Assembly: GCF_024282095.1 (NCBI RefSeq)
Contig: NZ_JAMWZS010000018.1
Location: forward strand, 1 to 51,380
Direction of reading: 5' to 3'
Source of the DNA: Nitrosomonas sp.
Lineage (GTDB): Bacteria > Pseudomonadota > Gammaproteobacteria > Burkholderiales > Nitrosomonadaceae
DNA length: 51,380 bases
Under the pieces are notes generated by a model that had not been told where the DNA came from, did no database searches, and was given only the letters and a program-made list of their open reading frames with translations. Positions 1 to 51,380 of the stretch are shown piece by piece. Numbering within the stretch: the first letter of the stretch is position 1; every line of letters starts with the position of its first letter. Both the position numbers and the translations under genes were made by a program.

Positions 1-153
1 TGGTATAGGAACCTCAATATTACGAGTTTGCCTCTTTCTATTAAATACTTATCTTCAATTGTCAACAGACCCTAGTGATTCTTACATATATATCTCTACT
101 AGCGCATCGAGATTCACGTTAGTATTAAGTTGCTTGATTCTGAGGAACTGAGA

Positions 154-762
154 ATGACAAATGCTGATGTGGAGATTTTCGAAAGAACTGTCTGTTTTGA
201 TGGATTTTTTCGCCTGGAACGTTATCGTTTGCGTCATCGATTATTCAACGGTGAATGGAGTCACCCACTGGTGCGGGAAATATTCGAACGTGGTCATGCA
301 GCGGCAGTTTTACCCTATGATCCTATTCGCGATGAAATAATCTTGATTGAGCAGTTTCGCGTCGGTGCCCTTGCTGCACCGGATGGGCCGTGATTGCTGG
401 AAATCGTAGCGGGTATGATTGACGCCGATGAAACAGCGCAAGAAGTGGCGATACGCGAAAGTTTAGAAGAAGCCGATTGTGCCATTACTGATTTGATCCC
501 GCTGTATGATTTTCTGGTGAGTCCCGGCGGCACCACAGAACGTATTGCTTTATTTTGTGGTCGGGTTGATGTGACACATGCGGGCGGTGTGCATGGTGTA
601 AGTGAAGAAGGTGAAGATATCAAAGTGCATGTCATCAGATTAGATGCAGCACTCGCATTATTGCAATCAGGTAAAATCAATTCGGCCAGCGCGATTATTG
701 CGCTGCAGTGGCTGGCTTTAAACCGGCATCATGTACAATCCCTGTGGTTAACAGTGTCATAG
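154..762 (+). pseudogene. Nudix hydrolase (NudF-like ADP-ribose pyrophosphatase), interrupted by an in-frame TGA
   Basis: Both halves read in one frame and together give a normal-length (about 200 aa) ADP-ribose pyrophosphatase-type Nudix protein, which would hydrolyse ADP-ribose to AMP and ribose-5-phosphate. The Nudix box lies at about 411-480 (GMIDADE, then REsLEEAD; Asp replaces the usual second Gly). An in-frame TGA at 391-393 sits between GP and LLEIVAGMI. E. coli NudF has Trp at this point (PWLLEMVAGMI), so the lesion is a TGG-to-TGA change. The start at ATG 154 is chosen because GAGGA sits 7 bases upstream; the TTG at 130 lacks such a site. The rest of the frame is intact, so the nonsense change is recent, a sequencing error, or read through. 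Confidence 0.8.
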
Positions 763-806
763 AGCTGCAAACAAATATTCGGATCTGGAGTTCCAGAGCT
801 GTATTG

Positions 807-828
807 TCTTCTCTTCTCTTCTCTTCTC
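807..828. repeat. TCTTC pentanucleotide repeat
   Basis: Four exact TCTTC units plus TC lie in the 241-base gap between the Nudix gene and the small acidic protein. The rest of the gap holds only a short doubled ATTCCCAAATTCCCAAATT stretch at about 891-910. Pyrimidine microsatellites of this kind can slip in length, but no reading frame crosses this one. Confidence 0.8.
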
Positions 829-965
829 AGAATGAACTATCTTTATGAATCAGAGTATTAAATGTGGTTGTGCTGAGATTTTCTGAAGAGCATTCCCAAA
901 TTCCCAAATTATTAGTAGAAACGGTTTCTAATCTTTGCTTTGCCCTTCACGGTAATATGTTCTAC

Positions 966-979
966 TGAGTATGTACTCA
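966..979. promoter_or_regulatory. Candidate operator palindrome
   Basis: TGAGTA-tg-TACTCA is a perfect 6+6 inverted repeat that ends 11 bases before the strong ribosome binding site of the acidic protein gene at 1004. Its position would suit a repressor site or a small 5'-leader hairpin. I recognise no specific regulator for it. Confidence 0.25.
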
Positions 980-1003
980 ACCACTGCCGCAAGGAGGTTC
1001 GCC

Positions 1004-1222
1004 ATGATGATGAAAAAATGCTCTGTTGAACGTGCGAATGTTGTCAGTCCTGTTAATGTCGATATCGATATCGATATCGATATTGATGATGAGAGTGTTT
1101 TAGCGGATGGCATGATTCCGGATAGCCGAATCGTTAAACTCATTGATGAACTGGTGACCAATGATGATTCTGACGATGATGAAGATCTTGAAAATACGCT
1201 CGAGTTTCTAGGAGTGCACTAA
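1004..1222 (+). CDS. Small acidic protein with Asp-Ile repeat (unknown function)
   Basis: This 72-residue protein is not recognised. The start at ATG 1004 is fixed by AAGGAGG at 991-997 with 6-base spacing; an upstream in-frame ATG at 971 lacks a site. The N-terminus is MMMKKC, followed by an alternating Asp-Ile run of nine residues encoded by GATATC-type hexamers. An amphipathic segment (IVKLIDELV) and a second Asp/Glu-rich stretch near the C-terminus come after. It has no signal peptide or membrane segment, so it is predicted cytosolic and strongly acidic. The strong ribosome binding site argues that it is translated. The mirror frame on the other strand (Ser-Ile repeat) is a shadow. Confidence 0.6.
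   Translation: MMMKKCSVERANVVSPVNVDIDIDIDIDDESVLADGMIPDSRIVKLIDELVTNDDSDDDEDLENTLEFLGVH
1061..1084. repeat. GATATC hexamer tandem repeat inside the acidic protein gene
   Basis: Three exact GATATC units and one GATATT encode Asp-Ile four times. The unit is six bases, so gain or loss of units would change protein length without breaking the frame. Confidence 0.85.
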
Positions 1223-1308
1223 CAGTCGGATTCTTGTCTTATCGACAATTGCAAATAAACGGCAGGGGGCACCTTCTACACTGATCTCGATGTCGATTAC
1301 CCTGCTAA

Positions 1309-3012
1309 TCAGAATAGATCTGCGCACACGTAGTTACGCCCTTGCTTTTTTGCATTGTAAAGTTGTTGATCAGCCAGACAAATTAACTCATCGAGTGATA
1401 TATTGATATCATCGGTGTGAGCTACGCCAAAGCTTGCGGTGAACGAGAGTTTTTCGCCTTGAGTAGTTGCAAGCCGGATTGCGGAAATTTTTTTGCGCAG
1501 CCGGTCTGCTAGAGTCACGGCATCTGTTAATTTAGTTTCAGGTAAGAAAATCAGAAATTCTTCACCACCCCAGCGTGCCAGAATATCTCCGCTGCGCGCT
1601 TCTTTTTGCAGAGTCTCTGCCAAGTGAACCAAAGCCTGATCTCCCAGGGCATGTCCATAATTGTCATTGAATAGTTTGAAATTGTCGATATCGATCATCA
1701 TGATCGATGTATGGCTGTTATTTCGTAGACCCAATGCCCAGATCGGTTTAACAAATTTATAAAATGACCGGCGGTTATTCAGATTGGTCAGAGAATCAAT
1801 CCCAGCCATTTTTTCAGCAACCAGTTTTTCGTTCTGGCTGGTGTTAAGGCGTTCGGCGAGTGCAAGTGCAAGCAAAATGGCGTCGACCATCATGCCAATT
1901 TCAACAGCCCGATAGGTAAATAAATTAAAAGGAATCAATCCACATATGGCGGCTGTTGTGACAATTGCGCCGCATACGGCGGAAATTGATGCCAACAGAA
2001 AATATTTTGCACATTTGTTACCTGTTTGCAGAGAAATGGCGCCCAATAGGATCATGAGGCTGGCAAAAAAGAAAACAAAAGTGAGAGAGATGAATAACGC
2101 TGCTGCATGATGGGCGGTCAGCACAGCTGCCAGCAATAATGTACCAATCCCTAAACAACTTGCGATGACCATGTGGTAGACGCGGGGTAAGCCTGTTTTT
2201 ATACCTAGAAAGCGTATTGCAAATATCAGTCCACTGGCTGAATACATCATGACCAAAATAGGATTCGACCACAATTGCCACCCAGGTGATTCAGGCCATA
2301 ACCATTGGTATCCGTGACCTGTATAAGAAATATTCAGTATTAAAAAGAATGACAGATAAATGGAATAAAGCAGATAGAGACTGCTCTTTAGTCCTATATA
2401 GAGCATCAAGTTGTAAGCAATCAGCGCCAGTATAACGCCGTATACAAAGCCATAGCTGTAGCCTTGCAGTGTCTTTCTGTCAGCTATATTTTCGCTGCTT
2501 ATAAAATAGATGGGCACTACCATCGCATCGATCGACTCTACCCGCATCAAGACAGTGGTTTCACCGTGTTCAAATGGATGCCCTGTGACAAAAAATCGAT
2601 GCTTGAGGGGGCGCTGGGAAAATAGCAAACTGTCGCCAACGTGGTAGCTATTGATTAATTGATTTTCCTGGAAAAAATAGATATCGATTTTGTCCAGCCA
2701 CGAAGCTTCAAACAGAAGGTTGCGGTGAATAGTGCTATGTCCTGTATTGCTGACCTGAAGTGCAAGCCATACCGGTTTTGAATCGATACCAAAATTAATG
2801 ATGGTATGATTCGATGAAGAAAAATACCCATTTCTAAAAGCTTCTAAAGCGCTATTCAGGCTTAAGTGATTATCTTTGCTTTGATAAACCTGGATGTATT
2901 CACCAATTGTTTCTTGGTATTCCTTGGAGACATTTATTGTTTCGGCACTTGCCGGCAAAATCCAGAAGAACATCACGACGATGGTGACAGGTAATGCACG
3001 GAGTTTCTTCAT
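1309..3012 (-). CDS. 7TM sensor diguanylate cyclase (7TMR-DISM + GGDEF)
   Basis: This membrane enzyme would make cyclic di-GMP from two GTP. The start at 3012 (MKKLRAL...) gives a 567-aa protein with a clear signal peptide ending near PASAE; the frame runs 53 codons further upstream without a likely start. An extracytoplasmic DISMED2-type domain comes first. About seven hydrophobic segments of the 7TMR-DISM type follow, then a C-terminal GGDEF domain. The active-site loop reads GGEEF. An RSGD I-site lies five residues before it, so product inhibition is likely. The gene is divergent from the DUF1499 gene. DISM domains are thought to bind extracellular ligands, possibly carbohydrates; the ligand here is unknown. 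Confidence 0.9.
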   Translation of the reverse strand: MKKLRALPVTIVVMFFWILPASAETINVSKEYQETIGEYIQVYQSKDNHLSLNSALEAFRNGYFSSSNHTIINFGIDSKPVWLALQVSNTGHSTIHRNLLFEASWLDKIDIYFFQENQLINSYHVGDSLLFSQRPLKHRFFVTGHPFEHGETTVLMRVESIDAMVVPIYFISSENIADRKTLQGYSYGFVYGVILALIAYNLMLYIGLKSSLYLLYSIYLSFFLILNISYTGHGYQWLWPESPGWQLWSNPILVMMYSASGLIFAIRFLGIKTGLPRVYHMVIASCLGIGTLLLAAVLTAHHAAALFISLTFVFFFASLMILLGAISLQTGNKCAKYFLLASISAVCGAIVTTAAICGLIPFNLFTYRAVEIGMMVDAILLALALAERLNTSQNEKLVAEKMAGIDSLTNLNNRRSFYKFVKPIWALGLRNNSHTSIMMIDIDNFKLFNDNYGHALGDQALVHLAETLQKEARSGDILARWGGEEFLIFLPETKLTDAVTLADRLRKKISAIRLATTQGEKLSFTASFGVAHTDDINISLDELICLADQQLYNAKKQGRNYVCADLF

Positions 3013-3278
3013 GCTATGTCGGTTGTGATAGATTGGGAGAGATATGCAGCGGCTTGGACTCAGATAACTTGAGTTTTTTGAGTCGAGACTGTAGGAATTA
3101 TCTTGTGTGATGATTAAATAGTATTCAGTGCCTTTCAGATAAGGATCAGAAGTATGATTAGGTGAACCCACTGCAAGATTGCAAGGAGCATAAGGACTGT
3201 AGTGATGCCCTATTTGAGAATGGGGTCAGGATTATAATTTTTGTTTACTTCATTTACGTACATAGAGTGATATCGACC

Positions 3279-4010
3279 ATGAATAAGTCATTTGATTTTA
3301 CCGGTTGGAGTTTCAAGCTTTCACTGTTTGCCGCGCTCATGGCAGCTCTGGCTGTGCTGAGCCATCAATTAGAGGGCATTGATTTTCAACCGGCTTTAAT
3401 GGGGCTTGCGGGTGGTACAGTCATGGGGTTGTTGGCCATTGTTTTTGGATTGATTGGGACGGTGCGTGCCATCAAGGCAAGAAAGCCAAGCATTGCTTCA
3501 ACGATGGCGGGATCAACATTGGGTTTCTTAGTCGTGATGCCAATACTGGTGACTGTATTCGCGGGTATCGGGGCGCCGCTGATTCATGATATTACAACGG
3601 ATCTGCAACATCCTCCCGAATTTGTGGCGATAAAGGCGCTACGGACAGCGACGGACAATTCCTTGAATCGTCTTGAACCCGAGAATCAGGTTGCTTTGCA
3701 GGCAACAGGTTATCCTGATCTTGGTCCATTATTGATTGATCGCCCATTCGATCAGGTTTTTGAACGAGCAGTTGCACTGGTAAAAAAGCGAGGTTGGGAG
3801 ATCGCTGTTATTTCTGCTGCAAATGGTAGGATTGAAGCCACTGATACTACACCTATCATGGGTTTCAAGGATGATGTAGTGATTCGGGTGCAAACGGTGG
3901 GGAACCAAACGCGTGTCGATATGCGTTCGGCTTCCCGAGTCGGGAAAGGTGATCTGGGCGTGAATGCCGAGCGTATCCGGCGTTTTATGATTGATTTAGC
4001 AAAGTTATGA
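3279..4010 (+). CDS. DUF1499 family membrane protein
   Basis: This 243-residue protein has three hydrophobic segments in its N-terminal half (near 12-35, 42-65 and 75-105), followed by a soluble DUF1499 domain. The hallmark part is the C-terminal RPFDQVFERA...GW...IEATD...GFKDDVVIRV pattern ending in an R-rich helix. The function of DUF1499 is not established. ATG 3279 begins a protein with a normal start (MNKSFDF); the frame is open for 39 further codons upstream, but these look non-coding and include a copy of a short repeat (3216-3230). No strong ribosome binding site is visible. Confidence 0.75.
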   Translation: MNKSFDFTGWSFKLSLFAALMAALAVLSHQLEGIDFQPALMGLAGGTVMGLLAIVFGLIGTVRAIKARKPSIASTMAGSTLGFLVVMPILVTVFAGIGAPLIHDITTDLQHPPEFVAIKALRTATDNSLNRLEPENQVALQATGYPDLGPLLIDRPFDQVFERAVALVKKRGWEIAVISAANGRIEATDTTPIMGFKDDVVIRVQTVGNQTRVDMRSASRVGKGDLGVNAERIRRFMIDLAKL

Positions 4011-4091
4011 AGAATGAACAAAAGGCCGCGCGGTATTGCTCACGAGTAATGTTATGATTGTCAGGTTTTTAATATTTACTTTATATCGTTA

Positions 4092-5360
4092 ATGACAGCC
4101 ATGATGAATCCAACGTCCGTTCAACTGATCGCTGCCATGTTATTTGCATTGGCAGTGATCCATACATTTTCAACCAAGTATTTCGAACATCTTGCACACA
4201 TTCAGCCGCGCCATGCAGGTATTTGGCATTTATTAGGTGAAGTGGAGGTGGTGTTCGGTTTATGGGCTATGATTTTGATATTGTTTATATTTGCCATCAG
4301 TGGCAAACATGAAGCAATCACCTATCTGGAATCACGCGATTTTACCGAACCGATGTTCGTATTTGTGATCATGGTTATTGCCGGTACGCGTCCTGTTTTG
4401 GATTTTGCCGCCGCGACTGTTCAGCGCGCAGCAGTTTTATTGCCAATCAATACCGGTATGGCGATGTACTTTTTATTGCTGGCTTTCGTTCCGCTGCTGG
4501 GTTCATTTATTACGGAGCCGGCTGCAATGACGCTTGCGGCATTGATGTTGCGCGATACATTATTTAGCAAAGAGATATCCACCCGTTTGAAATATGCCAC
4601 GATCGGTGTGCTGTTTGTCAATATTTCCATCGGTGGCACGTTGACACCGTTTGCCGCACCGCCGGTGTTGATGGTGGCGGCCAAATGGAATTGGGATATC
4701 GGATTTATGTTAGTAAACTTTGGCTGGAAAGCTGCACTGGCGGTCGCGGTGAATGCGCTGGCGGTCACGTGGCTGTTTCGTCATGAATTGGAGCATGTTG
4801 GTCAGAAGAGCGATGCCGCCGTGTCAAAAATTCCGCTGCTTGTAGTATTGATTCATCTCATATTCCTAGCGCTGGTGGTACTGTTCGCACATCATTCAGT
4901 GGCATTTATGGGTATTTTTCTATTCTTTCTCGGATTTACAGCCGCGTATCACCAATACCAAAGCCCATTGATCTTGCGGGAAGCATTGTTAGTGGCATTC
5001 TTCCTGGCGGGATTGGTGGTGCTAGGCGGACAACAACAATGGTGGCTCCAGCCGCTGTTGATGGATATGGATGATACCGCAGTCTATTTTGGGGCTACCT
5101 TCTTGACTGCAGTCACAGACAACGCAGCGCTGACCTATCTAGGCTCACTGGTTGAAGGGTTAAGCGAGGAGTTTAAAATCGCATTGGTTGCAGGTGCAGT
5201 CACCGGAGGAGGTCTGACGGTTATTGCCAACGCACCTAATCCTGCGGGTTTCTCTATTTTGAAGGGCAAATTTGATGAACAATCCATTCATCCGCTGGGT
5301 TTATTGATTGCGGCATTGCCTCCGACGCTGGTGACGATTATCGCGTTTCGTGTGCTGTAA
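4092..5360 (+). CDS. Putative Na+/H+ antiporter (PF07399-type)
   Basis: This 422-aa, almost wholly hydrophobic inner-membrane protein has about 11-12 predicted segments. It matches the family annotated as putative Na+/H+ antiporter, related to the ArsB/NhaD ion transporter superfamily. The conserved internal stretches GGTLTPFAAPPVLMVA and TGGGLTVIANAPNPAG look like the paired re-entrant loops of that superfamily. Substrate and direction of transport are inferred from the family only. Alternative starts exist at 4101 and 4104, and none has a good ribosome binding site. A strong hairpin terminator lies 83 bases downstream. Confidence 0.75.
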   Translation: MTAMMNPTSVQLIAAMLFALAVIHTFSTKYFEHLAHIQPRHAGIWHLLGEVEVVFGLWAMILILFIFAISGKHEAITYLESRDFTEPMFVFVIMVIAGTRPVLDFAAATVQRAAVLLPINTGMAMYFLLLAFVPLLGSFITEPAAMTLAALMLRDTLFSKEISTRLKYATIGVLFVNISIGGTLTPFAAPPVLMVAAKWNWDIGFMLVNFGWKAALAVAVNALAVTWLFRHELEHVGQKSDAAVSKIPLLVVLIHLIFLALVVLFAHHSVAFMGIFLFFLGFTAAYHQYQSPLILREALLVAFFLAGLVVLGGQQQWWLQPLLMDMDDTAVYFGATFLTAVTDNAALTYLGSLVEGLSEEFKIALVAGAVTGGGLTVIANAPNPAGFSILKGKFDEQSIHPLGLLIAALPPTLVTIIAFRVL

Positions 5361-5443
5361 CATATGTGATGAGCGGGCTGAGGCTCAGGTATAAAGCCGC
5401 AATAAAGCCGCAATCAGCAAATGGGATAATGCTGGTTGTTTTG

Positions 5444-5484
5444 AAACAGGACTGGAATTTTGTAAATTTCCAGTCCTGTTTTTT
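5444..5484 (+). terminator. Rho-independent terminator
   Basis: A 14-bp perfect stem (AAACAGGACTGGAA paired with TTCCAGTCCTGTTT) with a short AT-rich loop runs directly into a T run. It ends the antiporter transcript and lies between convergent genes. It may also stop the efflux operon arriving from the other side, although the T tract on that strand is weaker. Confidence 0.9.
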
Positions 5485-5524
5485 TAACTGCTCGCGGTTT
5501 TTAATCTGTCTCTGGAGAAGAGAA

Positions 5525-8500
5525 TCAGACATCCTTGACAGGACTTTGAGTAATAGCCTCTGGTAAAGGCAGTGACTCTGCTGGATGTGTCGTTGGGGTT
5601 GTTTTTTCAGGCACATCATCAAACCAGCGGTATAGCATGGGCATGACAACCATGGTCATCATGGTTGCTGTCGTTAGTCCACAAATAACCACGATAGCAA
5701 GTGGTTTCTGCACTTCGGAACCAAGACCCGTGGCAGCCAGGAATGGTGCCAGACCCAACACGGTTGTGGCCGCTGTCATCATGACAGGCCGGAAACGCTG
5801 TGCACAGGCGCTTCTGACAGACTCCTCAATACTCAGACCTTTCTCGCGCAATTCCCGAACAAAGGAAATGAGTACCACACCATTCAATATCGAGGTTCCC
5901 CATACTGCAATGAAACCCACCGACGCCGGCACGGATAGGTATTCACCCGTGACAAAAAGCCCGACGATACCACCTACCGATGCAAACGGTAATACCAGAT
6001 AAATGAGTATGGCCATCTTGACCGAACTAAACAGCATGAACAGCAGGAAGAAAATGGCTGCCAGGGTAACAGGCACAATCAGAGAAAGGGTTGCCATGGC
6101 GCGTTCCATGTTCTCAAACTGTCCGCCCCAGACAAAGTAATAGCCAGGAGGTAATTTGATTTCTTTCGCAGTGCGTTCTTGGAGTTCTGCCACGAATCCC
6201 CCCATGTCACGTTCATGTACATTGGCGCCCACGACCACACGCCGTCTGGCGAATTCACGCGAAATGATCGCTGGACCATCAACAACCTGAATATCCGCTA
6301 CTGCACTAAGAGGCACGAGCACACCACCCGTTGCCATTCCACTCCGTCCAGCATTGCTGGCTGCCGGTCTTAATAAGAGTTCCTTGATAGCTTCAACATC
6401 GTGGCGAAAGCCTTCTGGGAATCTCAACAGCAGCGTAAAGCGCCGTTCACCTTCAAAAACCTGCGTAACCGCCTTGCCACCAACTGCTGTAGCAATCAAT
6501 TCGTTGACATCAGAAACATTGATGCCATGGCGAGCGATCGCACGGCGATCAATATTTATGGTCAACTCCTGCTGGCCGGATAAACGTTCAATACGAATAT
6601 CTCTGGCGCCGCGCGTCGACTTGACAATACGTGCCACCTGTTCGGACAGTTTGCGCAATTCTTCCAGATTATCTCCAAAAATCTTGATGGCCACTTGCGA
6701 ACGTACCCCGGTTACCATTTCGTCCACGCGCTGGGCAATCGGTTGAGATATGACGATGTTGACACCCGGTAGCACCGCGAGTGCCTTACGAATATCCTCT
6801 TCAATTTCATGTTGGGTGCGGCCTGATCCGACCAGGTCCAAATCCGCGATCGGATCGGATTCATTCTGTGATGCCGGGTCCGCGGGTGATTCTCCTCGGC
6901 CCAGCTTGGAAACCACGGATTTCACGCCAGGTATCGCAGCGATCGCCTGCATTGCTTCCGTTTCCAGCTTGATGGCTTCTTCCAGGGAGATGGAAGGTGC
7001 GCGAATGATAACGGGGGTTGCCGCACCTTCCTTCATGATGGGAATAAAGGATTTACCCAGGAGTGGAAATAAGGCAAAGGCAACCATGAGCAAGCTGATT
7101 GCAATGATCATCGTTTTTTTCTGATTTCCCAGTGCCAGATTAAGAATGTACAGGTAGCCCGACTTAAGGACAGCAATAACTTTGGTGTCTTGCTCGCTAC
7201 CTCCTTTTAGAAGGTAGGCACTCAGCACGGGTGATAATAGTATCGATACAAATAATGCCACAAACAGTGAAATCGCAATGGTGACGGCAAGCGGACTGAA
7301 TGTTTTTCCTTCCATGCCTTCCAGTGTCATCAATGGCAGGAAAACAAGTACCGTGACAATCACACCAAAAATAACCGGTGTTCCAACTTCCGCTGTTGCT
7401 TTAATAATAATATCGAATTTGGATTGATTTGTACCACGGGCTTCACCCAAACGCTGGTAAATATTCTCGACCACAACGACGGTCGGATCCACCATCATGC
7501 CCAGTGCAATCGTCAGCCCCCCTAGCGACATTAAATTAGCGGGCATGCCGTAGTGGTTCATCACCATAAAAGTAATCAGTGGCGTGATGATGAGGGTGAA
7601 GCATACAACGATACTGGTTCGAATGTTACCCAGGAAGACGGATAGGACTACGATGACCAAAATCAGCGATTCGATCAGCGTGGTTTGCACTGTCGATAGT
7701 GCACCATCCACCAAGTCCGTCCGGTCATAAAACGGCACGATTTGCAGACCATCCGGCAATATTCCGCGTTCATTGATTTCAGCGACCTTTTCCTTGATTC
7801 GGCCGACAATTTCCTTGGCATTGCCGCCACGCAACATCATCACAATACCGGCAACTGATTCCGTGTAACCATTCTTGATACTGGCACCCTGGCGGACTTC
7901 ACCACCAAAGGTTACCTCAGCGACATCACGTACATAAACCGGGACACCGTTCATTTCCCTGAGCACGATATTGCGGATATCTTCCAATGAGGCAATTAAG
8001 CCTACGCCGCGAATCAGGTACTGCTCATACTGCAACGCCAGTATATTACCGCTGGCGTTGGCATTATTACTGGCCAATGCACGGTCAACCTCCGTCAATG
8101 TGAGGTCGTAGTGCCGTAACTTATTCGGGTCGACATAGACTTGATATTCCTTGACGTGCCCACCGATGGAATTGATTTCCGCCACACCTCGGATCGAGCG
8201 TAACATGGGACGTACCACCCAATCCTGCACTGTACGTCGCTCCATGAGTTCTTCAACTGACAGGGCACGTTTGCCATCATCTGGATGCTCGATCGTATAT
8301 TGATAGACTTCGCCCAAACCTGTTGAAACCGGCCCAAGCACCGGTGTGATGCCAGGTATCAGTCGGGGGGTCACATCGATGATACGCTCCATCACCAGTT
8401 GACGCGCAAAGAACACATCGGTTTTATCAGTAAAAACCAATGTGATAAGCGACAATCCGCTCTTATTCATCGAACGCATCTCTACCAATCCAGGCAGGCC

Positions 8501-8719
8501 AGTCATGGCAATTTCAACCGGTACGGTAACTAATCGTTCCATCTCTTCCGGGCTGCGGCCAATGGCAACAGTAGCTACTTGCACCTGAATATTGGTTACA
8601 TCAGGAAATGCATCTACCGAGAGATTTTTTGCGGCAAATCCTCCCGCGACGCATAGCGCCAGCCCGATTACCAAGACCAATAGACGTTGGTTAATCATTG
8701 CACGAACTATCGCAGCCAT
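5525..8719 (-). CDS. Heavy-metal efflux RND pump, inner-membrane subunit (CusA/CzcA family)
   Basis: This proton-driven pump of 1064 aa exports metal cations from periplasm or cytoplasm through a tripartite CBA complex. It has the usual RND layout: two six-helix halves separated by large periplasmic loops. TM4 carries G-G-L-T-I-A-L-G-M-M-V-D-P with Asp411 and Glu418. The extra Asp of zinc/cobalt-type CzcA (ALDFG...) is replaced by Ala405, as in CusA-type copper/silver pumps, so monovalent metal export is possible but not proven. It is the last gene of the operon, starting 6 bases after the adaptor gene stop. A CTGGAG site precedes the ATG. Confidence 0.92.
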   Translation of the reverse strand: MAAIVRAMINQRLLVLVIGLALCVAGGFAAKNLSVDAFPDVTNIQVQVATVAIGRSPEEMERLVTVPVEIAMTGLPGLVEMRSMNKSGLSLITLVFTDKTDVFFARQLVMERIIDVTPRLIPGITPVLGPVSTGLGEVYQYTIEHPDDGKRALSVEELMERRTVQDWVVRPMLRSIRGVAEINSIGGHVKEYQVYVDPNKLRHYDLTLTEVDRALASNNANASGNILALQYEQYLIRGVGLIASLEDIRNIVLREMNGVPVYVRDVAEVTFGGEVRQGASIKNGYTESVAGIVMMLRGGNAKEIVGRIKEKVAEINERGILPDGLQIVPFYDRTDLVDGALSTVQTTLIESLILVIVVLSVFLGNIRTSIVVCFTLIITPLITFMVMNHYGMPANLMSLGGLTIALGMMVDPTVVVVENIYQRLGEARGTNQSKFDIIIKATAEVGTPVIFGVIVTVLVFLPLMTLEGMEGKTFSPLAVTIAISLFVALFVSILLSPVLSAYLLKGGSEQDTKVIAVLKSGYLYILNLALGNQKKTMIIAISLLMVAFALFPLLGKSFIPIMKEGAATPVIIRAPSISLEEAIKLETEAMQAIAAIPGVKSVVSKLGRGESPADPASQNESDPIADLDLVGSGRTQHEIEEDIRKALAVLPGVNIVISQPIAQRVDEMVTGVRSQVAIKIFGDNLEELRKLSEQVARIVKSTRGARDIRIERLSGQQELTINIDRRAIARHGINVSDVNELIATAVGGKAVTQVFEGERRFTLLLRFPEGFRHDVEAIKELLLRPAASNAGRSGMATGGVLVPLSAVADIQVVDGPAIISREFARRRVVVGANVHERDMGGFVAELQERTAKEIKLPPGYYFVWGGQFENMERAMATLSLIVPVTLAAIFFLLFMLFSSVKMAILIYLVLPFASVGGIVGLFVTGEYLSVPASVGFIAVWGTSILNGVVLISFVRELREKGLSIEESVRSACAQRFRPVMMTAATTVLGLAPFLAATGLGSEVQKPLAIVVICGLTTATMMTMVVMPMLYRWFDDVPEKTTPTTHPAESLPLPEAITQSPVKDV

Positions 8720-8725
8720 GATGGG

Positions 8726-9895
8726 TTACTCCAGTTCAGCAAGCTTACGCTCGCTATCTAAATGAAAAGCACCTTCCATCACAATCTGCTGATCAATCTT
8801 GAGTCCACTCAGCACGGGGCGGAAACCAGCTACTTCAGGACCCAATTCAACAGGCACTCGCTGGAAACGATCATGGCTGACTACTACGAAGAGATAATCC
8901 TTGTTTAATTCGCGTACCACGGCACCTTCCGGAACGACCATTACTTTATGCTGCGGGTCGGTAATATGCATATTAGCCAGCATGTCAGGTTTAAGCTTGC
9001 GATCCGGATTCTCCACCATGACCCGGGTCATCACGGTACGAGTTAAGCGATTGACTGTGTCTGAGACAAATATGATCACGCCATCAAGACTAACATCCCC
9101 CATCGCAGGTATATTAATTTCCACGTGCTGCCCAAGTCGGACATCGCGGGCAATTTGCTCGGGTACATCCCCTACCACCCAGACATGAGAAAGATCCACG
9201 ACTTGAAAGAGTGGATCAGCAGGTTGTACAACCTGCCCCACGATCACGTTACGTGCAATAATGTAGCCTTCTCGGGTTGTCTTAATATCAAGCCACGGTA
9301 GAATTTTCCCTTTTCGGGCCAGTTCCTTCAATTCGGTGTCATTCATGCCAAGCAACCTGAGTTGATCTGCCGCTGCCCCCAGTTCAGCCTGGGCAATTTC
9401 CAACTCGGACTGCCGCCGCTCCACCTCTGCCAGCGGTATCACATCAGCAGCCAGCAAATGGCGTGCACGATCAGCTGATTTCTGGGTTACTACGACGCGT
9501 GATGAAGCACGCAAATAGGCCAGTTGAGCTTGCGTTAAATCCGGACTGGTAATGCGTGCCAATGGGGCGCCTTCTTTAACGTAATCACCCAGTATCACAA
9601 ACATATTGATGATACGCCCTGTTACGTAAGAACCAATTTGCGCGGTTCTCTCTTCATCCACTTGAACCCGGCTGGGTACTTGTATTTTGTCAGCAAGGTC
9701 AACCAGAGACGGCTGTCCAATTTTCAACCGATCCGCTAGCTCTGGTCGAACTGTAATGCTGTTAAAGTCTCTTTCGTTTTCCGACGCTTGTGACGCAGCT
9801 TCTTTTTGAGGGGTATCAGTTGGCTCGCTCTTATCACATCCGCCCAGCAATAATGCAAGAAAAACGAAGCTTATGAAGGGTAATTTAATATTCAT
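8726..9895 (-). CDS. RND efflux periplasmic adaptor (CusB/CzcB family), lipoprotein
   Basis: This 389-aa membrane-fusion protein bridges the inner-membrane pump and the outer-membrane channel. The N-terminal signal ends in a lipobox (LLGGC, Cys20), so it is probably lipid-anchored. A barrel-sandwich half (QIGSYVTGRI...LGDYVKEGAPLARI) is followed by an alpha-hairpin region near 125-200, the second lipoyl half and a beta-barrel. I see no His-rich N-terminal metal-binding extension. The ATG overlaps the TGA of the upstream channel gene (ATGA), with AAGGAG just upstream, which indicates translational coupling. Confidence 0.92.
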   Translation of the reverse strand: MNIKLPFISFVFLALLLGGCDKSEPTDTPQKEAASQASENERDFNSITVRPELADRLKIGQPSLVDLADKIQVPSRVQVDEERTAQIGSYVTGRIINMFVILGDYVKEGAPLARITSPDLTQAQLAYLRASSRVVVTQKSADRARHLLAADVIPLAEVERRQSELEIAQAELGAAADQLRLLGMNDTELKELARKGKILPWLDIKTTREGYIIARNVIVGQVVQPADPLFQVVDLSHVWVVGDVPEQIARDVRLGQHVEINIPAMGDVSLDGVIIFVSDTVNRLTRTVMTRVMVENPDRKLKPDMLANMHITDPQHKVMVVPEGAVVRELNKDYLFVVVSHDRFQRVPVELGPEVAGFRPVLSGLKIDQQIVMEGAFHLDSERKLAELE

Positions 9896-11157
9896 TCTGC
9901 AATTAACTCCTTGGGATAATGTGCGCGCAGGCGGTCGATTTCGGCAGCAGCCGATTGCAGGTCAAAACGTGCCAGCAAGGAGTCGCCCACGATTCCTCGG
10001 AGTATACGTTGTGTATCCAGAAATTCGATCAGTCCGCGCTCGCCAAATCGGTGCGCAGCTCTGGCAACTTGTACCGCATTTTCCGCTTCTTTGAGCAATC
10101 CGCCTTCAAACATGTCTACGCGGCGTTGTGCGATCTGTAGTGCTTGCCATGCCGATTCGAACAGTTGACTAATTTCATAGCGACGATATTCGAGCGTATC
10201 GCGGATGCGAGCGGAATCGTAAATAGCGGTATCAATTTCACCACGTCGACGATACCACAGTGGGATTCTGACGCTGACGCCCGCAATATTGGAGGTAAAT
10301 TGCGCATCCTGATAATTGGTGTATAGCACGTTGAGTTGCGGCAATACCGAAGCCTTTTCCTGGCTGATTCGTTGGGTGGCGCGTTCTTGTTCAGCCTGTA
10401 GTCGAACCACGTCTGGATTAACCTGAGGAACTTGATTACGTAGTTCCTCCAGCGGCGGCAAATTAACCTCATCTTTTAATGAGGCTTTGATTTCAAAATC
10501 AACAGGTATTGCTCCGGCTGTGAATTGCATGAGTGCTATACGTGCGCGCTGTACGCCTAATCGGGCTGCTTCCTTGCGATTCGCGGCATTTTGCACTTCA
10601 GTGTCAGCACGAATCAATTCAAAGCGTGCCGCTTCACCTCGCTCAACGTTGATTTTGATACGACGGCGTACATCATCGACCAAATCATAGATGTTTTGCT
10701 CCATCGCGAACTGTTCTTGGCGAAGCAACAATTCATAAGAGCGTACTCGTAATTGCGCGGCCAAATCGGCGCGTACCTGATCAAAGCTGGCGCGGCTGGC
10801 ATCTACGACCGCTTCAGATGCACCGATACGGGCGCTACGCATGTAAGGATTCTCAATCGGTTGATTGACTGTTAACGAGCGTTGCATCGAGGTGGGCCCG
10901 GTAATGTGCAGTGGAAAGCGATTGCTATCGGGTCCGGCGGTTACGGTGACTTCAGGGTTAAGAAACGCCGATGCGGCGACCACGCCAGCCTTAGCCATAT
11001 CTACCTGCGAACGGGCAGCCAGTACAAGACCATTGGCTTGTAAACCAAGTCGTTGTACTTCTTCGATGGTGAGTTTAGCTGGTTGTTGAGCGAATGTGGG
11101 CGAGGAAAATACAAAGCTTAAACTAAGCAATAAGTACCAAAATGGAGAGATCTGCAT
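9892..11157 (-). CDS. TolC-family outer-membrane channel of the metal efflux system (CzcC-like)
   Basis: This 421-aa protein has a Sec signal peptide (cleavage near TFAQQ). It contains two repeats of long alpha-helical coiled coil typical of outer-membrane efflux proteins (for example around 40-220 and 235-420). It is the first gene of the three-gene efflux operon and would provide the outer-membrane exit duct. Its stop overlaps the adaptor start. The 297-base divergent gap upstream must hold the promoter; it contains an 11-bp tandem repeat close to the start. No dedicated metal regulator gene is visible beside the operon. Confidence 0.9.
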   Translation of the reverse strand: MQISPFWYLLLSLSFVFSSPTFAQQPAKLTIEEVQRLGLQANGLVLAARSQVDMAKAGVVAASAFLNPEVTVTAGPDSNRFPLHITGPTSMQRSLTVNQPIENPYMRSARIGASEAVVDASRASFDQVRADLAAQLRVRSYELLLRQEQFAMEQNIYDLVDDVRRRIKINVERGEAARFELIRADTEVQNAANRKEAARLGVQRARIALMQFTAGAIPVDFEIKASLKDEVNLPPLEELRNQVPQVNPDVVRLQAEQERATQRISQEKASVLPQLNVLYTNYQDAQFTSNIAGVSVRIPLWYRRRGEIDTAIYDSARIRDTLEYRRYEISQLFESAWQALQIAQRRVDMFEGGLLKEAENAVQVARAAHRFGERGLIEFLDTQRILRGIVGDSLLARFDLQSAAAEIDRLRAHYPKELIAE

Positions 11158-11181
11158 AGCGCCTTTTAAGTTATTACAAAA

Positions 11182-11203
11182 ATATTCTTCACATATTCTT
11201 CAC
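11182..11203. repeat. 11-bp perfect tandem repeat upstream of the efflux operon
   Basis: ATATTCTTCAC occurs twice in direct succession, 25-46 bases before the channel gene start. This could be a doubled regulator half-site or a chance repeat in an AT-rich leader. The rest of the 11158-11454 gap is AT-rich, must carry two divergent promoters, and shows no other structure I can support. Confidence 0.5.
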
Positions 11204-11454
11204 ATAAAAATGAGCTGTCAATAATATACCAATTTTACGATTCAGCAATATTAATAACAGGGATAATCAGGTTTTAATTGTGGCTTTTAATAATTTCAGT
11301 ATTATTCAAGCTAACCATTGATTATCAGTTTAGGAATGTAGTGGAAGCATCCTGAATGATTGCTGAATGATGATATTAATATTGGGAATACCTATGGCCT
11401 TTTATTATTGTTTTGTAGTAATTTCGAAGTTAATCATTAACGATAGCTAACAGG

Positions 11455-12357
11455 ATGAATCAACGGCAGATCATCTTTATTCCGGGGAAAAACCCTAAGC
11501 CTCCGGCTGATCAGCATCAGAAACTATTATGGCGCATCCTTCTGGAAGGTGTGCGCCGCGCTGATCCTGAGATTGTTGGTAACCTGGGTCAACATGCGGA
11601 GAGTTTTAAACTGATCGCATGGAATTATCTTTATTACTGTGAAAATAAGGATATGAGTAGTGAGCTTGCGTGGATTGATGCGTTAATCAATCAACACGGT
11701 CCTACCGAGCAGGATATTCGAGAAGCCGATGCGTGGCATCGCAAATTAGACCGTGTTCTTTATACGATTGTTGATCATTTTCCCTGGTTACTTCGCTTAG
11801 CGCCAAAGCCTATTCAATCGACTGCCGAAGAGACAACACGTTATTTTCAGAACAAAAATAATATTGCTTGCGAGATTCGTGACTTATTGAAACAAGCATT
11901 GCGCCCGATGTTGGCGAACAATGGCAAAGTATTATTGATCGGGCATAGCCTGGGTTCCGTGATTGCCTACGATACGTTGTGGGAGTTGTCACATCTGGAA
12001 CGCTTGCCGGGTAAGATTGATGTGTTTTTAACCATCGGGAGCCCGTTGGGCATGAATTATGTACAGCGCCGATTGATGGGCAATAATCGGACAGGAAAGA
12101 AAAGGTATCCCACCAATATCGGGCGCTGGGTGAATATTTCTTCCGTGGGCGATATCACAGCATTGGATAGAGTTTTTGCAGATGATTTTGCGCCGATGCT
12201 ATCGCTGGGGATTATTGAAACCATCGAAGATCATTGTGATGGCATCTACAATTTTTATCGTAACGAAAAAGGATTGAACTGTCATCGCTCATATGGCTAT
12301 CTGGTTAATCCTGCGGTGGGTAAAGTCATCGCGGATTGGTGGCGGCAATCCCCATGA
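11455..12357 (+). CDS. Alpha/beta hydrolase-like protein, coupled to a diheme cytochrome
   Basis: This 300-aa protein has no signal peptide. The nucleophile elbow GHSLG (Ser165) follows a beta-strand (KVLLI), and a second strand (VFLTIGSPLG) fits the alpha/beta-hydrolase fold of lipases and esterases. A conserved Asp near 240 and a His in the C-terminal ENxxDxHCDG-like stretch could complete the triad. The start ATG follows a weak AACAGG. Its TGA overlaps the ATG of the next gene (ATGA), so the two products are made together. Substrate is unknown; I infer that it acts in the same process as the cytochrome. Confidence 0.7.
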   Translation: MNQRQIIFIPGKNPKPPADQHQKLLWRILLEGVRRADPEIVGNLGQHAESFKLIAWNYLYYCENKDMSSELAWIDALINQHGPTEQDIREADAWHRKLDRVLYTIVDHFPWLLRLAPKPIQSTAEETTRYFQNKNNIACEIRDLLKQALRPMLANNGKVLLIGHSLGSVIAYDTLWELSHLERLPGKIDVFLTIGSPLGMNYVQRRLMGNNRTGKKRYPTNIGRWVNISSVGDITALDRVFADDFAPMLSLGIIETIEDHCDGIYNFYRNEKGLNCHRSYGYLVNPAVGKVIADWWRQSP

Positions 12358-14429
12358 ATTTCTGGGATTCAAATCGCTATCTGCGCTGGGTCAAGAGACT
12401 GACACTGATTTTCTGCGGATTCGCAGTAGTGTGGATAGCGATTGGTGTATTTTCCCGGTTGTATGAATTTCGTGACGATGATCCGGGTCGCGGTGCCGTC
12501 ATCATGGATTCCAATAAGTTTGGTGATCATTTTTCCCAGGTTACCTATTTGCCGCAGGGCTGGTCGCCATCCGATAGTCTGTGGTTCTACAATACGACGC
12601 AAGGCTCTAATTTATTACCGTATAGTCTTTTTCTGGTATTGGAACAAGCGGATTCGCCTGCTTTGTTTCGTCATGATGAAAACATCAATCGCTACGGCTA
12701 CTTGCCGCAACGTCCGACGGTGAGTAATCCGGATGGTTTGCCTGTCGGCATGGTGCGTGATGAGTATCAAGGTAAGGCATTTATGGGGTTTACCTGTGCG
12801 GCTTGCCATACGACTCAAATCAATTACAACAATATCGGAATTCGTATCGACGGTGGTCCGGCGGGTTCGGATATGGAAACATTCATGATTGATTTGGCGC
12901 AGGCGCTCTATGTTACTCTGGAAAATACGGAAAAACGCAGTCGCTTTATTGTTAATGTATTGAAACAAGGCCACTATAAAAATGCGGACGATGTATTAAC
13001 TGACCTGAAGAAATATGCGCAGCGTATCAAAACGTATACCATCATCAACACGCCACGGGACGCCAAACGTCCGCTGACTCATTATGGTTACGCGCGGTTA
13101 GACGCATTTGGACGAATTTATAACCGTGTGCTTGAACATATTATCAGTGCACGGCAAATGCGCGAATTGCTGGCTGAAATATTGTCGCCAACTGAACTGG
13201 CTGAAGTGATGGTGGGCGTGGAATCGGTTCTGAGTAGCGATGATCGTGACCATATTGTCGAACGAATCCAGAAATACCTGACTGACAAGCAGATGCTCAA
13301 ATTGCGCAATAAAATCTATAATCCGGCTGATGCGCCAGTGAGTTATCCATTCCTGTGGGATGTACCCCGGCATGATTATGTGCAGTGGAACGGCAGGGTA
13401 GATAACAGTGGGCTGGGACCTATGGCGCGTAATGCAGGGCAGCTGATTGGCGTATTCGGCACGCTGGATTGGCAGGAAAAAGATGGCTTCACGCTGTCTT
13501 CGGTTCTGGGGGGGCAAGGTTTTAGTCGCAAGCATATCGATTTCCAATCTTCAATTGATATTCGCAATTTGCGTCGGGTGGAGAAGCATTTGCGCAAACT
13601 GACATCGCCATCTTGGCCTGAGCATATTCTGCCCAGGCTCGATAAGACGCGATTGATCAACGGCGCAGAACTATACGAACAATATTGCGCATCATGTCAT
13701 GGACACATCAATCATACCGATCCTGATCGCCGGGTTGTGGTCAAAATGATTGCCGTTTCTTCAGTTGGAACGGATGCTAAAATGGCCGAAAACAGCGCCA
13801 CATTTATGGGTTACAGCGGTATTTTGCGCAATCAATATGTCAATGTCGGTGTGGGAAATATCTTATTAGATCATCAGGCCCCGGCGGTTGCTCTTTTGAC
13901 ATCCGCTACACGTAATGTGGTTTTGACACCCGATCGGGACAAGTGGTTGGTGCGACGGTGGGTCGAACGATCGCTTGATTTTGCGCATACATGTTTTGAT
14001 AACGAAGTGCAGCCTTCCGTTAAAAATGGCAACTACACGCCTGATACGACGGCTATGCCATTTGCTTCGGCCATGGCTTATAAAGCCCGTCCGCTCAATG
14101 GCATCTGGGCAACTGCGCCGTATTTGCATAATGGCTCGGTGCCTACATTATATGATTTGCTGCTGCCAAAAAGACAAGCGAGTGATCCGCTGGAAGGTGA
14201 ATATCGGCCGGATGAATTTATGGTGGGTTCACGTGAATTTGATCCGCAAAAGGTTGGTTTTAAATCGAGTGGTTATGATGGTTTCTTGTTTCGTACCAGT
14301 ATTTGGGGTAATGACAATGGTGGCCATGAATATGCTGCCGGCCGCACGCCGCAACCGGATGGCACATTGTTTCCGGCACTCACCAAGGCACAACGCTTAG
14401 ACTTGCTGGAGTATCTTAAATCCTTGTGA
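12354..14429 (+). CDS. RoxA-like diheme cytochrome c (MauG/diheme peroxidase superfamily)
   Basis: This 691-aa protein has one N-terminal hydrophobic segment (about 15-33), so it is membrane-tethered or exported to the periplasm. Two c-type heme sites are visible: CAACH at 148-152 and CASCH at 445-449. The C-terminal region holds the signature RPLNGIWATAPYLHNGSVPT, shared with RoxA/RoxB rubber oxygenases and with bacterial diheme peroxidase relatives; length also fits RoxA (about 680 aa). Rubber cleavage itself is not implied; many homologues have unknown substrates. The start at 12354 overlaps the stop of the hydrolase gene. A paralogue with the same C-terminal motif lies at 39646-41445. Confidence 0.82.
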   Translation: MNFWDSNRYLRWVKRLTLIFCGFAVVWIAIGVFSRLYEFRDDDPGRGAVIMDSNKFGDHFSQVTYLPQGWSPSDSLWFYNTTQGSNLLPYSLFLVLEQADSPALFRHDENINRYGYLPQRPTVSNPDGLPVGMVRDEYQGKAFMGFTCAACHTTQINYNNIGIRIDGGPAGSDMETFMIDLAQALYVTLENTEKRSRFIVNVLKQGHYKNADDVLTDLKKYAQRIKTYTIINTPRDAKRPLTHYGYARLDAFGRIYNRVLEHIISARQMRELLAEILSPTELAEVMVGVESVLSSDDRDHIVERIQKYLTDKQMLKLRNKIYNPADAPVSYPFLWDVPRHDYVQWNGRVDNSGLGPMARNAGQLIGVFGTLDWQEKDGFTLSSVLGGQGFSRKHIDFQSSIDIRNLRRVEKHLRKLTSPSWPEHILPRLDKTRLINGAELYEQYCASCHGHINHTDPDRRVVVKMIAVSSVGTDAKMAENSATFMGYSGILRNQYVNVGVGNILLDHQAPAVALLTSATRNVVLTPDRDKWLVRRWVERSLDFAHTCFDNEVQPSVKNGNYTPDTTAMPFASAMAYKARPLNGIWATAPYLHNGSVPTLYDLLLPKRQASDPLEGEYRPDEFMVGSREFDPQKVGFKSSGYDGFLFRTSIWGNDNGGHEYAAGRTPQPDGTLFPALTKAQRLDLLEYLKSL

Positions 14430-14550
14430 AAGTGTAAGGTAAATGTTTTTTGATGAGATTCATTGAAAAGTATCCGGAAAGATAAGTATGATGCTTTTAC
14501 CATTGCAAGTGATTTTCCTATCGCAGTGTTTATCGCTATCAGGAGTCAAA

Positions 14551-15642
14551 GTGGCTTTACAAATATCACGCGCTTTCAGATTTGCCGTTATGGTGGGATC
14601 AGTGATGTGGCTCAGTGCCTGCGCCAATCTGCCTTATTATGCACAAGCGGTGGGTGGGCACTTTGAAGTGGTGCATCGTGCGCAACCGATTAGCAGGATT
14701 GTTGCCAATCCTGATGCCGATCCAAAATTAAAGCATTTCCTGAGCAAGGTTGTGCAAATGCGCGAATTTGCCAGTCGTGAGCTTAAACTGCCGGATAATC
14801 TGAGTTACACAAGTTACGCGGACTTGGAGCGCCCTTATGTGGTATGGAATGTTTTTGCTTCGCCAGAACTCTCTCTCAAACTCAAGAAATGGTGTTTTGT
14901 GCAAGTTGGTTGCGTCAATTACCGAGGTTTCTTTTCTCAGGCTGATGCAGAGCGTCACGCAGAAGAACTCAGGCAGGAGGGCTATGATGTGTATGTCGGT
15001 GGCATCCGCGCCTATTCTACGTTGGGTTGGTTCAGCGATCCGGTATTGAATACCTTTATCGGCTACTCGGAGATGAACCTTGCGCGTCTGATATTTCATG
15101 AGCTGGCGCATCAGGTGGTGTATGTGCCTGGGGATAGTGTTTTCAATGAATCGTTTGCTACTGCTGTTGAACAGGAAGGTGTGCGACGCTGGTTTGAGAG
15201 TAATGGTGGTGCTTTGGAACAAGCTGCATTGATTGCGCGGCAGGAAAGAGAAGCTGTTTTTGTCGAACTGGTATTCAGTCATCGCAAGCGTTTGCAAGCA
15301 TTGTTTCAGTCGGATATCAGTGACGCAGAGAAACGTATCCGGAAAGCACGTATTTTTGAGGAATTGCGTGAGGAATTTTCGCATCTGAAAACCGAAAGAG
15401 CCGAATTCAGCAGTTATGATCGATGGTTTGCGCAACCTTTAAACAATGCATTGCTGGCGACCGTTTCGATCTACACACAGCTGGTGCCTGCATTTCAGGC
15501 AATACTCCAGAAACATGACAGAGATATGGGGCGCTTCTTCGATACCGTTGCAAGAATAAGTAAGCTGCCGAAACATGAACGTAACTTAATGTTACAGAAA
15601 GCAGTGGAAGGTGATCAGCAATGGATGATGGTCGAGCGTTAA
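14551..15642 (+). CDS. Lipoprotein aminopeptidase (PF10023-type)
   Basis: GTG 14551 is preferred because AGGAG lies 5 bases upstream; an ATG at 14488 is possible but has a poor site. From GTG the 363-aa protein has a lipoprotein signal (WLSAC, Cys24). The zinc-peptidase motif HELAHQ lies at 183-188, with a downstream NESFATAVEQEG stretch that would supply the third ligand. It matches the predicted aminopeptidase family PF10023. It would act at the periplasmic face of a membrane. It follows the RoxA-like gene by 121 bases on the same strand and may share its transcript. Confidence 0.8.
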   Translation: MALQISRAFRFAVMVGSVMWLSACANLPYYAQAVGGHFEVVHRAQPISRIVANPDADPKLKHFLSKVVQMREFASRELKLPDNLSYTSYADLERPYVVWNVFASPELSLKLKKWCFVQVGCVNYRGFFSQADAERHAEELRQEGYDVYVGGIRAYSTLGWFSDPVLNTFIGYSEMNLARLIFHELAHQVVYVPGDSVFNESFATAVEQEGVRRWFESNGGALEQAALIARQEREAVFVELVFSHRKRLQALFQSDISDAEKRIRKARIFEELREEFSHLKTERAEFSSYDRWFAQPLNNALLATVSIYTQLVPAFQAILQKHDRDMGRFFDTVARISKLPKHERNLMLQKAVEGDQQWMMVER

Positions 15643-15796
15643 CTTCTTTGCTTTGTCAGGAGCCGATGCGCTGATTTCTGAGCGGCAATTTTGTTATCAG
15701 TTATTTTTTACAGGCTAACAATAGTTGATATTCCCGGTTTAATCTAATCTGTTAGCTATTCTATAAGGCTTAGCGTTGCTATATCAGGAGGTAATC

Positions 15797-17389
15797 ATGA
15801 CACACATTGATGATAAAAGACGGCAATTCCTGCAATATGCGGCAATGAGCACACTAGCTGCCACATTACCCGGCTTCGCACTGGCTGAAAGCCGAACGAT
15901 TAACAAGACACCCGATGCGTCGTTCAAAGCTGATGTGGAGATTGCGCTGACTGCTCAAGTTGCTGATATTCCCATTCGATCGGGCGCACCCACGCAAGTT
16001 TTTAAATATTATGGGAAGCTCTTGAAAGGGCCGCGAACTTCGCTGCAAGAATTGCCTGGCTATCTAGGCCCGATTCTTAATTTTCAGCAAGGTCAGAAAG
16101 TTCGCATCTATTTTTATAATGAGTTGCCGGAGCCATGCGTCACGCATTGGCACGGCATGCATGTGCCGCAGGCTATGGATGGGCATCCCATGTATGCAAT
16201 CTATCGGGGTGAACAATATGTATATGAATTTGAGGTGAAGAATCCCGCGGGTACCAATTGGTACCATGCGCATACGCATGAATTAACCGCTCCACAAGTT
16301 TATCAAGGCCTGGCAGGACTTATCACCATTACGGATGAAGCGGAACAGAAACTGGATTTGCCTCACGGTGAATATGACATTCCGCTTGTCATTCAGGATC
16401 GCAGCTTCACCCATGGTAATCAATTACGCTACATGCTTAACATGCACCAGCGGATGACAGGTTTTCTGGGCGACACCATTCTGGTCAATGGCCAGGAAAA
16501 TAGCATGATTCCAGTCAAGACCAGGGCATACCGTGTGCGCATACTGAATGGGTCGAATTCCAGAATTTATAAGTTGGGCTGGGATGATGGCACTCCGGTT
16601 ACTGCTATCGCCACCGATGGCGGATTGTTACAGAAACCTGAAACGTTACCTTATGTCATGCTTGCACCGGCTGAGCGTGTTGAAGTATGGATTGATTTTA
16701 GTGGTCGTAAAGTAGGTTCTGATCTTACGCTACAGAGTTTGGCGTACCAAGGACCATCTCCTATGGGTGGCGGGATGCGGCAGGGAATGGGGATGATGGG
16801 AAGTGCATTCGGGCAGGATGGGGTGATTTCAATTGCCAGGTTTCATATTGCCGAATCAATGAGTGATTCACCAAAGTTGCCCACCGAGCTTGTTCCCATG
16901 CGCCGTTTGACTGCCCAAGGTGGTTCCGATCCTGGTAAAACGGTTCCTATCGCAATAGGCATGCGGCACATGAACTTTCAATTAAACGGGAGAACCTTTG
17001 ATATGCAGGATTATCTCGAGCTTGAAAAGATTCCGGTGAATAGCGTTCAGAGGATCAGGATATTCCACGATAGCCGGGGAATGGGCGGCGGAATGCGCGG
17101 TGGGCGAGGCGGCATGGGGATGATGATGTCACAGCCGCATCCCATTCATCTGCACGGCCAGCAGTTTCAGATTCTGTCGCGAACGCTGAGCGGTCCCAGC
17201 AGCAGTAGTTATGATAGCGTTAAAGATGGATTGATTAACAGCGGCTGGAAAGATACTGTTTTGGTTATGCCGGGAGAGGAAGTCGAGATTCTTAAACCAT
17301 TTGAAGACTATACCGGCCTATTCTTGTATCACTGTCATAACCTGGAACATGAGGATATGGGCATGATGCGTAATTTCTTTGTGAGTTGA
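15797..17389 (+). CDS. Multicopper oxidase (CueO/CopA-like), Tat-exported
   Basis: ATG 15797 is set by AGGAGGT at 15786-15792. The 530-aa protein begins with a KRRQFLQ twin-arginine-like motif and a hydrophobic stretch, so folded export by Tat is likely. Four copper-binding blocks are present: HWHGMH (117-122), WYHAHTH (155-161), HPIHLHG, and HCHNLEHEDMGMM near the C-terminus with Met as axial ligand. Two Gly/Met-rich insertions (around 327-340 and 430-450) resemble the Met-rich segments of Cu(I) oxidases. A role in copper or other metal oxidation and detoxification is inferred. The metal efflux operon lies about 4.6 kb away. Confidence 0.9.
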   Translation: MTHIDDKRRQFLQYAAMSTLAATLPGFALAESRTINKTPDASFKADVEIALTAQVADIPIRSGAPTQVFKYYGKLLKGPRTSLQELPGYLGPILNFQQGQKVRIYFYNELPEPCVTHWHGMHVPQAMDGHPMYAIYRGEQYVYEFEVKNPAGTNWYHAHTHELTAPQVYQGLAGLITITDEAEQKLDLPHGEYDIPLVIQDRSFTHGNQLRYMLNMHQRMTGFLGDTILVNGQENSMIPVKTRAYRVRILNGSNSRIYKLGWDDGTPVTAIATDGGLLQKPETLPYVMLAPAERVEVWIDFSGRKVGSDLTLQSLAYQGPSPMGGGMRQGMGMMGSAFGQDGVISIARFHIAESMSDSPKLPTELVPMRRLTAQGGSDPGKTVPIAIGMRHMNFQLNGRTFDMQDYLELEKIPVNSVQRIRIFHDSRGMGGGMRGGRGGMGMMMSQPHPIHLHGQQFQILSRTLSGPSSSSYDSVKDGLINSGWKDTVLVMPGEEVEILKPFEDYTGLFLYHCHNLEHEDMGMMRNFFVS

Positions 17390-17469
17390 TTGCAATATCC
17401 GGGGTTTAAGCGATCTTGAGTATTCAATTGCCAATCACGTTGAATTAATGGTCAAAAAACTGAAATCAA

Positions 17470-17817
17470 GTGGTAAACGAACCGGAATCCCATAACTATC
17501 CGGCAGCTTTGTCGTATTTGTCGCTGATTTATGATGAACAGGCGGCTTCACGTTATGTCAATGGTTTGAAGCAAGCCGTCATTTCAGAATTTAAGGCCAA
17601 AGATATTTTTAGAGCATCCAACTTATCATTGCTCGGGATCAGTAATACGCATGTCAGGAGGAATCAGCAGAAGATACAATCGGGAGATCAGTTGTCACCG
17701 CTTTTGCTGGTCAGAGATTCGGTCAATGGTAAAGTGATTGTTGCAGATGGATACCATCGATTATGTGCGATTTATGCGTATGACGAAGATGCCGTCATTT
17801 CCTGCAAAATTGTATAG
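17470..17817 (+). CDS. ParB-like nuclease-fold protein (small, unknown role)
   Basis: This 115-aa cytosolic protein ends in LLLVRD...VIVADGYHRLCAIYAYDE, which resembles the ParB/Srx-type fold (a D-G-x-H/N-R loop). Similar stand-alone proteins of about 120 aa occur in proteobacteria with no known function. The start is uncertain: GTG 17470 has no ribosome binding site. An ATG at 17448 lies in another frame and closes after 15 codons (MVKKLKSSGK...), so a one-base frameshift near 17450-17490 is possible. The next gene begins 21 bases downstream. Confidence 0.55.
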   Translation: MVNEPESHNYPAALSYLSLIYDEQAASRYVNGLKQAVISEFKAKDIFRASNLSLLGISNTHVRRNQQKIQSGDQLSPLLLVRDSVNGKVIVADGYHRLCAIYAYDEDAVISCKIV

Positions 17818-17838
17818 CAATATTAAAAGGTATGAGAT

Positions 17839-18174
17839 TTGATTGCGGACATCGACAAGGCTGATTCAACAGTCGTCATGGATGAAATTCAGCTGATTCT
17901 GGCTGAAAAGCGCACTTCGCTTTCCGTGATGCGGACAGGTATCGCAATTTTGGCACTTCCCCTATCGGTGATGAGCGTACTGGTGGCTACCTCAAGACTT
18001 TATGATGCACTGAACGTTTTACATTTTTTGATTCCATTGGGAATATTGAATTTTGCTTTGGTTGTGTTAAGTGTCTATTTGATTGTTCGCTCGATTATGC
18101 GCATCCATTTTTATGACAAGCTGCTTTATCAAATAAAACTAAAGAAAAGTGAGCTCGCTGAATTGATTGAATAA
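17839..18174 (+). CDS. Small two-helix membrane protein (DUF202-like)
   Basis: This 111-aa protein has two hydrophobic segments (about 34-56 and 63-86). The preceding EKRTSLSVMRTGIAIL stretch resembles the E-R-T-x-L-x-x-x-R-T motif of DUF202/YidH-type membrane proteins. TTG 17839 is chosen because AAAAGG lies 8 bases upstream; the first in-frame ATG is at 17878. It probably forms a two-gene unit with the ParB-like gene. Function is unknown. Confidence 0.55.
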   Translation: MIADIDKADSTVVMDEIQLILAEKRTSLSVMRTGIAILALPLSVMSVLVATSRLYDALNVLHFLIPLGILNFALVVLSVYLIVRSIMRIHFYDKLLYQIKLKKSELAELIE

Positions 18175-18248
18175 AATATGATGTTTCAGTGTGTTAGCTC
18201 AGATCCGATCGCATATTTGACTGTATTCCTTCCAAGTCACTAATTTTC

Positions 18249-18629
18249 CTAGCGTTGCATGATATCGCCATCAACATAAAACCACAGTTCACGTTCTTGT
18301 ATGAACCGGCTGATTTCATGTAAACGATAAGCGCGTCCATTGATTTTGTAGCGCGCGACAAATTCGACAATCGCACGATCTGCGGACGATTGTTCGTGGC
18401 GCTTCACTGCCAGGCCCAGCCATTGATTCGGTGGCTGACGTGCCAATTCGAGCGAAGCCGGGCGGGTACTGTGATGCCACGTCGCCAGCAGATAGTCTTC
18501 GCGATTCAATGTGTATGCCGTGTAACGTGAGCGCATGAGTATTTCTGCCGTGGCGGCAGCTTCGCCGTGATCCAGATAACGGCCGCAGCAGTTGATGTAG
18601 TGTGTGTTACCGCATGGGCAGTGGGTCAT
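18249..18629 (-). CDS. YchJ family protein (UPF0225, SEC-C type zinc motif)
   Basis: This cytosolic protein of about 126 aa starts MTHCPCGNTHYINCCGRY, a Cys-rich SEC-C-like zinc-binding motif, followed by the EILMRSRYTAYTL stretch typical of YchJ. Its C-terminus, with the WFYVDGDI ending, has the NTF2-like fold of the family. The start at 18629 places the Cys motif at the N-terminus as in homologues; upstream in-frame ATGs at 18662, 18692 and 18710 are less likely. The biochemical function of YchJ is not established. It is convergent with the DUF202-like gene. Confidence 0.82.
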   Translation of the reverse strand: MTHCPCGNTHYINCCGRYLDHGEAAATAEILMRSRYTAYTLNREDYLLATWHHSTRPASLELARQPPNQWLGLAVKRHEQSSADRAIVEFVARYKINGRAYRLHEISRFIQERELWFYVDGDIMQR

Positions 18630-18903
18630 TTTGATGTCTATTGCTGAGTGTATTATATTCATGCTATATCGTGCATTCTTCAAAGGCTTCATGCACTTGG
18701 ATTCAATCATCGAGTTGGTTGCGTGTCAGTGTAAAGACTCCTATGAGTATATTTCAAGATATAAGCCATTCAACGCATTCTTTTCCCTCTTTTGCACGGA
18801 ATCTTTTTCTTTACACTGATGAATGCTACGAAACCGAGCGCACTGCGATATCAAATACAGCCAGCAGTACATCGTAATACAAATAACTTGAGAGATCACA
18901 GCC

Positions 18904-19572
18904 ATGATGTTTGATCGTGATAATGTCTATCGCATCGCACCTTTCGGTGCATATGTTTTTTTTATGCTATTGGAAGATGTATTGTTGAAGTTTGGTTGGG
19001 ATGCCAATGACTTGCGCTTGCTTTACGTGGTGAAGATCACTGTTGTTGTCGGCTTGCTGTGGTTGATGCGGCGTGCTTATAGTGAGTTGCGGTGGCCTGC
19101 GGGGGTAAATTTTCGCACCTGGATTGTGGCGATCGTTGCAGGCATCGTGGTGTTCGTTGCCTGGATTAATCTGACGGCAGATTGGATGGTGATGGGTGAG
19201 TCCGTTGGTTTCGATCCACGTGATGATGCTGAAATTGATTGGTTTCTGGTGACGGTGCGGTTGGCTGGTGCGGCACTGGTGGTTCCTGTCATGGAGGAAT
19301 TGTTCTGGCGATCATTTCTGATGCGCTGGATCACGCATCCAAATTTTTTGGCTGTCAATCCGGCACAGGTAGGACTCAAGGCATTTTGCATTACGGCCAT
19401 ACTTTTTGCGGTTGCGCATAGTCTATGGCTGGCTGGAATTTTTGCTGGGATTGTTTACAACCTTCTGTACATGCGTAGTGGTACGTTGTGGTCACCAATT
19501 CTTGCGCATGCGATAACCAATGGTATTTTGGGTATATGGATAGTATCGACGGGTAATTGGGGTTTTTGGTAG
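18904..19572 (+). CDS. CAAX prenyl protease-related membrane protein (CPBP family, exosortase-associated type)
   Basis: This 222-aa integral membrane protein has about six segments. It carries the CPBP metalloprotease motifs EELFWRS (EExxxR), AVAHSLW and LAHAITN. Its length and pattern fit the subgroup named CAAX prenyl protease-related protein that accompanies PEP-CTERM/exosortase systems (TIGR03008). No exosortase or PEP-CTERM protein is seen in this window. The ATG at 18904 follows a GAGATCACAGCC leader with a weak site. It is convergent with the PilZ gene, only 2 bases away. Confidence 0.75.
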   Translation: MMFDRDNVYRIAPFGAYVFFMLLEDVLLKFGWDANDLRLLYVVKITVVVGLLWLMRRAYSELRWPAGVNFRTWIVAIVAGIVVFVAWINLTADWMVMGESVGFDPRDDAEIDWFLVTVRLAGAALVVPVMEELFWRSFLMRWITHPNFLAVNPAQVGLKAFCITAILFAVAHSLWLAGIFAGIVYNLLYMRSGTLWSPILAHAITNGILGIWIVSTGNWGFW

Positions 19573-19574
19573 GA

Positions 19575-20444
19575 TTAAACTGTATGATGCGGATTTTCGA
19601 CTATTTCCTGATAAATAAAGCTGTGCAGTGAGGAAGCTTGGCCCGATTCTAATTCGGTGAATTCAATGCCGAAGCATGATATTTTCTGGTTATTCTCATT
19701 GATCTGTCTAACAGATCTGATGGTACTTTTTATGGTTAATGGTACTTCTTTGTCCAAAATCTGAATGGCAAAGGATAGCATGATAGTTGTACCCGGTTCT
19801 CCTAAGAGGCAGGTGGCATTAATTTCTGCACCCGTAGTACTGATATCGGTAATGGTCAGTGGTATGAGATTGTCAGCAGCTGAAGCTGGAATATTGCACT
19901 TAACTCGCCGGGATTTTCGAATAGTCTGACCTAATATATATTTAGGGAATGACAAATGGAGATATTTGAATGGTATTTTAATGATCTTGTCTACATAAGC
20001 TGTGAAACTGAATACACATTTTCCACTAAATAAACGTACCAGAATCTGGTCGCCTTCCAGAAAGGATTCTCCAGTTAATTGATTTGATGCGGGCATACTG
20101 ACGATTAATGTGACGTCTTGTACATAACCGATAAGGGCTGCTCTGTAGAAGCTGTTGTTTGTTTCACCGGATGTTTTTTTTGCCGAAGAAGATAATTTAA
20201 GTTGAAGCTTATGACCAACTTTGAGTTGCATGCTTTCAAAGTTGAATCCGATTTTATCGGAGTGGGTTTGCCTTGCTGCTGATTCTTTGCGAAATAGCGG
20301 AGATTCTTTCAGCTTATTTAATTCATGAATCGTTTCAATGATATGCCCACGTTTAAGTATCGGTTTGTGTTCTCGGTCAAATAAATCCCATGGTAATGAT
20401 TGACCCACTGTTAAATCTGATTTCTGTATCTGTATCAAATTCAT
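19575..20444 (-). CDS. PilZ-domain cyclic-di-GMP receptor (YcgR-like)
   Basis: This 289-aa cytosolic protein has three parts. The N-terminal 60 residues (TVGQSLPWDLFD...LKRGHII) resemble the small domain that precedes some c-di-GMP proteins. A YcgR-type beta domain spans about 70-170. The C-terminal PilZ domain has the RKSRR motif near 174-178 and DISTTG (D/NxSxxG) near 200, the two elements that bind c-di-GMP. It probably acts as a flagellar brake or another c-di-GMP effector. Two GGDEF proteins in the window could supply the ligand, but no flagellar gene is adjacent. Confidence 0.82.
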   Translation of the reverse strand: MNLIQIQKSDLTVGQSLPWDLFDREHKPILKRGHIIETIHELNKLKESPLFRKESAARQTHSDKIGFNFESMQLKVGHKLQLKLSSSAKKTSGETNNSFYRAALIGYVQDVTLIVSMPASNQLTGESFLEGDQILVRLFSGKCVFSFTAYVDKIIKIPFKYLHLSFPKYILGQTIRKSRRVKCNIPASAADNLIPLTITDISTTGAEINATCLLGEPGTTIMLSFAIQILDKEVPLTIKSTIRSVRQINENNQKISCFGIEFTELESGQASSLHSFIYQEIVENPHHTV

Positions 20445-21003
20445 GATTAACTATTTTGCGTAGGAAATGGAATAAGCTGCGTAACGGGCAATAGGCTTTT
20501 AATTGAAATTATTATATATCAATATATTATGTATAAAATCATAAGTGCTCCTTAAACGGTACGAATGGTTCAAAACTTTAACAAACTATACCGCTACCTC
20601 CGGTTCCAGTGACTAAACAACCGACCAATAATATTGGAACTCCAGATTGGTGCACGTCTTTCATTCAATCAAATATCATTTGATTTATAAGGCTATTCTT
20701 CAAGAAATAAGTACCGGCTAAAGACTGTGTTTGTTATTGTGATTTACTGCATGGAATGCATGCGGCAAGGCAGTGTGGCTTTGTAATCGAGAGGCTTCCG
20801 TTGTGCTATGGACATCGCTCACAGTATTCCGGTGCGCTTTGACTGACGCAGATCGCAACACTTGCATTGTTCTTTGTATTATTGAACAACTGTTTGCGTT
20901 GACCCTTGCGGTGATTCAATGATAGAGTCTGTCCATGTAAGAACTAGGGTTTTTTGTGGCCTGTAGTGTTAGTATCTTTCGTGTAATTTTATTAGGGGGA
21001 GTA
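20445..21003. other. Intergenic region between the PilZ and porin genes
   Basis: These 559 bases hold no convincing reading frame. They must carry the divergent promoters of the PilZ and porin genes. The one clear structure is a palindrome, TCAAAT-atc-ATTTGA at 20669-20683, about 320 bases before the porin start, which could be an operator. The porin ribosome binding site (AGGGGGAG) ends the region. Confidence 0.5.
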
Positions 21004-22365
21004 ATGGAATATAAATCATTATATAAGAACCAGATGATGCCTGCTGTGGTAGGAGGGTTGCTACTGATTGGTATGAGTTCATCCAATGTTCTTGCAAATA
21101 CCGTGATGAATGCCAGCAATAACTTTACAAAGGCATTGAAAGACAGCGGCATTAGAATTGGCGGGTGGATTCATGGCGGTGCGACTCTCAATCCGAGTCA
21201 GACCGACGGTTTTAACGGTCCGGTCACTTTTGCGGACCAAGCGAATAGGGTTCAATTGAATCAGTTGAACTTTTTTATAGAGCGTGCGGTTAAAACGGAA
21301 GGTAAAGGCTGGGATTTCGGTTTTCGTGGTGACTTTATGTTCGGTACCGATGCTATTTTTACCCAAGCCTACGGTAATCCGGCATTTGATCCCAACACTG
21401 GGAGGGCGCTGCCTGATCGAGGTAACTGGGATCTTGGGATATGCTGTAATTCCAGCCGTACATACGGCATTGCAATTCCGCAGGCTTTCGCAGAGATTTA
21501 TGCGCCGGTTGGTAATGGATTGAATATTAAAGTAGGTCATTTTTATACCCCGATTGGCTATGAATCGGTACCGGCACCCAATAATTTCTTCTATACCCAT
21601 GCTTATACCATGCAATATGGTGAACCTTTTACCCATACCGGTGTGCTGACTAATTATTCGATCAATAAGAACTTTGTTGCGATGGCTGGTGCAATTGGTG
21701 GTAGTGGAACCGGCGGTTGGGATGGTAATTTTGATCGGCAAATGGGAAATTGGGGGGGGATTGGCGGTATTACCTGGACTAGTGATGATAAGAAAACCTC
21801 ATTGAATATCAGCGGTACCGGTAGTACGACTTCCACACGCAGTAATAATTTCTGGGGTATGTACAGCGTTGTCCTGAAACATATGTTCACGGACAAGACA
21901 CATTTTATTTTGCAACATGATCATGGTTTCGCGGATGGCGTCTTGACACCGAGAGGATTAACGAATGCGACATGGTATGGTATTAATACGCATGCGTATT
22001 ATGATCTGACGCCGGCCTTATCAATCGGTGTGCGCGCTGAGTGGTTTCGTGATCGGGACGGTTTCCGTGTTTTCTCACCAGGTAGGGTAAGTGCGGCAAC
22101 AAATCACCTTGGCAGCAGCTATGCGCTGGGTGGTGCAACCGCGCTAGCCACTAGTACGCCTGCAGATTATTATGCGGTCACTATTGGTGCAAACTGGAAA
22201 GCGGCCAGGACGTTGAATCTTCATTGGAAGGGTTTGAAGCAATTGAATATTCGCCCGAATATTCGCTGGGATAGAGCGGATGCGATTGATGTCGCTGCTT
22301 ATCGGCCGTTTGGCGGCAATAAGGATCAGGTTTTGTTCTCGCTGGATGCTATCCTTCCGTTCTGA
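21004..22365 (+). CDS. Outer-membrane beta-barrel porin (BBP2/OmpL-like)
   Basis: The 453-aa product has a signal peptide (cleavage after NVLA). The mature part matches the putative beta-barrel porin-2 family: GWIHGGATLNP at the N-terminus, then repeated aromatic and Gly-rich strands, for example GHFYTPIGYESVPAPNNFFYTHAY. The last residue is Phe, the usual C-terminal signal for BAM-dependent insertion. ATG 21004 follows AGGGGGAG with short spacing; the frame is open 16 codons further upstream without a better site. Substrate is unknown. A strong terminator follows. Confidence 0.85.
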   Translation: MEYKSLYKNQMMPAVVGGLLLIGMSSSNVLANTVMNASNNFTKALKDSGIRIGGWIHGGATLNPSQTDGFNGPVTFADQANRVQLNQLNFFIERAVKTEGKGWDFGFRGDFMFGTDAIFTQAYGNPAFDPNTGRALPDRGNWDLGICCNSSRTYGIAIPQAFAEIYAPVGNGLNIKVGHFYTPIGYESVPAPNNFFYTHAYTMQYGEPFTHTGVLTNYSINKNFVAMAGAIGGSGTGGWDGNFDRQMGNWGGIGGITWTSDDKKTSLNISGTGSTTSTRSNNFWGMYSVVLKHMFTDKTHFILQHDHGFADGVLTPRGLTNATWYGINTHAYYDLTPALSIGVRAEWFRDRDGFRVFSPGRVSAATNHLGSSYALGGATALATSTPADYYAVTIGANWKAARTLNLHWKGLKQLNIRPNIRWDRADAIDVAAYRPFGGNKDQVLFSLDAILPF

Positions 22366-22408
22366 GTTTAGTGTTTGATATATGAATTTGTTTATGAAAT
22401 ATGAAAAT

Positions 22409-22434
22409 AAAAATGCGCCTGCGGGCGCATTTTT
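22409..22434. terminator. Bidirectional Rho-independent terminator
   Basis: AAAAATGCGCC and GGCGCATTTTT form a perfect 11-bp stem with a TGCG tetraloop, flanked by T runs on both strands. It ends the porin gene on the plus strand and rluD on the minus strand. Confidence 0.93.
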
Positions 22435-22471
22435 ATTTTTAAGAGCATATAAATCAGGCTACCAGAAAACC

Positions 22472-23497
22472 TTATGGCTCTTCTTTGCTGTGGTATTTCA
22501 GTTTCTGTAGTAAATTTTCCAAATCATCAGGTACGTTGGCTTCCCATGTCAGGATTTGTTCGGTGTGCGGGTGAGTCAATGCAAGTTTCTGAGCATGTAA
22601 TGCTTGCCTGGGAAAATTAATTAATAGCTCCCCAATGACCTGCCTGGTATTCCTGGGTTTGCCGCCATAAACAGGATCGCCTGCCAAGGGATGTCCGATA
22701 GCGCTCATATGTACACGTATCTGATGCGTGCGGCCTGTTTCAAGGCTACATTGCAACAGCGTACAACCTTCAAGAATCTCGATAACTCGATAGTGCGTAC
22801 GCGCAGATTTACCATGTGTAGTAACAGCCATTTTCGTACGATGAATGGGATGTCGGCCTATCGGCGCATCGACACTGCCGCTTTGTTCGACTTCTCCTAA
22901 AACCAATGCGAGATAATCACGCTTAACGGTGTGTTGTTGCAGTTGGCGCACCAGATTTGTTTGCGCTTCTATGGTTTTTGCAACGACCAATAAACCACTG
23001 GTGTTCTTGTCCAACCGGTGGACGATACCGGCACGAGGTACGTTCTCTAATTGCGGTGCATGGTGCAGTAACGCATTGAGCAGAGTGCCCTGCCAGTTGC
23101 CATTACCGGGATGAGTGACTAAGCCGGCAGGTTTGTTGATAACAATCAGTGACTCGTCTTCGTGGATAATGTCTAGATGGATATTTTCAGCTGTGTACGC
23201 AGATTCAGCGACAGTGTCCTGAGGGGAAATCCGGACATACTCATTGCCCCATACTTTTTGCTTCACAGTGGCGATCAGGCCATCCACCACAACTCGATTT
23301 TCAACAATCCAGGATTGCAAGCGGCTACGGGACCACTGGGGTAAAAGCTTTGCTAAAGCCTGATCAAGACGCAAGCCTGCATAATCAGCAGGAATTATTA
23401 AATCGATATCGGTGTGCGCCAGCTCGTTACACACAAGGGGCGGTGGCTTTACGTTATAATCCGCAGGAGTACTCTTGTTTTTTATGGAATTGGTCAT
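22472..23497 (-). CDS. rluD: 23S rRNA pseudouridine synthase RluD
   Basis: This 341-aa RluA-family enzyme would convert U1911, U1915 and U1917 of 23S rRNA helix 69 to pseudouridine. An S4-type RNA-binding domain spans about 40-90 (GLRLDQALAKLLPQWSRSRLQ). The catalytic motif HRLDKNTSGL follows, with Asp163, and then GRTHQIRVHM. The start codon at 23497 overlaps that of bamD on the other strand through a shared CATG, so the two genes diverge with no spacer. A shorter start is possible but not obvious. Confidence 0.95.
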   Translation of the reverse strand: MTNSIKNKSTPADYNVKPPPLVCNELAHTDIDLIIPADYAGLRLDQALAKLLPQWSRSRLQSWIVENRVVVDGLIATVKQKVWGNEYVRISPQDTVAESAYTAENIHLDIIHEDESLIVINKPAGLVTHPGNGNWQGTLLNALLHHAPQLENVPRAGIVHRLDKNTSGLLVVAKTIEAQTNLVRQLQQHTVKRDYLALVLGEVEQSGSVDAPIGRHPIHRTKMAVTTHGKSARTHYRVIEILEGCTLLQCSLETGRTHQIRVHMSAIGHPLAGDPVYGGKPRNTRQVIGELLINFPRQALHAQKLALTHPHTEQILTWEANVPDDLENLLQKLKYHSKEEP

Positions 23498-24299
23498 GTT
23501 ACGTAGTTTAGCTTTAATTCTGGTGTTATGGTTATCAGCCTGCGGCTTGCTGCCGGATCGGACAGAAGATCAGCAGGACTGGTCTGCCAATAAATTTTAT
23601 TCTGAAGCGAAAACAAAATTGAATGATGGCAATTATACGGCAGCCATCAAACTGTATGAGTCATTAGAAGCACGTTACCCGTATGGTCGCATAGCACAAC
23701 AAGCACAACTTGAGACGGCTTACGCACATTATAAAAATGAAGAGCCGGCTTCAGCAATTACCGCAGCCGATCGGTTTATCAAATTGCACCCTAATCATGT
23801 CAATGTGGATTACGCATACTATATCAAGGGATTAGCAAGTTTCAATGACAATTGGGGAATGATGGGATTCTTGCTGAAAGGCCCGCTCAAGCAGGATATG
23901 AGCGAGCGTGATTCAAAAGCATCGCGCGAATCATTCGAAAATTTTAAGGAACTAGTAACGCGTTTTCCGGATAGCAAGTATGCAGCAGATGCCCGACAGC
24001 GGATGGCCTACTTGATCAATGCCGTTGCCATGAGCGAGATTCATACCGCGCGCTACTACATGAAACGCAAGGCGTATGTTGCTGCAGCCAATCGGGCTCA
24101 GAATGCGATCGCAGAATATCCCCGTACACCCGCTACCGAAGAAGCGCTGTATATCATGATTAAGGCTTATGAAGAACTGGAGATGTATGATCTGCGCGAT
24201 GATGCGGAGCGTGTCATGCGAATTAACTTTCCAAACAGTCATTTCCTTGCGGAATTACCGGAAGTCGGTGCCAAAGCATGGTGGGAATTTTGGCGGTAA
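23496..24299 (+). CDS. bamD: Outer-membrane assembly lipoprotein BamD
   Basis: This 267-aa lipoprotein of the BAM complex inserts beta-barrel proteins in the outer membrane. The lipobox is LSAC after MLRSLALILVLW, and five TPR-like helical repeats follow (NKFYSEAKTKLNDGNYTAAIKLYESLEARYP is the first). ATG 23496 gives the typical short lipoprotein signal. However, an AGGAG at 23465-23469 sits 5 bases before an in-frame TTG at 23475, which would add seven residues. The promoter must lie inside rluD. The adjacent divergent rluD-bamD arrangement is common in beta- and gammaproteobacteria. Confidence 0.95.
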   Translation: MLRSLALILVLWLSACGLLPDRTEDQQDWSANKFYSEAKTKLNDGNYTAAIKLYESLEARYPYGRIAQQAQLETAYAHYKNEEPASAITAADRFIKLHPNHVNVDYAYYIKGLASFNDNWGMMGFLLKGPLKQDMSERDSKASRESFENFKELVTRFPDSKYAADARQRMAYLINAVAMSEIHTARYYMKRKAYVAAANRAQNAIAEYPRTPATEEALYIMIKAYEELEMYDLRDDAERVMRINFPNSHFLAELPEVGAKAWWEFWR

Positions 24300-24313
24300 C
24301 ATTTCCTAATGTT
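24298..24313. terminator. Weak hairpin between convergent bamD and usp genes
   Basis: AACATT-tcct-AATGTT with a following TCTTTT spans the six bases between the two stop codons. The stem is only six AT-rich base pairs, so any termination would be weak. Confidence 0.3.
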
Positions 24314-24749
24314 CTTTTAAGTGGATAGCCAGCACATCACAATCGGCGTGATACAAAACTCCCTTGGCGGTTGAACCCATCAGCACAGCGAGTCCGTGGC
24401 GTCCGTGTGAACCCACGACGATGAGATCGATATGTTGTTGTGTTGCAAGTTGGGTAATTTCCTGTTGTGGTTCACCCCAAACCATCCAGCGATGTGTTGG
24501 TGCAATACCCAATTGATCACTGATCTGTTTGAATTTGTTTTTTTCCGCTTCCAATAAATCGTAGGATGAATCTTCATCCAGTGGAATGACTAAGCCATAT
24601 GGCGTGTCAGGCATGGCAATATTATCCAGCACATGGATGATGTGAAGGTGTGCGCTGAATTGATCGGCCAGCTGTTTGGCTCTCTGCGCGACATAGTGAC
24701 CATAATCGGAGAAATCGATGGCGAGCAGAATGTTCTGATAGTGATTCAT
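24306..24749 (-). CDS. Universal stress protein (UspA family)
   Basis: This 147-aa single-domain Usp protein begins with the ILLAIDFSDYG strand-loop. It carries the ATP-binding type GSHGRHG...MGSTAKGVL pattern near 113-130, so it is probably of the nucleotide-binding kind. AAGGA lies 7 bases before the ATG. It has no membrane segment. Members help survival under stress through an unclear mechanism. Confidence 0.92.
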   Translation of the reverse strand: MNHYQNILLAIDFSDYGHYVAQRAKQLADQFSAHLHIIHVLDNIAMPDTPYGLVIPLDEDSSYDLLEAEKNKFKQISDQLGIAPTHRWMVWGEPQQEITQLATQQHIDLIVVGSHGRHGLAVLMGSTAKGVLYHADCDVLAIHLKEH

Positions 24750-24849
24750 GGTGAATTCCTTGATGGTAAATCGGTGAAAACGAATATGAGTTCTACGATA
24801 AGGTCAAACTTTATCATATTTGCATGATTGTACTGACGGTGATTATTGC

Positions 24850-25737
24850 TTAGTCAATGGGTTGTGATTTGTCATCAATGCGGCGTAGATAGTGAGCTAG
24901 AAAGGTGGTAATACGTTGTTCATATTCTTTACCGGCATACGAATGCATATTGAAATGCCGGGCGCCGGGAACAATCCATAATTCTTTGGGCATTCTGGCG
25001 GCAGCATAGAGGCGTTCGGTTTCCGATTGCGTCGTATGCGCATCGTTGGTGCCGGAAATGAACAATATCGGCGAATTCAAATCGTTGATTCGAGCGATTG
25101 GATTCAATTCATCCATGGAAGTATCTAAATAAAAGGACAATTGTGACAACATGACGGGCAAAAGCACGGATCCATAGCTGCCGAAGTGTAATTTTAAGCG
25201 ATTATCGACGGCTTCTTCGATAGTCGGATGCAAGGATTCAAGAATAACCGCATCCAGTTTTAAATCCGGTTTGGCAAGCACTATCGCTGCGGCGCCCAAA
25301 GAAGTACCGATGGCACCGATACGCTCATGTGGAAAAGTATTGCGAAGAAAAGCCACCGATGCTACAACGCTTTCGGATTCCCGCAAGCCGAAGGTGATTC
25401 TTTCTCCAGTAGTTTCGCCGTGTGCATGCAGATCAATGAACAGCACGCTGTAACCCTGATCTCTCAGAAATCTGGCCCGGCTCAGCATTTCCAGTCGATT
25501 GCTACGCATTGAATGCACCAATAGCACGACACTACCGCCAGGTTCTCCATAAGACAACCAACCGTGTACGATAGACCCGTTTGTACCAGGAATTTGTATG
25601 GATTCCACTGGAAAATCTGCTGAAAGTGTACCGACTGCACTGGGCGCCGGTCCGGTCAACAGCGCACCGATTGCAAAGATGCCAAGCGTGATGACAATGA
25701 TGAAAGCCAGAATTTGAACAGTTATTTTATGCAACAT
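24850..25737 (-). CDS. Membrane-anchored alpha/beta hydrolase (serine esterase/peptidase-like)
   Basis: This 295-aa protein has an N-terminal hydrophobic anchor (about 8-28). An alpha/beta-hydrolase domain follows, with oxyanion strand VVLLVHSMRSN, nucleophile elbow GTSLG near 145, a likely Asp in SGTNDAHT and a His in PGARHFNMH. It resembles YqhI/BAAT-type or S9-like hydrolases of unknown substrate. It stands alone and diverges from the response-regulator gene. Confidence 0.8.
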   Translation of the reverse strand: MLHKITVQILAFIIVITLGIFAIGALLTGPAPSAVGTLSADFPVESIQIPGTNGSIVHGWLSYGEPGGSVVLLVHSMRSNRLEMLSRARFLRDQGYSVLFIDLHAHGETTGERITFGLRESESVVASVAFLRNTFPHERIGAIGTSLGAAAIVLAKPDLKLDAVILESLHPTIEEAVDNRLKLHFGSYGSVLLPVMLSQLSFYLDTSMDELNPIARINDLNSPILFISGTNDAHTTQSETERLYAAARMPKELWIVPGARHFNMHSYAGKEYEQRITTFLAHYLRRIDDKSQPID

Positions 25738-26158
25738 GGTTTCTATCCGATCTGAGGAAACGATGAAATGGGAAACAGGTATTTACAAAATAGTCGGCGG
25801 CAATAAATAAAGTATGTAGCAAATGCGTAATTAACAGGCACTATCGTGATAATTTTTGTGTCATGGTTTCAGTGCTGCAGGCCATAATGGAAAATTTCAT
25901 CAACAAATCGGTTAAATAATCGATTTTTAAGTCTTAAATTATCCGATTGAGTGGCCATTTTTTTTATACAATGGCTACATGCGAAAGAAAACAGGTTGAG
26001 GGAAGCATACAACTGTATTCATATTTTCGCTATGGCTGCTACTGTACAACCAAATGAAATCGCGTCATGCATAAATTTTGGAACGACGGCAGGTTTATCA
26101 AGAAACTTCGATCTCGTGCGACTAACCGCTGAGATTGCACAGAATCGGGCACACTACT
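25738..26158. other. Divergent intergenic region
   Basis: These 421 bases between the hydrolase and response-regulator genes contain AT-rich tracts (for example 25915-25975) but no supported gene. A 72-codon open frame at 25951-26169 runs into the next gene in another frame, has no ribosome binding site and is not protein-like. Promoters for both flanking genes are expected here; I could not fix them. Confidence 0.45.
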
Positions 26159-27823
26159 ATGCATATTAAAGAGCACAAAGAATTTCGGGAAAGAATGCGT
26201 TTGTTGCTGGCTTCATTTGCACAAGAGCTACCGGACAGAATCAATGAAATTGAAGCCTTATGGAGTAAGTTGCAAACAGAATGGGACAGTAAGGCACTAC
26301 AGGAACTGCATCGTTCTGTGCACAATTTAGTCGGTAATGGTAAAACGTTTGGTTACCCGCAACTGAGTATTGAGGCTCGTGCATTGGAGCAAGTTCTGAA
26401 GAGCCTGATGCACAGAGAAGTTGCCATAGATGCGTTGCAATCTGCCAGAATTTTGCAGCAAGTGCTTGAACTGAAGCGAATCTCCGCTGAGCAAGCTGCT
26501 GCGTCGTCAAAAAATATGATTGCGGCGGTTGCCGATGAACACGCGCTTCTGCCAAATTCTCATGCATCTAATCTGATATTTGTGGTGGAAGATGATGTCG
26601 AGGCGGCGCAGGAGCTTGCGCTGCAATTGCGCTATTACGGTTATGAAGTCGAGGTATTCAATCATTTAGATAAATTCCGCGCCGCTGTGCAGCATAAACC
26701 CCATGCGATCATCCTGATGGATGTTGAGTTTCCTGAAGATGAAATGGGTGGTATTCAGATCATGGAGGAAATTCAGCGAGGCTTGGTTTGCCCGGCGCGG
26801 GTGATTTTTATTTCGGTTCACGATGATATGGCGTTTCGACTGGGGGCGGTGCGTGCCGGTGGTGTTGCCTACTTCACAAAACCCATTAATTCTACGGAAC
26901 TGATCGATCAACTTGATTTGATCACCGCGTCGCAAATTCAAGAGCCATTTCGTGTATTGATTGTCGATGATAGTCCAATGGTGCTGGCTTACCATACGGC
27001 GATACTGGAGCAGGCTGAAATGGTCGTGAAAGCAATCTCGGAGCCGATGCAGTTGCTGGAAGTATTGAGCGACTTTAATCCTGACCTCATTCTGATGGAT
27101 TTGTATATGCCCGAATGCAACGGAATTGAATTGGCCAAAGTCATTCGCCAAACGGATGGTTTTCTGAGTACTCCGATCGTTTATCTTTCTACTGAAAACG
27201 ATTTTAATACGCAGCCTGAGGCGATGAATTTGCGTGGTGACGATTTTCTGGTTAAACCGATTGACCCTGCGCACTTGGTTTCAGCCATTACATCGCGTGT
27301 GACGCGAGCGCGTTCTTTACGCTCTCTGATGATTCATGACGGTTTGACCGGCTTGCTGAATCATACTGCGATAAAAGAAGAACTGGCGCGTGAAGTGGTA
27401 CGTTCCAGCCGGCTGAGTACACCATTATCGCTCGCCATGGTGGATATCGATTTCTTTAAGAAAGTCAATGACACTTATGGTCATGCCGCTGGTGACCGTG
27501 TGCTTAAGAGCTTGGCGCGGTTGCTCAAACAACGTTTGCGGGAAACGGACATTGTCGGGCGTTATGGCGGGGAAGAATTTGCGGTCATTATGAACGATAC
27601 CGACGCAATCTCTGCGGCAAAAGTCATTGATGAGATACGCACAGTTTTCTCACGTTTGCTACACTTGAGCCATGATGAAGAGTTTTATGTCAATTTCAGC
27701 TGCGGTATCGCGGATCTTGCACATTTCTCGGATGCCGCCAGCCTCAGTGAGGCCGCTGATAAAGCGTTGTATCAAGCCAAACAGAGAGGGCGCAATAAAG
27801 TGGTGGTGAATTCAGGTGATTAG
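26159..27823 (+). CDS. HPt-REC-REC-GGDEF multidomain response regulator (diguanylate cyclase)
   Basis: This 554-aa cytosolic signalling protein has four domains. An HPt-like four-helix domain comes first (about 10-110, with LHRSVHNLVGNGKTFG carrying the candidate phospho-His). Two receiver domains follow: REC1 about 138-255, phospho-Asp in ILMDVEFP, and REC2 about 265-385, phospho-Asp in LILMDLYMP and Lys in LVKPI. The C-terminal GGDEF domain has GGEEF at 470-474 and an RETD I-site five residues before it. It would turn a phosphorelay signal into c-di-GMP. ATG 26159 is chosen over TTG 26135; neither has a clear ribosome binding site. No histidine kinase is adjacent. Confidence 0.88.
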   Translation: MHIKEHKEFRERMRLLLASFAQELPDRINEIEALWSKLQTEWDSKALQELHRSVHNLVGNGKTFGYPQLSIEARALEQVLKSLMHREVAIDALQSARILQQVLELKRISAEQAAASSKNMIAAVADEHALLPNSHASNLIFVVEDDVEAAQELALQLRYYGYEVEVFNHLDKFRAAVQHKPHAIILMDVEFPEDEMGGIQIMEEIQRGLVCPARVIFISVHDDMAFRLGAVRAGGVAYFTKPINSTELIDQLDLITASQIQEPFRVLIVDDSPMVLAYHTAILEQAEMVVKAISEPMQLLEVLSDFNPDLILMDLYMPECNGIELAKVIRQTDGFLSTPIVYLSTENDFNTQPEAMNLRGDDFLVKPIDPAHLVSAITSRVTRARSLRSLMIHDGLTGLLNHTAIKEELAREVVRSSRLSTPLSLAMVDIDFFKKVNDTYGHAAGDRVLKSLARLLKQRLRETDIVGRYGGEEFAVIMNDTDAISAAKVIDEIRTVFSRLLHLSHDEEFYVNFSCGIADLAHFSDAASLSEAADKALYQAKQRGRNKVVVNSGD

Positions 27824-27860
27824 ATGATGCCTTTGTGCGGGCAGTGCGTACGGAAGTTTT

Positions 27861-27998
27861 AACAGGTCGTTCCAAAACGTTCTCGAGGTAACCGATACAA
27901 GGCAAAATGGGCGAAGAAGCGCAGTTTATGTGTGATTAATCAGCGTTTCGAGCCTGTTCTTGACACCGTAGCGGCAACGCAGATGGTTTTAACGCCTG
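27861..27998. repeat. Candidate dispersed non-coding element
   Basis: The stretch between the regulator gene and the RimK-like gene starts with AACAGGTCG...AAAACG and closes with CGTTTCGAGCCTGTT, which is an imperfect inverted match. A core (GGGCGAAGAAGCGCAGTTTA) and an ending TTTTAACGCCTGCTA follow. The style resembles intergenic repeats scattered in betaproteobacterial genomes. This is from memory of pattern, and only one copy is in the window. Confidence 0.3.
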
Positions 27999-29000
27999 CT
28001 AAGGATCGGGATCATCGGAGCGCGTATGCTGCGGGCGAGGTGAGTGGATGATTGAGTCTACTGAGAATTGTTTTTTGCTGAATGCTGCGCGTATTTGCGG
28101 ATCCGGATCTACAGTTTTGAGTGCTTCTATGACGGCAACCCGCGGTGCCAGGCCGGCGTAATTGGCTACTTGAATGGAGAGTCCGGGGCGCGCATTGAGT
28201 TCAATGATCATCGGACCCTGATCTCTGTCCAGCACCAGATCCGCGCCCAAATATCCCAAGCCGGTCATCTCATAACAGGCAGCAGCCAAGTGTAATAATT
28301 TATCCCAATGTGGAATGACTAATTCCGAGAAAGTTTTGCGCGTATCCGGGTGGTGCAAAACCGTTTCGCCGTACTGCACAGCATGTAATGCGCGGCCCGT
28401 TCCGATGTCGATCCCGACACCTACCGCGCCTTGGTGCAGGTTGGCTTTGCCGTCGGAAGCATGGGTTGTGAGCCGCAACATTGCCATGATGGGATAGCCA
28501 CGAAAAACGATAATGCGGATATCGGGAATGCCTTCATAACTATAGTCGGAGAAAACCGGATCCAGCTGTATCAGCGACTCAATCATGACGGTGTCAGGCT
28601 TGCCGCCCAAGCTGTGGAGGCCGCTCAGAATATTGGAAACATGCCGTTCGATATCCGCTAACTGTATGGCATCGCCGCTGGGTTTGAAATAGAGATTATG
28701 ATCATGTTTGGTAATCACCAGGATGCCTTTGCCGCCACTGCCTTTGACCGGTTTTATGACAAACTGGTCATACGGACGGAGTATTTCTTTAAGCAGCTTG
28801 ACATCATGCTGATATTGCACCGTACCGAGCAGTTTGGGTACCGTAATCCCGGCCTGTTGTGCCAGTAGTTTGGTTTTTAGTTTGTCATCGACGAGTGGAT
28901 ATAAATGGCGTGGGTTATAGCGCGAAATCAAACCAAAGTTTCTCTGATTCATCCCGATGATGCCAAAGCTTCTGAGTTTCTTAGCGCTTGCCAGAAACAT
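27999..29000 (-). CDS. RimK-like ATP-grasp ligase (alpha-L-glutamate ligase-like)
   Basis: This 333-aa ATP-grasp enzyme is related to RimK, which adds glutamate residues to ribosomal protein S6. Visible elements are the nucleotide-binding QFVIKPVKGSGGKGILVI loop near 95-115, DIRIIVFRG in the central domain, and the metal-binding end LGYLGADLVLD...IIELNARPGLSIQ. It is the last gene of a three-gene unit and overlaps the transglutaminase-like gene by 20 bases. The same trio (ligase, inactive transglutaminase with 7TM domain, zinc-protease-like protein) recurs in proteobacteria. The peptide it extends is unknown. Confidence 0.85.
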   Translation of the reverse strand: MFLASAKKLRSFGIIGMNQRNFGLISRYNPRHLYPLVDDKLKTKLLAQQAGITVPKLLGTVQYQHDVKLLKEILRPYDQFVIKPVKGSGGKGILVITKHDHNLYFKPSGDAIQLADIERHVSNILSGLHSLGGKPDTVMIESLIQLDPVFSDYSYEGIPDIRIIVFRGYPIMAMLRLTTHASDGKANLHQGAVGVGIDIGTGRALHAVQYGETVLHHPDTRKTFSELVIPHWDKLLHLAAACYEMTGLGYLGADLVLDRDQGPMIIELNARPGLSIQVANYAGLAPRVAVIEALKTVDPDPQIRAAFSKKQFSVDSIIHSPRPQHTRSDDPDP

Positions 29001-30531
29001 TGCGTCTTTCCAGAGAATGGAAACGATACAACTCGGATAACCGGTAGCCGGTATATTGTCCGAGGATCAGGATGAGCGCCAGATTAACCAGCATCAATTC
29101 GGGAAAATTAAACGTCAAATATTCAATCGTTCGATTGGTCATAAACAAATAGGCAATTATTGCCGTCAACAGGCTGCCGCCACCCTGGATAAAAACCTCT
29201 CTGGGGCCGTCTTCTTCCCACAGCACCGACATGCGCTCAATGGTCCATGACAAAATGATCATGGGGAAGAAAGTCACCGTCATCGCTTGATCGAGTCCCA
29301 GCTTGTTACTGATGATACTAATACCTGCCATAATCGCAATCACCACGATGATCACGGCTGAAATGCGCGCGACAAATAATAAGTTGAGGCGTGATAAGTA
29401 AGATCGAATCAGTAATCCTGTTCCAACGACGGTCAGAAAAATGACGATGCCGGTCAGCAAAGTGGTTTGTATCAGCGCTAAGGCAATCAGAATGGGCATG
29501 AAGGTGCCGGAAGTTCGTAGGCCGACCAGCAGGCGCATGATGACCACAATCAATGCACCGATCGGTAATAACAGAATCATTTTGAAAGCACTCTGTTGTT
29601 CAATCGGAAGACTGTAGATCGAAAAATCGATGATACCGGCCTGTTTGTTCATGCTGTCACGTACTACCAGATTTCTCGTCGACTGGAAATTCTTAATGAT
29701 GGAAAACGATATCTGCGAGTGCTTGCCACCGACGACATCCAGTAACGATTGGTCGCCGCGCTGCCACAGCAGAAGATTCTCGGGTTTCCCGCTTTCTCCG
29801 GTGTTTTGGTTGAATAAGCGCCATTGACCGCCCAAATAGACTTCCACAAAATTGGTCAGCGATTGTCTGCGCCGACCATCTTCCAGATACAGTCCGCGCA
29901 CAATGCGTGCGCTGATGCCTTCCAATGCCAGTAAATTAATAATCAGATGGGTTTTATAATCTTCGCTGGATTGCTCATTGAGCAACAAACTTTGATTCTG
30001 ACTGGGCGCATTGGAATTTAATGTCGCGATCAATTCACGCGTAAATATTTCAGTATTGGCTGATTTACTGCGTACTTGATCGAGTAATGTCGTTGCGGCG
30101 GTTTTTAGAACTTCATCAAACTCAGGCTTTCCCGGTTCCGCGGGAAGGTCTGCGGCAACGGTAGGAAGGGCGATTGGGTCTGTTTCATAAATGCGCGCGC
30201 GATAATAGGCCGTTTGCCGACCGGTTGCGGAGCGTTTACTCCATTGCGCACGGCGTCCTGTCGGGGTGGCCAATTCGCTAAACCCGTAATCAGGTGAAGC
30301 GAAATCTTCTTCTATGATGACGATATTGGGAGTTTGCGGGGGCAGAGCGAAGGAAACGATAACGGGATCACCGCGTGCGACAAAATCGATCTTGGCTTCA
30401 ATGGTCCAGACGGGTTTCTTGTCATCCGGTAATAATGGAAATCCCAGCGCGAAGTGCTTATATAAAATTAAACCTATTCCCAGTCCCATGATCAGGACAA
30501 CTAGAAAATAGAGTCTAAGTTTTGCATGCAT
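28981..30531 (-). CDS. Inactive transglutaminase-like membrane protein with 7TM domain
   Basis: The 516-aa protein has an N-terminal anchor (about 7-27). A large periplasmic part follows (about 30-300), containing a transglutaminase-like segment (LLLNEQSSEDYKTHLIINLLALEGISARIV) in which the usual catalytic Cys is not seen. The C-terminal half has about seven hydrophobic segments. This fits the family named inactive transglutaminase with 7TM domain (UUP1). The start codon overlaps the stop of the upstream gene (TAATG), so translation is coupled. It probably recognises a periplasmic peptide for the partner ligase and protease; this is inferred. Confidence 0.83.
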   Translation of the reverse strand: MHAKLRLYFLVVLIMGLGIGLILYKHFALGFPLLPDDKKPVWTIEAKIDFVARGDPVIVSFALPPQTPNIVIIEEDFASPDYGFSELATPTGRRAQWSKRSATGRQTAYYRARIYETDPIALPTVAADLPAEPGKPEFDEVLKTAATTLLDQVRSKSANTEIFTRELIATLNSNAPSQNQSLLLNEQSSEDYKTHLIINLLALEGISARIVRGLYLEDGRRRQSLTNFVEVYLGGQWRLFNQNTGESGKPENLLLWQRGDQSLLDVVGGKHSQISFSIIKNFQSTRNLVVRDSMNKQAGIIDFSIYSLPIEQQSAFKMILLLPIGALIVVIMRLLVGLRTSGTFMPILIALALIQTTLLTGIVIFLTVVGTGLLIRSYLSRLNLLFVARISAVIIVVIAIMAGISIISNKLGLDQAMTVTFFPMIILSWTIERMSVLWEEDGPREVFIQGGGSLLTAIIAYLFMTNRTIEYLTFNFPELMLVNLALILILGQYTGYRLSELYRFHSLERRNVSGKR

Positions 30532-31292
30532 TATTTTTTACCGGCTGTTCCCGGGTTATCAGTTTTGACGGTGGTATATTTTTTACTCACATCCACGATG
30601 GCGAGATCTTGTAACAAGTTGCGTCCTATCAACACTTGATGCTTAAACCGGCTGCGATTTTCCAGCGTGAAATTGATTTGTTCATCAAGATCGGCGAGTA
30701 CAACGCGCATGCGCACTACCGGACGTCGTTGCGATTCCCTGTTGCCAAGCTCCTTGACGCGAACATAACGACGCAAACGCCGGGTCAATTCGATTTTTTC
30801 CTTAGTTTCCGGGTGAAGCATACTAAATTTTACAAAAGGTTTGCCATCACGTTCAAATTCAACAATATCCAGAGCGTTCAACGATGAGGTTTGCGCCCCG
30901 GTATCGATGCGTGCGCTGAATTCCAGACCGGGCGGATCAAGATAGACAGACTCTAGCCCACCCAATATTGTTTTGGTATCCGTTTTTGCGGACGCCCCTT
31001 GCTTAGGTGCGCCAGCACTGCCAGCGTCGCACGAACAGGCATTGCGTTTGTCTGCATCTGAATTTTCTTGCGTTCCGGGGAGTTTATCAGATGGATGCTT
31101 TTCCAAGGATTTTCTTTGCTCAACCAGCTCGGCAAACAAGGTAACCAGCTCGGATTCCCTGGCATTGATACGCGCTTCGCGTTCCGACAATTTGTCTGCC
31201 TGCGGATTGCATGCCGACAGCATAAGCAGCGCAAACGTGATGACCGGATAGTTGCGGTAAATTTTAGCAAGCGGTGAATGAGCAATTCTCAT
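30531..31292 (-). CDS. Retropepsin-like lipoprotein (family annotated as ATP-dependent zinc protease, RimB-like)
   Basis: From the chosen start at 31292 the 253-aa product has a lipoprotein signal (LMLSAC). A charged helical stretch with a SEREARINARESELVTL pattern follows, then a Cys/Ser-rich linker. The C-terminal domain carries ARIDTGAQTSSLNA, whose DTGA is the active-site signature of pepsin/retropepsin aspartic proteases. PF05618 is labelled zinc protease, but this motif fits an aspartic fold better. In-frame starts at 31319 and 31331 (GTG) are possible. It is the first gene of the unit with the transglutaminase-like and ATP-grasp genes. Confidence 0.82.
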   Translation of the reverse strand: MRIAHSPLAKIYRNYPVITFALLMLSACNPQADKLSEREARINARESELVTLFAELVEQRKSLEKHPSDKLPGTQENSDADKRNACSCDAGSAGAPKQGASAKTDTKTILGGLESVYLDPPGLEFSARIDTGAQTSSLNALDIVEFERDGKPFVKFSMLHPETKEKIELTRRLRRYVRVKELGNRESQRRPVVRMRVVLADLDEQINFTLENRSRFKHQVLIGRNLLQDLAIVDVSKKYTTVKTDNPGTAGKK

Positions 31293-31408
31293 ATTGGTTT
31301 TATTGTTGATTCTTGGCATGGATGATATCACTGCAATGTTACATGGATACGGTTTGCGTGACTCAGTGACTGCGCGCGATTCGGTAATTCCACGTATTCA
31401 GTGTGGCG

Positions 31409-31813
31409 CTAGGGATTATCGAGGTGTATGGACAGGGTTTGATTTTTGTAAGTGCAGGCATACCGATGAATTTCCAGACAGTGCGACGTAATGATGGCTT
31501 GATAACTGCCGGGTTTTTCATTGCGGGTATCAAACTTGAAGTCAAAACGGCCATTGGCATCACTCGGGTAAGACTGATCAACAGCGACGGTGCCATCCGG
31601 CCGCGTCAGTTTAAAATTGAGCAATACATCGGGAGCCGGCTGGGCATTGTATTCGACCCATCCCTGCAGCACGATGGTTTCCCCAACGGTATAGTGTGTT
31701 TTAGGATTTTCAACAATCGGTTGTGAGATATGCGTTGCCAACGCATCGCTGATGAAACCGGCTGAGGCTATCAACCATACGAATGCGAGCAAACAGGTTT
31801 TTTGGAAGGTCAT
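31409..31813 (-). CDS. Secreted Ig-like domain protein (unknown function)
   Basis: This 134-aa protein starts MTFQKTCLLAF with a signal peptide ending near SDALA. The mature part (about 105 aa) reads as one beta-sandwich of the macroglobulin/Big type: YTVGETIVLQGWVEYN, LLNFKLTRPDGT, GRFDFKFDTR, GSYQAIITS. Two Cys in the C-terminal segment could form a disulfide. The frame is open 42 codons further upstream but without a signal peptide at its start. Function is unknown; it may be a periplasmic or surface binding module. Confidence 0.65.
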   Translation of the reverse strand: MTFQKTCLLAFVWLIASAGFISDALATHISQPIVENPKTHYTVGETIVLQGWVEYNAQPAPDVLLNFKLTRPDGTVAVDQSYPSDANGRFDFKFDTRNEKPGSYQAIITSHCLEIHRYACTYKNQTLSIHLDNP

Positions 31814-31883
31814 AATAGATTCTGTTAAAAATGAGTAATTGTTTTTTATGAAATAATTAGAGATCCATCCTGAAATGGATTGG

Positions 31884-33656
31884 TTATTTCTTGGGTAGAA
31901 AGAGATCGGTAATCGTTCCTTCAGCCATTTCGGCCGCAAATAAAACCGTTTCCGACAATGTCGGATGCGGGTGGATGGTCAGGCTGATATCCTGCATGTC
32001 CGCACCCATCTCCAATGCCAGTACCGTTCCGGCTATCAGTTCGCCGGCGTTAATACCCACCATGCCGGCGCCCAGGATACGGCGGGTATTTTTATCCAGC
32101 AGCAGTTGCGTCATGCCTTCTTCACGCGCCATCGATATTGCACGGCCGCTGGCAGCCCAAGGGAAGCTGGTTTTCTCAAAATCGATGCCTTGCTTGATTG
32201 CTTCTCTCTCGGTCAAGCCCATCCAGGCGATTTCAGGATCGGTATAGGCAACGGCAGGAATCGTGCGTGCATCGAAAACGGCTTTATGTCCGGCAATCAC
32301 CTCGGCGGCCAGTTTGCCTTCATACGTGGCTTTATGCGCCAGCATCGGTTCACCCACGATATCGCCGATCGCAAAAATATGCGGCAAGTTGGTGCGCATC
32401 TGCTGATCGACCGGAATAAAGCCGCGTTCGTTGACTTGGATGCCGATTTCTTCCGCTCCGATTGTGCGTCCATTCGGGCGGCGCCCAACGGCCATTAAAA
32501 TGCGATCGTAGGTCTGCGGTTGCGGCGCATTGTCGCCTTCAAATGTTACGGTAAGTCCGGACTTGCCGGCTTCAATCCGGGTCACCTTGGTTTTTAGATA
32601 AATCGCTTGGTAGCGTTTCTTGATACGGCGCTGCAATGGTTTGACCAGATCCGCGTCAGCGCCGGGGATCAGTTGATCCATCCATTCCACCACGCTGATT
32701 TTGCTGCCCAGCGCCGAATAAACCGTCGCCATTTCCAGGCCGATAATGCCGCCGCCGATAATCAGCATATGCTGCGGCACATCTTGCAGTTCAAGTGCTC
32801 CGGTGGAATCGATCAAACGTGGATCATCATACGGAAAACCGGGAATGCGGGTGACGCTGGAACCGGCTGCGATGATGCAGTTGTCAAAGGAAATCGTTTT
32901 GACTCCCGTGGCTGTTTCCACCTGAATCAGGTGCGGCGTGAGAAATTTTCCGGTACCGTGAACGACTTCCACTTTACGCTGTTTGGCCAGCGCTTTCAGT
33001 CCTTTGGTCAGCTTGCTGATGACGGATTCCTTCCAGGTGCGCAGCTTGTCGATATCGACCTGCGGTTTGCCGAAAACGATGCCGTGCGCTTCCACCTCTT
33101 CCGCTTCTGTGATCACTTTAGCCGCATGCAGCAAAGCCTTGGACGGAATACAGCCAACATTCAGGCACACACCGCCGAGCGTGGCATAGCGTTCGATCAA
33201 GACCACCTTTTTGCCCAGATCAGCGGCGCGGAAAGCCGCGGTATATCCTCCGGGTCCCGCGCCGAGCACCACCACATCGGCGTGAATATCGCCTGGAGCA
33301 ACAGGTTGTGATGGTGCTGACGCTGGCGTTGATGGTGAGACGGCGGCTGTTGTGGTCGTTGTTTCTTCGTTGGCTCCGGTTGTTATCTCAGCGCTTGCCG
33401 GTGCTGCGGATTGTTCGGTCAGTGCCAGAGTCAGAACGGCTGAGCCCTCGGAGACCTTGTCGCCCACTTTGACGTTGATTGCTTTGATCACCCCGGCCTG
33501 TGGCGAAGGTACCTCGATTGAAGCTTTGTCAGTTTCCAGCGTGATGAGCGAAGCTTCCTTGGCAACGGTATCGCCGGGAGCAACCAGTACTTCGATGACA
33601 GGAACGTCTTTGAAATCACCAATATCGGGAATTCTTATTTCAATCACTTGCGTCAT
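31884..33656 (-). CDS. lpdA: Dihydrolipoyl dehydrogenase with N-terminal lipoyl domain (E3)
   Basis: This 590-aa flavoprotein re-oxidises dihydrolipoamide with NAD+, as the E3 subunit of 2-oxoacid dehydrogenase complexes. Residues 1-80 form a lipoyl domain with the acceptor Lys44 (ETDKAS). A Thr/Pro/Ala-rich linker follows (about 85-122). The catalytic core has the FAD motif LGAGPGGY, redox Cys164 and Cys169 (GGVCLNVGC) and the C-terminal HPHPTLSE. Lipoyl-E3 fusions are usual in betaproteobacterial pyruvate dehydrogenase operons, but aceE and aceF are not beside this copy. ATG 33656 is favoured over 33689 because it starts directly at the lipoyl domain. Confidence 0.93.
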   Translation of the reverse strand: MTQVIEIRIPDIGDFKDVPVIEVLVAPGDTVAKEASLITLETDKASIEVPSPQAGVIKAINVKVGDKVSEGSAVLTLALTEQSAAPASAEITTGANEETTTTTAAVSPSTPASAPSQPVAPGDIHADVVVLGAGPGGYTAAFRAADLGKKVVLIERYATLGGVCLNVGCIPSKALLHAAKVITEAEEVEAHGIVFGKPQVDIDKLRTWKESVISKLTKGLKALAKQRKVEVVHGTGKFLTPHLIQVETATGVKTISFDNCIIAAGSSVTRIPGFPYDDPRLIDSTGALELQDVPQHMLIIGGGIIGLEMATVYSALGSKISVVEWMDQLIPGADADLVKPLQRRIKKRYQAIYLKTKVTRIEAGKSGLTVTFEGDNAPQPQTYDRILMAVGRRPNGRTIGAEEIGIQVNERGFIPVDQQMRTNLPHIFAIGDIVGEPMLAHKATYEGKLAAEVIAGHKAVFDARTIPAVAYTDPEIAWMGLTEREAIKQGIDFEKTSFPWAASGRAISMAREEGMTQLLLDKNTRRILGAGMVGINAGELIAGTVLALEMGADMQDISLTIHPHPTLSETVLFAAEMAEGTITDLFLPKK

Positions 33657-33715
33657 GGCAGTCTTCTCGGCGGATAGAGTGTCGAGCACTCATTTCTATC
33701 AATAAAATGTGTGGT

Positions 33716-34981
33716 TTATTGCCTCAATTGGCCATCGCCCAGCACGATAAATTTCTGGCTGGTCAATCCTTCCAGACCGACCGGGCCGCGTGCATGGATT
33801 TTATCCGTGGAAATACCGATTTCAGCACCCAATCCATATTCAAATCCATCCGCAAAACGGGTGGTGGTATTGACCATGACCGAACTGGAATCCACTTCGC
33901 GCAGGAAACGACGCGCACGCGAATAGTTTTCGGTGACAATTGCATCAGTATGTTGCGAGCCGTATTTGGTAATGTGATCAATCGCCTGATCCAGCCCATC
34001 GACAATGCGAATGCTTAGAATCGGCGCCAGATATTCCTCATACCAATCCTGTTCGGTGGCTTCATGCATCTGTGGAATAATGCTACGAGCTACCGCATCT
34101 CCGCGTAATTCAACGCCTTTATCGAAATAAATCTTGCAAAGTGGAGGCAGAATCCTTTGAGCAATACCTTCATGGATCAGCAAGGTTTCCATTGTGTTAC
34201 AGGTGCCGTAACGCTGGGTTTTGGCGTTGTCGGCAATTTTAACGGCCTTATCGAAATCCGCCTGATCGTCAATGTATACATGACATACGCCGTCCAGATG
34301 CTTAATCACCGGAATACGCGCTTCATTGGCGATGCGTTCGATCAGACCCTTGCCGCCGCGGGGCACAATCACATCGACGAAATCCTTCATTGTGATCAAC
34401 TCACCGACTGCCGCGCGATCGGTGGTTTCTATCACCTGCACTGCTGTTTCCGGCAAGCCAGCCAACCGCAATCCCTCTTTCACGCACGCGGCAATCGCCT
34501 GATTACTGTAAATCGCTTCCGAACCACCGCGCAAAATGGCTGCATTGCCAGCTTTCAGGCACAAACCCGCGGCATCGGCCGTCACATTCGGGCGCGCTTC
34601 ATAAATAATGCCAATGACACCCAAAGGTACGCGCATTTTTCCCACCTGGATGCCGGATGGGCGATAACTCAATCCGCTGATCTCGCCCACCGGATCCGCT
34701 AGCGCCGCGATCTGCAACAAACCTTCCACCATCGTCACTACACCTTTCGCCGACAATGTCAGGCGGTCGATCATCGAAGCTTCCAGGCCTTTGGCGCGGG
34801 CATTCTCCAAATCTTTGGCGTTGGCGGCTAACAATAATAATTCATCGCGTCGGATAGCATTTGCCATTGCATGTAGCGCATGGTTCTTGGCTGCTGTATC
34901 CGCTTTTGCAATCAAACGCGATGCCGTACGTGCTTCCTGGCCGACGGATTGCATATAACTTTTAATATCTGTGATGTCCAT
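33716..34981 (-). CDS. proA: Gamma-glutamyl phosphate reductase ProA
   Basis: This 421-aa enzyme reduces gamma-glutamyl phosphate to glutamate semialdehyde with NADPH, the second step of proline synthesis. It has the aldehyde dehydrogenase fold with the conserved [14 protein letters not shown] near the cofactor pocket and the catalytic Cys in [12 protein letters not shown] near 256. Length matches the family. No proB is adjacent. It lies 59 bases upstream of lpdA on the same strand and could share a transcript with it. Confidence 0.95.
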
Positions 34982-35297
34982 AGATTGAGTTTTATTTGGG
35001 AATCGGTATTAATCTGATAATAGGCTGGAATTATAGTACATGATAAGAAGTTTTATTGCATGCAGCAGCAGGTATGACGAATTACAATATTTTTTATAGC
35101 TTGAATCCGCCCGGTATACGTCTTCCCAAAGAGAAATTTTTTAGTACAACGATGCTGCATAAAAAACAAGATAGACAGGGCAAGAAATAGCTGTTATTAC
35201 CTGCTTTGATCCTTAAATGATAGCCGATGCCCTTAGCGTAACCTGGAAGCTGTGGATGTGAACCCGATTTGGGTTAAATCAAGTGAAGGGGGATATT
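34982..35297. other. Divergent intergenic region
   Basis: These 316 bases between proA and the HDOD remnant hold no gene. A short inverted repeat AACCC-gattt-GGGTT at 35261-35275 lies just before the AGGGGG ribosome binding site of the HDOD frame. Nothing else is supported. Confidence 0.5.
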
Positions 35298-35701
35298 ATG
35301 GAGAAAAGCGCGCTACTGAGTGTCTTGGCTGACAAAGTGGAGCAAGGAAGATTGATTTTTCCTACTTCAGTCAAAGCAGCGATCAATATCAAAGAGAGAT
35401 TAGAAGATCCCGATTGCAATCTCGATTTCGTGATCCTACTGATTCAAGACGAACCGCTGTTGTCGAAAAAGGTAGTAGCAGTAGCTAATTCCGTTGTGTT
35501 TAATCGCTCAGGAAGGAGAGTCACCAATGTACGCGCAGCGATCACGCTGATCGGCATGCAGACGGTGCGAAATTTAGCCGCAGCCATGGTGGCTCAACAA
35601 CTGGCAGAGTTGCAATCAAAAAGCGAGCGAGTTGCTCAATTATGAAAACACTTCACATACGTGACCGCATTTGCACGAAGCGGCGGGAAGTTTTGAGTTT
35701 C
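35298..35701 (+). pseudogene. HDOD-domain protein remnant
   Basis: ATG 35298 has a good AAGGGGG site. The first 115 residues match the N-terminal half of an HDOD domain: PTSVKAAINIKERL, LIQDEPLLSKKVVAVANS, GRRVTNVRAAITLIGMQTVRNLAAAMVAQQL. Intact HDOD proteins are about 280 aa, but this frame stops at a TGA (35643-35645) after VAQL. Homologues usually continue with LWKH; the next bases read KHFTYVTAFARSGGKF in the same frame before a second stop at about 35701. So a Trp codon became TGA and the 3' half has been lost. HDOD proteins act in signalling; this copy is probably not functional. Confidence 0.75.
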
Positions 35702-35753
35702 TCAGTATTTTATGTCCTTCGACAAACAGTATTCACCTAGCTTCATAGTTTGA

Positions 35754-35811
35754 CCCCAAAACTGGTGTTGGATGTTGATACCAGCTTAACAACCTGACCA
35801 GTTCTTTGGGG
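35754..35811. repeat. Structured inverted-repeat element
   Basis: CCCCAAAACTGGT at 35754-35766 is matched, with one bulge of two bases, by ACCAGTTCTTTGGGG at 35797-35811. Inside lie a nested CTGGT...ACCAG pair and GTTG...CAAC. The whole can fold as a long stem and sits just after the HDOD remnant. It may be the scar of a mobile element or a REP-like sequence; I do not recognise the family. Confidence 0.4.
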
Positions 35812-35948
35812 TGCCACTTTCAGTGTTATGGTGCAGCGAATAACACCTTAACCACCGCCTGCTTCATTCAGTCCGGATTCATATTGACCGGCGTATATTG
35901 ACTCCATCAGAAATCTACTCGGCGCGAACAATTGCAAGGAGAAGTAAG

Positions 35949-36818
35949 ATGGACATCTCAAAAACTCAGCTAATCTTCCAGAAGCTAAATGATATTTATT
36001 CGGAAATATATCCATTGCGGGTATTGTTCTCTTTAAATTTGTGTGGCAATAAAATATGGCTGCTGCCGCTTCTTCTAACAATTTTGTTTCTGAATGGTTG
36101 TAAAACAGTGCCGATTCAGGATAGGAATTTTTCCGAAAGGGGCGGTTTCTGGGAACAAGATGAAAATACAAGTTTCCGTTTTCATCACAACGCCGGTGCT
36201 GACAATGCAGTTATCGGATCTATGTATGCATCGGGAAAAAGCACTTTACTGAATGGCGCTCAAGTAAAAATTTCTGCGAAGCTAAAGAATAATTCGCTCG
36301 TGAGTACGGGTCCTCAAAGCAGTGCGCGCATTGAGTTCAAGGCATCCGATTCAACATGTTTAATACGTGTCGATGAATTTAATTTTGGCAATGCTTACGC
36401 GGATACATCGGATTGCCAGCAAACTATTGAGACCATGCATGCAACGATACAAGCCAAGGACGCTATCCTTCATCTTAATGTTTCGCAGCATCAAACAGAA
36501 GTCACTGTGCTCAGTGGCGTGATAAAGGTTACGCTGCGGGAAAATACAACGCAATCCATTAACGTCAGGGCAGATAGGGAAATTATTATTACGCATGATG
36601 CGATCGGCCGCTCTTATCCTGTTACTCCGGACGAAATCTGGCAGCGCATTCGTTGGAGAGATGATTTCCAACTCTATAAAACAGTCGTTGACTGGGAAAC
36701 AATCATAGCCGGTGTTGTCGTAGGCGTTGTGACCATTGGAATCATAGCCGCTGTGATATTACTCAGCAAAGGTCATGGCGGTAGAGGTCATGGCAGTGGG
36801 TTTCCCAGACATCATTGA
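35949..36818 (+). CDS. FecR-domain-like lipoprotein with C-terminal membrane helix (unknown)
   Basis: ATG 35949 is set by AAGGAG at 35936-35941. The 289-aa protein has a hydrophobic segment ending in a lipobox (LFLNGC). A FecR-like beta region follows (about 100-210: VKISAKLKNNSLVSTGPQS, ARIEFKASDSTCLIRVD, TEVTVLSGVIKVTLRE). Then come a second hydrophobic helix (IIAGVVVGVVTIGIIAAVILL) and a Gly/His-rich tail. Stand-alone FecR-like proteins often sit in the periplasm; the role here is unknown. No sigma factor or TonB receptor gene is nearby, so classical iron signalling is unlikely. Confidence 0.65.
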   Translation: MDISKTQLIFQKLNDIYSEIYPLRVLFSLNLCGNKIWLLPLLLTILFLNGCKTVPIQDRNFSERGGFWEQDENTSFRFHHNAGADNAVIGSMYASGKSTLLNGAQVKISAKLKNNSLVSTGPQSSARIEFKASDSTCLIRVDEFNFGNAYADTSDCQQTIETMHATIQAKDAILHLNVSQHQTEVTVLSGVIKVTLRENTTQSINVRADREIIITHDAIGRSYPVTPDEIWQRIRWRDDFQLYKTVVDWETIIAGVVVGVVTIGIIAAVILLSKGHGGRGHGSGFPRHH

Positions 36819-36883
36819 TTGCGACAATTGAGTGTTTGTTTTCAGATAAGCGTGCCGCAGGGTCGCAGGCGGTGAATTCAATC

Positions 36884-36916
36884 ATTGTGGTGTAAATTGA
36901 GAAACCTGATCCCAAT
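36884..36916. repeat. Short dispersed repeat, copy A
   Basis: ATTGTGGTGTAAATTGAGAA followed by ACCTGATCCCAAT closely resembles copy B at 37799-37834, and its ACCTGA-CCC-AAT core also occurs inverted at 3216-3230. It overlaps the apparent 5' end of the DUF547 gene, which casts doubt on that start. Confidence 0.5.
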
Positions 36917-37775
36917 AATTCGCTTGATTGTTTGTAAGCATGCAGTGCTGATACTGTTGCTGTGGCTCATTTCGCACACTGTTTCAGCCGCACGATTTGA
37001 TCATGCCATTTTGGATGATTTGTTACGCCAACACGTTTATATGATTAATCAAGGAAAAGCCAGTGTTGTGGATTATTACGATTTTGTTGCATACCGCGGT
37101 CAGTTAAGCAAATATCTGTCTCAGTTATCACAAGTCAAGAAAAGCGATTTTTCAAGCTGGGACAAATCTGAGCAGCTCGCTTTCTTAATTAATGCATACA
37201 ATGCATTTACGCTAGACATGATTCTAAGGACCCAATCAACTATACCTCCTGTTCGATATTATAAGCCACGCAATCTTCATAAGAAGTTACAACTGATTGC
37301 CATGATAAAGAACCAGCAAAAAATTAACTTTATTCCACTATTTGGTAAAATTCTTTCGTTAAGAGAGCTTGAAGATGATTTTATCCGTAAACCTGGAAAT
37401 TATGATGAGCCGCGCATTCACTTTGCACTCAATCGTGCTTCTATCGATTACCCGGCATTACGCAATCGAGCGTATAGCGGCATCAAATTAGAGCACCAAT
37501 TAGAATCGGCAACACGCGCTTTCTTATCAGACCGGTCACGCAATCGATTTGACGAAGTGACCGGAAAACTCGAAGTTTCTGAACTCTTTAATTGGTACGA
37601 GAGAGATTTTGAACGCGGTTGGCAAGGCTGGTCTAGCCTGTCGCAATTCTTTATTCAATACCGCGATAGCCTTGCTGATACCTTACAGGCAAATGAATTA
37701 TTGGCTACAGACAGCTTTTACATTCAGTTTCTTGAGTTTAATTGGATTCTCAATGAAAAGCTTAGAACACCATAA
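36885..37775 (+). CDS. DUF547 family exported protein
   Basis: The product has a signal peptide (LLLWLISHTVSA) and a DUF547 domain: YYDFVAYRGQLSKYLSQL, the family core LAFLINAYNAFTLDMIL, and RIHFALNRASIDYPALR. DUF547 proteins are predicted periplasmic and have no established activity. The start is uncertain: TTG 36885 and TTG 36897 lie inside a repeat copy, while TTG 36924 or GTG 36945 would still give a signal peptide; none has a good ribosome binding site. A second repeat copy lies 24 bases past the stop. Confidence 0.75.
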   Translation: MWCKLRNLIPIIRLIVCKHAVLILLLWLISHTVSAARFDHAILDDLLRQHVYMINQGKASVVDYYDFVAYRGQLSKYLSQLSQVKKSDFSSWDKSEQLAFLINAYNAFTLDMILRTQSTIPPVRYYKPRNLHKKLQLIAMIKNQQKINFIPLFGKILSLRELEDDFIRKPGNYDEPRIHFALNRASIDYPALRNRAYSGIKLEHQLESATRAFLSDRSRNRFDEVTGKLEVSELFNWYERDFERGWQGWSSLSQFFIQYRDSLADTLQANELLATDSFYIQFLEFNWILNEKLRTP

Positions 37776-37798
37776 ATCCATAATCTTAGCCTCCTTTA

Positions 37799-37834
37799 AT
37801 TGTGGTGCAGATAGTGAAAGACCTGAACCCCAAT
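37799..37834. repeat. Short dispersed repeat, copy B
   Basis: ATTGTGGTGCAGATAGTGAA followed by AGACCTGAACCCCAAT aligns with copy A at 36884, in the same orientation. Together the two bracket the DUF547 gene. Confidence 0.5.
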
Positions 37835-37994
37835 GACCTTTCGCCATTAGTGGGTTACGAGATTGACTAACTCCCCAGTGTGATCACGCTAGGACCCTGT
37901 TGGACTCAAGACCAATTACTGCGTCAGTGGGACAACATTTCATATTTCCTCAATTTCACTCCTGGCGTCATTGAGATCTGCAATTTGCATTTTG

Positions 37995-38036
37995 TTGATC
38001 CAGATCAATGAGAATGACACTGATTCGGCTCATAAT
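37995..38036 (+). promoter_or_regulatory. FNR/Anr-type promoter (class II)
   Basis: TTGAT-CCAG-ATCAA at 37995-38008 is an exact match to the FNR/Anr/Dnr consensus TTGAT-N4-ATCAA. CATAAT at 38031-38036 is a near-perfect -10. With transcription starting near 38043, the box is centred at about -41.5, the class II activating position. The downstream gene begins at 38066 with its own ribosome binding site. This predicts activation under low oxygen or nitric-oxide conditions. Confidence 0.8.
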
Positions 38037-38065
38037 TTCTCTCGTTACATCATAAAGGAGAAAAC

Positions 38066-38200
38066 ATGGATATAAGTTCATCAGAAAAGACACACGATGC
38101 TGGAATACTTAAAAGTATGGGTATCAACATTCTAGTCATCTTCGGTGTGGTGGTGGGTTTGATTATTATATCGTCATACTTTGCTGGCATGTCGAGTTGA
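38066..38200 (+). CDS. 44-residue membrane protein behind an FNR-type promoter (novel small protein)
   Basis: ATG 38066 follows AAGGAG (38055-38060) with 5-base spacing. The frame runs 44 codons to TGA 38198-38200. The N-terminal third is polar (MDISSSEKTHDAGILKSMG). A single hydrophobic helix follows (about 20-39, INILVIFGVVVGLIIISSYF), then a short AGMSS tail. It is predicted to sit in the inner membrane with one pass. I do not recognise the sequence. Strong promoter architecture, ribosome binding site and clean frame argue for real expression. Small single-helix proteins of this size often serve as subunits or modulators of respiratory oxidases or reductases; that role is only an inference. 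Confidence 0.75.
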   Translation: MDISSSEKTHDAGILKSMGINILVIFGVVVGLIIISSYFAGMSS

Positions 38201-38488
38201 TGTGGCGGCGTGAGTGAGTTTAGAGAAGGATCTACGGTCGATGGGTTCGGAGGGTGCATATGTGAGTTTGAAAAAATGCTCCCATGGCAGGGCCTGCGAG
38301 AGTAACTTTACCTGCAGAAGGGATCAATCGACTGTAGACAATTATTGGGTTCAACTACTAATGCGAGTGTAGGAGGAAAAGGCTAACGCAATAATGGACA
38401 AAGTGCAGTTGCTCATAATTTCAACATTCTAATTAAAATTAAGCTTCCGCGATGAGCGTTTTGATACATCTCGACTACAAGCGGACGC
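38201..38488. other. Gap after the small membrane protein gene
   Basis: These 288 bases show no supported gene or clear terminator. An AGGAGG at about 38372 is followed only by a 12-codon frame at 38394, too far away and too short to call. Confidence 0.5.
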
Positions 38489-38851
38489 TCAAAAAACCAC
38501 CGCATGATCGACCAAATACCTGCCGTTTTTATAAACGAGCACCATTTCTGCAACAAATTCCCCCGGCGCTTTCGTGAATGATTGTTTCCACACCATGGCC
38601 ACTGAGTCTGGGCGTCTGAAAACAGCGACAGGGACACGATTGGAAAAATAGCCTTTTTCAGATTGATATTGCTGGCAGACGCGTTGAAGATACGCCGGAG
38701 TGACGATGGCTTTCATGCGGTCAGTAAAATCCCGCACATGCCGGGCGTGATCGAGTTGGGTGGAAGCATCCATCAGGTTGTCCATGATGGGATTCGCAAT
38801 GTCCCAAATTTGCTGATCGTTCATGCTTTCAAAGATGATGGTGGTTGTCAT
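38489..38851 (-). CDS. Hypothetical protein (about 120 aa)
   Basis: This cytosolic-looking 120-aa protein has no signal peptide. The second half (AYLQRVCQQYQSEKGYF, VAVFRRPDSVAMVWKQSF, FVAEMVLVYKNGRYLVDHAVVF) reads as an alpha-beta fold with the strand pattern of NTF2-like or DUF4019-type domains, but I cannot assign a family. Its ATG overlaps the TGA of the upstream lipoprotein gene (ATGA), so it is the last gene of a coupled group. An internal ATG at 38824 is an alternative. Confidence 0.6.
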   Translation of the reverse strand: MTTTIIFESMNDQQIWDIANPIMDNLMDASTQLDHARHVRDFTDRMKAIVTPAYLQRVCQQYQSEKGYFSNRVPVAVFRRPDSVAMVWKQSFTKAPGEFVAEMVLVYKNGRYLVDHAVVF

Positions 38852-39090
38852 TTCTGCTCGTTTCCGGTGGTGGATTGCTTCTTGTATGCTTCATACGAAG
38901 TGCCCGCATTCGATAGGCAGCGTTCACGTTCCAACTGGTCCATCAATCGGTTACATTCATTCCGCTGCCATGATTGCCCGGTATTGTAGAGTTGTTGGGT
39001 TGAGCAGCCTGACTGACCTGTTACCGATACAATCAACAGGATTCCTATGGTCACCATGCGATGCGGCCCATTGAAATTTATATTGCGCAT
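38848..39090 (-). CDS. Small lipoprotein (unknown)
   Basis: The product carries a lipoprotein-type signal (IGILLIVSVTGQSGC) and a short mature part of about 50 aa with two more Cys (NECNRLMDQLERERCLSN), probably helical. ATG 39090 is taken; 39117 (overlapping the VOC gene) and 39057 are alternatives, none with a strong ribosome binding site. The 3' end overlaps the start of the next gene. Function unknown. Confidence 0.55.
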   Translation of the reverse strand: MRNINFNGPHRMVTIGILLIVSVTGQSGCSTQQLYNTGQSWQRNECNRLMDQLERERCLSNAGTSYEAYKKQSTTGNEQK

Positions 39091-39103
39091 GGATGTGAAC
39101 CGG

Positions 39104-39523
39104 TTAAGCCACGACATTGATCATCCAACTGATGCCAAAACGATCGGTGAGCATGCCGAAGCGCGGCGACCAGAATGTTTTTTCTAATGGCATCTGCACC
39201 TGGCCTCCGTCGGAGAGCGCGGCGAAGAACCGATCCGCTTCGGCTTCCGTCGCAACCGCGAGGGAGAGCGAAAAACCGCTGAAACGCTGACCTTCTTCGC
39301 AACCGTCCGAGGCCATGATTACGTTGTTTTCGATGCGAAAGCTGGCGTGCATTACTTTGTTTTCAAATCCCGGTGGCAGCATACCCGGCGGTGGTGGTTC
39401 CGGGCTGTCTTTGAAACGCATCATCATGTCAATTTTTGCGCCGAGTGCGGTACGATAAAATTCCAGCGCTTCTTCGCAGCGTCCGCCGAACATCAGATAA
39501 GGTTGAATCAGTGTTTTTGCCAT
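39104..39523 (-). CDS. VOC family protein (PhnB-like)
   Basis: This 139-aa vicinal-oxygen-chelate fold protein of the PhnB/glyoxalase-like group has IQPYLMFGGRCEEALEFYRTALGAKI at the N-terminus, FENKVMHASFRIENNVIMASD in the middle and WSPRFGMLTDRFGISWMIN at the end. AAGGAG lies 6 bases before the ATG. Members bind a metal and act as isomerases, dioxygenases or resistance proteins; no substrate can be read here. Confidence 0.88.
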   Translation of the reverse strand: MAKTLIQPYLMFGGRCEEALEFYRTALGAKIDMMMRFKDSPEPPPPGMLPPGFENKVMHASFRIENNVIMASDGCEEGQRFSGFSLSLAVATEAEADRFFAALSDGGQVQMPLEKTFWSPRFGMLTDRFGISWMINVVA

Positions 39524-39645
39524 GTTGACTCCTTAAGCTTAGGATGGCTGTACTTGTTGGTTAGTATTTTTATTGTGATTGAGTGGGGCGATAAATCAAT
39601 CCATGTCTTGCGACAGCAAGGAGATTTACCACTGGCCGCACATGA

Positions 39646-41445
39646 TTATAGAGTCTTCAAATACTCAATAATCGCGAAAGCGCCCTGTTTGTCGCCGGAC
39701 CAGTTGAGGCGGTAAGTTCTTTTGCCTGCCACGATATCCTTGTCATGACCTTTATTGCTTAAAGCCGCGATCGCATTGGTCTGGAACGGATAACCGTCGT
39801 TCTGATCGGTTGCCTGCTGCGGATTCCACGAAAAACCGAGATATTTCTGGTCGTAGTCCAGACGGCTTTTGATGAAGCTGGCCGGGCGTTCATCGGGTAC
39901 TAACAGGTGATAAACAGTCGGCACGGTGCCATTGTGCAAATATGGCGCTTGCGCCCACACGCCGCTTAACGGACGGGCGTTATAGCCGTGGTGCTCAGCG
40001 TTGGGCGACATGAGCAGGTCTTTTTTGCCGGCTAGTGAGACGCTGTCAAATGCAGCGCAGGGCTTGACGTCTTTTCCGTACATCTTGACTGTCGTATCCG
40101 GTGAACAATTTTCATACAACTCTTTGCGCGCGGCATAGTTTAACAACGTGCCGACCACATAAGCGCGTTTCATGCTGGTGCCGAGATTGTCGTACACTTT
40201 GCCGTTCTTGGGTTGATGGCAGTTGGCGCAATGCTCGGCAAATAATGCTTGGCCCTGTTTCGCCAGTGCGATATCGACAGCAAATGGATAAGGGCTGGCG
40301 GGTAAGCCATCGAGCAACTCCTCGGCAAAGGCGGCCACGCGCACGTCCGTTTTCTCCAAACCCAAGGTCAGCATGGCGATCAGGTTGCGATAGATGGGCA
40401 TCGGCACGTTGCCGTTCCACTGGCCACCGCCATTGATGAGTCTTTGATGACTTTCATCCCAACTGGCACGGCGCTTGTCTTGTTCCCACACCGACATAAA
40501 ATCGGTAATGCCCGGTTCCGGCGGTAAAATGACGCTGGCAAACCATTTGGCGATAGGGATATTGCGTGCACCGATATAGCCGTTGATGGCGCTTAAACCA
40601 GTGGCATCGGCCATACCGGGAAAACCGGCGATCATGGCGGATTCAAGGCCTTGATAGTTTTTTGCGACCAAAGCGCTGAAACCGTCATATTCGGCTTCCG
40701 CACGTTGCGCGAATTGCTGGATGGTTTGCTCGGCGTTTTTCTTGAACAATGCAATTTGCGCGGCTTCGTAATCAGCATCAAAGTTTCTGCCGGCAAGTTG
40801 AAAATTGTTATAAAAGTAATTGGGGTTTTGTTGATGGGTTGCATCCAATGCGCTGAGTAATTTCTGCGTCAACAATTTGTATTTGTTGTCACCGGTTTCA
40901 CCTGCATAAGCTTTTTGCAAGGTTTGATACAGCTTGACGCGGAATTGTACAATGTTGAATGTGGTATTCACGCCGCCATCCAGGTAATCGATGGTGCCGT
41001 TTTCCAGCCGCACGCGGCCGATGTGACAGGCACCGCACGTGAAGGAAGCGTAGTCGATGTTGCTTTGCGCTTCAGCCCGGGACAGACCGCTAAAACCGAT
41101 GCCGCGTGCAATCGGATAGGATTTCTGCCGCTCATCGATAAACAGACCCACAGCATCAAGAAAATTTTCCTCGCTGCCCCACAGTTCCGGCGCCAGCTTT
41201 GGCAATAGCTTCAATGCAATATAAGGGATGCCGTCCGCTTCGCTGAAGGCAAAATTGGCAAACCAGTCATAAGCCGTTTGGTGCGATTGAATATAGTCAG
41301 TTTTTTGCTGGGATTTTTGGGTTTGCGCCGCCGGCCAATTGTCCGGTACTGGGCTGACAAAAGCCGGCGGTAGTGGCGCTTCCAGCGGATGGGATTGACA
41401 GGCTACGAGGTTAACGGTGAACAAAGCAGCAATATAGATTCTCAT
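39646..41445 (-). CDS. RoxA-like diheme cytochrome c lipoprotein
   Basis: This 599-aa protein has a lipoprotein signal (VNLVAC, Cys16). Two heme-binding sites are visible: CGACH at 137-141 and CANCH near 405-409. The C-terminal stretch YNARPLSGVWAQAPYLHNGTVPTVYHLL is the same signature as in the protein at 12354-14429, so the two are distant paralogues. It belongs to the MauG/diheme peroxidase/RoxA superfamily. It would act in the periplasm as an oxidase, oxygenase or peroxidase on an unknown substrate. AAGGA precedes the ATG. Confidence 0.83.
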   Translation of the reverse strand: MRIYIAALFTVNLVACQSHPLEAPLPPAFVSPVPDNWPAAQTQKSQQKTDYIQSHQTAYDWFANFAFSEADGIPYIALKLLPKLAPELWGSEENFLDAVGLFIDERQKSYPIARGIGFSGLSRAEAQSNIDYASFTCGACHIGRVRLENGTIDYLDGGVNTTFNIVQFRVKLYQTLQKAYAGETGDNKYKLLTQKLLSALDATHQQNPNYFYNNFQLAGRNFDADYEAAQIALFKKNAEQTIQQFAQRAEAEYDGFSALVAKNYQGLESAMIAGFPGMADATGLSAINGYIGARNIPIAKWFASVILPPEPGITDFMSVWEQDKRRASWDESHQRLINGGGQWNGNVPMPIYRNLIAMLTLGLEKTDVRVAAFAEELLDGLPASPYPFAVDIALAKQGQALFAEHCANCHQPKNGKVYDNLGTSMKRAYVVGTLLNYAARKELYENCSPDTTVKMYGKDVKPCAAFDSVSLAGKKDLLMSPNAEHHGYNARPLSGVWAQAPYLHNGTVPTVYHLLVPDERPASFIKSRLDYDQKYLGFSWNPQQATDQNDGYPFQTNAIAALSNKGHDKDIVAGKRTYRLNWSGDKQGAFAIIEYLKTL

Positions 41446-41509
41446 GGTTATTCCTTATTGTGTTGTTTTGACCTGCAATTTCCAGTGCGGTAGCGCTCTT
41501 GGCAGCTTG

Positions 41510-42514
41510 TTAATACGGTGATTGATTTGCCTGATCCGAAGTCAGTATGCCTTGAATTGCCGAGACATGGTATTCGCTGCCATTTGAACCCAGCCATGAC
41601 CAGAGATCGAAGGTTCCTGCGGTCGCGGCATTAATGCGGTACACACCGATATTTTCATACGTGAGCGGACTTCCCATGACGCAAACTTCCGGCGCTCCGG
41701 GTGCTTGCAGAAAATAGGCGTTGCCGCTGCCTACAATCGTGCCCATCCCATGCGTATCAATAAGCAAGGCTGTTGCTTCGTCGACTGAGATGCCACGGGG
41801 CTGATCGGACCATCCATTGACATGAGTGCGGCACAAAAAAGCGATATCGCGTCCCATGCGGTCACGGTTGGAGACATGCGCGTCTCCAATCACGCCTGCG
41901 AGCACTGGTAAGTTTACGATGAAGTTGCGATCAAGCGTAATGTACTGGTTGAAAGGGTCGGCAAGCGCCTGAGCGGATGTCACACCTTTGTTGGCAAGCG
42001 CAGAATATATAAATTGCGTCAGCACATCCAGGCCGGCGCTGGTCCCTCCGATTGGAACGCCTTGTAAAATGCGCTCGTTGAGTGCTGTTTGCAGTGACGT
42101 ATTTTTCCAGAAATTAATGTAATCCGCCTGGTTTCCACCGGCAATCCAAATAGCCTCGGCCTCGTTAATTCTGTCGATTACGAATTGATTGTTGGCAGCT
42201 TTTCTAGTCGGAATGATGAGTGTCGCGACCGAATTGCCGTTGGGGCAGAGCTGGCGTATGTAAGGATTATAGGCATCGGTGCCGGTTGCGCGGATTACCA
42301 GAAAATCGCCGTTGTTGCTCAATGCACACATCCACGTGAAAGCTTCATCCACATCGGTACCGCCACCCATCAACACCGTACCGGGTTGCGTTAACTGATT
42401 CACATCACTCGTATTGCCAATACGGAAATAATCATAAGGATGCTTTTGTTGCTTGGCTGCAAACCCAGGAATGGAAAAGGTTAACAGCAGTAAAATAATC
42501 AAGTATCGTTTCAT
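41510..42514 (-). CDS. Exported cyanophycinase-like protein (peptidase S51 family)
   Basis: From the start at 42514 the 334-aa protein has a Sec signal (MKRYLIILLLLTFSIPGFAA). A class-I glutamine-amidotransferase-like fold follows, with the serine nucleophile in GGTSAG (Ser159) and the preceding AIWIAGGNQADY, as in cyanophycinases and S51 peptidases. Such enzymes cut beta-Asp-Arg or alpha-Asp peptide bonds. The signal peptide makes this an extracytoplasmic form. No cyanophycin synthetase is visible in the window. Mature Cys residues could form disulfides. Confidence 0.8.
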   Translation of the reverse strand: MKRYLIILLLLTFSIPGFAAKQQKHPYDYFRIGNTSDVNQLTQPGTVLMGGGTDVDEAFTWMCALSNNGDFLVIRATGTDAYNPYIRQLCPNGNSVATLIIPTRKAANNQFVIDRINEAEAIWIAGGNQADYINFWKNTSLQTALNERILQGVPIGGTSAGLDVLTQFIYSALANKGVTSAQALADPFNQYITLDRNFIVNLPVLAGVIGDAHVSNRDRMGRDIAFLCRTHVNGWSDQPRGISVDEATALLIDTHGMGTIVGSGNAYFLQAPGAPEVCVMGSPLTYENIGVYRINAATAGTFDLWSWLGSNGSEYHVSAIQGILTSDQANQSPY

Positions 42515-42596
42515 CGGTTGCCCTATATTTAATGAAATTACGAAAGTAAGCGTACCCCATTTTCTCCATTCCGTTGCATAACATTCGCCACGGTAC

Positions 42597-43631
42597 TCAT
42601 TGTATTTTATTTCTGAATTGCCAATTTTCATGGATAGTAAAGCGCAAACCCAGTTGCAGCAGCTCTTCCCAGGCGTCCCCCTGATCGACGCCTTTGATAA
42701 TTCGATCTATTTTTGCAGCATGTGATAATCCTAGCATCAACGATGGTGAACGGATGCGATTGGCTGCGGCTATGACGGATTTTTGCCGGTCTCCCCAGAT
42801 TCTGGCTGCTTGCAGTAGTTGTGCGGGTGGTTGACCACTGTTGAGTCCTTTGCGAATAACGATCAATTGGCGGATTTGTTCGGCCAGTGTGGCGAGGATC
42901 AGCAGCGGGGCGGTGCCTTCGCCTTGCAATCCGCTCAGGATACGGGTGTAGCGCGTGGTGTCGGCTGTGATCATGGCGTCTGATAATTGGTAGACATCGT
43001 AACGTGCTACGTTTAGCACCACGTCCTTTACTTGATCGAATGTCAGGTTGCCGGCGGGATAAAGCAGCGCGAGTTTTTGGATTTCCTGATGCGCGGCGAG
43101 CAGATTGCCTTCCACTTGGTCTGCGAGAAATTGCAGCGTGGCGGAATCGGCTTTTTGTTGCTGCTGAGCGAGGCGCTGACCTATCCAACCGGGCAATTGG
43201 TTGCGCTCGATGGGATAGACCGGAATGAGGGTGCCGGTAGTTTCAAGTGTTTTGAACCATTTGGTTGCTTGCCCCTGCTTATCTATGCGTGGCAGGGTGA
43301 TGAGCGTAAGCGTGTCGGGCGGTAGCGCGTTGCAATAGCTTTCAATGGTTTTGCCGCCTTCTTTGCCGGGTTTGCCAGAAGGAATGCGGATGTCGATGAT
43401 TTTGCGCTCGCCAAACAAGGATAAATTATTGCCTACAGTGAGCAGATCCGGCCAGTTGAAGTGCTGATCAACGGTGAACAACTCACGTTCCGTATAGCCT
43501 TGCCGGCGTGCATGCGTGCGGATTAAATCAGCAGCTTCCAGAATCAACAGCGGTTCGTTACCCAATAATGTGTACAGCGGAACCGTCTGTTTTTGCAGGT
43601 GTTGGGGAAGTTGCTCGAGTTTTATCCGCAT
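42597..43631 (-). CDS. holA: DNA polymerase III subunit delta HolA
   Basis: This 344-aa clamp-loader subunit opens the beta sliding clamp; E. coli HolA has 343 aa. Its N-terminal part (PLYTLLGNEPLLILEAADLIR) and FNWPDLLTVGNNLSLFGERKIIDIRIPSGKPG match the family. The C-terminal helical domain with RQLIVIRKGL and the closing LGLRF are typical. It is the third gene of the conserved leuS-lptE-holA order, 45 bases after lptE. Confidence 0.93.
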   Translation of the reverse strand: MRIKLEQLPQHLQKQTVPLYTLLGNEPLLILEAADLIRTHARRQGYTERELFTVDQHFNWPDLLTVGNNLSLFGERKIIDIRIPSGKPGKEGGKTIESYCNALPPDTLTLITLPRIDKQGQATKWFKTLETTGTLIPVYPIERNQLPGWIGQRLAQQQQKADSATLQFLADQVEGNLLAAHQEIQKLALLYPAGNLTFDQVKDVVLNVARYDVYQLSDAMITADTTRYTRILSGLQGEGTAPLLILATLAEQIRQLIVIRKGLNSGQPPAQLLQAARIWGDRQKSVIAAANRIRSPSLMLGLSHAAKIDRIIKGVDQGDAWEELLQLGLRFTIHENWQFRNKIQ

Positions 43632-43676
43632 GCTGACGAGTGATTTCTTGAGGAAATAGCAAGACCAGCGTGGGTT

Positions 43677-44177
43677 CTAAGAGGGTATTTTGATTGCAGA
43701 CAGACGCCAGAGTATTTGCTGAATAGCATCGGCTTGCATATCTTTTTGTAGCAATTTTTCCTCTGCTTCCTTGGCCAGGATTTGCGCATCCAGGAAAGGC
43801 AGGACACGCGTTATGGCGATTTCAGTGTTCGGCACGATTTCAATGCCTTGCTTGTCGATCAGGCGATATACGACTCGATAGATCAGATTAAAGTCACGTA
43901 CCCGACCGCCTCCGGATAGAGACAGAATGGCTCTTTCATTCACGGCGCTGACTACTTCCAAAGTCGCCTCGGCCTCTGTTGCATTGGCAGCGACTTTGGT
44001 GGTGGATGAAGTGCTTACCGCACGCTCCAGATCCATGCCGATAGTATGTCCGTCCGGCGCAGAGATATAGAGAGACTTGAACGGCAATGAGGAAATCTGT
44101 CCGCGCAGCTTAAATCCACAGGCTGCCAGCAGGAACACGACTATCAGGATAAGAATTGTTTGTTTATTCAGTTTCAT
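43677..44177 (-). CDS. lptE: LPS-assembly lipoprotein LptE
   Basis: This 166-aa outer-membrane lipoprotein plugs the LptD barrel and helps place lipopolysaccharide on the cell surface. The lipobox is LAACGFKLRG, the usual N-terminal context for LptE, and the mature part shows the alpha-beta layout of the family. It begins 23 bases after leuS, as in many proteobacteria. Confidence 0.92.
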   Translation of the reverse strand: MKLNKQTILILIVVFLLAACGFKLRGQISSLPFKSLYISAPDGHTIGMDLERAVSTSSTTKVAANATEAEATLEVVSAVNERAILSLSGGGRVRDFNLIYRVVYRLIDKQGIEIVPNTEIAITRVLPFLDAQILAKEAEEKLLQKDMQADAIQQILWRLSAIKIPS

Positions 44178-44200
44178 TGTTTGAGTGTAACCATCTATTT

Positions 44201-46924
<2,724 letters not shown>

Positions 46925-47029
46925 TTAAATAGCTAATTATACCGCGAAGTATTTGGGGGAATTATGCCGATTGTCAGGTAGACTTTGATTTGCGTCACCC
47001 GAAACGATATTTGCTTCGTATCAGGCTGA

Positions 47030-47236
47030 TTAATCCAGGCGAAAGCCGATTTTTAGCTTTACTTGATAATGTGCAACTTTGGCATCGGCGATATGCCCGC
47101 GCATTTCCACTACTTCAAACCAATCCAAGTTGTGCAGGGTCGCACCGGCTTTGGCAATCGCTTGTTGAATCGCATCATCGCTACTTTTGGTGGATGAACC
47201 GACGATTTCAATGATTTTATAGATATGATCGCCCAT
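47030..47236 (-). CDS. Dodecin family flavin-binding protein
   Basis: This 68-aa protein has the dodecin pattern: YKIIEIVGSSTKSSDDAIQQAIAKA, NLDWFEVVEMRGHI (Trp for flavin stacking) and YQVKLKIGFRLD. Dodecins assemble as 12-mers that store or buffer flavins. AGAGGA precedes the ATG. It is monocistronic, downstream of nothing obvious. Confidence 0.92.
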   Translation of the reverse strand: MGDHIYKIIEIVGSSTKSSDDAIQQAIAKAGATLHNLDWFEVVEMRGHIADAKVAHYQVKLKIGFRLD

Positions 47237-47429
47237 TTTAAATTCCTCTTTATATTGTTGAAAAAAGCGTTATATCATACTCCAAGCCATTCGCAGCACT
47301 AAACCTTTGTTACGGTAACTTCGGATGAATATATGTTTATCCAATTGATTGATAGTGTTGCAATAAATCAATCAAATGTGAATGGCGATGGAAAAATTTC
47401 AGTGATTGATTTTAACGGAGCTGTTTACC

Positions 47430-48215
47430 ATGAAGCCCAGATTGATATTTACCTTGTTGATGATAATTTTTCTTGCTGCTTGTGCGACTACGCCAACGGG
47501 TAGAAGTCAACTGGCTTTCATGCCGGATAATGAACTTGATGCCATGGGGTTGCAAGCTTTTTCAAACATGAAAAATGAAAAAGAGATCAGCCAGGATGCG
47601 CGTGAAAACCAGTTTGTACGCTGTGTCGCAAATGCCATTACGCACGAAGTCGGTGGAAATTGGGAAGTTGTTGTTTTTGAGGATAATACATTGAATGCAT
47701 TCGCTTTGCCGGGCAGTAAAATCGGTGTGCATACCGGATTGGCTGATCTGGTGGATAACCAGGATCAATTGGCCTCTGTCATTGGTCATGAAATCGGCCA
47801 TGTGCTGGCCAGGCACAGTAATGAGCGAATGTCGCAGAAATTGGGAGCGCAAATGGGCATTTCACTCATCGCGGCGGTAGCTGCGCCGCAAACACCCATG
47901 GGCCAAACTGCGCTTAGTCTCTTGGGTCTTGGCACGCAATATGGTTTGATCATGCCGTTCAGCCGCTTGCATGAAAGCGAGGCGGATGCCATTGGCATTG
48001 AGTTAATGGCAAAAGCCGGATTCAATCCTGCTGAAAGCATCACGCTATGGCAGAAAATGGCGCAAGCCAGTCAGGGTGAGCAACCTGCAGAATTCTTGTC
48101 GACTCACCCATCGCATGAAACCCGCATTGACGACTTGCGGAAACACCTGCCAAAAGCGACAAAACTGATGCAGCAGGCGCATGCTGCAGGCAAGAAACCG
48201 AATTGTGTGAAATAG
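47430..48215 (+). CDS. M48 family zinc metallopeptidase lipoprotein (LoiP/YcaL-like)
   Basis: ATG 47430 gives a 261-aa lipoprotein (FLAAC, Cys18). The zinc motif HEIGH lies at 120-124 and the third ligand is in ESEADAIGIEL. Paralogues such as LoiP and BepA act in the periplasm on outer-membrane proteins; that role is inferred here. The spacing from CGGAG to the ATG is 9 bases; the frame opens 8 codons earlier without a signal start. Confidence 0.9.
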   Translation: MKPRLIFTLLMIIFLAACATTPTGRSQLAFMPDNELDAMGLQAFSNMKNEKEISQDARENQFVRCVANAITHEVGGNWEVVVFEDNTLNAFALPGSKIGVHTGLADLVDNQDQLASVIGHEIGHVLARHSNERMSQKLGAQMGISLIAAVAAPQTPMGQTALSLLGLGTQYGLIMPFSRLHESEADAIGIELMAKAGFNPAESITLWQKMAQASQGEQPAEFLSTHPSHETRIDDLRKHLPKATKLMQQAHAAGKKPNCVK

Positions 48216-48219
48216 TTCA

Positions 48220-48606
48220 TTATTCACTGGGTTCCGGTTCATCCGCCGGAAAATCCAATTCGACTTTTGCACCGTCCGGATCGTGAAAAAATAATTGCCA
48301 AATTTCCAGGTCCTTCAGACGGTGTAATTCATAGTGGATACCTTGTTGTTTTAAGGTGTTGACCATCGCTTGCAGATTGGATGCGGTAAAAGCCATATGG
48401 TCAATTACACCTGCTGCGTTTTTCGGCATCGGCTTGCCCGCCATAATATGCAATATCGCCTGATTCCCGGCATACAGCCATGCACCCGGGAAAGCAAAAG
48501 GCGGGCGGTAGCCCTCTGTTAGTCCGAGCACATTGATATAAAAAACCTTGCTTCTTTCGAGATCACTGCTTAGCACAGTGAAATGGTTCATGCCTGCGAT
48601 CGTCAT
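48220..48606 (-). CDS. VOC family protein (glyoxalase-like)
   Basis: This 128-aa single VOC domain pair starts GMNHFTVLSSDLERSKVFYINVLGL and has the middle VIDHMAFTASNLQAMVNTLKQQGI and the end LFFHDPDGAKVELDF. The metal-ligand His and Glu positions are in place (MNHF, KVELD). Substrate is unknown. It is convergent with the M48 gene, 4 bases apart. Confidence 0.88.
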   Translation of the reverse strand: MTIAGMNHFTVLSSDLERSKVFYINVLGLTEGYRPPFAFPGAWLYAGNQAILHIMAGKPMPKNAAGVIDHMAFTASNLQAMVNTLKQQGIHYELHRLKDLEIWQLFFHDPDGAKVELDFPADEPEPSE

Positions 48607-49215
48607 TTTGCTGTTTTCCTGCTGAAAATTAATTTATAGCATGATTTTTTGATTGCGGAACAGTTTTCTTGCAATGAACAGCGCTTGCCCGTGATTGAAT
48701 GTAGAAAGCTGCGGTATGGCTGAATAAGGATTGGTTGGGTATGGATTCTTGAACGTAATCATATTCCCACATTCTGTTATTGAGTGTTTGCCATTTAAAC
48801 TGCAACTTGCCATGTGTGAAAGCGAATTCGGGAGCTGATGTGTATGTTAATGATTTATCGTAGGATTAATGTTTTTTGTATTTGAGGTGATTAATTTTTG
48901 CGCATAATTAACTCGTTTATTATTTTTGCCTTTTCCATTTCTAATTAAGAAGTTCATCGAAACTTTCAATGCCGACTAAAGAAAATATTTCCTTTGGTCG
49001 TAAGAAAACATTACTCATTTTAATGGATTAAATGGCGAATAAGAGTAAGTCAGTCAGTCAGTGATCTGCTGAAGATGGATATAGATACCTGGGTGCCGTC
49101 TTGGTCACAATTCTTTAAAACGTATACCAGCGTTCTACCAGACTTACATAATTATTCGATAGCACACAGATGATTGGATTTTGATAGCAAACAAGAGGAA
49201 AGAGGAGCGCAAAAC
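48607..49215. other. Long leader region upstream of cheW
   Basis: These 609 bases hold no supported gene. They contain an AGTC-type tetranucleotide repeat at 49048-49062 and an imperfect inverted repeat at about 48973-49000 (CGACTAAAGAAA with TTTCCTTTGGTCG). They must hold the promoters of cheW and the VOC gene. I looked for a sigma-28 promoter and found no convincing pair of boxes. Confidence 0.45.
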
Positions 49216-49740
49216 ATGTTACAGGAGCATGCAGCAAATAAGGTTACCGAGAAGATTGCCGAGTCACACAGTGCAGTAATCAGCCGTATGGCCAACGAAT
49301 TTTTAACGTTTCGTCTAGGTAAGGAAGAATACGGAATCGAAATACTTAAGGTACAAGAGATTCGTGGTTATGACGCCATCACCCAAATTGCCAATGCTCC
49401 GGAATTTATCAGGGGCGTTGTGAATCTGCGGGGAATCATCGTACCGATTATCGATATGAGGATCAAGTTCAGGATGAGTAATGCGGATTATGATCAATTC
49501 ACCGTGGTAATTATTTTAAATGTAGCGGGGCGAGTCATGGGCATCGTAGTGGATGGGGTATCCGATGTGATTGCATTGGGAGAGGAGCAAATGCGCCCTA
49601 CACCTGGATTGGGTTCTGTCATTGATACGGAATACATCATGGGACTTGGAACAGTCGACGAGCGGATGCTGATATTGATCGATATCGAAAAGCTGATGGG
49701 CGGTAGCGATATGGGCTTGATTGAGCAAAGCATTAATTAA
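49216..49740 (+). CDS. cheW: Chemotaxis coupling protein CheW
   Basis: This 174-aa adaptor links chemoreceptors to the CheA kinase. ATG 49216 follows AGAGGAG at 49201-49207. After a 25-residue polar N-terminus the CheW domain runs [50 protein letters not shown] and [11 protein letters not shown]. It is followed 41 bases later by a chemoreceptor gene, as in many cheW-mcp pairs. Confidence 0.95.
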
Positions 49741-49781
49741 TTAAAGCTGTTGTTTTCTTAAAAAATTGAAGGAGAGTCTTA

Positions 49782-51380
49782 ATGTTCACAAATACTTCTA
49801 TAAAGTTTCGCTTGATGTTTGTCATGAGCATTCTATCGGTATTGATGGTAGGAATTGGTGCTCTGGGTTTATATGGTTTTAACCATTCCAATACAGGAGT
49901 AAAAAATGTTTATCAAGATCGCCTGATTCCATCTGTGCAGTTAGGATCAATCCTGGATGTTTGGTATCAAGTTCGCGAAAACGCGAGAAATGCAATTGAA
50001 TCGAAAAATACCGCTACCGCAAAAGCGCTGGAGAGAAGAAGCGAATAAACTCGTGAAACAGAATGAAGGGGTGTGGGCGAAATACTTAAGAGACCACTTT
50101 AACACGCCGAAGAGGCGGTACTTGCTAAACCAAAGGTGCGCAAACATGTACAGTATGTAAACTCAATGAATCGAACCATTCAACTTGCTTCGAAAGGAGA
50201 ATTTGAAGCTGCACACAAAATCTCTCGGGAAATACCGTGCCAAAGTTTAATGCACTACGTGATACCGTGTTTGCTTTACTGGATCTGCAAGGTAAAGTCG
50301 CTGAAAATGAATATAACAGCGCACAAAGCAGTTACGAAACTATTTTTATGATTTCTTTGGTCACTATAGGTTTCGGTATTCTTATGGCGGTTGTTTTTGG
50401 GGCCTTGTTGCTGCGATCCATTGTTGCCGTTGGATGAGGCCATTGATATTGCGCATAAAGTGGCATCAGGTGATCTGACGTCTAATATCGTAGTAACATC
50501 TACAAAATCGTCAACAGGTCGGTTACTACAAGCACGCTTAAAAGAGATGAATGACAGCTTGATAGACTTAGTTGGTAAAGTACGCTCGAGTACGGATCAG
50601 ATCACAACGGCTTCGGGTGAAATCGCCTCTGGAAATTTGGATCTGAGTCAACGCACGGAAGAGCAAGCATCCAGCCTGGAAGAAACGGCTTCTTCGATCC
50701 AGCCTGGAAGAAACGGCTTCTTCGATGGAGGAATTGACTTCAACCGTCAGACAGAATGCTGATAATGCCCACCAGGCAAACCAATTGGCAGCCGGCGCAT
50801 CGGAAGTTGCGGTAAAAGGCGGTGCGGTAGTGGGTCAAGTGGTGCATACCATGAAATCGATTAATGAAAGCTCGCATAAGATTGTCGACATTATCAGTGT
50901 TATTGATGGTATCGCATTTCAAACCAATATTCTGGCATTGAATGCTGCAGTAGAAGCAGCGCGTGCAGGTGAACAAGGCCGCGGATTTGCAGTTGTGGCT
51001 ACGGAAGTACGTACATTGGCGCAACGTTCGGCAGCGGCAGCGAAAGAAATCAAAGAATTGATCAATGATTCAGTCGCAAAAGTTGACGAAGGCACGCGAT
51101 TGGTTGATGAAGCTGGTGCAACCATGGATGAGATAGTCAGTTCAGTTAAACGTGTCACTGACATCATGAGCGAGATATCTGCAGCATCGCAGGAACAGAG
51201 TTCGGGTATTGAACAAGTGAACCAGGCGGTGACGCAAATGGATGAAGTAACGCAACAAAATGCAGCGTTGGTGGAAGAGTCGGCGGCAGCAGCCGAGTCC
51301 ATGCAAGAACAAGCGCAAGCGTTAGCTCATGCAGTGAGTGTATTTAGACTGTCGGGTGGCAGCAGTAATGTCACCGCAAC
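49782..51380 (+). pseudogene. Methyl-accepting chemotaxis protein, multiply frameshifted (3' end beyond window)
   Basis: The start ATG has AAGGAG 7 bases upstream. The product would be a Tar-type receptor: N-terminal TM helix, four-helix sensor domain with Arg/Trp-rich segment (VWYQVRENARNAI), second TM near 50345-50430, HAMP and a conserved signalling tip ([37 protein letters not shown]). Reading the expected protein needs shifts near 50025, 50085, 50115, 50230 and 50425, and after a 28-bp tandem duplication at 50671-50726. The C-terminal module from about 50725 on is intact in one frame. Either a decaying gene or accumulated sequence errors; the first 88 codons would give only a short fragment. 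Confidence 0.85.
50671..50726. repeat. Exact 28-bp tandem duplication in the chemoreceptor gene
   Basis: The unit starting CCAGCCTGGAAGAAACGGCT and ending TCTTCGAT is repeated twice without a gap. Twenty-eight bases is not a multiple of three, so the second copy throws the frame: [13 protein letters not shown] is followed by IQPGRNGF instead of [10 protein letters not shown]. Confidence 0.95.

Follow-up and report, generated by a model that had tools for sequence, protein, structure and literature searches.

Small membrane proteins and FNR-type promoters

A TTGATN4ATCAA box centred at about −41.5 marks class II activation by FNR and Anr, and Anr may control ccoM. Cytochrome bd has CydX or AppX as an accessory subunit, a protein of about 37 residues with one helix, and FnrS is a precedent for a regulatory RNA. 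CcoM has been described as a 36-residue protein of the cbb3 oxidase of Pseudomonas stutzeri (PMC10433244). The 27-residue YohP of Escherichia coli is presented as a stress-linked, stand-alone, single-helix membrane protein that is non-catalytic (PMC12719787).

Here, we analysed a window of 51,380 bases from Nitrosomonas, the term window standing for this whole stretch of DNA. A sequence-only reading had proposed an FNR/Anr-type promoter in front of a small membrane protein gene. When the sequence was re-read, the box, the −10 hexamer, the ribosome site and the 44-codon frame all lay where that reading had placed them. The features are:

37995-38008, + strand: FNR/Anr box TTGATCCAGATCAA, centre at 38001.5, conserved across the family
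38031-38036, + strand: −10 hexamer CATAAT, at the same spacing family-wide
38055-38060, + strand: ribosome site AAGGAG
38066-38200, + strand: ATG frame of 44 codons, gene of a single-helix membrane protein, predicted N-in
38224-38342, + strand: 3′ element, a 16-pair closing stem around a transposase-gene-like fragment

The predicted transcription start at about 38043 would place the centre of the box at about −41.5.

The encoded protein resembles CcoM, as the latter is described, in size, in its single helix and in its probable low-oxygen role, and CcoM is its closest functional analogue. However, it fails as a member of that group since the partner is absent: ccoN scored over the cut-off in only one of 85 genomes of the genus, and no cbb3 chain was among the PDB matches. 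CydX and AppX are likewise small with one helix, but subunit I of cytochrome bd was found in two of the 85 genomes, and the small gene is not conserved beside an oxidase. The likeness to YohP, a stand-alone single-helix membrane protein, is one of description and not of sequence, and YohP is reported to be tied to starvation and stationary phase. The promoter agrees with FNR/Anr class II promoters in its TTGATN4ATCAA box, the centre at about −41.5, the −10 hexamer and the presence of an FNR homologue in the genome. It differs from the standard case in that it is predicted here from sequence and that 11 of 73 family members (L025, L026, L028 and eight others) have a second box upstream, the two boxes being 32-43 bases apart.

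A gene family of the genus Nitrosomonas

A search with the 44 residues as query found relatives within the same genus. We then used a profile built from 25 members, based on the protein sequence only, which detected the family in 70 of the 85 Nitrosomonas genomes, with 73 loci in total (E ≤ 3e-9) and no internal stop in any of them. Among good genomes (at least 90% complete, at most 5% contaminated) 61 of 70 are carriers. The nine good genomes in which the small gene was not found are G001, G036, G113, G090, G098, G109, G008, G094 and G022, and the six poorer ones are G072, G009, G014, G112, G092 and G004. Three genomes harbour second copies, each with its own box (L076/L077 in G020, L009/L078 in G019, L173/L188 in G079).

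In the profile search of 125 genomes of the taxonomic family, other genera gave no comparable match (best E 0.189). A search of 399 genomes sampled from the order gave no credible relative outside the genus; two matches at E 0.008 were discarded because they fall within other frames, of 178 and 407 residues. A scan of a named collection gave 25 loci, of which 21 were full-length and in Nitrosomonas or beta/proteobacterial records, including N. oligotropha Nm45, N. oligotropha Nm75 and N. marina Nm71; the query was a seven-member alignment of one subgroup, and the scan does not decide the case of N. europaea. Four Clostridia loci matched over 18 residues only and were rejected. The same holds for weak profile matches in the non-carriers G001, G113, G090 and G098, which lacked the combination of a box and a small frame behind it. 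We also searched the own genome and the 15 non-carriers for the pattern of box plus ribosome site. Leaving a match in G004 aside, no missed member was found, and the inspected matches in G009 run into the frames of other proteins.

The check suggested by the earlier reading thus has a clear outcome: frame, helix and upstream box are kept together in most of the Nitrosomonas genomes. The scattered absence suggests several losses of the small gene, since the non-carriers that have FNR span 64%-91% identity to the FNR of the own genome (G022 has 93% over a fragment).

The protein and its coding potential

The family proteins have a length of 37-44 residues (73 distinct sequences). All 73 contain one hydrophobic stretch that is long enough for a helix (19-residue Kyte-Doolittle mean 2.06-2.94), and all 73 are richer in lysine and arginine before the helix than after it, which predicts an N-in topology. 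The structure model of the window protein consists of one helix over residues 7-43, with a mean pLDDT of 81.1. The product is therefore very likely an inner-membrane protein of 37-44 residues with one helix, a cytoplasmic N-terminus and a short tail.

Other reading frames offer little competition in the sense direction: frame +1 is open in none and frame +2 in one of the 73 members. On the antisense side, one frame stays open in 35 of the members. The median dN/dS is 0.41 (217 equal-length pairs with dS 0.05-0.8) and the pooled pN/pS 0.51, and some pairs of members have a dN/dS above 1, for instance 1.59 and 1.36. Selection on the family would thus be purifying but moderate, as may be expected if hydrophobic residues are interchangeable. 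In 25 aligned members M1, V28, L32 and S36 are invariant, while N21 and I25 are nearly so. The positions within the helix (V28, L32 and S36, with N21 and I25) make part of it look constrained.

No Pfam or NCBIfam model matched above its curated cut-off, either with the window protein or with the 25 scanned members, which gave scattered weak matches; the best match of the window protein was MtrG (E 0.0061, 16.9 bits vs a cut-off of 27). A profile search against the PDB gave six matches, none of them significant (best E 0.064). That the small frame is a real gene for a single-span membrane protein is strongly supported by its conservation, with 73 places, no stops and one hydrophobic stretch in each.

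The small protein is not named in the article texts covered by our searches, although the gene tables of PMC8510549 might list it without a name. Passages of PMC6967387 do not settle whether the family is already in print.

The box and the gene form a stand-alone unit

We compared the neighbourhoods of 21 loci (two that could not be oriented were left out). The neighbouring genes mostly differ between carriers, and no operon partner that would point to a target was found in this comparison. When distant species are compared, similarity at the DNA level usually starts some 80-120 bases ahead of the ATG and ends close to the stop, with unrelated sequence on either side. The extent varies between distant pairs, from part of the gene only to about +300. 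Close species share long flanks, for instance G024/G013, G033/G097 and G080/G000. The unrelated flanks of distant pairs and the mostly different neighbours indicate that the conserved unit is the box with its gene, which stands alone. Elsewhere in the window, a cytochrome c protein with a RoxA-like domain (Pfam PF21419) is encoded on the − strand at 39646-41445.

The FNR box is conserved in front of the small gene

The exact pattern TTGATN4ATCAA occurs once in the window, at 37995-38008, where 0.17 occurrences would be expected from the average of shuffled windows. However, 16 of 100 shuffled windows already contained at least one exact box, so that the box of a single window is by itself weak to modest evidence and the comparison across genomes is decisive. 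An FNR box was present upstream of all 73 members, exact in 60 and with one mismatch in 13, and the half-sites TTGA and TCAA are invariant. Its distance to the ATG is 57-70 nt in 70 members and 89-90 nt in the other three. A −10 hexamer (xAxAAT) follows at a fixed spacing from the box, with conservation of its A, A, A and T in 71, 64, 66 and 72 of 73 members, respectively. The centre of the box would thus lie at about −41.5 across the family, with the start site itself placed from the −10 spacing. The 5′ leader is conserved among members as well.

As control, we used 600 open frames of at least 100 residues from 35 context loci, many of which are not real genes. At 50-95 nt upstream, an exact box was found for one of them and a box with at most one mismatch for six. 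The boxes of members found by the profile are an independent test, because the profile used the protein only. The 73 members are related, and shared descent contributes to the conservation of the box. Descent alone is countered by the observation that distant species keep the DNA from box to stop while their flanks are unrelated. The class II FNR-type promoter that had been read from one sequence is thereby upheld as a prediction for the whole family.

We found a close FNR homologue in 82 of 85 genomes of the genus, and in 70 of 70 good genomes. The FNR of the own genome scores over the NCBIfam Fnr cut-off (247.2 bits vs 228) and aligns with a solved FNR-type regulator, including three N-terminal cysteines and a central one, which we take to be the ligands of the [4Fe-4S] cluster. 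Very probably, the small gene is a class II target of this FNR, which would bind its box at −41.5. The NO-responsive Dnr is reported to bind a similar box (PMC1274295), so that the box alone cannot separate oxygen from NO. Cysteines stand at all four FNR positions of the regulator identified here, and this speaks for a sensor of oxygen rather than a Dnr-type sensor of NO. Predicted FNR regulons of wastewater Nitrosomonas (65 targets) and Rhodocyclaceae (30 targets) are reported to contain a large share of hypothetical proteins, for which further analysis was not possible (PMC8510549). The family offers a sharply defined and testable target, with one small gene, one box and one prediction.

A possible accessory helix for low-oxygen conditions

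Promoter and gene together suggest that the cell probably produces the small protein under oxygen shortage. When oxygen falls, the FNR of the genome would retain its [4Fe-4S] cluster, bind the box and activate the small gene. The transcript would give rise to the single-helix inner-membrane protein, which may use its helix to dock on a membrane complex already in place and adjust how stable or active that complex is at low oxygen. Candidate targets would be the aa3 oxidase, the bc1 complex, complex I and ammonia monooxygenase. We tentatively favour this accessory role, in which the helix tunes a different membrane complex, and consider it quite possible while giving it somewhat less than an even chance. 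The explanation as a whole, a stand-alone FNR-activated gene whose helix docks on a resident complex, is held with similar reserve and would come slightly closer to an even chance. The small protein would be a dispensable accessory, given that 15 of the 85 genomes gave no copy of its gene.

The main rival starts from the same gene and the same FNR control. Here the peptide would act freely, lowering membrane potential or fluidity or shifting global metabolism, and so lead to quiescence at low oxygen. YohP is reported to act in this way (PMC12719787), and a small protein with one helix, encoded by a stand-alone gene that is linked to no partner, would suit such an activity. On the other hand, the invariant helix residues and the narrow range of lengths suggest contact with a protein, and we regard free action as rather unlikely.

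The sequence downstream of the gene

We also considered that the transcript is a regulatory RNA like FnrS and the reading frame incidental. In favour of this, 11 genomes have a structured 3′ element behind the gene, and the members share a conserved 5′ leader. However, internal stops are absent from all members while the other sense frames are closed, and a profile of the protein only found members whose boxes then appeared. Most members have no 3′ element, the stem of that element lacks excess covariation, and the sole Rfam match was far under the gathering score and on the opposite strand. A regulatory RNA is therefore improbable.

The 3′ element has a length of about 119 nt and was found in 11 of 85 genomes of the genus, once in each and always 3′ of the small gene. 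The model was built from 10 of these 11, which makes the copy in G035 the only independent match, and the search of the 85 genomes was strictly filtered. Eight further genomes gave weak matches elsewhere (E 3e-4 to 0.08). The closing stem of 16 pairs is 99.4% paired over 159 cells from 10 sequences, with one double change, and its covariation showed no excess over shuffles (162/500). In addition, the predicted fold of the window copy is no more stable than that of shuffled sequences (z −0.25). Several of the weak matches coincide with the beginning of a frame that resembles a transposase (MARLARVILPGYPHH...), and the window copy reads MAGPARVTLPA. A transposase-like piece of 48 residues matches five plasmid records annotated as transposase, and matched no Pfam or NCBIfam model. 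The interior of the element thus looks like the beginning of a transposase gene, comprising its first codons and the sequence in front of them. A conserved regulatory RNA was rejected for this element on the grounds of covariation, fold and transposase-like interior. It is likely an old insertion or remnant of a mobile element that is now part of the 3′ untranslated region.

In the subgroup of 37-residue proteins (40 members), many genes instead have a GC-rich hairpin after the stop, as judged by eye and with no clear T run, which is possibly a terminator. A terminator-like pattern was found in four of the 73 members.

Small size, hydrophobicity, varied genomic places and occasional second copies, as in the three genomes above, would also suit the hydrophobic toxin in a type I toxin-antitoxin system or a passenger of mobile DNA. 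Such an origin is hard to reconcile with an FNR promoter that is conserved at every copy, with long flanks common to close species, which point to vertical descent, and with a small gene that has no plasmid match; we consider it improbable as well.

Candidate partner complexes

Least probable of all is that the protein belongs as a subunit to an established low-oxygen enzyme, namely to a cbb3 oxidase (like CcoM), to cytochrome bd (like CydX) or to NO reductase: the size is like that reported for CcoM (PMC10433244) and FNR/Anr control would fit, but ccoN and bd subunit I are rare as given above, and of the 20 carriers with a single COX1-family match 19 have the aa3 type only, so NO reductase is not needed.

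The counts behind this are as follows. Beyond the one ccoN gene over the cut-off, a divergent ccoN-like gene with frames of 563-595 residues was found in G001, G036, G072 and G113 (L130 and L131 for G036 and G113, respectively), and all four genomes are without the small gene. A ccoN match of any kind was absent from 80 of the 85 genomes, and the own genome had none at E 1e-30. Subunit I of cytochrome bd (E 1e-10) was absent from 83 of 85, the own genome included. A COX1-family match was present in 84 of 85 genomes, and 20 of 70 carriers had a single one (E 1e-10), of which 19 belong to the aa3-type class and one (G100) to the NO-reductase type. These classes were assigned by length and score, with about 530 residues taken as aa3 and about 450-485 as NO reductase, and not by a subfamily model. 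The single COX1 match of the own genome is a fragment of 430 residues located where a contig ends; G020, G028 (89% complete), G029, G091 (83% complete), G115 and G116 among the 19 are one-contig genomes. An aa3-type match was also present in 15 of 15 non-carriers.

The earlier reading had suggested that the protein may modulate a respiratory complex. Since many carriers show none of the obvious FNR-linked candidates, an obligatory partnership with cbb3, bd or NO reductase is not possible, and the absence of these partners largely refutes membership in a known enzyme as the general role. The aa3 oxidase does not require the small protein, as all non-carriers have an aa3-type match. With the aa3 type in carriers and non-carriers alike, co-occurrence identifies no partner.

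The ammonia oxidisers of this genus form nitrous oxide at low oxygen. How Nitrosomonas adjusts to low oxygen is not obvious, given how few of the 85 genomes have a match to ccoN or to bd. A more specific form of the accessory-helix reading would be a micro-subunit that is particular to Nitrosomonas and distinct from CcoM and CydX, which FNR switches on and which retunes a core aerobic complex (aa3, bc1 or ammonia monooxygenase). We see this as an unlikely though serious candidate. If true, it would mean low-oxygen adjustment without a dedicated high-affinity oxidase.

Other FNR boxes

In the own genome (2.80 Mb in 81 contigs) we counted 23 exact boxes, compared to three for a reversed-pattern control. 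Of the 22 outside the window, 14 are within long frames and eight between frames. One exact box lies between the divergent genes fnr and hemN (L111:2101-2284, contig C26). A stricter promoter pattern, searched in 20 genomes (14 carriers and six non-carriers), recurs at the small gene, and most of its other occurrences look sporadic. It was also found in the fnr/hemN gap in nine of the 14 carriers and in none of the six non-carriers. An association of the small gene with hemN was nevertheless dropped, since hemN adjoins fnr in the non-carriers G094, G022 and G004, and partly in G014.

A third sequence with a pattern like an FNR box and a −10 hexamer was observed at L205, L210, L220 and L224 (in G083, G096, G029 and G098, respectively), and it may be coding. 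Finally, several Nitrosomonas genomes seem, by eye, to share an outer membrane protein with a coiled coil and a beta-barrel that recurs directly at FNR boxes or close to them (L123:2268-3286, L163 and L159).
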